A DNA stretch of 64,000 nt. It comes from Cyanobacteria bacterium SIG29 (GTDB lineage Bacteria > Cyanobacteriota > Vampirovibrionia > Gastranaerophilales > Gastranaerophilaceae). Where the stretch lies: contig SUTV01000001.1 of NCBI GenBank assembly GCA_015152515.1, forward strand, positions 310,001 to 374,000, given 5' to 3'. The stretch's first letter is position 1. Each line of letters opens with the position of its first letter. A model generated the notes under the pieces. That model was given only the letters and a program-made list of their open reading frames with translations. It was not told where the DNA came from and made no database searches. Positions 1-64,000 of this stretch are shown here, in pieces. Made by a program: the position numbers and the translations under genes.

Positions 1-673
1 TGTTCATGATGACGTTGGTGGTAGATTCTCTATTTTTGATGATGCTACAATCTTTACTTTAGCATTTGCTGGTGTTGATAAAGCAGATGTTATTGCTATG
101 TTACAAGCATCATTAGAAGCACAAAAAGAATTCTTAAATGATGACATTAATTCAAACATTGCATTACAACAAGCAGCTTTCAATGTTAACTCTAAATTAA
201 ATGGAAAACAAAAACACTTTGTTGAATACTTTGGTGATGCTTTCATGGGCACAACTTTATGGGAAAAACAATTAAAAAATGAATCATTAAAAGCTAGAAT
301 TTCAACAGATACAAATGTTGGACCTGGATACTTACACTACAATGCAGAAGCTGATTTAGATAGTGCAAATACTGATTCATTCTTCACTTTTGTATATGCA
401 ACTCCTCAAGAAAAAGTTACAACTGCTGTTTTAACTGGTGTTGTTGCAGCATATTCTAATATGCATCCAGTTTCAGTTCTTGAATTAAAAGATTTATCTT
501 TAACAACTTTAGCTAAATTTATTGAATTCAAACACTTTGAAACTCTATATACAGGTAATATGTTAAGACAAATCGAAGGTGATATAACGTCTATGGACAC
601 TGCTTTACCTGAAGTACTTCAACCAAATGTAGAAATCTACAAAAAAGAAGTTAGAAAAGCAATGGCTCAATAG
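1..673 (+). CDS. pgi: Glucose-6-phosphate isomerase, C-terminal part (5' end outside window)
   Basis: Interconverts glucose 6-phosphate and fructose 6-phosphate in cytosolic glycolysis. The reading frame is open from base 2 with no start, so only about 223 C-terminal residues are present; a full enzyme has roughly 450-550. The visible part opens with HDDVGGRFSIF, matching the family signature around VGGR(F/Y)S, and ends with QPNVEIYKKEV, matching the QPGVExYK stretch that carries the catalytic lysine near the C-terminus. The middle part is divergent from textbook Pgi, so I rely mainly on these two anchors. It converges on rnpA across a shared terminator. Confidence 0.8.
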   Translation, partial: VHDDVGGRFSIFDDATIFTLAFAGVDKADVIAMLQASLEAQKEFLNDDINSNIALQQAAFNVNSKLNGKQKHFVEYFGDAFMGTTLWEKQLKNESLKARISTDTNVGPGYLHYNAEADLDSANTDSFFTFVYATPQEKVTTAVLTGVVAAYSNMHPVSVLELKDLSLTTLAKFIEFKHFETLYTGNMLRQIEGDITSMDTALPEVLQPNVEIYKKEVRKAMAQ

Positions 674-690
674 TTAAATAAACTTAAATA

Positions 691-722
691 AAAAAGAGAG
701 AAACTAATTTCTCTCTTTTTTT
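691..722. terminator. Bidirectional rho-independent terminator between pgi and rnpA
   Basis: A 13-bp perfect stem (691-703 pairs with 708-720) closes a CTAA loop. It has an A-run on one side and a T-run on the other, so it can end transcription from both convergent genes. Confidence 0.85.
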
Positions 723-1075
723 TATTTTTTTAAAAGTAAGGTAGATAATGAATTTTTCATAATTCCAAAATCTTTCCCAATCGCATCTTTTTTCGCAACA
801 CAAATTACAGAAAGATATTTATTTACATTATTTATTTTATTTTCTTTCAACAATAATCTAACATTTTCTCTCATTAGACGTTTAATTCTATTTCTAACAA
901 CAGCTCGTTTGTGAATTTTTTTACTCACAACAAAACCAAACTTAGTATCTAAATCCGATTTTGTTTTTTCTTTTCCAAAATAAATACAAACATTTTCATC
1001 AGAAACAGCATTATTTAATCTATAAGTTGCTATAAAAGCAGAATATTTTTTTAATCTATATTTTCTATTAAGCAT
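722..1075 (-). CDS. rnpA: Ribonuclease P protein component
   Basis: Protein cofactor of the RNase P ribozyme, which trims the 5' leaders of pre-tRNAs. The 117-residue length is normal. The RNP signature is clear: KFGFVVSKKIHKRAVVRNR followed by IKRLMRE. It lies downstream of rpmH on the same strand, the near-universal rpmH-rnpA pair, but a strong hairpin with a T-run separates the two. The usual next genes (yidC, jag) are absent; instead a convergent pgi follows. No Shine-Dalgarno sequence is obvious before the ATG. Confidence 0.95.
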   Translation of the reverse strand: MLNRKYRLKKYSAFIATYRLNNAVSDENVCIYFGKEKTKSDLDTKFGFVVSKKIHKRAVVRNRIKRLMRENVRLLLKENKINNVNKYLSVICVAKKDAIGKDFGIMKNSLSTLLLKK

Positions 1076-1086
1076 TTTTTAAACCT

Positions 1087-1118
1087 AAAAAAGGGTTGTA
1101 TAAAACAACCCTTTTAAA
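1087..1118 (-). terminator. Terminator or attenuator hairpin between rpmH and rnpA
   Basis: An 11-bp perfect stem (1089-1099 with 1105-1115) has a five-base loop and, read on the minus strand, is followed by a run of T. It lies in the 64-base gap between the rpmH stop and the rnpA start, so it could make rpmH transcripts outnumber rnpA readthrough. Confidence 0.75.
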
Positions 1119-1139
1119 TATTTTATACTAATTAAAAAA

Positions 1140-1292
1140 TTAAGCTCTTTCTTTTGCAGTAATAGCTAATTTGTGACGGCCTTTAGCTCTTCTTCTATTT
1201 AAAACTTCTCTTCCGCCTGGTGTAGCCATACGTGCTCTGAAACCGCTAACATTTTGTCTTTTTCTTTTAGTTCCTTCCAGCGTACGTCTCAT
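1140..1292 (-). CDS. rpmH: 50S ribosomal protein L34
   Basis: A 50-residue basic protein of the large ribosomal subunit. It starts [20 protein letters not shown] and contains [20 protein letters not shown], the typical L34 pattern (F-R-x-R-M-x-T-x-x-G-R-x-V-L-x-x-R-R-x-K-G-R). The start ATG reads from 1292 and the stop TAA ends at 1140. It is the first gene of the rpmH-rnpA pair. An AGGAG-like sequence lies upstream of the start on the minus strand. Confidence 0.97.
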
Positions 1293-1384
1293 TATATTTC
1301 TCCTTGAATGTGTTATTTTTCGTTATATCATAATAAATAAGACATAAACTAAAGTCAATCACAAAAATAAAAAGGTTAAATAAT

Positions 1385-2188
1385 ATGAACAAAATAGGTT
1401 TTATTGGTGGCGGAAAAATGGCAACAGCCATTATTAAAGGAATTATTAACTCTAATTGGTGCAGTTGCGAAAACATATTTGTTTCAGATAAAAATACTGA
1501 AGCATTAGAAGTTTTGAAAAAAGAATACAAGGTTTCAACAACTCAAAATAATTTTGAAGTAATAAAAAATGCAAATATAATTTTATTTGCAGTAAAACCT
1601 TTTATTTTAAAAGATGTTTTAAACGAAATAAAACCATTTTTAACAGATAAACATATAATATTTTCAATAGCAGCAGGTGTTTCAATTAATTCAATAGAAG
1701 AAATTGTAGAAAATCTTCCTGTTATAAGAATTATGCCAAACACTCCAGCATTAGTTAATGAGGGAATGAGTGCAATTTGCAAAGGAACATTCGCAAATGA
1801 TGAACATGCTCAAATTGCGCTAGACATTTTTAACAATGTAGGAAAAGTTATAAAAGCTGATGAAAAATATATTGATATTATTACTGCCATCTCAGGTAGC
1901 GGACCAGCTTTTTACTATTATGTTATTAATGAAATAGCAAAAGCAGGTGAAAAACTAGGTCTAGATTATGAAACCTGTTTAAAATTAAGCGCACAAACAG
2001 CTCTTGGTAGCGCAAAAATGATTATGGAAACAAATGTTTCACCAGAACAATTAATCATTAACGTAACAACACCAGGAGGTTGCACCGCAGTTGGCAACGA
2101 TGTATTAAAAGAAAATAACACATCTGATATTCTTTTTGATACTATAAAAAATACAGCACAAAAAGCACATGAATTAGGAAAGAATTAA
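1385..2188 (+). CDS. proC: Pyrroline-5-carboxylate reductase
   Basis: Last step of proline synthesis: reduces 1-pyrroline-5-carboxylate to L-proline with NAD(P)H. The 267-residue length is normal. The N-terminal Rossmann fold shows GGGKMA at residues 8-13. Family signatures follow: RIMPNTPALVNEGMSA, SGSGPAFYYYVINE and a C-terminal TPGGCTAVG stretch in the dimerisation domain. An AAGG ribosome site lies before the ATG. purH starts two bases after the stop, so the two genes are probably cotranscribed although their pathways are unrelated. Confidence 0.95.
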   Translation: MNKIGFIGGGKMATAIIKGIINSNWCSCENIFVSDKNTEALEVLKKEYKVSTTQNNFEVIKNANIILFAVKPFILKDVLNEIKPFLTDKHIIFSIAAGVSINSIEEIVENLPVIRIMPNTPALVNEGMSAICKGTFANDEHAQIALDIFNNVGKVIKADEKYIDIITAISGSGPAFYYYVINEIAKAGEKLGLDYETCLKLSAQTALGSAKMIMETNVSPEQLIINVTTPGGCTAVGNDVLKENNTSDILFDTIKNTAQKAHELGKN

Positions 2189-2190
2189 CA

Positions 2191-3726
2191 ATGACAAAAA
2201 GAGCATTAATTAGCGTTTGGAACAAAGACAAATTAGTTGAATTTGCAACTGAATTAACTCAAAAATATGATTATGAAATTATCGCAACAGGTTCAACCTT
2301 TGACCTTTTAAAGCAAAACAATATCAAAGCTAAAGAAATCAGTGAAATTACTGGCAAAAGACAATTAATAAACGGAAAAGTAAAAACACTATATCCTGAT
2401 GTTTTTGCTGGAATTTTAGCAGACACTAATAATGAAAGCGAAAAAACTGATGTAGAAAATAATAATATCAATCTATTTGATATGGTTGTTGTTAATTTCT
2501 ATCCATTTGAAGAAGCTGTTAATAAACAAGTTGAAGAATTAGAATTAACAAACACAATTGATATTGGTGGACCTAGCATGTTAAGAGCTGCTGCAAAAAA
2601 CAACAAAAGAGTTCTAGCAGTATCTTCACCTAATCAATACAAAGAAGTTTTAGCTGATTTAGAAGAACATAATGGCAATTCATCACTAAAATTAAGAAGA
2701 GAATATGCTCTTAAAGTTTTTGAAAAAACTCTTGATTTTGATACAAAGATTCTTCACGAACTATCAAACAGATATGAAGAAAACACAGATAATTATTTTT
2801 CTTTCAACATAAAAAAAGAAAAAGATTTAAGATATGGTGAAAATCCACATCAAAAAGCTAGCATTTATTATACAAATGACACTATTGATTATGAAGTATT
2901 AAACGGAAAAGAACTATCATATAACAACATTTTAGACACAACTGCTTGCACAAATATTTTAAGTGAATTTTATGATGTATGCGCAAGCGTAATTATAAAA
3001 CACAATTCACCTTGTGGCGTTGCACTAGGCAAAGATATAACAGAAGCTTGGACAAAAGCACTTGATTGTGACCCATTAAGCGCATTTGGAGGTGTTGTTG
3101 GATTCACTCAAGTAGTAAATGAAGACTTGGCTAAAATGTTAACAGCTATGTTTTTAGAAGTAATTATAGCTCCAGATTATACTCCTAAAGCTCTTGCTGT
3201 TCTACAAACAAAAAAGAATTTAAGAGTAATTAAATTAAATACTTCTTTAGAAGAATACAAAAATCATCAAAGTAAAGAAGTTAGAATAACTCCATTTGGA
3301 ACTTTAGTTCAAAATACAGATAAAGGCGAACTAGATAAAGACAACTTCAAAGTAGTAACAAAAGCAAAACCAACTACAGAAATGGTTGAAGATATGATTT
3401 TTGCTTGGAAAATAGCAAAACACGCAAAATCAAATGCAATTGTTATCGCAAAAGATTTTAAAGCAATTGGTATTGGACAAGGTCAAACAAGTAGAGTTGA
3501 TGCTTTTGAAATCGCTTTAAATAAAGCTTGTGATGGTTCAAAAGATGCTGTTGCAGCATCAGATGGATTTTTCCCTGCAATAGATAATATTCACGTTGCA
3601 GCACAAGGAAGAATTGCAGCAATAATTCAACCTGCAGGAAGCATAAAAGATGAAGAAGTTATTGCTACTGCGGACAAATATAATATTGCAATGATTACAA
3701 CTGGAATAAGACACTTTAAACACTAA
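2191..3726 (+). CDS. purH: Bifunctional AICAR transformylase / IMP cyclohydrolase
   Basis: Catalyses the last two steps of purine synthesis, formylation of AICAR and ring closure to IMP. At 511 residues it has the full bifunctional length. The N-terminal methylglyoxal-synthase-like cyclohydrolase domain includes GSTFDLLKQNNI and TVDIGGPSMLRAAAKN-like residues (TIDIGGPSMLRAAAKN here). The C-terminal transformylase domain carries KHNSPCG near residue 270 and a GQGQTSRVDA motif. It ends in a typical GIRHFKH. It sits tightly between proC (two bases) and an MFS gene (two bases). Confidence 0.97.
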   Translation: MTKRALISVWNKDKLVEFATELTQKYDYEIIATGSTFDLLKQNNIKAKEISEITGKRQLINGKVKTLYPDVFAGILADTNNESEKTDVENNNINLFDMVVVNFYPFEEAVNKQVEELELTNTIDIGGPSMLRAAAKNNKRVLAVSSPNQYKEVLADLEEHNGNSSLKLRREYALKVFEKTLDFDTKILHELSNRYEENTDNYFSFNIKKEKDLRYGENPHQKASIYYTNDTIDYEVLNGKELSYNNILDTTACTNILSEFYDVCASVIIKHNSPCGVALGKDITEAWTKALDCDPLSAFGGVVGFTQVVNEDLAKMLTAMFLEVIIAPDYTPKALAVLQTKKNLRVIKLNTSLEEYKNHQSKEVRITPFGTLVQNTDKGELDKDNFKVVTKAKPTTEMVEDMIFAWKIAKHAKSNAIVIAKDFKAIGIGQGQTSRVDAFEIALNKACDGSKDAVAASDGFFPAIDNIHVAAQGRIAAIIQPAGSIKDEEVIATADKYNIAMITTGIRHFKH

Positions 3727-3728
3727 TT

Positions 3729-4877
3729 ATGAGAAAAAAAGAAATTAAAACATTATCAATAGGACACTTCATAATAGATTCATACTCTGGTTTTTTAAAC
3801 CCTATTATGCCATTTATAGCAGCCAAAATAGGCATTACAATGGCTATTGCAACAGTTTTAATTTCTATCTCAAATTTAACATCCTCACTATCTCAACCAT
3901 TTTTCGGTTATATAGCCGATAAATGGCAAAGAAGATTTTTTATCTTTTGGGGAATGTTAATGGCTTCCGTTTTTCTATCTTTTTTGGGAATAAGCAATAA
4001 TATATTTGTGCTTGCATTATGTATAATTCTAGGACACATGGGAGTAGCCTTTTTTCATCCACAGGCAACAAGTATAGTTTCAAGTTATTCTAAAAATTCT
4101 GAAAGCAGTAAAGATATGAGCTTATTTATTGCACTAGGTACTTTTGGATTTGCGCTTGGACCTGCTATTTCATCAGGAATAACTCAACTTTGGGGTTTAG
4201 AAAAACTTCCATTTGCCTGTGTCACTGGGATATTAATGGCTTTTATAATACTTAAAAACATACCAAAAATTGACGCTAAATTAATAGAAAAACCTCAATT
4301 TACTGTACTTGAAGCACTAAAAAGAATTTTTAAAAACAAACCCGTTTCAGTACTTGTAGGTGCATCAATAGTAAAATCTTTTGTAGTATCTTCGTTTCCA
4401 ATAATTTTACCATTTTATTGGAAATCTATTGGATATAATGTTTCTAAAATAGGAATTATTCTACTAATATTTATGCTTTCAGGTGCATTAGGCGTTATCT
4501 TAAGTCCAAAACTAGAAAAATATGTTGGCGTTAAAAATGTATTTTATATTTCATTAATTTCAGTTGCACCATTAGGAATTATTTTTTATTTATCTAACGG
4601 AAATGGAATTATAAGTCTTATATCTTTCTTTTTAATAGGTTTTGTTAGTTTATTGGCATCACCTGTCAATATGGCATTAGCACAAAAACTCATGCCTGAA
4701 TTAAAAAGCATGATTTCAGGCTTTATTGGTGGATTCAGCTGGGGTGTAATAGGAATATTACTTCCTATCGTAAGCATATTATCTGAAAAAGTAGGCTTTA
4801 TGAATGTTCTACTTTTAATGACTTTTATTCCTGCAATATTTGCATATTACATTAAATATTTACCAGAAGAAAATTAA
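3729..4877 (+). CDS. MFS transporter, fosmidomycin-resistance (Fsr) type
   Basis: A 382-residue membrane protein with about twelve hydrophobic segments. Early residues (IGHFIIDSYSGFLNPIMPFI) and FFHPQATSI near residue 110 resemble the Fsr-like branch of the major facilitator superfamily, which exports drugs such as fosmidomycin. The loop after TM2 has the MFS pattern G-x-x-x-D-x-x-x-R-R (GYIADKWQRR). The actual substrate cannot be read from sequence. It is the last gene of the proC-purH operon, and its TAA overlaps the stop of the convergent MazG-like gene by four bases (TTAA). Confidence 0.85.
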   Translation: MRKKEIKTLSIGHFIIDSYSGFLNPIMPFIAAKIGITMAIATVLISISNLTSSLSQPFFGYIADKWQRRFFIFWGMLMASVFLSFLGISNNIFVLALCIILGHMGVAFFHPQATSIVSSYSKNSESSKDMSLFIALGTFGFALGPAISSGITQLWGLEKLPFACVTGILMAFIILKNIPKIDAKLIEKPQFTVLEALKRIFKNKPVSVLVGASIVKSFVVSSFPIILPFYWKSIGYNVSKIGIILLIFMLSGALGVILSPKLEKYVGVKNVFYISLISVAPLGIIFYLSNGNGIISLISFFLIGFVSLLASPVNMALAQKLMPELKSMISGFIGGFSWGVIGILLPIVSILSEKVGFMNVLLLMTFIPAIFAYYIKYLPEEN

Positions 4878-5506
4878 CCTTCTACATTAACTGTTTGAGT
4901 CTTAGGTTGTTCTGTATTTTGGATATATAAAAGAGCTTGTGCATCATACAATCTTCTTTTTGCTCTATTCCAGAAAGATCTTCTTTGTTGATGTGTACAA
5001 TCTGCTAAATTATCAGGAGTATCTGATTTTGGAGAAGCAGCCATTCTTTCCATTAAATTTACACGATTATAAAATTTTCTATTTGTAGATTTAAAAGCCT
5101 CTTTAGGGTCAATACCTGCTTCTTTTGCAATACTTGCAGCTGTATAAAAAATATCACCCATCTCTTCTTCCATATGGTCAAAATTTTGTTGAGTTCTATT
5201 TTCTTGATATTCACGTCTCGCAAGTTTAAATTCTTCATATTCTTCAGCGAAACATTCACCCCAAGATTCTTCTGTTTTCACAAAATTGATTTTTCTTGTT
5301 ACATCATCAATTTTATCAAACGTATCAAAAACATCATTATTATTTGGATTAATACCCCTCATTAATTCCAATGGAGCTACTTTTGCTTTCTTATTCATTG
5401 AAAATGGTTGCAATAATGTAGCAATATCTGTATATGGATTAGGACTTCCTTTTCTACTCTTCATTGATGGTGATGTCATATATGATGTATTTAAACTAAC
5501 TTGCAT
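4874..5506 (-). CDS. MazG-like nucleotide pyrophosphohydrolase with N-terminal extension
   Basis: 210 residues. The middle part matches all-alpha NTP pyrophosphatases of the MazG family, which cleave (d)NTPs to monophosphates and pyrophosphate using Mg2+. EExxE lies at residues 88-92 and EEEMGD at 113-118, followed by a helix ending AGIDPKEAFKSTNRKFYNR. The first 70 residues, starting MQVSLNTSYM, and the basic tail after residue 155 are not part of the core domain and I do not recognise them. A good AGGAG ribosome site precedes the ATG. Substrate could be canonical or damaged nucleotides. Confidence 0.8.
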   Translation of the reverse strand: MQVSLNTSYMTSPSMKSRKGSPNPYTDIATLLQPFSMNKKAKVAPLELMRGINPNNNDVFDTFDKIDDVTRKINFVKTEESWGECFAEEYEEFKLARREYQENRTQQNFDHMEEEMGDIFYTAASIAKEAGIDPKEAFKSTNRKFYNRVNLMERMAASPKSDTPDNLADCTHQQRRSFWNRAKRRLYDAQALLYIQNTEQPKTQTVNVEG

Positions 5507-5662
5507 TACTTTCTCCTTTTCTAATTTGAAAACTTGAAAAAATTTTTTTTGCGGAAAATAAAAAGCAAATTATATTAAGTTATGTAAAATTAACACTAAA
5601 GAATATCAATCATAATTTTTTAGGAATCTTAAGATGTTAGAATCAAAATAAAAGGGTAGATT

Positions 5663-6475
5663 ATGAATATTTCACAAGTAAGTTTTGCAGGCTCTAGAAT
5701 AGACAATTCATATGCAATTAACGCAAGAAATACAAGAAACGAACTAAGAAGACGCAGTGGATTTGAAGATACAACTGATACTTTACAAATCAGTAAAAAA
5801 CCAAAAACCAAAAATCCATTTAAAACAGCTTTTGCTTTATTATTAGCTGCAAATATAGCAGTTGGTGCTCATTCTTGCTCATCTACTCCAGCTTTAACAA
5901 CAGAAGTTGAGGTTGAACCTGGAACTTCAATTGTTGAACTTGCAGAACGTTACGGTGTAGACCCAATAATTATAAAAAGTCAAAATAACATTGATGGCGA
6001 TATAATTCAAACAACAACTACAATTACAATTCCAGCAGATTTTGAAACTCCTGTTGAAGAAGAAATTAATGATTTACAAGAAAATTTATTTAAAAAGAAT
6101 ATAGATAACGAAGAAAGAAAAAAAATAGAAGCTGAAATATCTGAATTACTAGAATTACAACAAATACAATCAGAAATTGCTGTAGCATATACAGATGGTG
6201 ATTATGCGTATTTCACAATAACTTTACCTAATGATGAAACAGCAACACCAACACAACAAAAATATAGATATGGCATTAATGTTGAAGAATTCAAAGATAT
6301 TTTTGGCATTAAAGACGGCGTAATAAAAAAACATAATGATATGAGTTTCTTCTGGGATAGCGATGAAACTGGCGGTTTTATGAACTATACAGGCAACACA
6401 TTAAGCGATGGTGAAACAATTAAAGTTCCTGTTTCTGCTGTAAATCTTAAATATATTGAATCACTTAATGACTAG
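5663..6475 (+). CDS. Membrane-anchored LysM-domain protein with N-terminal VSFAG motif
   Basis: 270 residues, function unknown. It starts MNISQVSFAG, followed by a basic, probably disordered stretch, one hydrophobic segment (about 53-70) ending AHSCSS, then a LysM-like module (about 82-124, with PGTSIVELAERYGVD) that in other proteins binds peptidoglycan. A glutamate-rich helix (about 130-165) and an unrecognised C-terminal domain follow. Cys72 lies just after the membrane segment, but the lipobox is poor and far from the N-terminus. AAAGGG precedes the ATG. The stop overlaps that of tsaC by four bases (CTAG). An envelope role is inferred only. Confidence 0.75.
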   Translation: MNISQVSFAGSRIDNSYAINARNTRNELRRRSGFEDTTDTLQISKKPKTKNPFKTAFALLLAANIAVGAHSCSSTPALTTEVEVEPGTSIVELAERYGVDPIIIKSQNNIDGDIIQTTTTITIPADFETPVEEEINDLQENLFKKNIDNEERKKIEAEISELLELQQIQSEIAVAYTDGDYAYFTITLPNDETATPTQQKYRYGINVEEFKDIFGIKDGVIKKHNDMSFFWDSDETGGFMNYTGNTLSDGETIKVPVSAVNLKYIESLND

Positions 6476-7068
6476 TCTATAAAAATAGACCCTTGTCTTA
6501 ATATCTTATATGTATCATCACATATAAGAACAACTGTTGATTCTTTACCCTTACAAGAATATCCATAATCTTCAAAAACATAATCTACAAATTTTCCAAT
6601 AGACATTTTTGCTTCTTCATATGTTTTTGATGAAGGATGTTCTGATAAATTAGCGCTTGTTGTAGCTAAAACGCCACCATCAATTTTAGAACATAACTCC
6701 TTAAAAAAAACATTATCAGGAACTCTTATTCCAACAGTATTTTTTCCAGATGTAATATAATCAGGAGTTATATCTGCTTTTTCCAATACTAAAGTCAATG
6801 CCCCAGGGAAATATTTATCTATCAAATTTTGAGCATTTTGAGAAATTTCTTTTACAAAAGGAGCCAACTTTTCTACTTTATCAGACATTAAAATTAATGG
6901 TTTTGACCTATCTCTACCTTTAATTTCATAAATTTTTTCAACACCTTTTTCACAAGTTGGCAAGCAACCAAGCCCCCATACAGTATCAGTCACAAAGGCA
7001 ATTACAGTTCCTTCTTTTAACTGCTTATTTAACAAATTTACGTCTAATATATTGTTTAACTCTTTCAA
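6472..7068 (-). CDS. tsaC: Threonylcarbamoyl-AMP synthase (Sua5/YciO/YrdC family)
   Basis: Makes L-threonylcarbamoyl-AMP from threonine, bicarbonate and ATP for the t6A37 modification of ANN-decoding tRNAs. At 198 residues it is the short TsaC form without the Sua5 C-terminal domain. Signatures: TVIAFVTDTVWGLG, KGRDRSKPLILM and LATTSANLSEHPSS. The start is a TTG at 7068 with GGGTGA six bases upstream, placing it 44 bases inside the end of murJ; the next in-frame ATG would lie too far into the domain. Cotranscribed with murJ and the SpoIID-like gene. Confidence 0.9.
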   Translation of the reverse strand: MKELNNILDVNLLNKQLKEGTVIAFVTDTVWGLGCLPTCEKGVEKIYEIKGRDRSKPLILMSDKVEKLAPFVKEISQNAQNLIDKYFPGALTLVLEKADITPDYITSGKNTVGIRVPDNVFFKELCSKIDGGVLATTSANLSEHPSSKTYEEAKMSIGKFVDYVFEDYGYSCKGKESTVVLICDDTYKILRQGSIFID

Positions 7069-8602
7069 TTAATTCACCCACATATTCAATTTTTAAAACA
7101 GCAGAAATAATCAGATAAGTTAACATTGATAATGCAAAAATTCCGAATGTTTTAACTGCTAACATTAACCAAGATATATTTTCATTTGGCAAATTAATAT
7201 ATAGAATATAATTCAAACCAAATGCAATGATTGCTGCAACTACCATTTTTCCAATATTTATAAAATATTTTTTATATTCTAAATCAATTTTCTTTAATAA
7301 AATTACACCCAACAAAGTAGCATTAAACAAAGTTACCAGTGAAGTTGATAAAGTAATAGCTGCAATTCCTAATTTATTTATAAATAAAGAATTTAAAATG
7401 AATTTTAAAATTATAGAAGAAAATGCAACTAAAAATGGCGTTTTAGAATCATTGAAAGAATAGAAAATTCTTGTAACAGAATCTCTAAATACATAAGGAA
7501 TTATTGCAAAAGATAAGAAGATTAAAGCTTGAGAAACCATATATGTTGCTTGAGAATCGAACTCACCACGTTGGAATATCAATTGAACAGCATCATAAGC
7601 AAGCATAATAATTCCGAACATAACAGGTATTGCTATAAAATTTAATAACCCGATTCCTTTATGAAAATAATATTTAATGTCATCATATTTTTTCTGACCC
7701 ACTAATTTTGAAAATATTGGGAATAATGGAACTAAAAATGCAGTTACTAAAATACCAACAGGAAATTGAAATACCCTATTTGCATAACCAATAGCAGTCC
7801 AAGCACCTTCTCTTAATTGAGAAGCAAAAAACATATCTACATATACATATATTTGTCCAATTGTAGAACTTAATGCAGCTGGGAATACTAATTCTATAAG
7901 ATTTTTTAATTCTACATTATTTTTAAAATCAAAATTAGGTTTTATTTTATAACCCAATTTCTTAACAGCAGGTAATTGAACTAAGAATTGTAATATAGCA
8001 CCAATTGCAGTAGCAACAGCTAAAGAAATTCCTAATTTATCACCTTTTGTAAATGCAATAATTGAAATTATACTTAAACTCATTAAAACAGGTGAAATAT
8101 TAGGAAGTAAAAAGCATCTATATGTAATTAATAAACCATAATAAATACCAATAATACCTCCAATTAATATAACAGGAGACATTATTCTCAAATGAGTAGT
8201 TGATAAAGCAATCAATTCACTATTTGTACCGTGTATAATAAAACTCATTATTTGCTCAGCAAATACAAATACTAAAATAGATAAAAGAGCAAATACAATA
8301 AATGTTCCTGTTAGAAAAGTATTAAATAATTTTTTAACTTTTTCTGAAGGTTCTTTATCTTCAGGATTTACTAATTTAGCAAAAACACTAACAGTTGCAC
8401 TATGAAATGGACCGCCAACTCCACCCATTAAAATAATAGCCAAAGATGGGATTTGATACGCATAAAAATACGCATCAGAAATAAACCCTGCGCCAAAATA
8501 ATTAGCTATACATATATCGCGTAAAAACCCTACAAATTTTGAAATAATAGTAACAAACGCAATCAACCATGCTGCTTTTAAAATTGAAGATTCTTTACTC
8601 AT
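7025..8602 (-). CDS. murJ: Lipid II flippase MurJ (MviN)
   Basis: Flips lipid-linked peptidoglycan precursor across the inner membrane. The protein has 525 residues with about 14 membrane segments. N-terminal residues AWLIAFVTIISKFVGFLRD and ANYFGAGFISDAYFYAYQIP are typical of MurJ, including the first-helix arginine region. I place the start at the ATG at 8602, which has GGAGG six bases upstream, rather than the GTG directly before it. It overlaps the upstream SpoIID-like gene slightly and the downstream tsaC by 44 bases, so the three form one reverse-strand operon. Confidence 0.93.
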   Translation of the reverse strand: MSKESSILKAAWLIAFVTIISKFVGFLRDICIANYFGAGFISDAYFYAYQIPSLAIILMGGVGGPFHSATVSVFAKLVNPEDKEPSEKVKKLFNTFLTGTFIVFALLSILVFVFAEQIMSFIIHGTNSELIALSTTHLRIMSPVILIGGIIGIYYGLLITYRCFLLPNISPVLMSLSIISIIAFTKGDKLGISLAVATAIGAILQFLVQLPAVKKLGYKIKPNFDFKNNVELKNLIELVFPAALSSTIGQIYVYVDMFFASQLREGAWTAIGYANRVFQFPVGILVTAFLVPLFPIFSKLVGQKKYDDIKYYFHKGIGLLNFIAIPVMFGIIMLAYDAVQLIFQRGEFDSQATYMVSQALIFLSFAIIPYVFRDSVTRIFYSFNDSKTPFLVAFSSIILKFILNSLFINKLGIAAITLSTSLVTLFNATLLGVILLKKIDLEYKKYFINIGKMVVAAIIAFGLNYILYINLPNENISWLMLAVKTFGIFALSMLTYLIISAVLKIEYVGELIERVKQYIRRKFVK

Positions 8603-10235
8603 CACAAGCCTCCGAATCTTTTACCAATATAAAAGCATCAACAAAATCTTCTGCTTTTGCCTTATCATCTGCAATAGTAAAGGTAATTTTATTTTCACCC
8701 TCATTTAAATATTTTGAAATATCAGTTATTACTCTTTCCTTTTTTAATTTTATTATATGTTCTTTACCATTAATAACAACATATAATCTATCTAAATCAT
8801 AAGGATTTTTAACAACCAAATAAACATCTTTAAAATTACAATTAAACTGTTTTTCTACCGTTTTATAATCTGCAAAGATTTTAAATGGAATTGTTGCAAG
8901 CTTAATACCCTTATAATAATGCTGTAATATTCTATCATAAGTAAAGCCTAAAGAAGCCATTTTACCTGCACCCCACTGACTTAAACCAACGCCATGTCCA
9001 AAACCACCACCAGAAAACTTATATACAGGTATTTCAGCGTCTATATAAGATATTACAAAGTTTGCGCTAGGTAATGAAATATTATTTTTTTGAAAACATC
9101 TTCTAATAACTAATTCTTTTTGAACAATAAAAGTATTTTTATTAGTTTTTACTTCAAGCTCAATAATTTTACCTGATTTACCTCTTTTTAAAGCAGTTAT
9201 GGAAATCAATTTGCCAAAATCAGAAGAATTTTCTAAAACAGGTTGTACAAAACCAGTTTTAGATTGAGCCACAAGAGTTTTAGCCAAAACTTTTTCTAAT
9301 TCATCAACCGTCCATTCTTTTGACCATCTATAATATGGCGAATTATCATCAAAAGCTTCAGGAGATGATGTATAAAATAATTGTGCATTTTCTTCTACAT
9401 CTAAATTTTTAAATTCTTTATTATCTGGAACCGCATTCAAATAATGAATATTTTTAGAAGGAAAAACCTTTGTTTGAGGATCTGAAAAGGCATATTCATA
9501 ACTTTCGGTATAACCACCAGCTGTAGAACTATACAAAGCCAAAATAGGACTATCTTCATCATCTAATGCAACTATACCATTTGTTTGCACTATCGCTTCA
9601 TCAGATAAAACGTCTTCTGTATTAGCGCCAAAATATACTTGGCAAGCAACAGAATCACATAAATCAAACTCTTTATATGCTTTTATTCTTGGTGTTACTG
9701 CATAATTTCTTGCCGCAACTGTTTGTGCTTTTAATGCTTCTAAACCAAAACGCACAGGCATTTCATTAGGAACAACACCTCTTAAATAATTTTGTAAGCT
9801 CAAAATATTTACTATTGAAAATTTACTTTCATCTTTAGCACTTCTTACTATTTCAATTACGCCGCGATATGCAGCTTGCAATCCTTTTCTTTTCAAACCA
9901 TTAATTTCGATAAAATTTTCATTTCTTGACTTAATAACAATTGGACCAGTCAAATTTTTTGCAACTAAAATACCATCTATATAAAGTCTAAAAAGATTAT
10001 TTTCTGAAGTAACTTTTAACTTTTGAGCTTTTTCAGAAATAACAGCAGAATAACCAGATGATATATCTAAAACATCTAAAGAATTTGCATTATTAAAAGA
10101 AATACTATCAAATAAATATGTTTTAAATGAAGTATCACTAATGCCAACACGAACAGGAATAATAGAATCTTGCGCTTGAACTGGCAAAATTAACATAAAT
10201 ATTGATATTAATATATATATAAATTTCTTACACAT
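8595..10235 (-). CDS. SpoIID/LytB-domain secreted protein
   Basis: 546 residues from the ATG at 10235 (a TTG 12 bases upstream is less likely because GGGA precedes the ATG). A signal peptide (FIYILISIFMLILPVQAQ) is followed by a SpoIID domain marked by YLRGVVPNEMP and EALKAQTVAARNYA. Later come YSSTAGGYTE and GFGHGVGLSQWGA, also typical of the family. SpoIID proteins are lytic transglycosylases acting on denuded glycan strands during engulfment in spore formers; non-sporulating relatives, including cyanobacteria, also carry the domain. The location next to murJ supports a cell-wall role. The C-terminal 90 residues are not recognised. Confidence 0.85.
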   Translation of the reverse strand: MCKKFIYILISIFMLILPVQAQDSIIPVRVGISDTSFKTYLFDSISFNNANSLDVLDISSGYSAVISEKAQKLKVTSENNLFRLYIDGILVAKNLTGPIVIKSRNENFIEINGLKRKGLQAAYRGVIEIVRSAKDESKFSIVNILSLQNYLRGVVPNEMPVRFGLEALKAQTVAARNYAVTPRIKAYKEFDLCDSVACQVYFGANTEDVLSDEAIVQTNGIVALDDEDSPILALYSSTAGGYTESYEYAFSDPQTKVFPSKNIHYLNAVPDNKEFKNLDVEENAQLFYTSSPEAFDDNSPYYRWSKEWTVDELEKVLAKTLVAQSKTGFVQPVLENSSDFGKLISITALKRGKSGKIIELEVKTNKNTFIVQKELVIRRCFQKNNISLPSANFVISYIDAEIPVYKFSGGGFGHGVGLSQWGAGKMASLGFTYDRILQHYYKGIKLATIPFKIFADYKTVEKQFNCNFKDVYLVVKNPYDLDRLYVVINGKEHIIKLKKERVITDISKYLNEGENKITFTIADDKAKAEDFVDAFILVKDSEACDE

Positions 10236-10279
10236 GTGTTTTCCCAATAAAATTATTATAGTCTAAAGAGGAAATAAAG

Positions 10280-10308
10280 GTAACAATTTAGCAAAATCGT
10301 TATATAAT
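10280..10308 (+). promoter_or_regulatory. hydF promoter giving a probable leaderless mRNA
   Basis: A perfect -10 box TATAAT (10303-10308) has a weak -35 GTAACA (10280-10285) 17 bases upstream. The hydF ATG lies six bases after the -10 box, where transcription would be expected to start, and no Shine-Dalgarno sequence precedes it. Confidence 0.6.
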
Positions 10309-10314
10309 AAACAT

Positions 10315-11505
10315 ATGAATTCAACACCAAACTCTCAAAGAATACAAATAGGCTTTTTCGGAAGAATAAATGTTGGTAAATCAAGCGTAGTAAACGCTAT
10401 TACAAATCAAGATTTAGCCGTTGTTTCTGCTATTAAAGGAACAACAACTGACCCTGTATCAAAAGCAATGGAACTATTACCACTAGGTCCAGTTAATATT
10501 ATAGACACGGCAGGACTTGATGATACAGGCGAATTAGGTTTACTTAGAATAAACAAAACAAAAGAAGTATTAAATAAAGTTGATATTGCAATTTTAGTTG
10601 CTGATGCCCAAACTGGTTTAACAGAAATAGAAAATGAATTAATTAATACTTTTAAACAAAAAAATATTAATTACATAATAGTGTTCAACAAATCAGATTT
10701 AATACAAATCCCTCAAATTCACAATGAAAATGAAATATATGTTAGCGCACTAAAGAAAACTAATATATTTGAATTAAAAGAACTTATTGCTAAATTAAAC
10801 AATAAAAAAGAAAACGAAAATTTCTTAATTAAAGACATTATAAATAAAGATGACATAGTTATTTTAGTAACTCCAATTGATGAATCCGCACCAAAAGGTA
10901 GATTAATACTGCCTCAACAACAAGTTATAAGAGAACTTCTTGAAGTTGGTGCAATAACAACAATAATAAAAGAAACTCAATTAGAAGAAACTTTAAAAAA
11001 AATAACTCCAAAAGTCATAATTACTGACTCTCAAGTTTTTGGCAAAGTTAATAAAATAACACCACAAAATATACTTTTAACATCTTTTTCTATACTTTTT
11101 GCAAGATACAAAGGAATTTTAAAATACGCAGTAGAAGGCGTAAAAAACCTTGAAAATTTGAAAGATAACGATACTATTTTAATTTCAGAAGGTTGCACAC
11201 ACCATAGACAATGCAATGATATTGGAAGTGTAAAACTACCAAATTGGATTAAAAATCATACAAATAAAAACTTAAATTTTGAATTTACATCAGGAAATAC
11301 ATTCCCAAAAGATTTATCAAAATACGCAATGATTATCCATTGTGGCGCTTGTATGCTTAATGAAAAAGAAGTATTAAATCGATATGAAGAAGCGCATAAA
11401 CAAAATATTCCAATATCAAACTATGGTATAACAATTGCATATATACACAATATTTTGAAAAGAAGCATAGAAATCTTCCCTGAAATACATTCAAAATTAA
11501 ACTAA
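10315..11505 (+). CDS. hydF: [FeFe]-hydrogenase maturation GTPase HydF
   Basis: Scaffold GTPase that carries the 2Fe precursor of the hydrogenase H-cluster and delivers it to apo-HydA. 396 residues, normal length. The N-terminal GTPase domain shows GRINVGKSS (P-loop, residues 16-24), an extended switch region, DTAGLDD and FNKSD. The C-terminal cluster-binding domain has CTH at 294-296 and CGAC at 343-346, which fits the HydF pattern CxH-x(46-53)-CxxC exactly. hydE, hydG and the hydrogenase itself are not in this window. It implies fermentative H2 metabolism. Confidence 0.95.
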   Translation: MNSTPNSQRIQIGFFGRINVGKSSVVNAITNQDLAVVSAIKGTTTDPVSKAMELLPLGPVNIIDTAGLDDTGELGLLRINKTKEVLNKVDIAILVADAQTGLTEIENELINTFKQKNINYIIVFNKSDLIQIPQIHNENEIYVSALKKTNIFELKELIAKLNNKKENENFLIKDIINKDDIVILVTPIDESAPKGRLILPQQQVIRELLEVGAITTIIKETQLEETLKKITPKVIITDSQVFGKVNKITPQNILLTSFSILFARYKGILKYAVEGVKNLENLKDNDTILISEGCTHHRQCNDIGSVKLPNWIKNHTNKNLNFEFTSGNTFPKDLSKYAMIIHCGACMLNEKEVLNRYEEAHKQNIPISNYGITIAYIHNILKRSIEIFPEIHSKLN

Positions 11506-11566
11506 ATTTGCCATTTTATTAAGTTTTGTAAACCATTTAAAGCCTTGTAATTATTGGGTTTCAACT

Positions 11567-11582
11567 TTTTGTATATACAAAA
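11567..11582. promoter_or_regulatory. Perfect 16-bp palindrome upstream of the small-peptide genes
   Basis: TTTTGTATATACAAAA reads identically on both strands. It lies about 20 bases upstream of the presumed promoter of the two peptide genes and is a candidate binding site for a dimeric regulator. Confidence 0.5.
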
Positions 11583-11595
11583 TAAATACATCAAG

Positions 11596-11650
11596 TCAAT
11601 TTTGTTTCACATATATACTTTATATATATACGAGAGATAAACAAAATTGA
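11596..11650 (+). promoter_or_regulatory. Promoter of the peptide genes flanked by a 12-bp inverted repeat
   Basis: TTGTTT (11602-11607) and TATATA (11625-11630) are 17 bases apart and form a plausible promoter. A perfect 12-bp inverted repeat, TCAATTTTGTTT (11596-11607) and AAACAAAATTGA (11639-11650), flanks it: the left arm covers the -35 box, and the right arm covers the first transcribed bases and touches the GAGG ribosome site. It could be an operator pair, or in a longer transcript an RNA stem that hides the ribosome site. Confidence 0.5.
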
Positions 11651-11657
11651 GGATAAT

Positions 11658-11819
11658 ATGAGCAACGGAGTTAGCCTTTTTTCAAACATTTCATACAATC
11701 AAGACTATGCAAAAAATAGCAAAGCAGGTAGCTCTGATTATGATTGCGAATTTGATTTTTGCGTAGGCGCTGAAGATTGCGACATAGACACTAATTCAAC
11801 TCTTGATTGCAACGGTTAG
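11658..11819 (+). CDS. 53-residue cysteine-containing acidic peptide, unknown
   Basis: A short frame from ATG with a good GAGG ribosome site five bases upstream, beginning MSNGVSLFSN. The C-terminal half is acidic and has four cysteines (in YDCEFDFCVGAEDCD and TLDCNG). No signal peptide or membrane segment. It is followed 25 bases later by the GNG-repeat peptide with its own ribosome site, so the two are probably cotranscribed. The size, cysteines and tandem arrangement recall precursors of modified peptides, but no modifying enzyme is adjacent, so that function is not claimed. Confidence 0.55.
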   Translation: MSNGVSLFSNISYNQDYAKNSKAGSSDYDCEFDFCVGAEDCDIDTNSTLDCNG

Positions 11820-11844
11820 AAAGAAAAATAAAGAGGATAAAATA

Positions 11845-12057
11845 ATGAACGGCAACGGTTTTAACATAGAAGATTTTGATAAATTCTCAATAGATTTTGC
11901 AAATTTTGATTTTGCAGGCAACGGTTTTTCTGGAAATGGCATAGCTGGTAACGGTATCGGCGGAAATGGTTTTTCTGGAAACGGTATAGCTGGCAACGGC
12001 ATTACTGAATTTGGTGGCAACGGCGAAGAGCTATATGCTTGCCTTAATTTAGACTAA
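11845..12057 (+). CDS. 70-residue peptide of GNG pentad repeats, unknown
   Basis: Starts at the ATG at 11845, which has AGAGG seven to eight bases upstream; an in-frame longer start lacks a ribosome site. An N-terminal FDKFSIDFANFDF stretch is followed by six uninterrupted pentads of form GNG(F/I)(S/A/G/T) at residues 25-54, then an acidic tail ending YACLNLD with a single cysteine. Residues 25-38 and 40-53 are identical 14-mers whose codons differ only at silent positions, which supports selection on the protein. The pentads resemble, but do not match, the usual A(D/N)LxX pentapeptide repeat. A terminator follows. Confidence 0.6.
   Translation: MNGNGFNIEDFDKFSIDFANFDFAGNGFSGNGIAGNGIGGNGFSGNGIAGNGITEFGGNGEELYACLNLD
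11917..12006 (+). repeat. Two 45-base in-frame repeat units encoding GNG pentads
   Basis: Unit one (from 11917) and unit two (from 11962) encode the same 14 residues. I count seven base differences, all silent third-position changes. Confidence 0.75.
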
Positions 12058-12114
12058 TAATTTCAAAGGAAAAATAAATTTTATAAAGTAAATCTGACTA
12101 TTCGTATTAAATTT

Positions 12115-12144
12115 AATCCCAATCGCAAGATGGGATTTTTTTTT
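12115..12144 (+). terminator. Terminator after the peptide genes
   Basis: A seven-bp stem AATCCCA/TGGGATT (12115-12121 with 12131-12137) and a nine-base loop are followed by a T-run that reaches the stop codon of the convergent ABC permease. Confidence 0.7.
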
Positions 12145-12988
12145 AGCCTTTTACAGCACCTTCATTTTGACCTGACACAAAATATTTTTGCATAACAATA
12201 AAAAATATAATTATTGGAATAATAGAAATTATAGAACCTGCCGCAATATATCGCCAATTTGCACTAAACATTCCTTGCAGGTCATTAACTCCAACCGGAA
12301 GAGTATATAAAGATTTATTAGTCAAAACAATACTTGGCCATAAAAATTCACCCCAAGAACCAATAAAAGTAAAGATTGCTAAAACTGCTAAAGTTGGAGC
12401 TGTCATTGGAAGCAATATTTTTTTCCAGATATTAAACACACTGCAACCATCAACAAATGCAGCTTCTTCCATTTCTTTTGGAATAGTTAAAAAAGCTTGT
12501 CGCATTAAAAATATTCCAAATGCATTAACTGCAAATGGCAAGATTAATCCTAAATAACCACAAACCAATCCGTAAGAATCCACCAAGTGCAATTTCAAAA
12601 CTATTAAATATACAGGCAACATTATTGCTTGAAATGGAATCATAATTGTTGCCAAAACCAAACAAAAAATAAAATTACGACCTTTAAACTCCATTCTAGC
12701 CAATGGATATGCGGCTAATGAAGAAAAAATCAAATTTAAAATAACGGTAAATAACGCAACAACAAAACTATTTAAAAAATATAATAAAAATGGTATCTGC
12801 TTCCAAACGCCAGTAAAATTTTCCCAAGTAAATTGTTTAGGAATAAAATAAGGCGGATATTGAAAAATATTTTCATCAATACCTTTTAACGCTGTTGAAA
12901 TCAACCATATAAAAGGAAATAATGACAAAAAAGACATTATAATTAAAAAACTATGAACAGAAAAACCTTTTAAAAATTTTTTAATCAT
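12143..12988 (-). CDS. Sugar-type ABC transporter permease, MalG/UgpE family
   Basis: Inner-membrane subunit of a binding-protein-dependent carbohydrate importer. 281 residues, about six membrane segments. The permease EAA loop reads EEAAFVDGCSVFNIWKKILLP, which docks on the ATPase. It overlaps the other permease by four bases (ATGA type), so the two are translated together. No binding protein or ATPase gene is adjacent, so the importer must be completed by genes elsewhere, perhaps a shared MsmX-type ATPase. The substrate (sugar, oligosaccharide or glycerol phosphate) cannot be assigned. Confidence 0.88.
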   Translation of the reverse strand: MIKKFLKGFSVHSFLIIMSFLSLFPFIWLISTALKGIDENIFQYPPYFIPKQFTWENFTGVWKQIPFLLYFLNSFVVALFTVILNLIFSSLAAYPLARMEFKGRNFIFCLVLATIMIPFQAIMLPVYLIVLKLHLVDSYGLVCGYLGLILPFAVNAFGIFLMRQAFLTIPKEMEEAAFVDGCSVFNIWKKILLPMTAPTLAVLAIFTFIGSWGEFLWPSIVLTNKSLYTLPVGVNDLQGMFSANWRYIAAGSIISIIPIIIFFIVMQKYFVSGQNEGAVKG

Positions 12989-13863
12989 AATTTATACCTC
13001 TTATTTTCAAAGAAAGTAATATTTATAATTGAGAAAATCATAATAACAGCTAACAAAACAACAGAAGCAGTTGCAGCCATAGATAAGTCTAAATTTTCAA
13101 AAGCTCTTTCATATATATAATAAACAATTGTTTTTGTTGAATTTAACGGTCCACCTTTTGTCATAACATATATTTCAGCAAAAACTTTTAAAGCAGATAT
13201 CGAAGAAATAGTAACAACTAAAGCAATAACAGGCATTAAATGAGGGATTGTAACAGTTAAATGTTTCACAAATTCATTAGCACCATCAACTTCAGTTGCT
13301 TCGTATAAATCTTTTGGCACACCTATTAATGCAGAAAGATAAATCATCATATAATAGCCGATACCTTTATAAATAGTAACTATAGCAACAGATAACATAG
13401 CAAATTTTGTATCTGTTAACCAACCAATAGGAGATATTCCTAAAAATTCAATTATATAATTTAAAATACCTTCTTGAGAGTATAACCATTTAAAAGCAAT
13501 AGCAACAACTACAATCGAAACAACAACCGGTAAATAAATTAAAACCTTATATATATTAATACCTTTTATTTTTTGATTTATAAAAATAGCAACAACCAAA
13601 GGCAAAATAGCCAAAACAGGAACTACCATAATCAAAAACATAAATGTATTAAATAAAGTTTGGTAAAATTCTTTATTTGAAAATAACATTTTATAATTTT
13701 CTATTCCTGCAAAAAACGGAGAATAAATATCCTTTGAATAATCATAAAAACTTAATATTATAGTTTGAAAAAAAGGAACAAAAAAGAATATAACCAACAT
13801 TACGATTGCAGGTAATAAAAACAAATATGGAATATATTTTTTATAAAAAGTATTCATTTTCAT
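12985..13863 (-). CDS. Sugar-type ABC transporter permease, MalF/UgpA family
   Basis: Partner of the downstream permease. 292 residues with about six membrane segments starting IPYLFLLPAIVMLVIFFFVP. Its EAA loop reads YEATEVDGANEFVKHLTVTIP. As first gene of the pair it has only a short, AT-rich upstream region, shared with a divergent hypothetical gene. The absence of a substrate-binding protein upstream is unusual, because MalE-type genes normally lead such operons. Confidence 0.88.
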   Translation of the reverse strand: MKMNTFYKKYIPYLFLLPAIVMLVIFFFVPFFQTIILSFYDYSKDIYSPFFAGIENYKMLFSNKEFYQTLFNTFMFLIMVVPVLAILPLVVAIFINQKIKGINIYKVLIYLPVVVSIVVVAIAFKWLYSQEGILNYIIEFLGISPIGWLTDTKFAMLSVAIVTIYKGIGYYMMIYLSALIGVPKDLYEATEVDGANEFVKHLTVTIPHLMPVIALVVTISSISALKVFAEIYVMTKGGPLNSTKTIVYYIYERAFENLDLSMAATASVVLLAVIMIFSIINITFFENKRYKL

Positions 13864-13931
13864 TTAAATTATAAACTGTTATGTCAATATTTGCACCTAA
13901 AATGTTTTTATTAATATATAGGGGAACAACT

Positions 13932-14615
13932 ATGTCTTTTTTAAATAAGTTTATAAACTTCATAAACTCAAAAAACAAAGCAGTTACAAATGCTTTTTAT
14001 AAAAATTCAACAACAAAACATTCTATTACTGGATGTTGTACTTTAAAATTATCTACAAAAACTGAAGAAATAAAAAAAGAAATTCACGCTGAATTAAAAG
14101 CAAAAATAAAGAAATATATTACAACTCCTGAAAAATTACTTCAATACTATCAATTAAAAGGTATTAAAGTATATAGAATTAAAAATGCAGAAAATATATT
14201 ATCTAAATTAGGCGAAGAAGAAGGTTTTATTACCCCATTAAAAGGAATAAAAGCTATTCTGATAAATTGTTTAATTACAAAAGAATTCAATTTCTCAACA
14301 AAAGAAATGTTAATTTTTGATACTGGGAAGCTAGATATTTATACTCTATCAAGAGCTTTATATAAATATTATGGTTACAAAAAGAACTTACCAGGATACG
14401 ACTATAAATCTCAAGAAGTATTTAAAAACATTTATAGCAAGAGAAAAAACTCTAACAAAGCATTTGAAAACTGTTCAATACAAGATATTCTAGCGTGCAA
14501 AGAAGCATTAGCTAGAGATATAGAATCAATTAAATTTACAGTTGAACTATCTAATGAATATCAAAATGCAAAAGCAGCTTTGAAAAAATTAAAAGAATCT
14601 AGCGCTAATATTTAA
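13932..14615 (+). CDS. Hypothetical protein, 227 residues
   Basis: Not recognised. The start is placed at the ATG at 13932 because GGGGA lies about seven bases upstream; a frame opening 51 bases earlier has no ribosome site. The protein is lysine-rich, mostly helical by composition, without a signal peptide or clear membrane segment. The N-terminal part (MSFLNKFINFINSKNK) is amphipathic. C-terminal residues NEYQNAKAALKKLKESS look like a coiled coil. The only cysteine-pair motif is GCCT near residue 34. Its stop overlaps the stop of the convergent histidine kinase by four bases (TTAA). Confidence 0.6.
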   Translation: MSFLNKFINFINSKNKAVTNAFYKNSTTKHSITGCCTLKLSTKTEEIKKEIHAELKAKIKKYITTPEKLLQYYQLKGIKVYRIKNAENILSKLGEEEGFITPLKGIKAILINCLITKEFNFSTKEMLIFDTGKLDIYTLSRALYKYYGYKKNLPGYDYKSQEVFKNIYSKRKNSNKAFENCSIQDILACKEALARDIESIKFTVELSNEYQNAKAALKKLKESSANI

Positions 14616-16381
14616 GCTAATTCTCCTTCATCAACTGTTAATGGCAAAGTTACAGTAAAAGTTGAACCTTCATTTTCTTTGCTTGTTACAGTAATTTTAC
14701 CTGCGTGATGTTTTTCTATTGTCATTTTAACAAGATGAAGCCCCAAACCTGTACCTTTTACTGTATGGGTAGCATTTTCAACCCTGTAAAATCTATCAAA
14801 GATTTTTTCCAAATGTTCTTTTGCCATTCCAATACCAGTATCACGGACAGAGAAATAAAAATTTTGTTTATCTTCTGTTAAACCAGCAGTTACGAAAATA
14901 TCTTTTCCATCTGGCGAATATTTAATAGCATTAGATAAAAGATTTCTAATAACTCTATCTATACTTTCAACATTGATAGGAACACTAGGAAGTTTTTCTT
15001 CTCTTTCATAAGAAATTTTAATATTCTTTTCATCAGCAAGAATTTTTATTGAATTAATATTTTGCTGAAGCAATTCGGATAAGTCAGAATATTCTTTTCT
15101 TAAATGAACATTACCAGATTCTAAACGAGAAAAATCTAAAATGTCATTAACCATTGAATGAAGTCTTTTTGCTTCTGTATCAATAGTTTGCATAAACTCT
15201 TTTTTAGTTTCTTCATCAAAATCATCTCCATTATTACACAAAGTATCAATATAAGTTCTTAAAACTGTAACTGGTGTTCTAAGTTCGTGAGAAACATTTG
15301 ATATGAAAGTATTTTTTAATTTATTTACTTCCATTTCACGAGTAATATCTAGTAAAACAATAATATATCCAACATAATCTTGTTGTTTTGAAAACATTGG
15401 AGAAATCATTGCTTTAATAGTTTTTTTACCAGCTTCAATGTTAAATTCTATTGGTTTTTGTTCAATAATGTTTAACGGCGTATCTTTAAATTCTTCAATT
15501 TTATCAAGGAAACATTTTTGCCCATGACAATCAATAAAATCTTGAATTTTTGTATTGATAAAATCTTTTTCTTCAACTTCTAACATTGATAAAGCAGAAG
15601 AATTTGACAATACCACTTTATCAAAATTATCGCATACAACTACCCCATTTATAATGCTCATCAATACAGCTTCTAGTTTATTTCTTTCAAGGGTTAATTG
15701 TTCAATATTTTGTTCTTCATACATAGATAATAATGAAGACATATCGTTAAATGCTTGAGTTAATTCACCCATATTTTCTGATTCTAATTTATAACCAAAT
15801 TGACCAATTGCTATTTGACGAACACCTTTATGTAATTTTTCCAATTCTTTTGACATCAAAATAAAACTTAAAAACAAAATTAAAGTAAAAACAGACCAAG
15901 TTAAAACAAAAATGCCCACCATAGATTTCTTTGCGTTCATAGCAAATAATTTAGATTTTTTTGCATTCATGCCAACAGTAACAGCACCAATAATTTTGTT
16001 ATTAGAAAAAACAGGAGAACTAACACTAACTGTCAAATCATCGTCCAATACTGGATAATCAGATTTTGAAGAATAAATTAAATTATTTTTACTATCTTTA
16101 TATTCTATATAAGAGACATCATCATTTTTATTGAAAAATGGCAACAACCTTCCAGCTAAAATCCTTGATTTTTCGGGATTATCAACATTTTCTAATCCGG
16201 TTGTTTGAAGAGCAATTGCCTTTGTCATCAATTGAGCGAACTGTGAATATGATTTATCCATTTTCATTTGGATATCATTTACTACATAAAATCCACAAAT
16301 GCCTATCAATAAAGAACCAACGACCAAACTAGACAATATAATTTTGGAGTTTTTATTCAAATTTAATTTTTTAATTTTCAT
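14612..16381 (-). CDS. Membrane sensor histidine kinase (PhoR/VicK-like), orphan
   Basis: 589 residues. Membrane segments at about 13-35 and 153-177 enclose a periplasmic sensor domain. A HAMP linker (about 178-225), a PAS domain (about 235-345), HisKA with the phosphorylated His365 in SNVSHELRTP, and a HATPase domain follow, with N-box NLLSNAIKYSPDG, DTGIGM and GTGLGLHL. All catalytic motifs are intact, so it should autophosphorylate and pass phosphate to a response regulator, but none is adjacent. The signal is unknown. A TATAAT box lies nine bases before the ATG and no Shine-Dalgarno sequence is present. Confidence 0.92.
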   Translation of the reverse strand: MKIKKLNLNKNSKIILSSLVVGSLLIGICGFYVVNDIQMKMDKSYSQFAQLMTKAIALQTTGLENVDNPEKSRILAGRLLPFFNKNDDVSYIEYKDSKNNLIYSSKSDYPVLDDDLTVSVSSPVFSNNKIIGAVTVGMNAKKSKLFAMNAKKSMVGIFVLTWSVFTLILFLSFILMSKELEKLHKGVRQIAIGQFGYKLESENMGELTQAFNDMSSLLSMYEEQNIEQLTLERNKLEAVLMSIINGVVVCDNFDKVVLSNSSALSMLEVEEKDFINTKIQDFIDCHGQKCFLDKIEEFKDTPLNIIEQKPIEFNIEAGKKTIKAMISPMFSKQQDYVGYIIVLLDITREMEVNKLKNTFISNVSHELRTPVTVLRTYIDTLCNNGDDFDEETKKEFMQTIDTEAKRLHSMVNDILDFSRLESGNVHLRKEYSDLSELLQQNINSIKILADEKNIKISYEREEKLPSVPINVESIDRVIRNLLSNAIKYSPDGKDIFVTAGLTEDKQNFYFSVRDTGIGMAKEHLEKIFDRFYRVENATHTVKGTGLGLHLVKMTIEKHHAGKITVTSKENEGSTFTVTLPLTVDEGELA

Positions 16382-16553
16382 ATCAAAAAAATTATATATT
16401 TAAAAGATTTTTTTGTAAAATTAAAGATTTTTTTAAAAGATAGGACTTGACACTCTACGCCAATATTTTTGGGATATTCGAGGATATAAGACGGTTAATT
16501 TTAGTGTAATGTTAACAATTGTTTAATATTTTTTTTAAAAAAAGTTTTTTTTC

Positions 16554-16581
16554 TTGACTGGCATGTTTTAGCAAGTATGAT
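16554..16581 (+). promoter_or_regulatory. Probable rpoB promoter
   Basis: TTGACT (16554-16559) and TATGAT (16576-16581) with a 16-base spacer lie about 95 bases upstream of the rpoB ATG. The 295-base gap has further AT-rich stretches, including a TTGACA at 16447, without a convincing matching -10. Confidence 0.5.
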
Positions 16582-16676
16582 TTTATAATGGCTATGAGTG
16601 CCTTTGTGCAAAAATTTGGTAATCAAAAAATAAATTATATATAGTTGTAGTACACCACATAATGAGAGGTGAATGA

Positions 16677-19600
16677 ATGTTAAAGAAACAATATTCTGAG
16701 AGAGTAACTCCGATGAGCTTGCCAAAAACAAGATTGGATGACTTACCGGACTTAATCGAAATTCAGAAAAAGTCATTTGAGTGGTTTTTAAAAGAAGGTT
16801 TGAAAGAAGAATTTCTTTCATATTCTCCTATTAAAGACTATACTGGAAGATTAGAATTACACTTCCTGCCGAACTATACTTTCGATAATCCGAAGTATTC
16901 ATTAGAAGAGGCTAGAATCCACGATGCTACATACGCTAAACAATTAAGAGTAATGGCTCGTTTAGTAAATCGTGATACAGGGGAAATTAAAGAACAAGAA
17001 GTTTACATCGGCGATATTCCTACAATGACAAACAAAGGTACATTTATCGTAAATGGTGCTGAACGTGTTATTGTATCACAAATCGTACGTTCTCCTGGTA
17101 TTTACTTCAAGAGAGAAATCTCTCCAACTGGTAAACGTTTATTCAATGCAACTTTAATACCAAACAGAGGTGCATGGTTAAAAATAGAAACAGATGCTAA
17201 TGATATTATTTATGTAAAAATCGACAAAAATAGAAAAATCTTAGCAACTACATTATTAAAAGCTTTAGGAATCACAGTTTCTGAAATGGAAACATTATTC
17301 ACTCACTTTGAATTCTTAAAGAAAACATTAGAAAAAGATACAACAGAATCAACAGATGATGCATTAATTGAGGTTTATAAAAAATTAAGACCTGGTGATC
17401 CTGCATCTGCTGCTGGTGGTCGTTCAATTATTGAAGCAAGATTCTTCGATGATAAAAAATATGACATCGGTAGAGTTGGTCGTTATAAATTAAACAAAAA
17501 ATTAAATTTAAACATTGCAGAAACACAAAGAACATTAACAATCCAAGACTTAGTTGCTGCAGTTGAATATTTAATCAACTTAACTTATGACGAAGGAAGC
17601 TGTGATGATATCGACCACTTAGGAAACAGAAGAATCCGCAGTGTTGGCGAATTATTACAAAACCAATTTAGAGTAGGTTTATCAAGAATTGAAAGAATCG
17701 TTAAAGAAAGAATGACTCTTCAAAATTCTGAAACACTTACTCCATTAAACTTATTAAATACAAAACCATTAATCGCTTCATTAAAAGAGTTCTTTGGTTC
17801 ATCACAATTATCACAATTTATGGACCAAACAAACCCACTTGCTGAATTAACTCACAAAAGAAGAATTTCAGCTTTAGGACCTGGCGGTTTAGTAAGAGAA
17901 AGAGCTGGATTCGCAGTTCGTGACATCCACCCATCTCATTATGGTAGAATTTGTCCGATTGAAACACCAGAAGGACCTAACGCTGGTCTTATCGGTTCAT
18001 TAGCTACTCACGCTAAAGTTAACGATTATGGTTTCATTGAAACACCTTACTTCGTTGTAAAAGATGGTGTTGTAACAAATGAAGTAAAATATATGAGTGC
18101 AGACGAAGAAGAAAACTTCCGTGTAGCACCTTCTGACTTAACATTAAACGAAGACAGAAGTATCAAAGCTCAATATGTACCAGTTCGTTACAAATCAGAA
18201 TTTACAATGGGCGAATCAAAACGTGTAGACTTTATGGGTGTTTCACCTATTCAGGTAATTTCAGTAGCCACATCAGTAATTCCATTTATTGAACACGATG
18301 ACGCAAACCGTGCATTAATGGGTTCAAACATGCAACGTCAAGCTGTACCATTATTAATTACAGATAGACCAGTTGTTGCAACAGGTCTTGAAAAAAGAGC
18401 TGCAAAAGACTCTTGTATGGTAGTTGTTTCAGATGTTGATGGTGTTATTGAAAAAGTAGTTGGTGAAGAAATTTGGATTAAAGACAACTCAAATAAATTA
18501 CACAAATATCAATTAATGAAATATGTAAGAAGTAACCAAGATACTTGTATTAACCAAAAACCTATCGTAAAAGAAGGCGACAAGGTTAAAGCAGGTGATG
18601 TAATTGCCGATGGTGCTTCAACTCACTTTGGCGAACTTTCATTAGGTAAAAACGTTTTAGTAGCGTATATGCCTTGGGAAGGTTACAACTTCGAAGATGC
18701 TATCTTACTATCTGAAAGATGCGTACACGATGACATCTTTACTTCATTACACATTGAAAAATTAGAAATCGAAGCTCGTCAAACAAAACTTGGACCAGAA
18801 GAAATTACAAGAGAAGTTCCAAATGTATCTGAAGAGTCATTAAGACACTTAGATGAACGTGGTATTGTAAGAATCGGTGCAAGAGTATATGCAGATGACA
18901 TCTTAGTTGGTAAAGTTACACCAAAAGGTGAATCAGAACACCCACCAGAAGAAAAACTTTTAAGAGCAATCTTCGCTGAAAAAGCAAGAGACGTAAAAGA
19001 TAACTCATTAAGAGTTCCTCACGGTGAAGGCGGACGTGTAGTTGACGTAAAAGTATTTGATAGAGAAAAAGGCGACGAACTTTTACCAGGTGCTAACACA
19101 CTTATTAAAGTTTATATAGCTCAAAAACGTAAAGTATCAGTAGGTGACAAACTTGCTGGACGTCATGGTAACAAAGGTATCGTATCAAAAGTTCTTCCAA
19201 AAGAAGATATGCCATTCTTACCAGACGGAACTCCAGTAGATATTGTGTTAAACCCACTAGGTGTACCTTCTCGTATGAACGTAGGTCAAACATATGAATG
19301 TTTACTTGGTTTAGCATCATATTTAACAGGTGACTATTACGAAGCTCCATCATTCGATGAAATGTATGGCGAAAACAAATCAGAAATCGCAACTAAATAC
19401 GAATTACTAAGAGGTATTAAAGAATCTGGTTGTGACTGGGTAGGCGAAGACGGTAAAGTAACATTATATGATGGTAGAACCGGCGAACCATTTGATAGAC
19501 CAGTTTCAGTTGGTATTACATACTTCTTGAAATTAGTTCACTTAGTAGATGATAAGATCCACGCAAGAAGCACAGGACCTTACTCATTAGTTACACAACA

Positions 19601-19991
19601 ACCTTTAGGCGGTAAAGCTCAATTTGGCGGACAAAGATTCGGAGAAATGGAAGTTTGGGCTTTAGAAGCTTACGGTGCGGCTTATACATTACAAGAAATG
19701 TTAACAATCAAATCAGATGATGTTAATGGTCGTTCAAGAGCTTATGAAGCAATCGTAAAAGGTGACAATATTCCAAGACCTGGTATTCCTGAATCATTCA
19801 AAGTACTTGTAAGAGAATTACAAAGTATTGGTTTAGATATATCAGTATCTAAGAAAAGCGGTGAAGAAGTTGATTTAATGTCAGATACTGACGATTTAAG
19901 AAAGGCAGCTCCAAAGAGAATTCTTTCTGATTTAGATTCTGAATTATTAAATATCAATTTCTTAGAAACACCAAGCGCGTTCAAGGAATAG
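16677..19991 (+). CDS. rpoB: DNA-directed RNA polymerase subunit beta
   Basis: Beta subunit of RNA polymerase, 1104 residues, close to the cyanobacterial length and without the large insertions of E. coli RpoB. The rifampicin-binding region reads [18 protein letters not shown], with no change at the usual resistance positions. [12 protein letters not shown] and [16 protein letters not shown] are intact. It is not preceded by rplL or rplJ here; a reverse-strand histidine kinase lies upstream instead, so it starts a three-gene rpoB-rpoC1-rpoC2 operon. The start follows GAGAGGTGA. Confidence 0.98.
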
Positions 19992-20009
19992 TTAAAGTTT
20001 AAATGGTAA

Positions 20010-20045
20010 GTAAGTGTTACCTAAATAAGATTAAGTAACACTTAC
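20010..20045 (+). other. Intercistronic hairpin between rpoB and rpoC1
   Basis: Perfect 11-bp stem GTAAGTGTTAC (20010-20020) and GTAACACTTAC (20035-20045) with a 14-base loop and no T-run, so it is not a classical terminator. It could be an RNA processing or stability element that sets beta versus beta' levels. Confidence 0.6.
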
Positions 20046-20080
20046 GACACCAAGATAAAAACATTAAAGGAGATAGAAAA

Positions 20081-21796
20081 TTGTCTACAAGCATAGATTA
20101 TTTTGATTATATACGAATCAGTATTGCGTCACCTGAACGCGTATTGAAATGGTCGTATGGTGAAGTAACAAAACCAGAAACCATTAACTATCGTACGCTT
20201 AAACCAGAAAGAGATGGTTTATTCTGCGAAAGAATTTTTGGACCTACAAAGGACTGGGAATGTTACTGCGGTAAATATAAAAGAGTTAGACACAAAGGTA
20301 TCATCTGCGAAAGATGTGGTGTTGAAGTTACTGACTCAAAAGTTAGACGTCATAGAATGGGACACATTAAGTTAGCTGCACCTGTGAGCCATATTTGGTT
20401 CTTAAAAGGTATTCCTAGCTACTTAGGTTTACTATTAGATATGACATTAAAAGATTTAGAACAAGTTATTTATTTCAATAACTATGTTGTAATCGATCCT
20501 GCTGATAGCGAATTCAAAAAGTTCCAATTACTTTCTGAAGAAGAATATGAAGATTTCATGTTAGAAAATGAAGAATCTGAACTAAAAGTAGGTATCGGTG
20601 CTGAAGCTATTAAAGAACTTCTTGACGAAATTTCTTTAAATGAAATGGCAGAAGAAATCAGAAATGAATTATCTGGTTTATCTGGAAGCGTACAAAGAAG
20701 AGCTAAATTAATTAAAAGATTAAGATTAGTTGAATCTTTAATTGAAAGCAATACAGAACCAACTTGGATGATTATGGATGTATTACCTGTAACACCTCCA
20801 GATTTAAGACCAATGGTTCAATTAGACGGTGGCAGATTTGCTACATCAGACTTAAACGATTTATACAGACGTGTAATCAACAGAAACAACCGTTTACTAA
20901 GATTATTAGAAATGGGCGCACCTGAAATTATCGTTAGAAACGAAAAACGTATGCTTCAAGAAGCTGTTGACTCTTTAATCGACAACGGTAGAAGAGGAAG
21001 AACAGTAGTTGGTCCAAGCAATAGACCATTAAAATCTTTAAGCAACATCATCGAAGGTAAACAAGGTCGTTTCCGTCAAAACTTATTAGGTAAACGTGTT
21101 GACTACTCAGGTCGTTCAGTAATCGTAGTTGGTCCAAAATTAAAATTAAACCAATGTGGTTTACCAAAAGAAATGGCAATCGAATTGTTCAAACCATTCG
21201 TTGTAAATAAATTAATCGAAAGAGGCTTTGTTCAAAATATCAAATCAGCGAAGAAGAAAATCGAAAGATCAGAAGCTATCGTTTGGGATATTTTAGAAGA
21301 AGTAATTGATGGACACCCAGTTTTATTAAACCGTGCTCCAACTCTTCACAGATTAGGTATTCAAGCATTTGAACCTGTATTAGTAGAAGGAAGAGCTATT
21401 CAACTTCACCCACTTGTTTGTACAGCTTTCAACGCTGACTTCGACGGTGACCAAATGGCTGTTCACGTACCATTATCAATCGAAGCTCAAACAGAAGCTA
21501 GAATGTTAATGTTAGCAACTAACAACATTTTAGCACCTGCAACAGGTAAACCAATTATTGCAGCTTCTCAAGATATGGTTTTAGGTATGTATTACTTAAC
21601 TCTTATGAAAGAGGAAGAATCAGATACACAACTTAAATACTTCTACAGTTTTGAAGATGCTATCTCTGCTCACGAAACAGGCGTTATCAAATTACACGAT
21701 AGAATCGTAGTTCGTGATGAACAAGGAGAAAGACTAGAAACTACAGTTGGAAGAATTATCTTCAACGAAACAGTAAGAAAAGCAATCTTTGCATAA
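20081..21796 (+). CDS. rpoC1: RNA polymerase subunit gamma (N-terminal part of beta')
   Basis: 571 residues, starting at a TTG at 20081 with AAAGGAGA eight bases upstream. It holds the N-terminal zinc site (C61, C63, C76, C79) and the catalytic NADFDGDQM at 451-459, whose three aspartates bind the active-site Mg2+. The protein ends soon after the catalytic domain; the rest of beta' is a separate gene 23 bases downstream. Splitting beta' at this point is a shared trait of Cyanobacteria and Vampirovibrionia and not a frameshift, since rpoC2 has its own ribosome site and start. Confidence 0.97.
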
Positions 21797-21819
21797 GAAC
21801 AAGTAAAGGTGAAAATAAC

Positions 21820-24800
21820 ATGGATACAATAGTACGTAAAAATACAAAAAAATCGTTTGATTTCATCAATGAACAGGTGAATAAAAAATCGATTAATAAA
21901 TTATTAGCTCAAGTATATCTTGAGTTCGGTGGTGCTAAAACAGCAACATTAGCTGATAACCTAAAGAACTTAGGATATAAATACGCTACAAAATCTGGTA
22001 CAACAATTTCAATTTCAGACTTGTCAGTACCAGCTGATAAAAAAGTTCTTTTAACAGATGCTGAAAAAGATATCGAAAAATCTACACATAGATATTTAAA
22101 AGGTGATATCACAGAAGTTGAAAGATATACAAAAGTTATCGACACTTGGTCTGAAACAACATCTAAATTAACAGAAAAAGTAGTTGAAAACTTTGACAGA
22201 ATGAACCCAGTTTATATGATGGCATTCTCTGGAGCGAGAGGTAACTTATCTCAAGTATCTCAATTAGTTGGTATGCGTGGTTTGATGGCTGACGCACAAG
22301 GTCAAATCATCGACTTACCTATTAAATCAAACTTTAAAGAAGGCTTATCAGTTACTGAATACATTATTTCTTCATATGGTGCAAGAAAAGGTCTTGTAGA
22401 TACAGCGTTAAAAACAGCTGACTCTGGTTACTTAACAAGACGTTTAGTTGACGTTGCTCAAGATGTAATCATTCGTGACCACGATTGTGGAACATCACAC
22501 GGTATTTTAATGTCAGACATTTCTGACGGAGAAAAAATTGTTGCTCCATTAACAGAAAGATTATTAGGAAGAACAATTGCTGAAGATATTAAAGATAAAG
22601 AAGGCAATGTAGTTATTCCAGCAGGTACAACAATAGATAGAGACGATATTAGAAAAATCAAACCTTTAGATTTACATCAATTATTAGTTCGTTCTCCATT
22701 AACTTGTGAACTTGAGTATGGTATTTGTCAAAAATGTTATGGTTGGGCAATGACAACTCAAAAAACAGTAGATATAGGTGAAGCTATTGGTATTATCGCA
22801 GCTCAATCAATCGGTGAACCTGGTACACAGTTAACAATGAGAACATTCCACACTGGTGGTGTATTCAAAGGTGCTGGTGCAATGAAAGAAATCATTGCAG
22901 ATATCGATGGTAAAGTTGCAACAAAAATCTTTACAAGAGACTTAAGAACTAGACACGGTGATAACGTAGCTATTACAGTTCAAGAATCTGATATCGAAAT
23001 TAAAGGTACAAAATCTAAAAAATATCATATTCCATCAGGTGCAATCTTATTTGTAAATGAAGGACAAGAAATCAAAAAAGGCGACAAAATTGCCGTATAT
23101 GAACCTGCTTCAGGTGGAGATGGTAGCCGTTTAACAGAAAAAGCTACAAAAGATATTACATCTGACTTATCAGGTGAAATCGTATTTGAAGATTTCGTAG
23201 CAGATGAAAAGAAAGACAGACAAGGTAACATTTCTAGAACATCAAGCAAAAATGGTATCGTATGGGTATTAGGTGGCGATGTTTACAACTTACCTGGTGG
23301 TTCAACAATTCTTGTTGAAGATGGAAAAGAAATTAAAGAAGGCGAAAAACTTGCTGAAATTAATTTAGTTTCTGAACACGGTGGTGAAGTTAGACTTGGT
23401 GATAACCTTGTTGTAGAAGATGTTAAATTTGAAGGTAAAAAAATCAAGAAGATTGTACAAGGTAAAGAACTTACAATTGTTATTGCTTCTATCACAGCTT
23501 CAAATGCAACATTTGAACAAACTAAAAAAGAACAAATCTGGACAGTTGGCGAAACTGGTGAAAAATACATCGTTAAAGCACCAATCGATACAGTTGTTGA
23601 AAGCGGTATGATTATTGCTGAATTACTTGATGAAGAATATACAGTTCCATCAAGCGGTGAAATCAGATACAACGGTATTGAAGTTGATGAAAACCAAATC
23701 ATCACAAAAGCTGGCGAAGTAATCTTCATTCCTGATGAAATCCACCAAGTAAACAAAGATTCAGCTTTAAAAATGGTTGAATCAGGTACATTTGTTACAG
23801 CTGGTACAGAAGTTGTTAAAGACTTATATGCACACATTGATGGTATTGTTGAAATAAAAGAATTCAACGATATGATTCACGAAGTTGTAATCAGACCTGG
23901 TGAAATCTACAACTTATCAGGAATTGGCGACTTAAAAGTTGATGAAGGTGAAGTTGTAAAAGCTGGTTGCGAAATTGCTCCAAAAGTAAAAGCTAAAGTT
24001 GATTCTATCGTTACAATACTAGACAATGAAAAAGATACTCTTGAAATTGATGATTTGGAAGAAGATTTAGGTGTAGTTGCATTAGATGAAAAAACAATTT
24101 CTAACCAACCTATTCAAATCTTAGTTAGACCTGTTCAAAGATTTAAGATTGAAACTAAAGATGTTTCTATTAAATTTAATTCAACAGATGAAGCTATCGA
24201 TTTAGTTCCAGTTACTCAATTACAATACAAAGATGGTGCTAGAGTAAGAAACCTTGATGGTGGTGTATTAACAAGAACAAGCTTAGTTTTACAAATGGGC
24301 GGTTACTTAAGCCACTTAAAAGGTCAAGTTGAATTAGATGCTGACAATAACTTAAAAATTGTTGTACTTGAAACTTTAATTGTAAGAAGAGAAGTAGAAA
24401 GCACATCAAAAACATCAGCTTCTATGCAAACAGAATTACTTGTTAAAGATGGACAAATTATTGATGCAAAAACACCTGTAGCAAAAACTCAAGTTTTAGC
24501 TATCAGCGATGCTATTGCAAGCATAAAAGATAACAGCCAAGATGTTAGAAGATTATTATTAGTATCAGATAACTACGAAACAAAAATCAGTTTAAAATCT
24601 AAACCAATTGTTAAAAAAGGCGAATTAGTGAAGATGGATGCTGTAATTTCTGAAGGCGGAGAAGTTTCTTCAATGTCAGGTTATGTAGTTGCTGCTGATA
24701 AAAACTCAATAACATTAAGAGTTGGTCGTCCATACTTAATCAGCCCAGGTACAATGTTACAAGTAACAAACGGTTCATTAGTAAACCGTGGTGATATGAT

Positions 24801-25668
24801 TGCTACATTAGTATTCGAAAGACAAAAAACAGGTGATATCGTTCAAGGTTTACCTCGTGTTGAAGAATTACTTGAAGCAAGAAAACCAAAAGATTCAGCA
24901 GTAGTTGCAGAATATGCTGGTACAGCTGAAATTGAAATCGAAGATGACGTTCCAAGATTATACTTAAATGGTGAAGCTGGAAGACAAGAAGTTAAATACT
25001 CAATCGACTCTAATATTATTGTTGGTAATGGACAAGAAATTAAAGTTGGTCAAGCATTAACAGGTGGTCCACTTAACCCACACGACGTTATCAGATTAAA
25101 CGGTGTTGAAGCAGCTCAACAATACTTAGTAGATGAAGTACAAAGAGTTTACCGTTCACAAGGTGTAGAAATTGCTGATAAACACGTTGAGGTTATTGTT
25201 AGACAAATGACTAAGAAAGTAAAAATTCTTGAATCTGGCGAAACAAAACTTCTTCCAGGCGAATTTTTAGAACTTAAAGAAGTTCTTGCTGAAAACGAAG
25301 CAATAAAAGCATTAGGTGGTCAAGAAGCGACTTATGAATCAGTTCTACTTGGTATCACAAAAGCAAGCTTGAACACAGAAAGCTTCATTTCAGCAGCTTC
25401 ATTCCAAGAAACAACAAGAATTCTTACAGAAGCAGCAGTTGAAGGTAAACGCGACTTGTTACGTGGTTTAAAAGAAAACGTTATTATCGGTAGATTGATC
25501 CCTGCTGGTACTGGTTTCTACCACTTAACAAATGCTTCAGAAGAAAAAGACAGAGAAGCACAAAAAAGAGCAGCAGAAAAGAACAATGCTAGAAAACCTT
25601 CTGCAATTTTAGAAGAAATCGAAGGTATGTTTGGTGCTCCTGAATTAACCGACTATACAATTGAATAA
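21820..25668 (+). CDS. rpoC2: RNA polymerase subunit beta' (C-terminal part)
   Basis: 1282 residues. It contains the second zinc site (C-x6-CQKC region near 290-310), the trigger-loop start MRTFHTGG at 340-347, and GDIVQGLPRVEELLEARKPK near 1005-1024. About 650 residues separate these last two; in polymerases without the insertion they are close together. This matches the cyanobacterial SI3 insertion, and the intervening sequence shows repeated short beta-rich modules with VxxGxxIxxGxxI patterns, as expected of sandwich-barrel hybrid motifs. An AAAGGTGA ribosome site precedes the ATG. A strong terminator follows. Confidence 0.97.
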   Translation: MDTIVRKNTKKSFDFINEQVNKKSINKLLAQVYLEFGGAKTATLADNLKNLGYKYATKSGTTISISDLSVPADKKVLLTDAEKDIEKSTHRYLKGDITEVERYTKVIDTWSETTSKLTEKVVENFDRMNPVYMMAFSGARGNLSQVSQLVGMRGLMADAQGQIIDLPIKSNFKEGLSVTEYIISSYGARKGLVDTALKTADSGYLTRRLVDVAQDVIIRDHDCGTSHGILMSDISDGEKIVAPLTERLLGRTIAEDIKDKEGNVVIPAGTTIDRDDIRKIKPLDLHQLLVRSPLTCELEYGICQKCYGWAMTTQKTVDIGEAIGIIAAQSIGEPGTQLTMRTFHTGGVFKGAGAMKEIIADIDGKVATKIFTRDLRTRHGDNVAITVQESDIEIKGTKSKKYHIPSGAILFVNEGQEIKKGDKIAVYEPASGGDGSRLTEKATKDITSDLSGEIVFEDFVADEKKDRQGNISRTSSKNGIVWVLGGDVYNLPGGSTILVEDGKEIKEGEKLAEINLVSEHGGEVRLGDNLVVEDVKFEGKKIKKIVQGKELTIVIASITASNATFEQTKKEQIWTVGETGEKYIVKAPIDTVVESGMIIAELLDEEYTVPSSGEIRYNGIEVDENQIITKAGEVIFIPDEIHQVNKDSALKMVESGTFVTAGTEVVKDLYAHIDGIVEIKEFNDMIHEVVIRPGEIYNLSGIGDLKVDEGEVVKAGCEIAPKVKAKVDSIVTILDNEKDTLEIDDLEEDLGVVALDEKTISNQPIQILVRPVQRFKIETKDVSIKFNSTDEAIDLVPVTQLQYKDGARVRNLDGGVLTRTSLVLQMGGYLSHLKGQVELDADNNLKIVVLETLIVRREVESTSKTSASMQTELLVKDGQIIDAKTPVAKTQVLAISDAIASIKDNSQDVRRLLLVSDNYETKISLKSKPIVKKGELVKMDAVISEGGEVSSMSGYVVAADKNSITLRVGRPYLISPGTMLQVTNGSLVNRGDMIATLVFERQKTGDIVQGLPRVEELLEARKPKDSAVVAEYAGTAEIEIEDDVPRLYLNGEAGRQEVKYSIDSNIIVGNGQEIKVGQALTGGPLNPHDVIRLNGVEAAQQYLVDEVQRVYRSQGVEIADKHVEVIVRQMTKKVKILESGETKLLPGEFLELKEVLAENEAIKALGGQEATYESVLLGITKASLNTESFISAASFQETTRILTEAAVEGKRDLLRGLKENVIIGRLIPAGTGFYHLTNASEEKDREAQKRAAEKNNARKPSAILEEIEGMFGAPELTDYTIE

Positions 25669-25689
25669 ATTCATAGTTGAATAAAAAAT

Positions 25690-25728
25690 AATAGTAGTTT
25701 AGCGAAAGTTAAACTACTATTTTTTTTG
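25690..25728 (+). terminator. Terminator of the rpoB-rpoC1-rpoC2 operon
   Basis: A 12-bp perfect stem (25690-25701 with 25710-25721) with an eight-base loop is followed by a run of eight T. Confidence 0.9.
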
Positions 25729-25736
25729 GAGAGACT

Positions 25737-26201
25737 ATGAAAAATTTTATTTTAATTATTTTATTATTTTTCTGCACAATTATTAACGCAAATGCTGATG
25801 AAATAAAAGATATTCAAACTTTTTTTAATGAATATATTAATTGCGCTAATAATTACGAACAAGATTTTTTCAACTTTTACACTAACAATGCAAAAATAAT
25901 CAGGGTAGTTGAAAAACCAGATGGAACTTATACAAGCGTAAATATTCCAATTGATAAATATAAAAAAGAAGTAAAAAAATCAACAAAATTAATGCGTTTA
26001 CGCAAATACAAAAACAACTATTACAATGTAAAAATAACCCAATTAGGCGAAGATTATAAAATTTCCGCTTTAAGAATGCCATCTACAAGTAATTACAAAA
26101 TTCCAGCACATTTTATTGTTGGAAAAGACAACAAAGGTGAATGGAAAATTAAAGAAGAATCAATGAATACTAAAGTCCAAAAGTTTTTGGAAAGTAATTA
26201 A
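25737..26201 (+). CDS. Small secreted protein, NTF2-like by pattern
   Basis: 154 residues with a clear signal peptide ([19 protein letters not shown]). The mature part starts as a long helix ([19 protein letters not shown]) followed by strands rich in alternating charged and hydrophobic residues and ending [12 protein letters not shown], a layout common in NTF2/SnoaL-like folds. I do not recognise a specific family. GGAGAG lies just upstream of the ATG, directly after the rpoC2 terminator. Its stop overlaps that of panD by four bases (TTAA). Confidence 0.65.
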
Positions 26202-26545
26202 ATAACATTGTTATTATCATCAATTTGAACAATAGTTGGTTTAAATGTTTTAGCTTCATCTGGTGTCATTTGAGCGTATGAACAAATAATGATTTTATCA
26301 CCAACTTGAGCTTTTCTTGCAGCTGCACCATTTAAACAAAAATCTTTATTTCCTCGTTTCCCAGCCAAAATATATGTTTGAAATCTTTCACCATTATTTA
26401 TATTTAAAATATCGACTTTTTGACCTTCAGAAAGATTAGCTTTATCTAATATATTTTCATCAACAGTAATAGAACCAACGTAATTAAGATTTGCGTCAGT
26501 AACTGTTGCTCTATGTATTTTTGAGTATAAAAATTCTAATAACAT
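26198..26545 (-). CDS. panD: Aspartate 1-decarboxylase
   Basis: Pyruvoyl enzyme that makes beta-alanine from aspartate for pantothenate and CoA. 115 residues, a normal length for the proenzyme. The self-cleavage site G24-S25 is seen in NYVGSITVD, where Ser25 becomes the pyruvoyl group. [20 protein letters not shown] is also typical. It lies 26 bases downstream of rluB on the same strand, with no other pan gene nearby. No clear ribosome site precedes the ATG. Confidence 0.95.
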
Positions 26546-26571
26546 AACAATTATATTTTATCAAAAACAAA

Positions 26572-27327
26572 TTACTTTGAAGCAATTTTGTTTAATTTCT
26601 TTAAATAATTTCTGATTTCTTGAACTTGTTTAGGCTTAATATACTTAAATTGACCTTTTTTCAAACCTTGTAAATCAACTGGTCCCATACTTAAACGTTT
26701 TAAAGAAATAACACTATGACCTAAAATATCAAGCATTTTTCTAATTTGTCTATTTAGACCTTGATATAAAACCATTTCTAAAACAGTATTTTTTCCTTCA
26801 AATTCTACAATTTTAGCTAAGGCATATGCAATTTGTCCTTTTTCAATTTCAATACCTTTTTCCATCAAAGTAAGATCATTCAAATTCAATTTGCCAGTCG
26901 CACAAACTCTATAAACCTTCGGAACATGAACTGAAGGATGTGCAAAATCATTAATTAAATCACCATCATTTGTCATAATCAAAAGACCTGTAGAGTCTTT
27001 ATCTAAACGCCCAACTGGCTTTAAATTTTGGACTTCTTCTGGCAAAATATCATAAATGGTTTTTCTACCTTTTTCATCATCCATCGTAGTAATATAACCA
27101 GCAGGCTTATAATAGCGAATATAAGTAAGTTGTTGAGGCTTAACTATTTTATTGTGAACCATTACCCTATCTTTAGTTGTAATAATTTTTCCAAGCTCAA
27201 CTACAACTTCACCATTCACTCTAACTTTGCCGGACTCAATATACTCATCAGCCTTGCGTCTTGAGCAAAATCCGCAAGAAGCTATATACTTATTTAATCT
27301 AACATTTTGTACTTTTTGTTTTTTCAT
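26572..27327 (-). CDS. rluB: Ribosomal large subunit pseudouridine synthase, RluB/RsuA family
   Basis: Converts a uridine in rRNA to pseudouridine. 251 residues from the ATG at 27327; a frame opening five codons earlier is less likely. An N-terminal S4 RNA-binding domain (VRLNKYIASCGFCSRRKADE) is followed by the catalytic domain with GRLDKDSTGLLIMTNDGDL, in which the aspartate of RLD is the nucleophile, and later NRQIRKMLD. Whether the target is 23S (RluB) or 16S (RsuA) is inferred from general similarity only. A -10-like TATCAT lies six bases before the ATG. Confidence 0.88.
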   Translation of the reverse strand: MKKQKVQNVRLNKYIASCGFCSRRKADEYIESGKVRVNGEVVVELGKIITTKDRVMVHNKIVKPQQLTYIRYYKPAGYITTMDDEKGRKTIYDILPEEVQNLKPVGRLDKDSTGLLIMTNDGDLINDFAHPSVHVPKVYRVCATGKLNLNDLTLMEKGIEIEKGQIAYALAKIVEFEGKNTVLEMVLYQGLNRQIRKMLDILGHSVISLKRLSMGPVDLQGLKKGQFKYIKPKQVQEIRNYLKKLNKIASK

Positions 27328-27333
27328 ATAATT

Positions 27334-27339
27334 ATGATA
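27334..27339 (-). promoter_or_regulatory. -10 box of rluB, six bases before the ATG
   Basis: On the minus strand TATCAT is followed by AATTAT and then the ATG; TTTCAA lies 17 bases upstream of the box. No Shine-Dalgarno sequence is present, so the transcript is probably leaderless. Confidence 0.4.
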
Positions 27340-27408
27340 CAAGAATCAAAAATAAATTGAAACATATAACATCTTTTTTGTATAATTTTGTTGTGATTGG
27401 GAGAGAAA

Positions 27409-28044
27409 ATGAGTAAAACAGATAGACTTTATATTCTTATAACTTGCTTAATAATTTTTGTATTATTATCACTTCTTATATTATACTGTCCAGCAATAAA
27501 CAAAATAGAAGTTGAAGCAATACGCTTTATACAAAAGATTTTTAAATGGGTTAATATAAATGTCATTTTATTTATTACACATTTTGGACACGGAATTAAT
27601 TGGATTATATCAGTACTTGCTAGCATATTAATTCTATTAATTTGTAAAAAATTCAAAGCAACACTTTTTTTCATTTTTACAATTTTATCAAGTCAATATA
27701 TTTATTCTGCAATTAAATTAATAATAGAAAGACCTCGTCCACCATTTTGGATAAGATTAATTGATATGCACGGTTATAGTTTTCCATCTGGTCATAGTAC
27801 TTTAAGTATGATTACTTATGGGTTTCTTATATATCTTGTTTACAAACATGTGAATAATTCATTTGCAAGATCTATTTTAATTTTTTTACTAAGCTTGTTA
27901 ATTATACTAGTAGGATTTAGCAGAATAGTATTAGGAGTTCACTATCCAACAGATGTTATAGGTGGGTTTACACTTGGAATAAGTATAATTTGTCTTTTAA
28001 CAATTTTATATGATATTGAAATTAGAAACCCTTTTAAAGGATAA
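27409..28044 (+). CDS. PAP2-family membrane phosphatase
   Basis: 211 residues from the ATG at 27409, chosen because GGGAGAG lies six bases upstream. About five to six membrane segments. The three phosphatase motifs are intact: KLIIERPRPPF (C1), SFPSGHST (C2) and SRIVLGVHYPTDVIGG (C3), with the histidines and arginines of the vanadium-peroxidase-like active site. Such enzymes dephosphorylate undecaprenyl pyrophosphate, phosphatidic acid or phosphatidylglycerol phosphate; a role in recycling the carrier lipid for peptidoglycan and LPS is plausible but not shown. Confidence 0.9.
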   Translation: MSKTDRLYILITCLIIFVLLSLLILYCPAINKIEVEAIRFIQKIFKWVNINVILFITHFGHGINWIISVLASILILLICKKFKATLFFIFTILSSQYIYSAIKLIIERPRPPFWIRLIDMHGYSFPSGHSTLSMITYGFLIYLVYKHVNNSFARSILIFLLSLLIILVGFSRIVLGVHYPTDVIGGFTLGISIICLLTILYDIEIRNPFKG

Positions 28045-28119
28045 TAATTAAGTTACAAAGTGAAACAATTTCGTAATACTAGGGCATTTCAGACTTATTT
28101 ATAGTAAAATTTTATTATT

Positions 28120-29481
28120 ATGTTCGACAATTTATCAGATAAATTACAAGAGATTATTAAAAAAGCATCGGGGAACACAACTCTTACAGAAGAGAATATG
28201 AATGACGCGTTAAGAGAAGTTCGTAGAGCTTTATTAGACGCTGATGTAAGTCTTAAAGTTGTTAAAATTTTTATGACTTCTTTAAAAGAAAAAGCACTAG
28301 GCGAAGATGTTTTAAAAGGTGTAAACCCATCACAACAATTAATAAAAATAGTTCACGATGAACTAGTTAATATTTTAGGAAATGAAAACAAACCACTTAT
28401 CTTAGATGGTCATCCATCTCTAATTATGATGCTAGGTTTACAAGGCTCAGGTAAAACAACCTCTGCTGCAAAATTAGCTATTAAATTAAAAAAAGAAGGA
28501 AAAAATCCTCTTTTAGTTGCAGCTGACGTATATAGACCAGCAGCGATTACTCAATTAAAAACTCTAGGCGAACAAACACAAACTAGCGTATTTACTATTG
28601 ATGGAAGCACAGATGTTCAAAATATTGTTTCTAGCGCAATAAACCACGCAAAAGAAAATGGATTTAATGTTGTAATTATAGACACAGCAGGTCGTTTACA
28701 AATCGACAACGAAATGATGGCAGAACTATTACTTATAGATAGAGCATTCAAGCCACAAGAAAAACTTTTAGTTATTGACTCAATGTTAGGACAACAAGCA
28801 GTTAGCGTTGCAGAAAACTTTAACATGCAACTTGACATCACAGGTATTGTTTTAACCAAATTAGATGGCGACTCTCGTGGCGGTGCTGCGTTAAGTGTTG
28901 TTCAAGCAGCTAATAAACCAATTAAATTAACAGGTACTGGTGAAAAACTTGATGCATTAAATGATTTCCACCCTTCAAGAATGGCAGATAGAATTCTTGG
29001 GATGGGAGATATTGTTTCTTTCGTTGAAAAAGCTCAAGAAGTTTTCGACGAAGAACAAGCAAAAGAATTTGAAAAGAAAATGGAAAAAGCAGAATTTTCT
29101 TACAATGATTTTTTAAAAATGCAAAAACAAATGCAAGCGTTTGGATCCATTGAAGGTATGCTTGGAATGTTACCAATCCCTGGATTAAATAGAGATGCAA
29201 AAGAAACAATTGCAACCGAAGGGCAAAAACAAATGAAAAAAATCGAATCTTTCATCTCAAGTATGACTCCGGATGAAAGAGCAAACCCTTCATTAATAAA
29301 CACTTCTCGCAAAAAAAGAATAGCAGCTGGTTGTGGAATGCAACTGCATGAAGTTAATCAAATAATTATGCAATTTGACCAAATGCGACAAATGATGAAA
29401 GGTATGTCAGATTTAAAAAAAGGAAAAATCAAATTACCTAAAAATTTAAAAGGTGCGCTAAAGGGGAAATTCCCTTTTTAA
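28120..29481 (+). CDS. ffh: Signal recognition particle protein Ffh (SRP54)
   Basis: GTPase that binds 4.5S RNA and the signal sequences of nascent inner-membrane proteins. 453 residues, normal. The N domain is followed by the G domain with GLQGSGKTTSAAKLA (P-loop, about 107-121), DTAGRLQID and TKLDGDSRGGAAL, and a methionine-rich M domain ending in GMSDLKKGKIKLPKNLKG. Upstream, TAAAAT lies nine bases before the ATG and no ribosome site is visible. The rpsP gene that often follows ffh is absent. Confidence 0.97.
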   Translation: MFDNLSDKLQEIIKKASGNTTLTEENMNDALREVRRALLDADVSLKVVKIFMTSLKEKALGEDVLKGVNPSQQLIKIVHDELVNILGNENKPLILDGHPSLIMMLGLQGSGKTTSAAKLAIKLKKEGKNPLLVAADVYRPAAITQLKTLGEQTQTSVFTIDGSTDVQNIVSSAINHAKENGFNVVIIDTAGRLQIDNEMMAELLLIDRAFKPQEKLLVIDSMLGQQAVSVAENFNMQLDITGIVLTKLDGDSRGGAALSVVQAANKPIKLTGTGEKLDALNDFHPSRMADRILGMGDIVSFVEKAQEVFDEEQAKEFEKKMEKAEFSYNDFLKMQKQMQAFGSIEGMLGMLPIPGLNRDAKETIATEGQKQMKKIESFISSMTPDERANPSLINTSRKKRIAAGCGMQLHEVNQIIMQFDQMRQMMKGMSDLKKGKIKLPKNLKGALKGKFPF

Positions 29482-29500
29482 AAATAGTTAAGGTGGATAT

Positions 29501-30514
29501 ATGTTAAAAAAAGCAATGATTATGGCAGCAGGCGTAGGTTCAAGACTAGAACCATTATCTAGTGTTGTTCCAAAACCACTAGTACCTCTTGCTAATATGC
29601 CAACAATGGACATTTTAGTTAAACACTTGGCTTCTTTTGGTATTAAAAATATAATAGCAAATACATTTCATAAAGCAGAAGCTATTCAAGAACACTATAA
29701 GACCAACGATTTCGGAGTAAATTTTGAATTTATAAAAGAAACAGAACTATCAGGAACTGCTGGTGGAGTAAAAAGATGCCAATTCTTTTTTGAAGAAGGA
29801 CAAGACTTTTTAATCATGTCTGGTGATGGTTTAACAGATATCGATATAAATAAAGCTTACGAAAGTCATAAAAAATCTGGTTCAATTGCAACAATTGTAT
29901 TGAAAAAAATAGATGAAAAAGAAACATTTAAATATGGAATTGTTGTACCTGATGAAAATGGATTTGTAGAAATTTTTCAAGAAAAACCACCTATCGGAGA
30001 AGCTAGGTCAAACTTAGCAAATACAGGTATTTATATATTTAACTATAAAATTTTTGATTTTATTCCAGAAAATACCTTCTATGATTTTGCAAAAAATGTA
30101 TTTCCTGCAATTTCAGTAAGTGGTTTAAGCATCAATACTTATGAACACAAGGGCTATTGGTCAGACATTGGCTCACTTGACCAATATCACCAATCAAATA
30201 TCGACTTACAAAATCATGTATTAAATAGCTACAAACCTAATGTTACAAAAACTTTTTGGGGCAAATACACAAAAGGTAAAAACCTAGAATTAAATGATGG
30301 CGTAGCAATAAAAGGAAATTGTATTTTTGGTGACAATTGTAAAATAGGCAAAAATGCAAAAATAAAAAATTCTATAATTTGGGATAACGTTACAATTAAA
30401 GACAATGTAACAATAGAAAATTCTATAATTTTAACAAACTGCGTTATTGAAAATTCAATAAAAAATCAAATCATTAGCGAAAATACAAAAAAAGAACATT
30501 TAATCACAGTATAA
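29501..30514 (+). CDS. Sugar-phosphate nucleotidyltransferase with hexapeptide-repeat tail
   Basis: Makes NDP-sugars from sugar 1-phosphate and NTP; closest in layout to GDP-mannose or glucose-1-phosphate pyrophosphorylases. 337 residues. The N-terminal Rossmann-like domain has MAAGVGSRLEPLSSVVPKPL (GxGxR and the active-site PKPL), LSGTAGGVK and MSGDGLTD. The last 80 residues show short isoleucine-rich repeats of a left-handed beta-helix (CIFGDNCKIGKNAKIKNS). The sugar is not determinable; LPS or exopolysaccharide supply is likely in a diderm. GGTGGA precedes the ATG. Confidence 0.85.
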   Translation: MLKKAMIMAAGVGSRLEPLSSVVPKPLVPLANMPTMDILVKHLASFGIKNIIANTFHKAEAIQEHYKTNDFGVNFEFIKETELSGTAGGVKRCQFFFEEGQDFLIMSGDGLTDIDINKAYESHKKSGSIATIVLKKIDEKETFKYGIVVPDENGFVEIFQEKPPIGEARSNLANTGIYIFNYKIFDFIPENTFYDFAKNVFPAISVSGLSINTYEHKGYWSDIGSLDQYHQSNIDLQNHVLNSYKPNVTKTFWGKYTKGKNLELNDGVAIKGNCIFGDNCKIGKNAKIKNSIIWDNVTIKDNVTIENSIILTNCVIENSIKNQIISENTKKEHLITV

Positions 30515-30526
30515 AAGGACACGAAT

Positions 30527-31567
30527 ATGATTATAATAATGGAGCCATCAGCTACAAAAGAACAAATTGACATAGTTGTTAAAGCTCTTCACAACAAAGG
30601 TTTCAAAACAGTTTTAAATCACGGTGATGTTATGACCGTTATCGCTGCAATCGGTGATAAAAGACTTATCGAACCACATTCTTTTCAATCATATGAAGGT
30701 GTTAGAAGTATAAAACTAATCCAAGAACCATATAAATTAGCTTCAAGAGAAGGAAAACAAGAAGATACTGTTATTGAATTTTCAAACGGAGTAAGAATTG
30801 GTGGATTAGAAAAACCTGTTTTAATGGTTGGTCCTTGCAGTGTTGAAAAAGATTTAGATGGACTTTTAAAAGTTGCCGAAGCTGCAAAAGAAATGGGTTG
30901 TCATTTCCTACGTGGTGGGGCATTTAAGCCAAGAACTTCTCCATATGATTTTCAAGGTCTAGAAGAAAAAGCACTTGAATACTTAGCTATTGCAAGAGAA
31001 AAAACAGGACTTTTAGTTGTTACTGAATTAATGGATACTCAAGATATCGATTTAGTATCTCAATATGCAGATGTTATTCAAATTGGTGCTAGAAATATGC
31101 AAAACTTCAAACTGTTAAAAGCAGTTGGAAAATGCGATAAGCCAGTTATCTTAAAAAGAGGCGGGGCAGCATCTATTAGAGAATTTTTACTTGCAGCAGA
31201 ACATATTATGTATCACGGCAATGATAAAGTTATACTTTGCGAAAGAGGTATAATGGGCGTAGATAACACTGCTACAAGAAACACCCTTGATATAGCTGCA
31301 GTTCCAGTTATTAAAAAATATTCTCATTTACCAGTAATCATTGACCCAAGCCATGGTACTGGCAGACGTTACTTAATTGAACCAATGTCTAAAGCAGGGT
31401 TGATAGTAGGTGCTCATGGTGTTATGATGGAAGTACATCACGACCCTGAAAATGCATCTTCTGACGGCGCTCAAAGTTTAAGTATTCCAATGTTTAAAGA
31501 AGTTGCAAAACGTTTAAATAAACTTATCGGAAGAATTGATTACGATAATAAGCATATGACAGTATAA
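30527..31567 (+). CDS. aroF: 3-deoxy-7-phosphoheptulonate synthase (DAHP synthase)
   Basis: First step of the shikimate pathway: condenses erythrose 4-phosphate and PEP. 346 residues with an N-terminal ferredoxin-like regulatory domain (about 1-70) and the catalytic barrel, the Thermotoga-type layout (class I-beta). Key stretches are MVGPCSVEKD, LRGGAFKPRTSPYDFQG, NMQNFKLLKAVG and IIDPSHGTGRR, which hold the PEP, phosphate and metal ligands. It lies 12 bases after the nucleotidyltransferase and 9 bases before the helicase, so it is in one transcription unit with unrelated genes. Confidence 0.94.
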   Translation: MIIIMEPSATKEQIDIVVKALHNKGFKTVLNHGDVMTVIAAIGDKRLIEPHSFQSYEGVRSIKLIQEPYKLASREGKQEDTVIEFSNGVRIGGLEKPVLMVGPCSVEKDLDGLLKVAEAAKEMGCHFLRGGAFKPRTSPYDFQGLEEKALEYLAIAREKTGLLVVTELMDTQDIDLVSQYADVIQIGARNMQNFKLLKAVGKCDKPVILKRGGAASIREFLLAAEHIMYHGNDKVILCERGIMGVDNTATRNTLDIAAVPVIKKYSHLPVIIDPSHGTGRRYLIEPMSKAGLIVGAHGVMMEVHHDPENASSDGAQSLSIPMFKEVAKRLNKLIGRIDYDNKHMTV

Positions 31568-31576
31568 GGATAAAAC

Positions 31577-33871
31577 TTGTATAAATTCGACTTTGAACCA
31601 GATGATTTTCAAAAAGAAGCGTTTGATTGTATAAACAATGGAAAAAGCGTTGTTGTTTGTGCTCCAACTGGTGCCGGAAAAACTTGTATCGCAGAGCACG
31701 CAATACATAGAGCACTAAACGAAGACACAAGATTATTTTATACAACACCACTAAAAGCATTATCAAATCAAAAATTTTATGATTTTGGTCAAAAATATGG
31801 CGAAGGTAATGTTGGTCTTTTAACTGGTGATACATCTATTAATAGAGAAGCTCCTATTGTTGTTATGACAACAGAAGTTTTTAGAAATATGCTTTATAAT
31901 ACCAATTTTGGTAATACAAAAGATAATCTAAAAGATGTTAAATACGTTGTATTGGACGAAGTTCATTACATGAATGATGAACAAAGAGGTACAGTTTGGG
32001 AAGAAAGCATAATATACTGCCCAACAAATGTACAAATTATTGCATTAAGCGCAACAGTTGCAAATTCACAACAACTATGTGACTGGATAAACACAGTCCA
32101 CGCTGGAACTCAACACGTTTATACTGATTTTAGACCAGTACCTTTAAGACATTATTATTTTGATTCTTCAAAACCTTTTGACATCCTTCCGCTTTTAACA
32201 CCAGAAGGTAAACTTAATCGTAAAATTAAACCAGAAAAGAAAATGAGTTTTCATTCTCGTCAATCAAAAAAACAAAATACGGTTAAAGATGTTGTTAATG
32301 TTTTACATAAAAAAGAAATGCTTCCTGCCATTTATTTCACTTTTTCTCGAAAAAAATGTGATGAAAATATGGAAAAATGCGCAAATATCAATTTAATTAC
32401 AAACGAAGAAGCAAAACAAATTAGAACCGAAATTCAAGAATTTTTAAAAGAACATACATATCTAGAAAACAATAAAAATCTTGAATATTTATATAATGGC
32501 GTGGCGTCTCACCACGCAGGATTATTACCTGCTTGGAAATTATTGGTAGAACGATTATTCCAAAAAGGCTTAATAAAAGTAGTATTCGCAACAGAAACAC
32601 TAGCTGCAGGAATTAACATGCCAGCAAGAACAACTGTTATTTCTGCAATTAGCAAAAGAACCGATTCAGGTCATAGAATGCTAACAGCTAACGAATTTTT
32701 ACAAATGTCTGGTCGTGCTGGTCGTAGAGGAATGGATAAAATAGGCTATGTAGTTGTAGTTGGAACTCAATTCCAAACACCAGATGAAGTAGCAGATTTA
32801 GTTAGAAGTTCATCTAACCCATTAGAAAGCCAATTTTCACCAAGTTATTCAATGGTATTAAACTTACTTCAAAACCTAGAACTAGATCAGGCAAAAGAAC
32901 TTATTTTAAAGAGTTTTGGATATTTTTCATCAAATGATAGACTTAAACCAATTATTACTCAACAGTTAAACTGCGAACAAACATTGGCAAAATTAAAAAG
33001 TGAAAAATGTCCACACGGCTTATCAAATGAAGAATTTATTGAATTTAATAAATTAAAAGAAAAATATATAGTTTATAGAAAACTAACAAGAACCTTAGAA
33101 AAACAAGCAAAACAAAAAGGCAAAAAAGATACTCCTGAAGTGCTTGAATATAGTGCAAAAACACGCGAAATGCGAGAACAATTACAAAAATATCCTTGTG
33201 AAATTTGTAGAGGCTTCAAAAAACATATGAAGAATCTTGAAATCATTGAAAGATATGAAAAAAGATACAAAGAAGCTTGCAAAAATGTAGCAAAACAAAA
33301 AGATATTTACTGGAATAAATTTTTGGCACACAAAGATATTCTAGAACGCATTGGATACATTGAAAATGGCGTACCAACAGATGCAGGTGTAACATGTTCT
33401 ATGGTTAGAGCTGAAAATGAATTGTTCTTATCAGAAATTATTTTAAAAGGCGTACTAGATGAACTTCAACCTTATGAACTTGCTTCTGTAATCTGCGCAT
33501 TAGTAACAGAAGACTTGCGTTCTGATGTTTATCCAAACCAACCAATTAGTAAAAATACAAGAAAAGCATTAAATAGAATTAAAGAAATCAGGAAAAAGAT
33601 TGCTATTCTTCAAAGAGATTACGATATTACAACAGAAATGTATATAAATTCATACTATTCTCCACTAATGGAACAATGGGTATTAGAAACACCTTGGGAA
33701 GATATAGCAAAACAAGTTGATTCATCAGAAGGCGATATTGTAAGAATTTTCAAACGAACAGTAGATGTTTTAAGACAACTAACAATTCTTCCAAACTTAA
33801 GCGAAGAATTAAAACAAAATGCAAAAGATGCAATTAACGCTATTTTAAAAGAACCAGTTGATGTTGACTAA
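31577..33871 (+). CDS. Ski2/Mtr4-like DExH-box RNA helicase
   Basis: 764 residues starting at a TTG with AAGGA upstream. RecA-like domain 1 has a Q-motif-like FQKEAF, APTGAGKT (motif I), TTPLKALSNQKF, DEVHYMND (motif II) and LSATVANS (motif III). Domain 2 has HHAGLLP, FATETLAAGINMPART and QMSGRAGRRGMD (motif VI). A C-terminal DSHCT-like domain ends near the stop. Ski2-like helicases unwind RNA for degradation or maturation; bacterial forms are known in Actinobacteria (HelY) and Cyanobacteria. Cysteines (CPHG, CEICRGF) near 475-540 may form a small zinc site. Its stop overlaps that of the XRE gene (CTAA). Confidence 0.88.
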   Translation: MYKFDFEPDDFQKEAFDCINNGKSVVVCAPTGAGKTCIAEHAIHRALNEDTRLFYTTPLKALSNQKFYDFGQKYGEGNVGLLTGDTSINREAPIVVMTTEVFRNMLYNTNFGNTKDNLKDVKYVVLDEVHYMNDEQRGTVWEESIIYCPTNVQIIALSATVANSQQLCDWINTVHAGTQHVYTDFRPVPLRHYYFDSSKPFDILPLLTPEGKLNRKIKPEKKMSFHSRQSKKQNTVKDVVNVLHKKEMLPAIYFTFSRKKCDENMEKCANINLITNEEAKQIRTEIQEFLKEHTYLENNKNLEYLYNGVASHHAGLLPAWKLLVERLFQKGLIKVVFATETLAAGINMPARTTVISAISKRTDSGHRMLTANEFLQMSGRAGRRGMDKIGYVVVVGTQFQTPDEVADLVRSSSNPLESQFSPSYSMVLNLLQNLELDQAKELILKSFGYFSSNDRLKPIITQQLNCEQTLAKLKSEKCPHGLSNEEFIEFNKLKEKYIVYRKLTRTLEKQAKQKGKKDTPEVLEYSAKTREMREQLQKYPCEICRGFKKHMKNLEIIERYEKRYKEACKNVAKQKDIYWNKFLAHKDILERIGYIENGVPTDAGVTCSMVRAENELFLSEIILKGVLDELQPYELASVICALVTEDLRSDVYPNQPISKNTRKALNRIKEIRKKIAILQRDYDITTEMYINSYYSPLMEQWVLETPWEDIAKQVDSSEGDIVRIFKRTVDVLRQLTILPNLSEELKQNAKDAINAILKEPVDVD

Positions 33872-34290
33872 CTATAAACAGCCTTTATACCTTGTAAATT
33901 ACAAATAAGACCATCTAATGCTTCTTTGTTTCCTTTTCTAATTTCTATAAACTTTAGCACCATTTCACGGCTAGCATCAGAATCTAATAAGTCAATCAAT
34001 CCTTGCATTTCTTCGTCAGATAAATTCAAACGAGCTTTTAAATCAGCCATATAAGACATATCAGCTTCAGTTTTAGAAGATAAAAACATAGAGCCTTTAC
34101 CTGTTAATAGCCAATTAATATTAACTTTATAATTTTCTATTAATGCAGATAAAAATTTAGGTCCTGGTTGCGCTTCATTTCTTTCATAACTTCCAATTGT
34201 TCTAACTGGAATTTCCAACTTTTTAGCCAATTCTGATGAAGTTAATTTTAAAGCACCCTTTAATTCTTTAACTCTTTTTCCAATATTCAT
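33868..34290 (-). CDS. XRE-family transcriptional regulator
   Basis: 140 residues from the ATG at 34290, which has GGAA upstream; a second ATG at 34305 would add five residues. The N-terminal helix-turn-helix (NIGKRVKELKGALKLTSSEL, recognition around IPVRTIGSYERNEAQPG) is like phage CI or SinR repressors, with WLLTGKG following, a hallmark of the phage-repressor branch. The C-terminal part is helical and acidic and lacks the S24 self-cleavage residues. It faces two small genes across a region with three or more copies of one palindrome, so autorepression is likely. Confidence 0.88.
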   Translation of the reverse strand: MNIGKRVKELKGALKLTSSELAKKLEIPVRTIGSYERNEAQPGPKFLSALIENYKVNINWLLTGKGSMFLSSKTEADMSYMADLKARLNLSDEEMQGLIDLLDSDASREMVLKFIEIRKGNKEALDGLICNLQGIKAVYS

Positions 34291-34311
34291 AATAATTCCA
34301 TTCATATTTTG

Positions 34312-34390
34312 TTACATAATATTGTAATTCATATTGCAATTTCTTACATGATATTGTAATATGATTACTATAATTTATATTATACTGTAA
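34312..34390. promoter_or_regulatory. Array of phased 16-bp palindromic operators
   Basis: TTACATAATATTGTAA (34312-34327), TTACATGATATTGTAA (34344-34359) and TTATATTATACTGTAA (34375-34390) start 32 and 31 bases apart, three helical turns, so they face the same side of DNA. A looser copy, 11 of 16 matching, lies at 34419-34434. The first copy covers the likely -10 box of the XRE gene. Probable binding sites of the XRE protein. Confidence 0.65.
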
Positions 34391-34496
34391 CTTCCAACAA
34401 ATGATATTATACAACAGTCTACATTTTATTGCACTATTTTTTTGTATTTTACATTATCAAGAAGTTACAAAGTAAAAAAGGAGTGGGTAGGTAAAA

Positions 34497-34796
34497 ATGG
34501 AGAGACATTTGCGTCTTGTTGTTTCTCATAATGTAGAGTGCAACAAAAAAGGGAAATCAATTAAAAACTTTCCAGATATTATTAACTATTTGGGGAATAT
34601 TTTTATTTCAAGAAACGAAAAAATTTATATTTTAAAAGATATTCTTAATGACTTGTATAGAGATTATGAAATTACAACAGGAATAATTGATGAACCATAT
34701 TTTATTAAAACGGAGAAAAAATTACAAAGAATTATCAGAGAGAAAAAAGTAGATTATTACTACAACCTTTTAAAAAAATTTAGAAAAACAAAATAA
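34497..34796 (+). CDS. Hypothetical protein, 99 residues, first of a coupled pair
   Basis: Not recognised. Basic, lysine-rich, predicted mainly helical, no signal peptide. It starts MERHLRLVVSHNVECNKKGK; the middle (NIFISRNEKIYILKDILNDL) looks amphipathic. Preceded by GGAGTGGGTAGG, a good ribosome site. Transcribed away from the XRE gene across the operator array, and its TAA shares one base with the ATG of the next gene. The position suggests control by the XRE protein. It could be part of a small toxin-antitoxin-like or mobile module, but no known family is visible. Confidence 0.6.
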   Translation: MERHLRLVVSHNVECNKKGKSIKNFPDIINYLGNIFISRNEKIYILKDILNDLYRDYEITTGIIDEPYFIKTEKKLQRIIREKKVDYYYNLLKKFRKTK

Positions 34797-35125
34797 TGAC
34801 TAATTCAATTTTTAATATAAAAACTCTTCTTTATAACAAAGAGTTATCTTACAGTTCATTAAATGAAATCAGTAAAGCTTTTGATTTAGCAATTAAATTT
34901 CAAACAGAAAACCGAAAAATTATCTGCGATAAATTTTTCTATACAAATAGCGTAAAATTATCGGTTAAAGCGATTGCGTGGAATAAAAAAAATTATAAAA
35001 ATTTTATAGAAATTAACTCTGAAATAATTTTGGAGAATAATTTATTTAAAAAAACAAAAATTAAAGAAATAAGAAAAGCTTTAGTTTTTGATATTTACAA
35101 ACAAGTTTTCGAAAAATTATTATAA
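34796..35125 (+). CDS. Hypothetical protein, 109 residues, second of a coupled pair
   Basis: Not recognised. Starts at an ATG that overlaps the previous stop by one base (TAATG), the classic sign of coupled translation. Contains FDLAIKFQTENRKIICDKFF and a long basic helix near the C-terminus. No membrane segment or signal peptide. Base composition is about as AT-rich as its neighbour and richer than the helicase upstream. The smpB -10 box follows 25 bases after its stop. Confidence 0.6.
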   Translation: MTNSIFNIKTLLYNKELSYSSLNEISKAFDLAIKFQTENRKIICDKFFYTNSVKLSVKAIAWNKKNYKNFIEINSEIILENNLFKKTKIKEIRKALVFDIYKQVFEKLL

Positions 35126-35150
35126 AATGAGTTTTTCATTTTCCTCGTGC

Positions 35151-35156
35151 TATAAT
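35151..35156 (+). promoter_or_regulatory. -10 box of smpB, six bases before the ATG
   Basis: A perfect TATAAT is followed by TCAAAT and then the ATG, with no Shine-Dalgarno sequence. The -35 region is weak. Confidence 0.5.
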
Positions 35157-35162
35157 TCAAAT

Positions 35163-35615
35163 ATGGGAAAAAAGATTATATCAACAAACAGAAAAGCTTT
35201 TCACGAATATCATATCTTCGACAGATTAAATGCAGGTATGGTATTAACAGGAACTGAAATAAAATCATTAAGAAAAGGAGCTATAAATTTAAAAGATAGC
35301 TTTGTTAAAATTGAGAATTCAGAAGTTTTTTTATATAACTGTCACATTAGCCCATATGAGCAAGGAAATAGATATAACCACGAAGAAAAAAGAACAAGAA
35401 AACTTCTTTTAAACAAAAGAGAAATTGAGAAATTCATTGGCAAAATCAAAAAAGATGGTTATGCAATTGTTCCTTTAGAAGTTTATTTAGAAAATGGCTG
35501 GGCAAAAATTGAAATTGCACTAGCAAAGGGTAAAAAACTATACGACAAACGTGATGACTTGGCTAAAAAAGCCCAATCACGAGATATTGATAGAGCGATG
35601 AAAAATAGAGGTTAA
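35163..35615 (+). CDS. smpB: SsrA-binding protein SmpB
   Basis: Partner of tmRNA in rescuing stalled ribosomes. 150 residues from the ATG at 35163; the frame is open 25 codons further upstream, but SmpB proteins start about here and TATAAT lies just before. Typical motifs: NRKAFHEYHI, GMVLTGTEIKSLRKG, INLKDSF and YDKRDDLAKK near the C-terminus, whose tail mimics a codon in the decoding site. The tmRNA gene ssrA was not seen in this window. Its stop overlaps that of dnaX by four bases (TTAA). Confidence 0.95.
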   Translation: MGKKIISTNRKAFHEYHIFDRLNAGMVLTGTEIKSLRKGAINLKDSFVKIENSEVFLYNCHISPYEQGNRYNHEEKRTRKLLLNKREIEKFIGKIKKDGYAIVPLEVYLENGWAKIEIALAKGKKLYDKRDDLAKKAQSRDIDRAMKNRG

Positions 35616-37393
35616 TCTATATATTTCCCATCAAAAAGTTCTTTTACCATAGCAGCTTGGCTTGAAGAATCAACAACTTTTACTTGTTGGTTTTGTTCTT
35701 CTTTTTTTGCCTCTACAAAATTCTGATATTCTTCTTCATCTTGTTTGCGAATATCAGTTTCTATCTCTTGTTTTTTAACAGGAGGTGGTGCTACAACTTT
35801 TTTTGACAAATCAATGCTATCACTTGTAACAATTTCAATTTCTATATTTGAAACATTCAGATAACGACAAACCGCATCAAATAAAGCTTGTTTTTTAGAA
35901 CCTTCTTTTGCTTGTTTTATAAACATTTCTTTTGTAAAAGCAACAACTACTTTCTTATCTGTAATTTCTACTGGTCTAGCTAAACTTGTATAAAAAGCTT
36001 TATTTGGAGGGCTATCAATACTTTGCAATATCGATACCCAAAGATTATGCAAATCTGAATTTCCAGCACTTGGAGCAAGTGAAGCAGGTTTTGATTGTGG
36101 TGCTTGAACAACCTGTGGTTTTACCTCTGGTTTAGGAACATTTGTTTGAACTTTTTCAACATCATTCTTCACAACCATTTGAGGTGCAACTGAAACTTGA
36201 GGAGTTGATGTAACCTTAATGTTACCACTTGCAAGTTGAGCTTCTAACTTTTCAATTCTCTTTAACAAATTTTCAACAGATGGTAAATTTTTATAATTAG
36301 TCAAATCAACAATACACAACTCTAACCATAAAAATCTATTACTTGCATCTTTAATTTGAATAGAATAATAAGCCAATTTATCAATTATTTGAATAATTTC
36401 AGATACACTAAATTTATCTGCTTGAGCTTTTATATTTTCATAATTAACTTCATTTACTTGAGTCAAAGAATAAACTAGCTCTTTATCAGAACAATTTTTA
36501 ACAATCATCATATCTCTAAAATATTGAGTTAAATTTGAAACAATTTGAACTGGTTCATTCCCTTTTGCATAAATAGAATCAATCAATGGAACGGCATTTG
36601 AAGAATCAGATTGAATAATATAGTCAGTAATTTTAGATAAAGTTTCATAAGAAATTCTACCTAAAATCTCATTTACATCATTCACATCAATTTGTTTTGA
36701 AGCACCCAAAACTGAAATTTGATCTAATAATGAAAGCGAATCTCTCATTCCACCTTGAGAATTTTTCGCAATTGTATATAACGCTTCTTTAGAGATATTA
36801 ATATTTTCTTTTTCAGAAATGAATTCTAATCTTTTTACAATATCTTCTGTTGTAATTCTTCTATAATCGAATCTTTGACATCTAGAAATAATTGTATCCA
36901 ATACCTTATGTGGTTCAGTTGTTGCAAGAATAAAAATAACATTTTCTGGTGGTTCTTCTAATGTTTTCAATAATGCATTAAAAGCAGTTGTTGAAAGCAT
37001 ATGAACCTCATCTATAATATAGATTTTATACTTACCATTTACAGGAACATACTGAATTTTTTCTAAAATTGCTTGAGTATCTTCAACGCTTCTATTACTT
37101 GCCGCGTCTATTTCAACAACATCAACAGGAACAGAATTAAGAATATCCAAACAAGCAGGACATTTTCCACAAGGTGTTAAAGTTGGACCTTCTTTGCAGT
37201 TTAAAGATTTTGCCAAAATTCTAGCAGATGAAGTTTTACCAGTACCCCTTGGACCACAAAGTAAATATGCATGCGCTATTCTATCAAGTTCTATTGCTTT
37301 ACTTAAAGCATGGACTATATTTTCTTGACCAATCAAATCATGAAAGGTTTGAGGTCTATATTTTCTATATAAAGGTACGTATTTATTATCCAA
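35612..37393 (-). CDS. dnaX: DNA polymerase III subunit gamma/tau
   Basis: Clamp-loader ATPase subunit. 593 residues, starting at TTG (37393) with GGAG seven bases upstream and a TATAAT on the minus strand at 37425-37430. The AAA+ domain has GPRGTGKTSSARILAKSLNC (P-loop), a zinc site including CGKCPAC, DEVHMLSTTAFNALLKTLEE and TTEPHKVLDTIISRCQ. Domain III follows, then a linker rich in Pro, Gln and Val and a C-terminal tau-like region. An A-tract near codon 565 lies too close to the end to produce a classical gamma form. Confidence 0.96.
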   Translation of the reverse strand: MDNKYVPLYRKYRPQTFHDLIGQENIVHALSKAIELDRIAHAYLLCGPRGTGKTSSARILAKSLNCKEGPTLTPCGKCPACLDILNSVPVDVVEIDAASNRSVEDTQAILEKIQYVPVNGKYKIYIIDEVHMLSTTAFNALLKTLEEPPENVIFILATTEPHKVLDTIISRCQRFDYRRITTEDIVKRLEFISEKENINISKEALYTIAKNSQGGMRDSLSLLDQISVLGASKQIDVNDVNEILGRISYETLSKITDYIIQSDSSNAVPLIDSIYAKGNEPVQIVSNLTQYFRDMMIVKNCSDKELVYSLTQVNEVNYENIKAQADKFSVSEIIQIIDKLAYYSIQIKDASNRFLWLELCIVDLTNYKNLPSVENLLKRIEKLEAQLASGNIKVTSTPQVSVAPQMVVKNDVEKVQTNVPKPEVKPQVVQAPQSKPASLAPSAGNSDLHNLWVSILQSIDSPPNKAFYTSLARPVEITDKKVVVAFTKEMFIKQAKEGSKKQALFDAVCRYLNVSNIEIEIVTSDSIDLSKKVVAPPPVKKQEIETDIRKQDEEEYQNFVEAKKEEQNQQVKVVDSSSQAAMVKELFDGKYID

Positions 37394-37456
37394 TTGCCTG
37401 CTCCAATAATATTTGCTAATATCAATTATAGCTTAAGTTATAAAAAAGTGTGTAAA

Positions 37457-38362
37457 ATGAAAACAATTAAACCTAAAAAGTTACAAAAGGGTGATACAAT
37501 CGGAATTTTAGCTATATCAGGCAAAATTAACGATTTTAAAAATATAAAAAAAGCAAAAAACTTTTTTGAAGAACAAGGTTATAATGTAGTAATTTCAAAT
37601 ACTTGCAATTCTTCCCACCGATATATGGCTGGCACTAGCGATGATGATTGCGTAAATGAATTACACAATTTTTTTGAAAACAAAAATATTGACGCAATTG
37701 TATGTGCAAGAGGCGGATATGGAACATTAAGACTAATAAATAAAATTGATTGGAACATAATAAAATCAAATCCTAAAATTTTTGCAGGATACTCTGACAT
37801 AACTATTTTATTAAACATGATTTATAAAAAAACAGGCTTAATTTCCTTCCACAGCGCTATGCCAAATGGTGATTTTGCAAGTGTAATAGAAACTTATACA
37901 AAAGAAAGCTTTTTTAACTGTTTAACAGGAAACTTAAAAGAAATAAAATCTAATGGAAAAACATTTTTTGAAGGCGAAGCAAATGGTAAAATTTGGGGTG
38001 GAAATTTATCAACACTAGTTTCTCTTTGCGGAATAGATTTTATTCCTGATGAAGATTTAATTTTAATTTTAGAGGACTTAAATGAACCTGTTTATAAGAT
38101 AGACAAAATGATAACTCAATTATTTAACATTGAAAAAATTCGTCAAAATGTAAAAGGAATAGCTCTTGGCGAATTTAAAGATTGCAATAAAGAAGAACTT
38201 GATGAAATCATTAAAGAACTTGCAAACAAAATCAAAGTCCCTATTTTAGATGGATTTAAAATAACGCATAATAAAATCAAAGATACTATTCCAATTGGAA
38301 TTACAGCAAAATTAAATACAGAAAGTAAAACTCTAAAATTTATGGAAGATAGCTTACTTTAA
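37457..38362 (+). CDS. LD-carboxypeptidase, peptidase family S66
   Basis: Cleaves the L,D bond of peptidoglycan tetrapeptides during wall recycling; MccF-type members instead inactivate microcin C. 301 residues from the ATG at 37457 (a frame opening 21 codons earlier is unlikely). The nucleophile Ser113 lies in FAGYSDITILL; CARGGYGTLR and SFHSAMPNGDF are also typical of S66, and the C-terminal half carries the Glu and His of the Ser-Glu-His triad (LILILEDLNE, KITHNKIKDTIPIGI). It is divergent from dnaX, and its end overlaps the ADP-ribosyltransferase gene by 23 bases. Confidence 0.88.
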   Translation: MKTIKPKKLQKGDTIGILAISGKINDFKNIKKAKNFFEEQGYNVVISNTCNSSHRYMAGTSDDDCVNELHNFFENKNIDAIVCARGGYGTLRLINKIDWNIIKSNPKIFAGYSDITILLNMIYKKTGLISFHSAMPNGDFASVIETYTKESFFNCLTGNLKEIKSNGKTFFEGEANGKIWGGNLSTLVSLCGIDFIPDEDLILILEDLNEPVYKIDKMITQLFNIEKIRQNVKGIALGEFKDCNKEELDEIIKELANKIKVPILDGFKITHNKIKDTIPIGITAKLNTESKTLKFMEDSLL

Positions 38363-39242
38363 CAATATTTTTTTCATAATCAAAACCAGTTACTAAAAAG
38401 TGGCTATTTTTATCAAGCAAATATTCATCTTCAAACCATCGTTTTTGATCAATATTAAATAATTTTTCAACATCAATATATTTTGAGCCTTTTGGAAATG
38501 AAATTTCTAAAATAGGATTACCACATGAAAATCTTTGTGCAACTTCTAAACTTTTACTTGTTGAAGAAAAAGATTTATCTTGGTAAATACCACCTATCGT
38601 AGTCAAATTAGCGATATCTTCTTCTGAAAGATTTCTCTGTAAAGCTCTATATAAAACCATATTTTGAGTTGTTCTCATAGTAGAACTTGGAGTAGAAAAA
38701 ACTCTTTCTAATTCATCACACATTTCAAGCATTTCTTGATGCAAAGCACCATTATACATATGTTTACCTTCACGCAAATACATATGAAGTGCATCTGGAT
38801 GATATTTAGCATATTTCAATGCTTTCATATCTTCAGCAGAAAAATAATTTTTTAGTTCACCTGCTTCATCATAAACATGAACTGTATTTTCTTTAATATT
38901 TAAAACATAAATTGACGGTTCTTCACCATTTTGCCCATCATAACTAAAAACTTTTTTTACAGGTTGATATAAATCTTTAAACCCAACAACTGGTGTTTTT
39001 ATTTCATAAGCCGTTCCAAAATCTGTTAGATATCTTTCAAAAAGTTTTTCATCATCTTGCAATATGTTTAATAAAACTTTTTCTTGAACATTAATCGGTT
39101 TTTCAATTGGTTGCCCCCAAACCCTTTTATTTGAAGATTCAAAAACATCCTTGTCTAACCCCTTAAAGGACATATTACTCGCTTTTTTTAAAGGGGAAGA
39201 ATTTTTGATATTAAAAATATTACCAATAGACGAAATATTCAT
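38340..39242 (-). CDS. Probable ADP-ribosyltransferase (ADPRT exoenzyme type) with N-terminal NMSFKG motif
   Basis: 300 residues from the ATG at 39242; another ATG at 39257 adds five. The C-terminal third has the R-S-E ART pattern in order: VLYRAL (Arg199), a long helix, KSFSSTSKS (Ser-Thr-Ser at 227-229), then LEISFPKGSKYIDVE and EDEYLLDKNSHFLV, where E271 and E273 form the ExE pair of arginine-specific ARTs. It would transfer ADP-ribose from NAD+ to a protein. The N-terminus has no signal peptide but carries NMSFKG near residue 24. No immunity gene is evident. Target and delivery route are unknown; it could be an effector or a self-regulator. Confidence 0.75.
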   Translation of the reverse strand: MNISSIGNIFNIKNSSPLKKASNMSFKGLDKDVFESSNKRVWGQPIEKPINVQEKVLLNILQDDEKLFERYLTDFGTAYEIKTPVVGFKDLYQPVKKVFSYDGQNGEEPSIYVLNIKENTVHVYDEAGELKNYFSAEDMKALKYAKYHPDALHMYLREGKHMYNGALHQEMLEMCDELERVFSTPSSTMRTTQNMVLYRALQRNLSEEDIANLTTIGGIYQDKSFSSTSKSLEVAQRFSCGNPILEISFPKGSKYIDVEKLFNIDQKRWFEDEYLLDKNSHFLVTGFDYEKNIVKVSYLP

Positions 39243-39320
39243 AACACCATAAAACATCTCAAACTCAAAAATTGCCTATAACTTTATATTTTGGCTGATT
39301 ATCAAAAACGAAAAATAATG

Positions 39321-39326
39321 TATAAT
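39321..39326 (+). promoter_or_regulatory. -10 box of the OppF-type gene, seven bases before the ATG
   Basis: A perfect TATAAT is followed by seven A/T bases and the ATG, with no Shine-Dalgarno sequence. Probable leaderless start. Confidence 0.5.
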
Positions 39327-39333
39327 AAATTTT

Positions 39334-40287
39334 ATGAAAAATCTTTTTGAAATCAAAAAATTAAATATGCACTACCCCATTGTTGATGGATTAATGGGGA
39401 ATGTAAAAGGTTATATTTACGCACTAAACAACATAGATTTAGAAATAAAAGAAAACGAAATTTTAGGATTAGTTGGCGAATCTGGTAGCGGAAAATCAAC
39501 CTTAGGAAATTGCATATTAAAATTACTTGAACCAACAAGTGGTGAAGTTATTTTTGAAAACGAAAATATTCTTTCTAAAAAGAAAAAAGAGCTTAATGAT
39601 TTTAGAAAAAAAGCCCAATTAATTTTTCAAAATCCATATATGAGCCTTAATCCAAGAATGAAGATTTATGATATTTTAAAAGAACCATTCATCATAAATA
39701 AAATCAAAAATTATGATAAAAAAATAAAAGAAATAATAAAATTAATTGGTATGGATGAAGAAGTTTTATCTCGTTATCCTCATGAATTTTCAGGCGGTCA
39801 AAGACAAAGAATTGCAATAGCAAGAGCAATTATTTTAAACCCAGAATTTATCGTAGCAGATGAGCCAGTTAGCGCTTTAGATGTTAGTATTCAAGCACAA
39901 ATTATAAATTTACTTATTGATTTAAAAAACCACTTAAATCTAACAATGTTATTTATTTCACATGATTTAAGCGTAATAAAATATATTTGCGACAGAGTTG
40001 CAGTTATGTATTTAGGCGAAATAGTTGAAATAACAAGCAAAGAAGAATTTTTCAAAAACCATAAACATCCATATTCACAAGCATTATTGAACGCTGTGCC
40101 AGTTATTAACGAAAACAAATCAAAAAAAATAATTTTAGAAGGCGATTTGCCATCACCATCTAACCCACCAAAAGGTTGTAAATTTCATACAAGATGTCCT
40201 TATGCAATGGAAAAATGTTCTACTCAAATACCAGAATTAAAAGAAATTGGAAACAATCATAAAGTTAGATGTTTCTTATGTGATTAA
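39334..40287 (+). CDS. oppF: Oligopeptide/dipeptide ABC transporter ATPase, OppF/DppF type
   Basis: ATPase subunit of a peptide importer. 317 residues. GESGSGKST (Walker A), FSGGQRQRIAIARAI (signature), FIVADEPVSALD (Walker B) and a switch histidine in LFISHDLSV are intact. The C-terminal oligopeptide-transporter extension has HPYSQALLNAVP and four cysteines (GCKFHTRCPYAMEKC, VRCFLC) that in this family can hold an iron-sulfur cluster. No permease, binding protein or second ATPase is adjacent, so it is an orphan; oppF is a positional name by similarity. Confidence 0.88.
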   Translation: MKNLFEIKKLNMHYPIVDGLMGNVKGYIYALNNIDLEIKENEILGLVGESGSGKSTLGNCILKLLEPTSGEVIFENENILSKKKKELNDFRKKAQLIFQNPYMSLNPRMKIYDILKEPFIINKIKNYDKKIKEIIKLIGMDEEVLSRYPHEFSGGQRQRIAIARAIILNPEFIVADEPVSALDVSIQAQIINLLIDLKNHLNLTMLFISHDLSVIKYICDRVAVMYLGEIVEITSKEEFFKNHKHPYSQALLNAVPVINENKSKKIILEGDLPSPSNPPKGCKFHTRCPYAMEKCSTQIPELKEIGNNHKVRCFLCD

Positions 40288-40318
40288 ATTTTTACTAGAG
40301 AAAATTTTTCATTTATTG

Positions 40319-40324
40319 TAAAAT
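40319..40324 (+). promoter_or_regulatory. -10 box of mlaE, six bases before the ATG
   Basis: TAAAAT (within TTGTAAAAT) is followed by ACACAT and the mlaE ATG. No Shine-Dalgarno sequence. Confidence 0.45.
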
Positions 40325-40330
40325 ACACAT

Positions 40331-41143
40331 ATGGCAAACTTGAAGCTATATTTAAAACAAACAATAACTTATCAAGTCTCTCTTATGATTTTAAGAAATG
40401 TAAGAGAATTTTTTGAAACTTTTGGCGATATAGCATACAGATTTTTTTTAGTTCTAAAATATTTGATTTCCTTCCAAATAAATTGGAAACAAGTATTTGA
40501 ACAATCTTCAAAATTTGCCGTTGATTCTTTACCAATTACTTTATCTATCGTGTCTATGACTGCTATTATTCTTGCAATGCAAGTAGCACCTGAAATGGTA
40601 AAGCAAGGTGGTAAAGACTATATTGGAATGTTAGTTTCTTTAACAATGATAAGAGAAATTGGCGTTATCATGTCAGGCTTTGCAATCATATCAATGATTG
40701 GCTCATCACAAGCAAGTGAATTAGCAACAATGAAAGTTACAGACCAAATTGATGCAATGAAAGCATTAAAGGTTTCACCTTTCAAATATTTATTCCTACC
40801 AAGAATTTTAGCTGGAGCTTTAATGATGCCATTTGTTGTTATTCTTTCTTCAACTATTGGAATTATAGCTGGTGGTTTAACAGCAATGAGTGCAGCTAAA
40901 GATGTTACTTGGCTATGCTATATAACATCAGTTTGGCAAGGACTTTACATAAGAGATATAAACATTATGTTGTTAAAAGCATCTTGTTTTGGTATGGCAA
41001 TAAGCTTAATTAGTTCAAGTTGCGGTTATGACGCAAAAGGTGGCGCAAAAGGCGTTGGTATAGCAACCACAAAAGCTGTTGTATGGTCTTTTGTGGCAAT
41101 AGTTGTTATAGATTGTATTTTTGCAGCAGCATTTTATTTCTAA
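40331..41143 (+). CDS. mlaE: MlaE-family lipid ABC transporter permease
   Basis: Inner-membrane permease of the Mla/TGD-type phospholipid transporter, which moves lipids between inner and outer membrane. 270 residues, about five to six membrane segments. Typical stretches: ASELATMKVTDQIDAMKAL (coupling helix contacting the ATPase), PRILAGALMMPFV and GYDAKGGAKGVGIATTKAVV near the C-terminus. It is the first gene of a six-gene envelope series mlaE-mlaF-mlaD-lpxK-GT9 and is expected in a diderm cell. Confidence 0.93.
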   Translation: MANLKLYLKQTITYQVSLMILRNVREFFETFGDIAYRFFLVLKYLISFQINWKQVFEQSSKFAVDSLPITLSIVSMTAIILAMQVAPEMVKQGGKDYIGMLVSLTMIREIGVIMSGFAIISMIGSSQASELATMKVTDQIDAMKALKVSPFKYLFLPRILAGALMMPFVVILSSTIGIIAGGLTAMSAAKDVTWLCYITSVWQGLYIRDINIMLLKASCFGMAISLISSSCGYDAKGGAKGVGIATTKAVVWSFVAIVVIDCIFAAAFYF

Positions 41144-41156
41144 AAAGAAGGATATT

Positions 41157-41885
41157 ATGTCAATAAAAGTTGAAAATTTAACAAAAGAATTTGATGGCAA
41201 AAAAGTACTAGATAATATTTCTTTTACAGTAGAGAAAGGCGAAGTCCTTTCTATTGTAGGATTTAGTGGTTCAGGTAAAAGTACTATTCTAAAAATTTTA
41301 TGTGGATTATTGAAACCAGATTCTGGAATTATAGATATAGGCGATGGCGATATAGCAATGGTATTCCAATATTCTGCGCTTTTCGATTCACTAAATGTAT
41401 TTGATAACATTTCTTTCGCACTTCAAGAAAGAAAAGAATTTAAAAATAAATATACAAAAAATGAATTAAAAGAAATTGTAAAAAAGAGTTTAAACACAGT
41501 AGGTTTATCTGGAATTGAAGACAAACTGCCACACGAATTATCAGGTGGTATGCAAAAAAGAGTAAGCCTAGCTAGAGCGATTGTAACAAAGCCACAGTTT
41601 ATTTTATATGATGAACCAACTGCTGGTTTAGACCCAATTGCTTCAACAGTAATTGAAGACTATATCCTTCGATTAAAAGAAGAGACAAAAGCAACCTCAA
41701 TTGTTGTAACCCACCAAATGTCTACAATTACTAGATGTTCAGATAAAGTTATAATGCTTTATGACGGCAATATAGTTTTTAGAGGCACTCCACAAGAGCT
41801 TCTAAAACAAGATACACCTTACACAAAACAGTTTGTATCTGCTACAATAGAAGGACCAATGAAAATGGCTGCTTCTGGTTTTTAA
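41157..41885 (+). CDS. mlaF: MlaF-family lipid ABC transporter ATPase
   Basis: ATPase powering the Mla permease. 242 residues from the ATG at 41157, which has AAGAAGGA upstream; the frame opens 12 codons earlier inside mlaE. GFSGSGKST (Walker A), LSGGMQKRVSLARAI (signature), ILYDEPTAGLDPIAS (Walker B) and VVTHQMST (switch). The signature with GGMQKR is typical of the MlaF/Ttg2A branch. Confidence 0.93.
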   Translation: MSIKVENLTKEFDGKKVLDNISFTVEKGEVLSIVGFSGSGKSTILKILCGLLKPDSGIIDIGDGDIAMVFQYSALFDSLNVFDNISFALQERKEFKNKYTKNELKEIVKKSLNTVGLSGIEDKLPHELSGGMQKRVSLARAIVTKPQFILYDEPTAGLDPIASTVIEDYILRLKEETKATSIVVTHQMSTITRCSDKVIMLYDGNIVFRGTPQELLKQDTPYTKQFVSATIEGPMKMAASGF

Positions 41886-41922
41886 TTTTTTGTTATAAAA
41901 TATTCACAAGAAAAGGATAATT

Positions 41923-43260
41923 ATGAAATTCTCATCATCATTTAAAGTTGGAATACTTGCTCTTACAGCATTAATCATATTGTTATTTACCATTTTATGG
42001 GTAAATGGGAAAGCGATTTCTAGCGCAGAAAGAATGACTGTTAATTTTAAAGATGTTAATGGAATGCGCGCTGGTAGTGGCGTTCAAATGATGGGTGTAA
42101 GAATTGGACAAGTTGAAGAAATTACTCCAAAAATCAACTTTGACAAAAGTTATGTTGAAGTGAAATTTGTTATTACAGAAGATGATATTGTTATCCCAAA
42201 AGCTTCTGAAATTTCAATTCAACAATCAGGTATTATTGGTGAACAATTTTTAGAAATTACTCCACCACGCGAAAAAACAATATATATTCCTGAAAATAAC
42301 AAATCTTTAATTCTTCACGATGAAGATAAAGTTCAAATGAAATTAGATGGTAAATATTATGATGTTGGTTTAATTAAAAAAGTAGAAATAGTTGAAACAA
42401 ACTCACTTCCAACTTTAATCAAAGAAAATATTTCCACAAAAAATGCTTATAAAGTAAAATACATAATTGATTTACCTGGTTTAATTCTACCAGAACAAAT
42501 TAGTGGAAAAATCGTAAAAGATGAAAATGATAAAAAATTAAGAATTTTCCCAAAAGAAGATATAGAAATTCCTTATCCTAAAACAGATTCAACATACACT
42601 GTTATTGAACCAATGAGAATAGCTGACTTTTTAGCATTACAATATCGCAGTGCTGAATCTTTAGTTGAAACAAACGAAAGAATTGCTTTACTACTTTCTG
42701 ATGATGTTATTGAAGAATTAAAACAAACATCATATAACTTAAATGAATTGACAGATAAAGCGACTGTAACAATGGCTAAAGCTCAAGAGTTAATTGATTT
42801 ATCTAAAACAGAAATTGAACTTATTGCGAATAATGTAAATGAATTAACTGAAAATATAAACAAAATTGCTGGTGATGAAGATTTTGTACAAAGCGTTGCA
42901 AATGCCACAAAATCTTTTGAAAGACTTTCTAACAATGTTTCTGGTTTATTAGAAGACCCTAAAACAAAGTCTACACTTGCTAATTTAGATGTTACTTCTA
43001 AAAATATTGCAGAATTATCTAGTTATATTAACGATATGTCTAAAGATGCTCAATTAAAAGCACACGTTAAAGAAACTGTTACTAAATTAAATAAAGCATT
43101 AGACGAATTAACTATTACATTAGAGACAGTTAATTATGCAACAGAAGACGAAGAAAAACTTAAACAAACAATGGATGATATAAATAAAACTTCTGAAAAC
43201 TTAAAGAAATTCTCAGAAAAATTAAACAAAAGATTTTTATTATTCAGACTAATGTTCTAG
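41923..43260 (+). CDS. mlaD: MCE-domain lipid-binding protein, MlaD type
   Basis: Membrane-anchored MCE protein that forms hexameric rings carrying lipids through the periplasm. 445 residues. One membrane helix (about 8-26), an MCE domain (about 35-115, with VNGMRAGSGVQMMGVRIGQV and IGEQFLEITPP), then a longer middle part and a helical C-terminal region (about 230-440) full of Asn-, Glu- and Lys-rich heptads typical of coiled coils. It is more than twice the length of E. coli MlaD, closer to the cyanobacterial and plastid TGD2-type proteins. Confidence 0.9.
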   Translation: MKFSSSFKVGILALTALIILLFTILWVNGKAISSAERMTVNFKDVNGMRAGSGVQMMGVRIGQVEEITPKINFDKSYVEVKFVITEDDIVIPKASEISIQQSGIIGEQFLEITPPREKTIYIPENNKSLILHDEDKVQMKLDGKYYDVGLIKKVEIVETNSLPTLIKENISTKNAYKVKYIIDLPGLILPEQISGKIVKDENDKKLRIFPKEDIEIPYPKTDSTYTVIEPMRIADFLALQYRSAESLVETNERIALLLSDDVIEELKQTSYNLNELTDKATVTMAKAQELIDLSKTEIELIANNVNELTENINKIAGDEDFVQSVANATKSFERLSNNVSGLLEDPKTKSTLANLDVTSKNIAELSSYINDMSKDAQLKAHVKETVTKLNKALDELTITLETVNYATEDEEKLKQTMDDINKTSENLKKFSEKLNKRFLLFRLMF

Positions 43261-43267
43261 GCATATT

Positions 43268-44332
43268 ATGAAACTATTTATATCTAAATTACACTATAAA
43301 AAAGATACAAATATTTTAGAAAAAGCGATAATTTTCTCATTAAAAATTATCGGTTTGCCTTACACAATAGTTACAAATATAAGAAATAAAATGTATGACA
43401 AGAAATTATTACCTGCATACAATTCAAAATCTTTTGTAATTTCCGTTGGGAATATAACAACAGGTGGTGTTGGAAAAACTCCTTTTACACTTGAATTAGC
43501 AAAATATTATTTAAGCTTAAACAAAAAAGTTGCAATTTTATCAAGAGGATATGGCGCTAAATTATCAAATAAAACACCACAATTAATATCTGATGGAGCT
43601 GGCGCAATGTTTCCTGCGACTGTTGCAGGTGATGAACCTGTTTGGCTATCAAATAATTGCAAAGGCGCAATTGTTGTAACTTGTGCAAGCAGAATAAAAG
43701 CAGAAAAATTTGTTAAAGCAAAATTTAATCCAGACATAATAATTCTAGATGACGGTTTTCAACATAGAAAAATGAAACGTGATTTAGATATAGTTCTAAT
43801 TGATGCAAAAAATAAATTCGGAAACAAATTAGTTTTACCAGCAGGTCCTCTTCGTGAAACTTTAAACAACATAAATCGAGCAGATAAAATCGTTGTTGTT
43901 AATAAAAGCAATGATACAAAAGGCGCCTTAAAATATTGTGATTATCTAAAAAACACAATAAAAAAAGATATATTTATGTGTAAACTTGTTCCTGATAGAG
44001 CGTACAATATTCTAAATGATGAGCCTTTAATAAAAGGAAAAAGAATCTTAGCTTTTTCTGCTATCGGACAACCTGATAGTTTTTATGATTTTTTAAAAGA
44101 GGATTATAAATTAGTAGCAGTACTTGATTTTGAAGATCATCACGGCTATGACACAGACGATATTGCAAAAATTATAAGTTTTGCACAAGAAGAAAACATT
44201 GATAGCATTGTAACAACAGAAAAAGATGCTGTTAAATTATATGACATTATAAAAGATGTCGATATGCCTGTTAATTTTTATGCACTAAAATTAAAAGCAT
44301 TTATGGATATAAAGGATGTTTGTGGGAAATGA
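43268..44332 (+). CDS. lpxK: Tetraacyldisaccharide 4'-kinase
   Basis: Phosphorylates the lipid A precursor at the 4' position using ATP, at the inner membrane. 354 residues. The P-loop region reads SVGNITTGGVGKTPFTLELA, preceded by a hydrophobic N-terminal stretch. ILSRGYGAKL, GDEPVWLS and ILDDGFQHRKMKRDLDIVLID are family hallmarks, and TTEKDAVKL is near the end. Its presence supports true LPS. No lpxA, lpxC or lpxD gene is in the window. Its TGA overlaps the next ATG by four bases. Confidence 0.95.
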   Translation: MKLFISKLHYKKDTNILEKAIIFSLKIIGLPYTIVTNIRNKMYDKKLLPAYNSKSFVISVGNITTGGVGKTPFTLELAKYYLSLNKKVAILSRGYGAKLSNKTPQLISDGAGAMFPATVAGDEPVWLSNNCKGAIVVTCASRIKAEKFVKAKFNPDIIILDDGFQHRKMKRDLDIVLIDAKNKFGNKLVLPAGPLRETLNNINRADKIVVVNKSNDTKGALKYCDYLKNTIKKDIFMCKLVPDRAYNILNDEPLIKGKRILAFSAIGQPDSFYDFLKEDYKLVAVLDFEDHHGYDTDDIAKIISFAQEENIDSIVTTEKDAVKLYDIIKDVDMPVNFYALKLKAFMDIKDVCGK

Positions 44333-45402
44333 AAAAAATCCTTGTTGTAAGATACCGTTTTATTGGCGATATGATTTTGACAATTCCCTTTCTTAGAAAT
44401 TTAAGAAATGCTTATCCTGATGCACAAATAGATATGCTAGTTGCACCAAATTCTGGCGAAGTAATTGAAAATTGCCCATACGTTAATAATTTTATTTATT
44501 TTGATACTAATCGCAAACACAAATATGAACAAGGAAAAGGAAAACGAAAAACTTTTTGGCACTATGTTTCTTTACTAAAAAAAGAGAAATATGATAAAGC
44601 CTATGTTTTAAAACGTTCTTTTTCTAGTGCAGCTTTATGTTTACTTGCTGGCATAAAAGAAAGAATTGGTTACGATAGCGAGAATCGCGGTTTTATGCTC
44701 ACTCAAAAGGTCAAATATGATTCTAAAAAACACGAATCACTTTGTTTCCTTGATGTTTTAGAAGCAGAAAACCACACAATAAAAGATACTCATCTTGAAA
44801 ATTGGATAAAAGAAGAAAATACACAAAAAGTTCTTTCCTTATTTAAAAAATACAACCTTCCAAATGGAATTAAAACCGTTGCAATAAATGCAACAGCAAC
44901 AAATGAATGGAAAGTTTGGGATTTAGAAAATTATATTCAAATAATCGAATATTTATCAAACGAAAAAGGAATACAAACCATTTTTATTGGTGCTCCATCA
45001 GATAAATCAATATACAAAAATATAAAATATAGTACTGAATTAAGAATAAAACCTATAAACCTATGTGGAGAACTAACAATAAAGGATAGTTTAGCACTAT
45101 TAAAAGAAGTTGATTTTTTAATTGGAAATGACTCTGGAAATTTACATATGGCTTCATCAGTTGGCACGCCTGTTATTGGTTTATATGGTCCAATGCCTTA
45201 TGAGAAATGGAGAGCATTAGGCGAAAACAACATTTTATTAAAAGCAGATTTACCTTGTATGCCTTGTAACTTAAAAGGTAAATGCGAACATAATAAAGCT
45301 TGTATGAAATCAATTAGTATAAAAGCAGTAAAACACGCTATAGATAAACTTATAAGCCAAATGCACCAAATAAGCCAGCATAATAACTCTTATATCCAGT
45401 AA
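44329..45402 (+). CDS. Glycosyltransferase family 9 (LPS heptosyltransferase-like)
   Basis: 357 residues from the ATG at 44329, which overlaps the lpxK stop (ATGA). The N-terminal domain shows KILVVRYRFIGDMILTIPFL, the GT9 acceptor-side pattern. The C-terminal donor domain has IGNDSGNLHMASSVGTPVIG, the typical D-S-G/H motif that grips an ADP-heptose-like donor. A cysteine-rich stretch (CMPCNLKGKCEHNKAC) is also seen in WaaF-like proteins. It probably adds a core sugar to lipid A made with LpxK. The exact sugar is not determinable. Its end overlaps pilC by 53 bases. Confidence 0.88.
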   Translation: MKKILVVRYRFIGDMILTIPFLRNLRNAYPDAQIDMLVAPNSGEVIENCPYVNNFIYFDTNRKHKYEQGKGKRKTFWHYVSLLKKEKYDKAYVLKRSFSSAALCLLAGIKERIGYDSENRGFMLTQKVKYDSKKHESLCFLDVLEAENHTIKDTHLENWIKEENTQKVLSLFKKYNLPNGIKTVAINATATNEWKVWDLENYIQIIEYLSNEKGIQTIFIGAPSDKSIYKNIKYSTELRIKPINLCGELTIKDSLALLKEVDFLIGNDSGNLHMASSVGTPVIGLYGPMPYEKWRALGENNILLKADLPCMPCNLKGKCEHNKACMKSISIKAVKHAIDKLISQMHQISQHNNSYIQ

Positions 45403-46555
45403 CTGCAACGTACAATACAATTAAGCCTACAAAAAGCATAGATACGATTTTAACTGCTTCTGATAAAACATTAATTGCAAGGTCAATTTGTTTTTCATAA
45501 TCAAGAGAAACAACTGCAAACATTTTTTCTAACTCACCAGCTTTTTCACCAGCTGAAACTTGAGACATTGCAAAAGATGAAAATAATTGAGAAACACCAA
45601 AAGCAGTGGTTAATTCACAACCATTATATATACGTTTAACAGCTAAAGAAATTTTTGTTTTCATAGATTTCACACTAATCACATCACTTGCCAGTTCAAC
45701 ACTTTGAGGCAATGGCACCCCTGAATCATAAGCTAAAGATAAAACAGAAAAGAAATTAGCAAAAGAATATGCGCGCATTATAGATTGAACCATTGGAATT
45801 TTAACTACAATATCAATAACTTTTCTTAAAACCTTTTTATTAAAATATATATAACAAATCACACCAGCTATAAATGCGAATATTAATACAATTTTAACTA
45901 CTGCAAAAATAAACCAAGTCATAATAGTTGCAGGGCATATACCGTTACCAAATGAAGCAAATACTTTTAATATAAAAAATTTAAAAAAGAAAAATACAGC
46001 AACGGCCAATGATAAAATCATTGTTGGATAAGTTAATGCTGATATCATTTTAGATTTAAAATTTTCTTCTCTTTTTAAATTATCAATTGTTTTAGATAAA
46101 ACTTGTTCTAATTTACCAGATGATTCGCCGGCTACAATCAATTTACAATAAACAGCGCCTAAAACATTACCATAACCACTAAAAGCCTCTTCAAGAGAAT
46201 AACCTTTTTCAATTTTTTTTATAACTACACTACATAACCCTTTAATTTTTTTATTATTTGAAGCATTCATAACAGATTCAAAAATCTGATAAACTGAAAG
46301 TCCAGACTTAAACATATAATAAAAAGAATTAAAAAATTCTATTTTTTCCTTCAAAGTAAACATTGTTTCTTTTGATATATTCTTTGAATAATTAGAAGAT
46401 TTTATTTGAGCATTCGATAATTCTTCTTTTATTTCAAGAACAACTAAACCTTCTTTTTCAAGCTTAATAGCAGCATCAGAAATATTGCTTGCATTAATAG
46501 AATTTGCAACAACGTCTCCATTTTTATTCTTTGCTTTATAAAAAAACCTAGCCAT
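45350..46555 (-). CDS. pilC: Type IV pilus / type II secretion inner-membrane platform protein
   Basis: 401 residues, PilC/GspF family. It starts MARFFYKAKNKNGDVV, the usual opening, then has two T2SSF domains (about 70-195 and 275-395) with three membrane segments. SGKLEQVLSKT and AGEKAGELEKMF are the repeated E-x-G-x-L motifs of the two domains. No pilB, pilT or pilin gene is adjacent, so it belongs to a dispersed pilus, competence or secretion machine. Divergent from zupT. Confidence 0.9.
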   Translation of the reverse strand: MARFFYKAKNKNGDVVANSINASNISDAAIKLEKEGLVVLEIKEELSNAQIKSSNYSKNISKETMFTLKEKIEFFNSFYYMFKSGLSVYQIFESVMNASNNKKIKGLCSVVIKKIEKGYSLEEAFSGYGNVLGAVYCKLIVAGESSGKLEQVLSKTIDNLKREENFKSKMISALTYPTMILSLAVAVFFFFKFFILKVFASFGNGICPATIMTWFIFAVVKIVLIFAFIAGVICYIYFNKKVLRKVIDIVVKIPMVQSIMRAYSFANFFSVLSLAYDSGVPLPQSVELASDVISVKSMKTKISLAVKRIYNGCELTTAFGVSQLFSSFAMSQVSAGEKAGELEKMFAVVSLDYEKQIDLAINVLSEAVKIVSMLFVGLIVLYVAVTGYKSYYAGLFGAFGL

Positions 46556-46561
46556 AAAGAC

Positions 46562-46567
46562 ATTATA
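46562..46567 (-). promoter_or_regulatory. -10 box of pilC, six bases before the ATG
   Basis: On the minus strand a perfect TATAAT is followed by GTCTTT and the ATG, with no Shine-Dalgarno sequence. Probable leaderless start, divergent from a similar arrangement at zupT. Confidence 0.5.
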
Positions 46568-46619
46568 TAGTTTTCATCACGACATTACAATTAGAAAAGA
46601 AAAAAAGAATTTTTTATGA

Positions 46620-46625
46620 TATTAT
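46620..46625 (+). promoter_or_regulatory. -10 box of zupT, six bases before the ATG
   Basis: TATTAT is followed by GAATTT and the ATG. No Shine-Dalgarno sequence. An overlapping TATGAT (46615-46620) is an alternative -10. Confidence 0.4.
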
Positions 46626-46631
46626 GAATTT

Positions 46632-47417
46632 ATGAAAACTTATGTTTTACCATTAATACTAACTTTATGTTCTGGGATGTCCACCCTAATCGGCGGATTT
46701 ATTACTTTTTTTGTAAAACGAAATAATTTAAAAGCATTATCTGTTGGCTTGGGTTTTTCAGCAGGCGTTATGATTTATGTAAGTTTATGCGAACTTATGA
46801 ATGAATCACCTGTAATGTTAGGAGCGTTTTATGGTGAAACAATGTCAAAAGCACTTGCTTTTGGTGGTTTTATGTTTGGTATAGTTACTGCAATTTTAAT
46901 CGACTTTTTTATACCAGACCACATTGAATCAGATTTTTTAAACTCTTCAAAAAAACATCAAGAACATCACAAAATTAGAAGAGCAGGTTTAATAACAGCA
47001 ATAGCAGTAGCTCTTCACAATTTTCCTGAAGGGGTTGCAACATTTTTAGTTTCTAGCCAAGATTTAATGTTGGGTATTCCCGTTGCAATAGCAATTGCAA
47101 TTCATAACATTCCAGAAGGTATAGCTGTAGCCCTTCCAATTTTCCACGCAACAGGAAAGAAGCGCCAAGCAATTTGGTATTCATTCCTATCTGGTATATC
47201 TGAACCTATTGGAGGTTTATTAGGTGTTTTATTATTAAAAACAATGCTTCCAGAACAAATGATTGGATTTATGCTTGCAGCTGTTGCCGGCATTATGGTT
47301 TATATTTCTTTTGATACATTATTACCACTTGCAAGAGAATACGGAGAAAACCACCACGTAATTATTGGTATAGTATCTGGTATGTTAATTATGGGTTGTG
47401 GTTTAGTTTTTCTATAA
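46632..47417 (+). CDS. zupT: ZIP-family zinc transporter ZupT
   Basis: Imports Zn2+ and other divalent metals. 261 residues, about eight membrane segments. The metal-binding helices carry HNFPEGVATF and HNIPEGIAVALPIF, the two HNxPEG motifs of the ZupT/GufA branch. A histidine-rich loop (KKHQEHHKIRR) lies between TM3 and TM4. Its end overlaps the convergent GNAT gene by six bases. Confidence 0.93.
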   Translation: MKTYVLPLILTLCSGMSTLIGGFITFFVKRNNLKALSVGLGFSAGVMIYVSLCELMNESPVMLGAFYGETMSKALAFGGFMFGIVTAILIDFFIPDHIESDFLNSSKKHQEHHKIRRAGLITAIAVALHNFPEGVATFLVSSQDLMLGIPVAIAIAIHNIPEGIAVALPIFHATGKKRQAIWYSFLSGISEPIGGLLGVLLLKTMLPEQMIGFMLAAVAGIMVYISFDTLLPLAREYGENHHVIIGIVSGMLIMGCGLVFL

Positions 47418-47903
47418 AATATATTCCAAAATATAATCATCCATCACAAAACCACTACCAATATCATTAACAACAGAATCAATAGTTTTAAAGCCCCATT
47501 TTTCATAAGCTTTTATAGTGTTTATATTGTTTTTATTAACTGTTAGAACAATTGATTTCTTATTAAAAATTTTAGCTAATTCTTTTATTTTTTGAAAAGC
47601 CTTATGACCATAACCTGAATTTCTAAAATTCTTTTTAATATACAACTTTGATAAAAATAAATAATTTTCTTTATTAGAACATCCAAAATATCCAACAATT
47701 TCATTTTTATCTTCAATAAGAAAATAACAATATTTTTCATTTTCAATTTGATTTTTTATTGCATTATAAGATTGAAATTTTTCAACCATATAATCAATTT
47801 GAGATAAAGTCAAAATACAAACCCAGTATTCATGCCAGATTTCACTTGCCAAAAGAGCCAATTTTTCAATATCTGCATTTTCTTTTACTTCAATAAATTT
47901 CAT
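47412..47903 (-). CDS. GNAT-family N-acetyltransferase
   Basis: 163 residues. The acetyl-CoA-binding motif A reads KLYIKKNFRNSGYGHKAFQKI (R-x-x-G-x-G/A form), followed by VLTVNKNNINTIKAYEKWGF, typical of small-molecule or protein acetyltransferases of the RimI/PhnO type. The substrate is unknown. GAGAAG lies upstream of the ATG. It probably forms its own transcription unit. Confidence 0.88.
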   Translation of the reverse strand: MKFIEVKENADIEKLALLASEIWHEYWVCILTLSQIDYMVEKFQSYNAIKNQIENEKYCYFLIEDKNEIVGYFGCSNKENYLFLSKLYIKKNFRNSGYGHKAFQKIKELAKIFNKKSIVLTVNKNNINTIKAYEKWGFKTIDSVVNDIGSGFVMDDYILEYIL

Positions 47904-47967
47904 AATTTCTTCTCAAAATAAACTTTTTATTTTTTATATTATAACAAGATTTATAAACCGTTACAAA

Positions 47968-47997
47968 TTGGCGAATAGCTTATGTTTATAGTACAAT
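47968..47997 (+). promoter_or_regulatory. Probable gyrB promoter
   Basis: TTGGCG (47968-47973) and TACAAT (47992-47997) are 18 bases apart, about 33 bases before the gyrB ATG, which has a GTTGGGG ribosome site. A similar TTTATAGTA(C/A)AAT sequence precedes ffh. Confidence 0.45.
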
Positions 47998-48026
47998 ATC
48001 ATAAGAAAAGTAGAGTTGGGGTTTAA

Positions 48027-50474
<2,448 letters not shown>

Positions 50475-50489
50475 TGAGGTAAATACATA

Positions 50490-51548
50490 GTGGGTTTTAT
50501 AATAAAACTACTAAAACTAAAGATTACAAAGGTGCTAATATTTCTACTTACAGTAGCATTTATTGCATCTTTGTATTTTTGTCGAGATTGGTATATCACT
50601 CAATACCATAAGGCTATTGGTTTTTACTATGTAAGCAAAGGCGATAAAGCATATAAAAAAGAAAAATATCAAAAGGCAATTGATTTTTACAAAATCGCAC
50701 TAAAACATTATCCGGGTCATTCAAATGCTAGCTGTAACTTGGGTAATATTTATGTAAGTTTCGAAAATTATTATGAAGCAGTTAATGCATATGAAAACGC
50801 TCTAAAATATAGTCCTAACTATATGGTTTGTAGAATGGATTTAGGAATAATTCTTGCTGAAAAAATGGCAGATTACGATAAAGCCATTCAAGAATATGGA
50901 AAAATTGTAAATTCAAATCCTTTTACAATAAATATTCCATTCATCTTTGATAATAAAAAATCAACAACTGCAAATAGAGGTATTGCTTATTATAATATGG
51001 GATTAGCTTATAGAGGAAAAGCTGTTTATATGGGTGAAGACACACTAACCTCTGTAAAATATCTAAAAAAAGCAAAAGAATCATATTTAAAAGCAGAAAA
51101 ATATTTAAAAAATAATTTTGATAATACCTACAACCTAGCATTCACCTATCATTTATTAGGCGATTATAATAATGCGGCATTGAAATACTGTGATGCAATA
51201 AATATTAAACCAGATGTATATGAAGCACATTATAATTTTGCACTTCTTCTTCGTTCAATGAATATGAATCAAGAAGCACTTGAAGAATTTGAAAAAACAA
51301 CAATGTTGCTTGATTATTATAGCAATGATGACAAAACAAAGTATGTTTTTGGCATAATAACAGAAATTAAAAGAAGAATTATTAACGAAGGCAAATACGA
51401 TTACCTAAAAGAAAGAATAGACATTACTTCATTAGGAAAAGACGAAATTACATATTCTAAAGGTAAAGTTGTTGCTTCAAAGCAAAAAGAATTTAAAATG
51501 AATGAACTGCTAAAGTGTAATTGCAGAAGTAAATTTGAAAACAAGTAA
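50490..51548 (+). CDS. Membrane-anchored TPR-repeat protein
   Basis: 352 residues starting at GTG (50490), with GAGGT about ten bases upstream. One N-terminal membrane helix (about 13-30) followed by at least four TPR units, for example AYKKEKYQKAIDFYKIALKH and NYYEAVNAYENALKYSPN, continuing to the C-terminal third (PDVYEAHYNFALLLRS). TPRs bind partner proteins. It begins a series of four genes after gyrB that also holds a diguanylate cyclase and a lytic transglycosylase. Specific function unknown. Confidence 0.8.
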   Translation: MGFIIKLLKLKITKVLIFLLTVAFIASLYFCRDWYITQYHKAIGFYYVSKGDKAYKKEKYQKAIDFYKIALKHYPGHSNASCNLGNIYVSFENYYEAVNAYENALKYSPNYMVCRMDLGIILAEKMADYDKAIQEYGKIVNSNPFTINIPFIFDNKKSTTANRGIAYYNMGLAYRGKAVYMGEDTLTSVKYLKKAKESYLKAEKYLKNNFDNTYNLAFTYHLLGDYNNAALKYCDAINIKPDVYEAHYNFALLLRSMNMNQEALEEFEKTTMLLDYYSNDDKTKYVFGIITEIKRRIINEGKYDYLKERIDITSLGKDEITYSKGKVVASKQKEFKMNELLKCNCRSKFENK

Positions 51549-51550
51549 AT

Positions 51551-52996
51551 ATGCAAAATAATAAAGAAAACATAGAATTTTTAAACGAATTATCAAATAT
51601 TTTAAGCAAAAAGATATCTCCAATCACAACGATATCTTCAATTTCTAAGTTATACAAAACATATTTAAACATTGAAAAAATCAATTTTGTCATTTGGGAC
51701 AATAACAATATGATGTTAAAAGATTTTGTACAAGATTGGAAATTTTTTGACGAAAAAAACGAATCAAAAGAAATAAATTTTACATATACAAATCTTTCTG
51801 CAAAAAAAGGTAAAACTTTTTATTTCAACGAAACAGAATATAGTTGCGAAATTTCAAAAGAAGAAATAAAAGAAATCAATGAAAATCTTGAAGATGAAAA
51901 TCATATAATATACCCAATGACATCTAATGGTGATGTTTTTGGATTGATAAAAATAAAAATAGAAAAACAAAACTATACAAGAACATTTTTTGAGATAACA
52001 AATATTGCATCAAAATTAATTTCTAGCGCAATAATTAACTATATTTTAAATGAACAAATGGAAATTAGTTTGAATTTCTATAAAGCAATGAAAGATATTG
52101 CAAAAATTATAGAAAGCCAATATGAATTATCATACATAATTCCGTTAATTGGCGAAATGATTGATAGATTTATGTCTTCTCATTTGATTTATATTTTTAT
52201 TTATAAAGACGAAAAATATAAACTTGTGTGGCCAAGTGCTTGTAAAGAAAAATCCATTTACAATTTATTAGAAAAAATAAATCATAATACAGATTTTATC
52301 ATTTCTGAAAATGGAAAAACTGGCGCATTTCCAATAATCAATGAAGAAAAACATATTATTGGCGCAATTGTAGCATATAGCAATATAGATAAACTTCTAC
52401 AAAAAGATATTGACTATCTTCTACAATTAACAAGACAATCAGGAATGACTATACAAAGAGCAAATGTATATGCTGAAGTTTTAAAATATGCAACAATGGA
52501 CGCATTAACCGGATTAAATAATAGAAGACAATTTGAAATACGTTTAAAACAAGAAGTTTCTAATAGCAAAAGAAACAATACTCCACTATGTTGCATGATG
52601 TTAGATGTTGATTACTTTAAAAAAGTAAATGATACTTATGGTCATACAGCAGGTGACTGCGTATTAAAAGCAGTATCAAACATTATCAAAAATGAAATAA
52701 GAGAATACGATATTGCTTGTAGATATGGTGGTGAAGAATTTTTCATAATACTTCCACAAACAAACATAAAAGAAGCAAGTTTAGTTGCACAAAGACTTAG
52801 AAAAGTCATTGAAGAAGCGAAAATGGATATTTTAGATGCTGGAATAGAAAATATCCCTTACCTAAAAGTAACGATAAGTGTTGGTGTTTGCGCATTTGAA
52901 AACTCAATGAACGCAAATGATATAGCAATAAAAGTAGATAAAGCATTATATGATGCAAAAGAAACAGGAAGAAATAGAGTAATTATTGCCGAATAA
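51551..52996 (+). CDS. GAF-GGDEF diguanylate cyclase
   Basis: Makes cyclic di-GMP from two GTP. 481 residues. A divergent N-terminal part and a probable GAF-like sensor region (about 170-305) precede the GGDEF domain, which starts with DALTGLNNRRQFEIRL. The active-site motif is GGEEF at 393-397, and the inhibitory I-site RxxD is present at 384-387, exactly five residues before it, so the enzyme should be active and product-inhibited. The ATG is two bases after the TPR gene stop, without a clear ribosome site. Confidence 0.92.
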   Translation: MQNNKENIEFLNELSNILSKKISPITTISSISKLYKTYLNIEKINFVIWDNNNMMLKDFVQDWKFFDEKNESKEINFTYTNLSAKKGKTFYFNETEYSCEISKEEIKEINENLEDENHIIYPMTSNGDVFGLIKIKIEKQNYTRTFFEITNIASKLISSAIINYILNEQMEISLNFYKAMKDIAKIIESQYELSYIIPLIGEMIDRFMSSHLIYIFIYKDEKYKLVWPSACKEKSIYNLLEKINHNTDFIISENGKTGAFPIINEEKHIIGAIVAYSNIDKLLQKDIDYLLQLTRQSGMTIQRANVYAEVLKYATMDALTGLNNRRQFEIRLKQEVSNSKRNNTPLCCMMLDVDYFKKVNDTYGHTAGDCVLKAVSNIIKNEIREYDIACRYGGEEFFIILPQTNIKEASLVAQRLRKVIEEAKMDILDAGIENIPYLKVTISVGVCAFENSMNANDIAIKVDKALYDAKETGRNRVIIAE

Positions 52997-53014
52997 AAGG
53001 AATAAGAATAGTTT

Positions 53015-54991
53015 ATGAAATTTTTAAAATATACTTTAGCAGTTTTAATTATTGTTGTACCTAGTATCATTACTATTTTAATATATAACGATAAAATAGC
53101 TCAAGATTCTCCAACTTATTACAAACAAGGCATTAATTTTTATAATGAAGGTGACTATCAAAACGCATATTATAATTTTGGAAAAATAAGCAAAATTAGT
53201 CCATTACACAGTATTGCAACATATAAGCAAGCAAAATCGGCCCAAAAAGTGGGTGATTATTCAATGGCTGCTTTAAAATACAAATTATTTTTAGATAAAA
53301 ATCCAAACTCAATTTTTTCACAAACAGCTCGTTTTAATCTAGCAAAATGTTATTTCTATTTAAAAAAATATGAAGAAGCTAAGATTCTCTTTGAAGAATC
53401 AAAAAATAAAAACGACGGCAAATCTTATGGCGAAGACTATTATTTAGGGTTAATTGAAAAATCTAAAGATAAACTTAAGGCAATAAATCATTTTATAGCG
53501 TACTTACAAGAAGATAGAGAAGATAAAACAAATGAACTAGCAGCTGCAGAAGAATTATCTTTATTAAACAAAAATCTTAACCAAGATGAAAAAATGCTGT
53601 TAGGAAAAACTTATTACAAAAATAAAAAATACTCTAAAGCATTAGAATATTTTTCTACAATTCCAATGTCTATGTGCTGGGACTATTTAATTTTATCAAA
53701 CCACTTTGCAGGCAATAAAGTTATTGCAAAAAAATTAATTGAAAATGGCGCAATTAAATACGCTCAAGATATAGAAGAAACAAACCTTCATAAAATATAT
53801 GATATTTATACTTCTTATATGTCAGGTTCTAAATTAAGAAATTGGACACAAATGCACAATTTTGTTCGATTAAATAATTTAAAAGGCGAAGACTATGTTT
53901 TATATAAACTTGCTGACTTAACAACAAAAGAAAAATCATATATTTTATATTCTACTATTGAAAATAAATATCCAAATTCAATTTTTGCACCAGAATCCCT
54001 ATGGAATGTATTTTGGACAAAATACAAAAGAAAAGAATACAAAACAGCAGAACAACTTGCTATTAAACACCTAAAAAATTATAAAGAAGTTAATTCTACA
54101 ACAAGAATAGCATATTGGCTTGCAAAAACAGAATTAAAACTAAATAAAAATTCAGAAGCTCACAACCTACTATCTAAAATCGCATCAAAATATCCTGATG
54201 ATTATTATGGATTAAGAGCAGAATTCCTTTTAAATAAAAACAACAATTTTTGGACAACAAAAATTGGAAATAAAATTCCAATAACAAAAACAGAAATTGA
54301 ATTTCCTATATCATTATCAGAACAAAATATAAAAGATTTAAAATTAATAAATACCTTATTTGATATGGGCGATTATGAAATTTGGCTGGATGCTAATTTT
54401 GATAATAAAATTGTTGAAAGCTGGTTTGAATTAAGAAAAGGTAAAAAAGCACGCTCTGCTGTAATGGCGCGTGATGCGATAAAAGAAATGGATGTTAAAC
54501 CATCCTTCTTAAGCGCTGCATACAAACTAGCATACCCAAGACATTGGGTTCAAGAAATTAATATAGCTGGCGAAAAATTAGGTTTAGACCCATATTTTAT
54601 TATCGCGTTAATCAAAGAAGAAAGCCATTTTGATGAACACGCAAAAAGCAAAACAAATGCATCTGGATTAATGCAATTAATGCCAGCAACTGCTAATTAT
54701 ATGATTGGCAAATTATCTCTTGATATTCCAGTTCTTGCAAATCTTGAAAATCCAAGAACTAATATTTATTTAGGTTGCAACTATTTAAAATATTTAAAAG
54801 AACGTTTTAATGATGACCTTTTAGTAACTGCTGCATATAATGGTGGCGAAGGCTCTGTAAACAAATGGGTTAAAAACTATAATACAAAAGATTATGATGA
54901 ATTTATAGAAAATATTCCATACGAAGAAACAAGAAACTATGTAAAAAAAGTTTTCAGAAGTTACCATTTGTATAAAAAGATTTATAAATAA
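53015..54991 (+). CDS. Lytic transglycosylase (Slt70-like) with TPR-type helical domain
   Basis: Cleaves peptidoglycan glycan strands to form 1,6-anhydromuropeptides. 658 residues. An N-terminal membrane helix (about 5-25) is followed by many TPR-like helical repeats (about 35-500), then an SLT lysozyme-like domain (about 515-655) with IIALIKEESHFDEHAKS, whose first Glu of KEES is the catalytic acid, NASGLMQLMPATA and VTAAYNGGEGSVNKW. The layout is that of soluble Slt. It is probably cotranscribed with the diguanylate cyclase. Confidence 0.92.
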   Translation: MKFLKYTLAVLIIVVPSIITILIYNDKIAQDSPTYYKQGINFYNEGDYQNAYYNFGKISKISPLHSIATYKQAKSAQKVGDYSMAALKYKLFLDKNPNSIFSQTARFNLAKCYFYLKKYEEAKILFEESKNKNDGKSYGEDYYLGLIEKSKDKLKAINHFIAYLQEDREDKTNELAAAEELSLLNKNLNQDEKMLLGKTYYKNKKYSKALEYFSTIPMSMCWDYLILSNHFAGNKVIAKKLIENGAIKYAQDIEETNLHKIYDIYTSYMSGSKLRNWTQMHNFVRLNNLKGEDYVLYKLADLTTKEKSYILYSTIENKYPNSIFAPESLWNVFWTKYKRKEYKTAEQLAIKHLKNYKEVNSTTRIAYWLAKTELKLNKNSEAHNLLSKIASKYPDDYYGLRAEFLLNKNNNFWTTKIGNKIPITKTEIEFPISLSEQNIKDLKLINTLFDMGDYEIWLDANFDNKIVESWFELRKGKKARSAVMARDAIKEMDVKPSFLSAAYKLAYPRHWVQEINIAGEKLGLDPYFIIALIKEESHFDEHAKSKTNASGLMQLMPATANYMIGKLSLDIPVLANLENPRTNIYLGCNYLKYLKERFNDDLLVTAAYNGGEGSVNKWVKNYNTKDYDEFIENIPYEETRNYVKKVFRSYHLYKKIYK

Positions 54992-55002
54992 TAAAAAATT
55001 AT

Positions 55003-55407
55003 ATGAAAATAAAAGTTAAAGATGAGAATATTTGGGAAATAATTGCAGAACCAACAATGCAGTATAAATTATTTATACTTATTAATTTTCTTGTGTGCAT
55101 TTTTATTTTCTTAATAATATCTATAACTAAAATTTATCAAATTCCAACAGTTACTTATCTAGTCTGCTTTCTTTGCGCTGTTTTTTATCCATATCGTGAA
55201 AAATTAATTGTTAATAAAAAAGAAAATCTAATAAAAATCACAAATTATTCTATAATCTCTTATTTATTCAAAAAAAGTAATGAAAAAGAATATTCATTAT
55301 CTATGTGTATTGATAATAAATTAAAAAATTCAAAACTTTTACATATGCCTTTTCAGATAAAAGAAAAAGAAGAAATCTTAAACTTATTAGAAAATTTTAT
55401 AAAATAA
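55003..55407 (+). CDS. Small membrane protein, unknown
   Basis: 134 residues with two adjacent hydrophobic helices (about 24-42 and 46-64) separated by a short turn, then a polar C-terminal domain with strands (NLIKITNYSIISYLFKK). It resembles PH-like small membrane proteins in layout, but I do not recognise a family. The ATG follows the lytic transglycosylase stop by 11 bases without a clear ribosome site. The confidence in its being real rests on length, position and orientation. Confidence 0.5.
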   Translation: MKIKVKDENIWEIIAEPTMQYKLFILINFLVCIFIFLIISITKIYQIPTVTYLVCFLCAVFYPYREKLIVNKKENLIKITNYSIISYLFKKSNEKEYSLSMCIDNKLKNSKLLHMPFQIKEKEEILNLLENFIK

Positions 55408-55435
55408 TTAACAGCCCAAGCATAACGAAGCGAAC

Positions 55436-55634
55436 AATAAAATATTGATATACGATTGCAATGCGAGCACAGTTTGAGTGCAATAGCACGAGTTTGCGAG
55501 CATTAGGTATATCGATTAATTTTATTAGTGAGCGCAGTTCCGCTTGGCAGTTTCTTTGGTACTTTCCTTTGCTGACAAAGAAAGTACATACAAAAAAGTT
55601 TTATATGATACTTTTCTCATTGCAGAAAAGTATC
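55436..55634. repeat. Hairpin-rich repeat-like element
   Basis: Three nested or tandem dyads: AATAAAAT (55436-55443) with ATTTTATT (55519-55526) enclosing a GC-richer core; GTACTTTC (55559-55566) with GAAAGTAC (55580-55587), extended by TTTG/CAAA; and the perfect 11-bp GATACTTTTCT (55607-55617) with AGAAAAGTATC (55624-55634). The last two hairpins resemble each other, so they may be related copies. The first 130 bases are clearly less AT-rich than the surroundings. It looks like a dispersed intergenic repeat. Confidence 0.5.
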
Positions 55635-55870
55635 CAAAAGACTAGCAACCTGATATTCCGTTTCTATTTTACTAATTGCAACCAAAAGCTTTGTAACTCG
55701 GCTTTCAGCCTCAAACAGACAAAGCTAAAAAACGTTTTAATAAGCAAAATTACGAAACTCCATATATGGTTGCAAAATTATAATTACTACAAAAAACTAT
55801 GTAAAAAACATAAAAATATTTGACATTTTGAAATATAAAATATTGTAAAATCATGGTATGATTTTAAATT

Positions 55871-55883
55871 GATAATTATTATC
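55871..55883. promoter_or_regulatory. Fur-box-like palindrome upstream of nrdD
   Basis: GATAATTATTATC is a perfect 6-1-6 dyad and equals the core GATAAT-n-ATTATC of Fur-family sites. It lies about 45 bases downstream of a TTGACA hexamer (55820-55825) and 162 bases before the nrdD ATG. Confidence 0.45.
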
Positions 55884-55916
55884 GTTTCCCCCCTATTTCT
55901 CTCTAATAGAAACAAA

Positions 55917-55949
55917 AAATATATCAAAATATATAACTTTGATATATTT
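55917..55949. promoter_or_regulatory. Perfect 12-bp dyad upstream of nrdD
   Basis: AAATATATCAAA (55917-55928) and TTTGATATATTT (55938-55949) with a nine-base spacer. No T-run follows that would mark a clear terminator. Candidate operator or 5' leader structure for the anaerobic ribonucleotide reductase operon; it does not match the NrdR box closely. Confidence 0.45.
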
Positions 55950-56044
55950 ACAAACACAAAAAAAAGTTCTATTATATATAAACTTAAGGTTTTAAATTGA
56001 TGTGTTCATGAAAAGCCGAAATGGGGAAAAAGTAAGGAGATTTT

Positions 56045-58174
56045 ATGAATAGGATTGTAAAAAGGGACGGAACTATCGTCACTTTTGACGCCAACAAAAT
56101 CGAACAAGCGATTTTAAAGGCAGCAAAAGTAACAGGTGAATTTTCGAAAAGCGAAGCAGCAAAAGTTACAAAAAAAGTTATCTTAATGGCGCAAGAAATT
56201 GCGAACAAAAAAGAATCTAACTTAAAAGCACCAACAGTTGAAGAAGTACAAGACGCAGTTGAAATTGCATTATATTCTTTCGGCTACACAGCAACTGCTA
56301 AAGCTTATATTCTTTATCGTGAACAACGTGCTAGAATCAGAGATTTCGCTGCTGGTCTAAATAATGACATGGTAGATGATTATCTTGAACAATTAGATTG
56401 GCAAGTAAACGAAAACTCTAATATGTCTTATTCTATTCAAGGATTGAATAACTATATTGCTTCAAATGTAAGCAAAAACTACTGGTTAAACAAAATTTAT
56501 CCAGAAGAAATTAAAAATGCGCATACAAATGGTGATATTCATATCCACGACTTAAATATCATTTCAGTATATTGCGTTGGTTGGGATTTAAAAGACCTAT
56601 TAATGGAAGGTTTTAAAGGTGTTAAAGGAAAAGTTTCATCAAAACCACCAAGACACTTTAGAACAGCTCTAGGTCAAATGGTAAACTTCCTATATACAAT
56701 GCAAGGTGAATCAGCAGGTGCTCAAGCATTTTCTAACTTTGACACTTTGCTTGCACCATTTGTAAGATATGATGGATTAAGTTATGAACAAGTAAAACAA
56801 GCTATTCAAGAGTTCGTATTTAATATGAACGTACCAACTCGTGTTGGTTTCCAAACCCCATTTTCAAATGTAACTATGGACTTAACTGTACCATCATATT
56901 ATGCTGATCAACCAGTTATTATTGGTGGCGAATTTATGGAAGAGACATACTCTCAATTCCAAAATGAAATGGATATGATTAACAAAGCCTTCTTCGAAAT
57001 TATGATGGAAGGTGACAGTCAAGGTAGAGTATTTACATTCCCAATTCCAACATATAACATTACAAAAGACTTCAACTGGGAAAATGAAAACCTTGAAGGT
57101 TTATGGGAAATGAGTGCTAAATATGGTATTCCAAACTTCTCTAACTTCATCAATTCAGATTTAAACCCAGAAGATGCACGTTCTATGTGTTGTAGATTAA
57201 GAATCGACAACAGACAACTTGAATATAGAGGTGGAGGTTTATTCGGTTCTAACCCATTAACTGGTTCAATTGGTGTTGTTACAATGAACTTACCTAGAAT
57301 CGCATACCTTGCTAAAGATAAAAATGATTTCTTAAAACTTTTAGAACAAAGAATGGAAATCGCAAAAACTTCTTTAGAAATCAAGAGAAAATTGTTAGAG
57401 AAACTAACAGATGGCGGTTTATACCCATATACAAAATTCTACTTAAGAGACATCAAAGCAAGATACAATGTATATTGGAAAAACCACTTCTCAACAATTG
57501 GTTTAATTGGTATGAACGAAGCTTGCCTAAACTTATTTGGTAAAGGTCTAGAAACAGAAGAAGGTCATAACTTTGCACTTTCAGTTATGGACTTTATGAG
57601 AGATAAAATCCAAGAATACCAAGTTGAAACAGGCAACCACTACAATCTAGAAGCAACACCTGCTGAAGGAACAACTTACAGACTTGCTAAATTAGACAAA
57701 AACTTCTCTCAAAAGATTATTTGTTCTAATGAAGAAGCATATCAAGAAGGTGCTGACCCATATTATTCAAATTCAACACACTTACCTGTTAATTATACAG
57801 ATGACATCTTTGAATTATTAGATTTACAAGATGAACTTCAAACAAAATACACAGGTGGTACAACTGTTCACATCTTTGCTGGTGAAAGAATAGCAGATAC
57901 AACAACTATGAAAAATCTAGTTAGAAAAGTATGTACTAACTATCGTTTACCATACTTTACTTTCTCACCAACCTTCAGTATTTGCGAAAATCACGGATAT
58001 ATCAAAGGTGAACACGAAGTTTGTCCTGAATGTGGTGGCGAATGTGAAGTTTATTCTAGAATTGTTGGCTATATCAGACCAATCAAACAATGGAACAAGG
58101 GTAAACAAGCTGAATTCAAAATCAGAAAAACTTTTAATTTAAAAGAAATCGAATGCAGATGCAATTCAAGATAG
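56045..58174 (+). CDS. nrdD: Anaerobic ribonucleoside-triphosphate reductase, class III
   Basis: Glycyl-radical enzyme that reduces NTPs to dNTPs without oxygen. 709 residues. An N-terminal ATP-cone (about 1-95, starting RIVKRDGTIVTFDANKIEQA) provides allosteric control. The 10-stranded barrel contains MCCRLRIDN and FTFSPTFSICENHGY. A zinc site (C-E-N-H, CPECGGEC) lies near the end, followed by RIVGYIRP, where the glycine of VGY is the radical position. AAGGAGA precedes the ATG. It is overlapped by nrdG. Confidence 0.96.
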   Translation: MNRIVKRDGTIVTFDANKIEQAILKAAKVTGEFSKSEAAKVTKKVILMAQEIANKKESNLKAPTVEEVQDAVEIALYSFGYTATAKAYILYREQRARIRDFAAGLNNDMVDDYLEQLDWQVNENSNMSYSIQGLNNYIASNVSKNYWLNKIYPEEIKNAHTNGDIHIHDLNIISVYCVGWDLKDLLMEGFKGVKGKVSSKPPRHFRTALGQMVNFLYTMQGESAGAQAFSNFDTLLAPFVRYDGLSYEQVKQAIQEFVFNMNVPTRVGFQTPFSNVTMDLTVPSYYADQPVIIGGEFMEETYSQFQNEMDMINKAFFEIMMEGDSQGRVFTFPIPTYNITKDFNWENENLEGLWEMSAKYGIPNFSNFINSDLNPEDARSMCCRLRIDNRQLEYRGGGLFGSNPLTGSIGVVTMNLPRIAYLAKDKNDFLKLLEQRMEIAKTSLEIKRKLLEKLTDGGLYPYTKFYLRDIKARYNVYWKNHFSTIGLIGMNEACLNLFGKGLETEEGHNFALSVMDFMRDKIQEYQVETGNHYNLEATPAEGTTYRLAKLDKNFSQKIICSNEEAYQEGADPYYSNSTHLPVNYTDDIFELLDLQDELQTKYTGGTTVHIFAGERIADTTTMKNLVRKVCTNYRLPYFTFSPTFSICENHGYIKGEHEVCPECGGECEVYSRIVGYIRPIKQWNKGKQAEFKIRKTFNLKEIECRCNSR

Positions 58175-58848
58175 GTGGATTACAAAAAACTTCACTACTT
58201 GATTACCCAAACAAAATCAGTGCGATTGTGTTTGCAAAAGGATGCAACTTTAACTGCGGTTATTGCCACAATCCAAGCTTATTAAACTCAAAAGAAGATA
58301 TCTACTCAATAGATGTCTTCTTTGAGTTTTTAAATAAAAGAATAGGAAAATTAGACGCCGTTGTTATAACTGGCGGTGAAGCAACTCTTCAACCTGACTT
58401 AATTCCATTTATAAAAAAAATTAAGGAACTAGGTTTTGCAATCAAATTAGATACAAATGGCTATAAACCAGAAGTATTAAAAGAAGCACTTCCTTTAATA
58501 GATTACGTTGCCATGGATATAAAGGCTCCATTAGCAAAATATTCACAGATAACAAAAAAAGATATTGATACAAACAAAATATCTCAAAGCATTGATTTAA
58601 TAATGAATTCAAATATAGATTACGAATTTAGAACAACAGTTTTAAAATCACAACTAAATTATGATGATTTTAAAGAAATATCTAAATTGATAAAAGGTGC
58701 AAAAAAATACTATTTACAAAAGTTTGAAGCAAAAACAGAAATTAATGATGAAACATTAAAAAAAGAAACTAGCTATTCTAATGAAGAATTTAAAGAAATT
58801 ATTGAAATTTTAAAACAAAATATCAACTTTGTAGAATTACGAAATTGA
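58153..58848 (+). CDS. nrdG: Anaerobic ribonucleotide reductase activating enzyme
   Basis: Radical-SAM enzyme that makes the glycyl radical on NrdD. 231 residues, longer than E. coli NrdG and like the PflA-related NrdG of anaerobes. The cluster motif is CNFNCGYC (C-x3-C-x2-C) and is preceded by SLLDYPNKISAIVFAKG. VITGGEATLQ and LDTNG are the SAM-binding motifs. It starts inside the end of nrdD (22-base overlap), so translation is coupled. Its end overlaps the convergent ATPase gene by 12 bases. Confidence 0.93.
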   Translation: MQMQFKIGGLQKTSLLDYPNKISAIVFAKGCNFNCGYCHNPSLLNSKEDIYSIDVFFEFLNKRIGKLDAVVITGGEATLQPDLIPFIKKIKELGFAIKLDTNGYKPEVLKEALPLIDYVAMDIKAPLAKYSQITKKDIDTNKISQSIDLIMNSNIDYEFRTTVLKSQLNYDDFKEISKLIKGAKKYYLQKFEAKTEINDETLKKETSYSNEEFKEIIEILKQNINFVELRN

Positions 58849-61800
58849 ATTTAAATGACAAAAAGTTTTAAACTCTGATTTCTCTTTATTAACAAGTTCT
58901 ATCATATTATTTAAACGCAATTCTTTTGCAAGATTTAAAGCTTTCGCGTATAAATCATTTGTAATGTTTACATTATTAGAAGAATAATTATTAGTAATTC
59001 TCATAAATTCTTCCATATAATTGCCATAAGCTACATACAATTCAATAATTTGATATTTTAATTCTTGTTGTTTTGCAAGCATAATAGCTTTTTCTAAATA
59101 CATTTTAGCAGCAGTAAAATCACCTTTTAAAACATAAATTTCAGCAATTATTTTTTGGAAATAAATAATAAAGAAATAATTATTTATTTTTGGACTTTGT
59201 GCTATTTCTAATGATTTGTTTGCAGTATTTAATGCTTTATCAATATCACCCATTTCAAGAGTACTTTGAACTATTAATAACCAAGATAATAAAGCACCTA
59301 TAGCCACTTTTTCTTTAGCAAAATAAGTAATTTGTTCATTATAAATTTCTAAAGCTTTTTGTGTATTACCTTCATCTTTTAAAACGCTACCTAAAATTAA
59401 CTTAATTATATTTTTAGTAAAATGTTCATTAATATTATTTGTAAAAGCAGCCATTTCAAATAAATCTACTTTTAAATCTTTATTTTCATTTAAAAATACT
59501 CGATTAATTATATTTATTAAATTCCACTCAGCCAATAACTCAGGCTCTATAGTTCTTTGTTTGCTTAAAACTGATAAATTGTGCAAGCTTTCATTAGATT
59601 TATTAATTTCACCAATTATTGTATAAGCAAAAGCCTCAATCAAGCCTATTTGAATCATATAATATTCAGAATTATAATTATATTTTTCCAAGAAGTTTTT
59701 CAAATCTTTTACAACAGAAAATACTTTGTTGTTTCCTTGCATAGCATACGCTTTAGCCAAAATAGTTTTAGAAGTCAACCAAGCATCAACAATCAAACTC
59801 TTTAATTGAACGCTAATATTTTTAGAAACAAGTGAAATTTCCAAATCTCTAATTATGTCTTCATTAACAAGGTTTATGATTTGCTCACAGTTACCAATAC
59901 TAAATAATGCTTTTAATTTTCTTGTTTTAATTAACGCAATCTCGCAATCAGATACTTTTAAATTAGATTTTTCTATATTAGAAATTATTGTATCAACAGC
60001 TTCTGATGCTCCAAAATAATTTCCAGCAATATAACAACTTTTAACGAAGTAACCTGAAATATCTATAATTTTATTTATATTACCTTCTTTTATTTCTAAA
60101 TCTAATACATTTGAAAGATATGTAATAGCTTCTTTTGGAGACTTTTCACATAACAATTTACCTATTTGTTCATAAATTTCAGATTTTAAAACATCTGAAT
60201 TCAACATAGGCTGTTCTTCAAGAATTTTTAAGCACTGCTTTTGAGATATTACATACAAATTAGTATCACCCATTTTAGCAGACAAACCAGCGGTATTTTC
60301 CCAAATCAAAAATGCCTCGTTTTTAGATAATGCTTCAGTACAAGAAATTAATTTTTGAAGATTACTTGATAAAATCAAAGGTTTCAATGTCCAATACAAT
60401 TTTTCAGAATTTTCTTTATACAATAAATCAGCCTTTGCTTCTTGATAAATCAATTTCCAAATAGTTAAACTTTTAAATTCACAAGTATAATTATCAACAC
60501 TTTGAATAAATTGTTCTTGAACCAAATAATTAATTAATTGTTCAGCTTTTTGTACAGGCATTGAAACAGATAAACATAATATATTTGTAGAAAATCTAAA
60601 GCCCATAATTGCAGCCATAAACAAAACATTTTTTACAACTGGTGATAATGAATTTAACCTTAACTTAATCAATTCCTCAAAAGAAACAGGGTCAATTTCT
60701 GGCTTATTATCTTCATTTATAACAATTGAATGACCTTTTAATGAAATATATTTAGTATTAAAAAGTAAAGCAATTTCTTGTTCAATACGAAGAGCATTAC
60801 CTTCAGATTTTTGTATCAACTCATCTAAATAATATGAGTCCATAATTTCTGAAATATCAAATGTCAAAGAAGTAGAAACTGTCTTTAACATTTCTTCTTT
60901 TGATAATTTTTCCATTTTTACCATTTGGAAAAATTTATCATCTAATTTAGAAACATCAAAATAACTTTGAATAGCCTTATCTTCTTGATATGCAACAAGC
61001 AATTTTAATCGATTATTAAAATAACCTTTTTCCATCATATAAACAATAAAATCGTATGAAGCACCATCTAATAATTCAAAATTATCAATTGTAATTACTA
61101 AATTATTATTTAAAGAAAAAGATTTTATTACCTTTTCTAATATCTCAAACATTTTTTGTTTATTTTCAAGAATAGAATCAAAAACATCATTTTGAGATGG
61201 ATAAAAAATATTTAAAAATAAATTTAATTCATTTGGTTCTAAGAAACTAAATAAATTATAATAGCTACTTTTTTTGAAATTTTTTACAAAAGCTTCAATT
61301 GATTTTGTATAAGGAGGAAAGCCCATTATACGAAGAAAAGCATCTTGGAAAAACCCAAAACTAGTAATTTGTACAAGTGGAGTACAACTTCCATATAAAA
61401 AGACATAACCTTTTGCAGAAAGATAATTACTTACCTGTTTCAAAACAGCAGTTTTACCACAACCTTCTGGTCCTTGTATAGCAACTACTTGCTTAATAAT
61501 AGAACTTTGAATAGTGTTAATTACTTTTTTAGCAATATCTGGTTGAACATTTAATTTTAAAAGTTCATCTTCTTCAATTGGTGTTTCAGGCTCAACATTT
61601 ACCTCTTCATTTAAACTTTGTTGAACATTGTCATCCACATATTCAATTAATGGTTCAACCTCTAGGTTTCCATCAATAGACATATCTTCATCATTTGAAA
61701 CTTGTTTATCAACTTCAAAAACAAGTTCTTTTTCTTCTTCTTCAGGTGTTGTTTTAACATCTTCATCTAATAAGAAATATTTATGTTCTACCTTTTCTTT

Positions 61801-62217
61801 AGAAACGACCTTTTTAACATCTTTAGAATAAACTGATTGAGTTGAAGAAAAAGCTCTTACAACTTCTTGAGAAGACAATGTTTTTTTAGGCTGTACTTTT
61901 TTTTCTTCTTTTACTGGAGTTTCTTCAACAATTTCAACTTCTTTTTGTTTTTCTTCTATAACTTGAGGGATATCATTTTCAACAGTTTCTTTAACAAAAG
62001 AATGATGGCATTTTCTACATTCTTTAGATACATATATATTACTAGCCCCACAAGAAGGACAAATTTTAATAAGTTCAAAACCACAGCTAGAACATACTTT
62101 AGAACCAAAAGCATTAAGAGTTTTGCAATTTGGACAATGAATGTTTACTTTAATACCGCAATTTGAACATCTAATAGAGTCATCTGGAATTTGCGCACCA
62201 CATTTACGACATTCCAT
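58837..62217 (-). CDS. Zinc-ribbon STAND-type ATPase with TPR-like C-terminus
   Basis: 1126 residues. Three zinc ribbons occupy residues 3-70 as six CxxC pairs (C3-C6, C17-C20, C28-C31, C42-C45, C53-C56, C67-C70). A long acidic linker (about 75-225) follows, then an AAA_16/NACHT-like ATPase with QGPEGCGKTAVLKQ (Walker A, near 250) and LVITIDNFELLD (Walker B), and a helical repeat region to the end (about 640-1120) with TPR-like units. This is the plan of STAND signalling ATPases, but without the cyclase or kinase domain often present. AGGA precedes the ATG; the sigma-like gene ends nine bases upstream. Confidence 0.82.
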   Translation of the reverse strand: MECRKCGAQIPDDSIRCSNCGIKVNIHCPNCKTLNAFGSKVCSSCGFELIKICPSCGASNIYVSKECRKCHHSFVKETVENDIPQVIEEKQKEVEIVEETPVKEEKKVQPKKTLSSQEVVRAFSSTQSVYSKDVKKVVSKEKVEHKYFLLDEDVKTTPEEEEKELVFEVDKQVSNDEDMSIDGNLEVEPLIEYVDDNVQQSLNEEVNVEPETPIEEDELLKLNVQPDIAKKVINTIQSSIIKQVVAIQGPEGCGKTAVLKQVSNYLSAKGYVFLYGSCTPLVQITSFGFFQDAFLRIMGFPPYTKSIEAFVKNFKKSSYYNLFSFLEPNELNLFLNIFYPSQNDVFDSILENKQKMFEILEKVIKSFSLNNNLVITIDNFELLDGASYDFIVYMMEKGYFNNRLKLLVAYQEDKAIQSYFDVSKLDDKFFQMVKMEKLSKEEMLKTVSTSLTFDISEIMDSYYLDELIQKSEGNALRIEQEIALLFNTKYISLKGHSIVINEDNKPEIDPVSFEELIKLRLNSLSPVVKNVLFMAAIMGFRFSTNILCLSVSMPVQKAEQLINYLVQEQFIQSVDNYTCEFKSLTIWKLIYQEAKADLLYKENSEKLYWTLKPLILSSNLQKLISCTEALSKNEAFLIWENTAGLSAKMGDTNLYVISQKQCLKILEEQPMLNSDVLKSEIYEQIGKLLCEKSPKEAITYLSNVLDLEIKEGNINKIIDISGYFVKSCYIAGNYFGASEAVDTIISNIEKSNLKVSDCEIALIKTRKLKALFSIGNCEQIINLVNEDIIRDLEISLVSKNISVQLKSLIVDAWLTSKTILAKAYAMQGNNKVFSVVKDLKNFLEKYNYNSEYYMIQIGLIEAFAYTIIGEINKSNESLHNLSVLSKQRTIEPELLAEWNLINIINRVFLNENKDLKVDLFEMAAFTNNINEHFTKNIIKLILGSVLKDEGNTQKALEIYNEQITYFAKEKVAIGALLSWLLIVQSTLEMGDIDKALNTANKSLEIAQSPKINNYFFIIYFQKIIAEIYVLKGDFTAAKMYLEKAIMLAKQQELKYQIIELYVAYGNYMEEFMRITNNYSSNNVNITNDLYAKALNLAKELRLNNMIELVNKEKSEFKTFCHLNSIS

Positions 62218-62226
62218 AATGCATTC

Positions 62227-62814
62227 CTAACTTTTATTACCGTCAATAAAATTACTAATCAACTTAGAAAGTTGCATTAATCTTTTACTAATTTCAGGTT
62301 GAGACAAGTTAAGATTTTGCGCTATTTCAGCCTGTTTCAAGCCTTTTAAATATCTCATCATAAAAATATCTAAATAACACTGTCCAGGAAATTCTTTATG
62401 AATAACACAAACAGAATCTGCTATTCGCTGAAGGCAATCCTTTGTTATAAGAACTTCTTCCACTGTTTCCTTTGGGTCTGGGAAATCTAGAACAAATTCA
62501 GGACCAAGAACATTAGTTTTTACAACGCTTGAAGAACTAAAATCGGGTACTTTAATTTCTTTTGTAGGAACAAAACCATCATTGGTTCTTCTTACTCTAC
62601 CAGAATTTTTAAGAACACTCAAAATAGAGGTATGAACTACTTTAGAGACATAACTTTCAATTTTTTGAATATTTGATGAAGAATTAAAAATCATATAAGA
62701 TTTTTGAAATGCTTCACTGCAAAAATCTTCAAACAAATCCTCATTGCCACGGAAATTTTTATTTCCCCTGACAATTTTTTCTATTAATGATCTTTGTTCC
62801 TCAACTAAAAGCAC
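62227..62814 (-). CDS. Sigma-70-family-like factor, divergent
   Basis: 195 residues starting at GTG. The N-terminal half has a region 2-like helix set (LFEDFCSEAFQKSYMIFN, IESYVSKVVHTSILSVLKN), with RVRRTNDGF following, as in ECF sigma factors after region 2. A linker of about 45 residues follows, and a region 4 helix-turn-helix near the end: MMRYLKGLKQAEIAQNLNLS then QPEISKRLMQL. It may direct RNA polymerase to a small regulon, or be a sigma-like DNA-binding protein. No anti-sigma factor is next to it unless the flanking TonB-like or ATPase protein plays that part. Confidence 0.7.
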   Translation of the reverse strand: MLLVEEQRSLIEKIVRGNKNFRGNEDLFEDFCSEAFQKSYMIFNSSSNIQKIESYVSKVVHTSILSVLKNSGRVRRTNDGFVPTKEIKVPDFSSSSVVKTNVLGPEFVLDFPDPKETVEEVLITKDCLQRIADSVCVIHKEFPGQCYLDIFMMRYLKGLKQAEIAQNLNLSQPEISKRLMQLSKLISNFIDGNKS

Positions 62815-62861
62815 AGACTTTTTCTCTAATCTCGCCTACCCATTGTATATAATAACATAAA

Positions 62862-64000
62862 TTACAATTTTATTACTAGTTTTAGGTAATAAATATCTGC
62901 CTTAAGCGCGCCATCATTGAGAATTGGGCTTTTTTCGCCTTCAAAACTTTCATTAATACTTTGTAACACAACATCATCAACTTGTTTTGAACCACTTGAT
63001 TCGGACACTGCAATTCTTTTCAAATTGCCATCATTTGCAACAGCCATTTTTACAATAACTGTATTACTTGTAGGATTTTCAGTAATATCAAGAATATTTT
63101 TTCTTAAATTCAATTTAACAAGATTATCTAAAGATTGCAGATAAGATTTAAATGTAACATCTGCAAATAATTTTGAATCACATTGCCAATTTACTGAACG
63201 CAATGTAACAATATTAGCGTTTGGTGAAAAAGCGTTAGCAATAGATGCTGAAACATCTTTAGGATTTACCTTAGAAACTTCAGCAACCGGAGTTGGTTCA
63301 ACATTTTGAGGTGGTGGTGGAGGAAGTTCAGTTTCTGGAGCTGTTTCCACTTCTTGAGGTGGTGGTGGAGGCAATTCAACACCAGTTTGAGTTTCAGCAG
63401 ATGGAATTTCAATATCTACAGATGGAGCATTTTCAGAAGATGCAACATCTATAGCACCTTCACTAGATGTTTGAGAAGTTTCAAACATATCATCTATTTG
63501 CGGAACTTGAGAAGATACTTCTATATTATTTTCTGTTGAAACAGGAGTTTGCTCATTTTGAGATTGTTTCTTCAAGAAGAAAAATGCACCTGCGCCACAA
63601 CCAATTAAAGCCAATAAAACAACTAAAGAAATTATTATTGATTTTATTTTAGAAGAATTTGAACCATTTTCTTCATCGTCATCTTCATACTCTTCATCAT
63701 CTTCATACTCTACTTCTTCATCAGTTTCATCTGCAGTTTCAGAATCTTCATCAAGAACATCATCTAAATTTGTATTATCTTCTGTATTATCTATATCTTC
63801 TTCTTGTTCTTCATCATAATCACTAGCGATAATATCATCATCAATATCTTCTAATTCAATATCCTTTTGAACTTCGACATTTTCATCATTTGTATCAACG
63901 TCATCATATTCTTCAAAGTCTATATCATCTTCAGTTTCTTCATCATATTCGGCTTCATCAATTTCATCATCAACTCTAACTTTAGATAATGCTTCAATAG
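62862..64000 (-). CDS. TonB-like membrane protein with hyperacidic cytosolic part (N-terminus outside window)
   Basis: The frame is open without a stop from 62862 through the window edge, at least 379 residues; a shorter frame from a TTG at 63614 would start within the membrane helix and is rejected. Order: a very acidic segment of about 115 residues, mostly Asp and Glu, a basic-flanked membrane helix (KIKSIIISLVVLLALIGCGA), a proline-rich linker with two ELPPPPPQ(N/E)VE-type repeats, and a C-terminal domain with VIVKMAVANDGNLKRIAVSE, SSGSKQVDD and IYYLKLVIKL, which fits the TonB C-terminal fold. It may bridge inner membrane and envelope. The ExbB/ExbD partners are not in view. Confidence 0.75.
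   Translation of the reverse strand, partial: IEALSKVRVDDEIDEAEYDEETEDDIDFEEYDDVDTNDENVEVQKDIELEDIDDDIIASDYDEEQEEDIDNTEDNTNLDDVLDEDSETADETDEEVEYEDDEEYEDDDEENGSNSSKIKSIIISLVVLLALIGCGAGAFFFLKKQSQNEQTPVSTENNIEVSSQVPQIDDMFETSQTSSEGAIDVASSENAPSVDIEIPSAETQTGVELPPPPPQEVETAPETELPPPPPQNVEPTPVAEVSKVNPKDVSASIANAFSPNANIVTLRSVNWQCDSKLFADVTFKSYLQSLDNLVKLNLRKNILDITENPTSNTVIVKMAVANDGNLKRIAVSESSGSKQVDDVVLQSINESFEGEKSPILNDGALKADIYYLKLVIKL

Follow-up and report, generated by a model that had tools for sequence, protein, structure and literature searches.

GNG-repeat peptides of Gastranaerophilales as possible RiPP-like precursors associated with B12-type radical SAM enzymes

A 70-residue peptide built on GNG pentads is encoded in the 64,000-nucleotide stretch of Gastranaerophilales DNA analysed here (the window) and belongs to a family of short, mostly acidic peptides with members in 15 Gastranaerophilales genomes. 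The genes of this family display reduced non-silent change, all 15 genomes also encode a B12-type radical SAM enzyme, and peptide and enzyme genes stand side by side in two lineages of the enzyme. Furthermore, the window copy lies behind a promoter element common to the genes of a companion protein family (P1) in many relatives. As the best explanation of these data, with a probability of roughly 0.45, we propose that the peptide is a RiPP-like precursor, whose GNG(I/L/F)x core could be modified by a B12-type radical SAM enzyme with its gene at another place in the genome.

Results

The window is part of contig C13 of a draft genome (G000) of 1.54 Mb with a completeness of 82.5%. The following features were located around the two small genes:

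10315..11505, plus strand: HydF, GTPase for [FeFe]-hydrogenase maturation (540 bits for TIGR03918, cut-off 325.55)
11596..11607, no strand: left arm of an exact 12-bp inverted repeat, overlapping CAATT
11597..11626, plus strand: bipartite promoter-like element CAATT-N12-TATACTTTATATA, recurring upstream of relatives' peptides and P1 genes
11639..11650, no strand: right arm of the inverted repeat, exact partner of the left arm
11658..11819, plus strand: ORF1, 53 aa, four Cys in its acidic C-terminal half; an orphan
11845..12057, plus strand: ORF2, peptide of 70 aa with GNG pentads, in the family of 15 genomes
12115..12144, plus strand: intrinsic terminator-like stem with T-run (7-bp stem 12115-12121 / 12131-12137, 9-nt loop)
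12143..12988, minus strand: sugar-type ABC permease by eye, read from the sequence; convergent neighbour outside the system

HydF is likewise a neighbour outside the system and marks the syntenic locus in genome G002, which has the same gene order. The original prediction had described an operon of two tiny peptides behind dyad elements, and this description is accurate in part: both short frames (53 and 70 aa) are present with one ribosome site GAGGATAA in front of each, the four cysteines lie in the acidic tail of ORF1, and the six uninterrupted GNG(F/I)x pentads can be counted in the translation of ORF2, which carries two further GNG motifs. The 12-bp inverted repeat is exact, and its right arm was not seen by eye in the upstream sequences of relatives. 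Reading of the sequence also recovered the terminator as a 7-bp stem with a T-run 3' of ORF2; it is missing from the list of our scan, which allowed loops of up to 8 nt.

Other proposed elements fared less well. The 16-bp palindrome at 11567-11582 is indeed perfect, but was rejected as a regulatory site, since the window holds two such palindromes in total, compared to 0, 4, 5, 6 and 7 in five first-order Markov sequences, i.e., a number at chance level. A second exact copy is absent from the genome, where 27 sites match with up to two mismatches (16 for the reversed control). The suggested promoter TTGTTT-17-TATATA could not be upheld, as hexamers of the usual type are about as frequent in the window as in shuffles (20 against an expectation of 18.6); the conserved element is instead CAATT-N12-TATACTTTATATA, whose second half begins 44 nt 5' of the ORF1 start. 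The view of ORF1 as one half of a conserved peptide pair found no support either: among 98 genomes no convincing homologue was obtained (best other match with an E-value of 0.02 and an internal stop), and comparison with the 15 GNG peptides by local score against shuffles gave no similarity surviving 15 tests. Two candidate relationships of ORF1 were discarded, namely to the peptide of G002 (shared locus, DFDFC/DVDYC), where a local score of 26 was equalled or exceeded by a fraction of 0.66 of the shuffles, and to the peptide of G023, the best of the 15 comparisons at 0.004, which was lost after 15 tests.

Elsewhere in the window, positions 38340-39257 (minus strand) encode a 305-aa protein with an ADP-ribosyltransferase exoenzyme domain (PF03496, E-value 2e-10) and an N-terminal SFKG stretch. 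By eye, SF(K/A/S)G was seen near the N terminus of unrelated proteins, i.e., at window positions 5663-6475 (plus strand) and 38340-39257 (minus strand) as well as at loci L109 and L137, and this stretch is possibly a sorting signal of the order.

Homologues of ORF2 in related genomes, a search suggested along with the original prediction, were collected in several steps, with matches accepted by eye in draft genomes, some of whose flanks stop at contig ends. With ORF2 as single query, 8 of 41 genomes of the genus matched at E<=1, of which G000, G002, G011, G028 and G013 were accepted and G003, G039 and G015 dropped before counting. A profile of five peptides (A1), run at E<=0.1 on 383 genomes of the order, gave matches in 28, of which 13 were accepted. 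The 15 genomes dropped at this level include eight matches within open frames of at least 288 aa, three (G122, G345, G274) which were read as repeats of other kinds, and four (G006, G010, G116, G272) which were dropped unread. A profile of twelve peptides (A2), including the G004 peptide previously found by reading enzyme neighbourhoods, matched 16 of 383 family genomes at E<=0.05, and 14 were accepted; G265 and G359, whose matches lie in frames of 277 aa and 351 aa, were dropped unread, and a second match in G052 was dropped as lying inside a 485-aa frame. The 15th genome, G067, comes from another taxonomic family, around which the family search covered two genomes. A class-level match in G455 (family f8) had no GNG peptide in the surrounding ORF list.

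The resulting peptides are 43-94 aa long with 2-8 GNG motifs (two or three in 10 of the 15) and net charges from 0 to -18. All 15 consist of a repeat core with mostly acidic flanks and a putative leader/core boundary. Over the whole family, 53 GNG triplets, written in 17 different nucleotide spellings, follow Ser in 29 cases and have I, L, F, M or V as the next residue in 47. At the syntenic G002 locus, where HydF, peptide and permease stand in the order of the window, the peptide is a single 94-aa gene, and ORF1 is absent from the ORF list. In genus g55, a 46-aa member occupies one place in four genomes, representing four species, between a chromate-transporter-like gene pair and a gene of 367-368 aa. 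These homologues, together with a promoter element common to relatives, corroborate ORF2 as a genuine small-peptide gene.

Five of the peptides and ORF1 had no match in NCBIfam, including its leader families, and in Pfam only Lamprin for ORF2 (15.9 bits, cut-off 34); the Pfam pentapeptide model gave no match for the five members at E-values up to 1. ORF1, ORF2 and two relatives had no match in PHROGs, and no relative was found in viral contigs. Frames with a few GNGIA units in Paenibacillus (L023) and Clostridia (L024) had no acidic flanks by eye and were taken as repeat noise, and no frame with GNGIA units passed the same filter in Nonomuraea (L020). At locus L022 (3956-5216), two tandem alphaproteobacterial frames carry N(A/G)(L/I)xx pentad arrays and signal-peptide-like starts by eye. 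Like ORF2, they have pentads of the Asn-small-hydrophobic type; they differ in the signal-peptide-like start, greater length and other phylum, and their likeness to ORF2 is probably confined to the repeat.

The proposed dN/dS comparison of homologues yielded dN below dS in all ten peptide pairs (Nei-Gojobori; estimates without significance test, two pairs being saturated at silent sites). For the closest pair, G190/G383, dN was 0.06 and dS 0.96, followed by e.g., 0.25 and 0.94 for G021/G008, 0.40 and 0.89 for G011/G028, and 0.37 and 0.67 for G383/G244. The outcomes named beforehand as speaking against the original prediction did not occur for ORF2, which has homologues and whose family shows dN below dS in these ten pairs. 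The original argument for selection had been drawn from the two 14-residue units of ORF2: here, the count is exact, as 7 of 42 bases differ, every one at a silent third position, whereas the conclusion drawn from it is partly circular because the units were chosen as identical peptides. The dN/dS of orthologues is the sounder ground for selection, and it is very likely that the peptide is produced and under selection.

A scan of the relatives' neighbouring genes for radical SAM genes had been recommended as well, and such genes are present. A gene of about 605 aa adjoins the peptide in six of the 15 genomes, i.e., G013, G023, G067, G021, G004 and G008 (the G008 copy is cut by the contig end). 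Radical SAM domain PF04055 scored above cut-off in the three enzymes scanned for it, and the best NCBIfam model for six scanned enzymes was TIGR03975 (RiPP maturation radical SAM C-methyltransferase) with 121-138 bits, less than half of its cut-off of 281.85, which none of the six reached. This match spans residues 176-532 of the G067 enzyme. The nearest solved chain is OxsB, to which the enzyme profile aligns from position 192, and all 18 members of alignment A3 contain CYWxKCxFC, giving the three-Cys motif CX4CX2C. Of two enzymes scanned for B12-binding domain PF02310, one reached 23.3 bits (cut-off 32.1) and the other had no match.

In a tree of 71 enzymes, made by a quick method and leaving out the cut G008 copy, the peptide-adjacent enzymes stand at two places, one with G067 (of the other family), G021 and G004, and one with G013 and G023; a third place is taken by the additional enzyme that the G067 and G004 loci each carry. 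The window genome has ten enzyme genes at E<=1e-30, i.e., one on contig C8, one on C6 and eight in tandem on C5, and none on the window contig C13 at this threshold. Genome G011 has only more distant enzymes, with identities of 39% and less, which counts against the best explanation.

Several enzyme loci show additional peculiarities. The eight tandem B12-type radical SAM genes of the window genome (L107:7231-19365 and L108:659-6245; G000:C5, about 102-118 kb) are followed by a YcaO-domain gene (PF02624) and, about 3 kb further on, by a radical SAM/SPASM gene and a gene with a SPASM-like C-terminal part, and this array looks like an unusual peptide-modification island. A short radical SAM protein of about 325 aa occurs near some enzyme loci, and on contig C7 of G020 (L134:3581-17139) a radical SAM gene block is repeated almost identically about 10.7 kb apart.

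In a census of 383 family genomes, 49 were positive for the enzyme at E<=1e-80, among them all 14 peptide genomes of this sample (p=5e-14, relatedness uncorrected). Counting two dropped matches as exceptions gave p=5e-12 and omitting G004 p=5e-13, both equally uncorrected for relatedness. Inside the genus, the enzyme was found in 9 of 9 peptide genomes against 14 of 32 others (p=0.002, relatedness uncorrected), and counting by genus gave 3 of 3 among 5 of 41 (p=0.0009). As G067 also has the enzyme, all 15 peptide genomes do. An earlier, chosen set of 17 genomes, with controls that were not random, had the enzyme in 6 of 6 genomes with and 0 of 11 without the peptide. Conversely, 35 of the 383 genomes have the enzyme and no detected GNG peptide; the peptide therefore cannot be its only substrate.

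Adjacency was evaluated leaving out G004, which had come from the reading of enzyme neighbourhoods: 5 of 14 genomes compare with 0.18 expected, corresponding to p=3e-7 if the genomes are independent and 0.013 if the two enzyme lineages are taken as two events. In the other nine of the 15 genomes, including that of the window, the enzyme matches lie on other contigs than the peptide, a further point against the best explanation. At the G052 locus (L066:6128-8422), the gene directly before the GNG peptide encodes an EF-hand protein of 671 aa whose middle part is long and charged, and a B12-type radical SAM gene was not seen within the 17 kb read.

Enzymes of the main clade (48 of 71 tree rows) usually adjoin a protein of 245-543 aa and a helical-looking protein of about 105-140 aa; for distant enzymes, e.g., the C5 array, such companions are absent from the ORF lists read. 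Iterated profile searches sorted 40 of the larger companions into family P1 and four into family P2. A P2 gene comes after the peptide in G021, G008, G004 and G067, a P1 gene before it in G013 and G023. A pattern search detected EF-hand-like loops in 25 of 40 P1 and all four P2, compared with none of 57 other neighbours. Half of the P1 (20 of 40) and one of four P2 contain a single GNG, so that this motif is not confined to the peptide; adjacent pentads occur in none. The four P2 companions (L064:7713-9287, L065:5536-6651, L068:8232-9449, L123:9369-10376) contain a Met/Gly-rich stretch with Cys, and at least two of them carry CGMG, which may be compared with the core CPACGMG reported for MelA1 (PMC12636315).

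The promoter element CAATT-N12-TATACTTTATATA was derived from what lies upstream of the window operon and of the g55 peptides, and then scored on other genes. It precedes the GNG peptides of G190, G383 and G244 (18/18), G362 (17) and G002 (16, with a spacing of 11). At least 16 of 18 positions are matched before 16 of 40 P1 genes, compared with one of 490 further genes in these loci, this sole background gene lying two genes from a P1; five of the 16 P1 genes come from the close relatives G020, G005, G001, G036 and G017 and count as about one. In G002, G362, G383 and G244, the element reaches at least 16 before both the peptide and a P1 gene. The two P1 genes of the window genome have weak forms with 14 and 13 of 18, again counting against the best explanation.

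Among 25 distinct ATACTTTATATA sites, from loci partly chosen for this motif, CAATT stands at one fixed spacing in 15, and no site has it at a different spacing within 40 nt. In the window genome, TATACTTTATATA alone is rarer than its reversed control (24 versus 44 sites with up to one mismatch), and 7 of the 24 have CAATT at the set spacing and two at another within 44 nt; here, only the pairing of TATACTTTATATA with CAATT stands out. Five peptides (G021, G004, G028, G008, G011) have instead a sigma-28-like TAAAGT-N14/15-[CT]CGATA just upstream, a form which at spacings of 13-16 occurs at 12 sites in the sequence examined, five of them those before these peptides. The remaining four score lower for both elements, with 15 (G067), 14 (G052) and 12 (G013 and G023) for the first. 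The element CAATT-N12-[TA]ATACTTTATATA or a near form was also seen before other genes of the window genome (L210, L211, L216, L222 and L220), including those for 270-409-aa proteins of unknown kind and a 52-54-aa frame; these genes form a candidate regulon.

Discussion

According to our best explanation, the bipartite promoter would drive the ORF1-ORF2 operon along with the remaining components of the system, ORF2 would be translated, and its acidic flanks would be recognised by an enzyme which, with SAM and cobalamin, could modify carbon centres in the GNG(I/L/F)x core. Methyl groups at the pentads appear most plausible, or otherwise another radical change, and the window peptide would be handled in trans by an enzyme encoded elsewhere in the genome. 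We infer substrate status, methylation, trans handling and any cleavage or export; upon reading the neighbours, no peptidase or exporter was noticed beside the window peptide. A wider formulation, which we regard as possible though doubtful, is an undescribed RiPP-like system in non-photosynthetic cyanobacteria of the gut, made up of scattered acidic GNG peptides, CX4CX2C enzymes acting in trans, an EF-hand-like companion and a small helical protein, co-switched via the bipartite or the sigma-28-like promoter.

To our knowledge, P1, P2 and the protein of about 115 aa are not part of clusters of the TIGR03975 or PoyB/PoyC kind. These RiPP C-methyltransferases (TIGR03975 being rSAM_ocin_1) are among the closest parallels, with TIGR03975 as best model, the alignment to B12-dependent OxsB and the small peptide gene adjacent in some genomes, while the score below half of the cut-off sets the present enzymes apart. 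The motifs also differ, as a review gives Cx7Cx2C for PoyB/PoyC and describes PoyC as modifying a valine of a polytheonamide-derived peptide (PMC5682303), compared to CX4CX2C here. In logic, many precursors served by one enzyme in trans, the proposal resembles the prochlorosins (ProcM), for which a solitary promiscuous enzyme is reported (PMC10783134). Enzyme class and peptides are different, and a Nif11-type leader was not found here with NCBIfam and Pfam. Loci of prochlorosin precursors are scattered in the genome. Reported from the same wider lineage is MelA1/MelH of a Melainabacteria genome, a RiPP pair with a multinuclear iron enzyme (PMC12636315), which is alike in its RiPP-type peptide and differs in its enzyme class and its core CPACGMG; a term search of the main text of this paper gave no "radical SAM". 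In titles and opening abstracts of the literature on this lineage (RiPP, radical SAM, gene clusters), no such system was among the matches listed, and "GNG repeat" gave none.

The main rival to this explanation involves the companions. P1 or P2 could themselves be the substrate, with the GNG peptide as an unmodified, co-regulated small protein, e.g., a binding partner in a surface or export system. The 40 P1 and four P2 stand beside main-clade enzymes mostly in genomes without a GNG peptide, P2 follows the peptide in four genomes and P1 precedes it in two, and half of the P1 proteins (20/40) have a single GNG; the promoter common to the peptide and P1, as well as part of the neighbourhood, are accounted for equally well. 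We nonetheless consider this rather unlikely, given that P1 and P2 are without adjacent GNG pentads, that a short repeat core between acidic segments is precursor-like, and that the stretches read around the peptide contain no P1 or P2 in nine of 15 genomes. The sigma-28-like site before five peptides, out of 12 such sites, could alternatively indicate a secreted or regulatory member of a motility-type regulon, which would be exported without a signal peptide and linked to the enzyme by regulation alone. Proteins resembling FliS, FlaG, FliD and FliP/Q/R, putative assignments made by eye like that of the sigma-28 sites, lie near some enzyme loci; as adjacency to the enzyme in two lineages would be left unexplained, this reading seems distinctly improbable.

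Explanations dispensing with the enzyme altogether carry still less weight. A pentad-repeat scaffold in the manner of beta-helical pentapeptide-repeat proteins, one of the options of the original prediction, would suit the longer members, in which Asn and a hydrophobic residue recur with a strict period of five residues. Two or three motifs are, however, not enough to build a coil of the known pentapeptide fold, and 10 of 15 members have only this number, an argument by which the scaffold was set aside; in addition, five members had no Pfam pentapeptide match, and few repeats in most members distinguish the family from pentapeptide-repeat proteins despite the common period, making this option very improbable. 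That ORF2 is a chance frame or low-complexity artefact, as its small size, repetitiveness and missing database family might suggest, is scarcely credible and already contradicted by the orthologue data: orthologues lie at the same place in four g55 species, dN/dS is low in the closest pair, and members are preceded by ribosome-site-like sequences and a conserved promoter.

If the proposal of a RiPP-like precursor modified by a B12-type radical SAM enzyme is true, radical-modified peptides of this class are a product of a gut lineage that is mostly uncultured, and genome mining based on clusters can miss such peptides because the precursor often stands alone. The common promoter offers a route to further members, and in G021 and G004 peptide and enzyme form pairs of a size that could be tested directly in a heterologous host.
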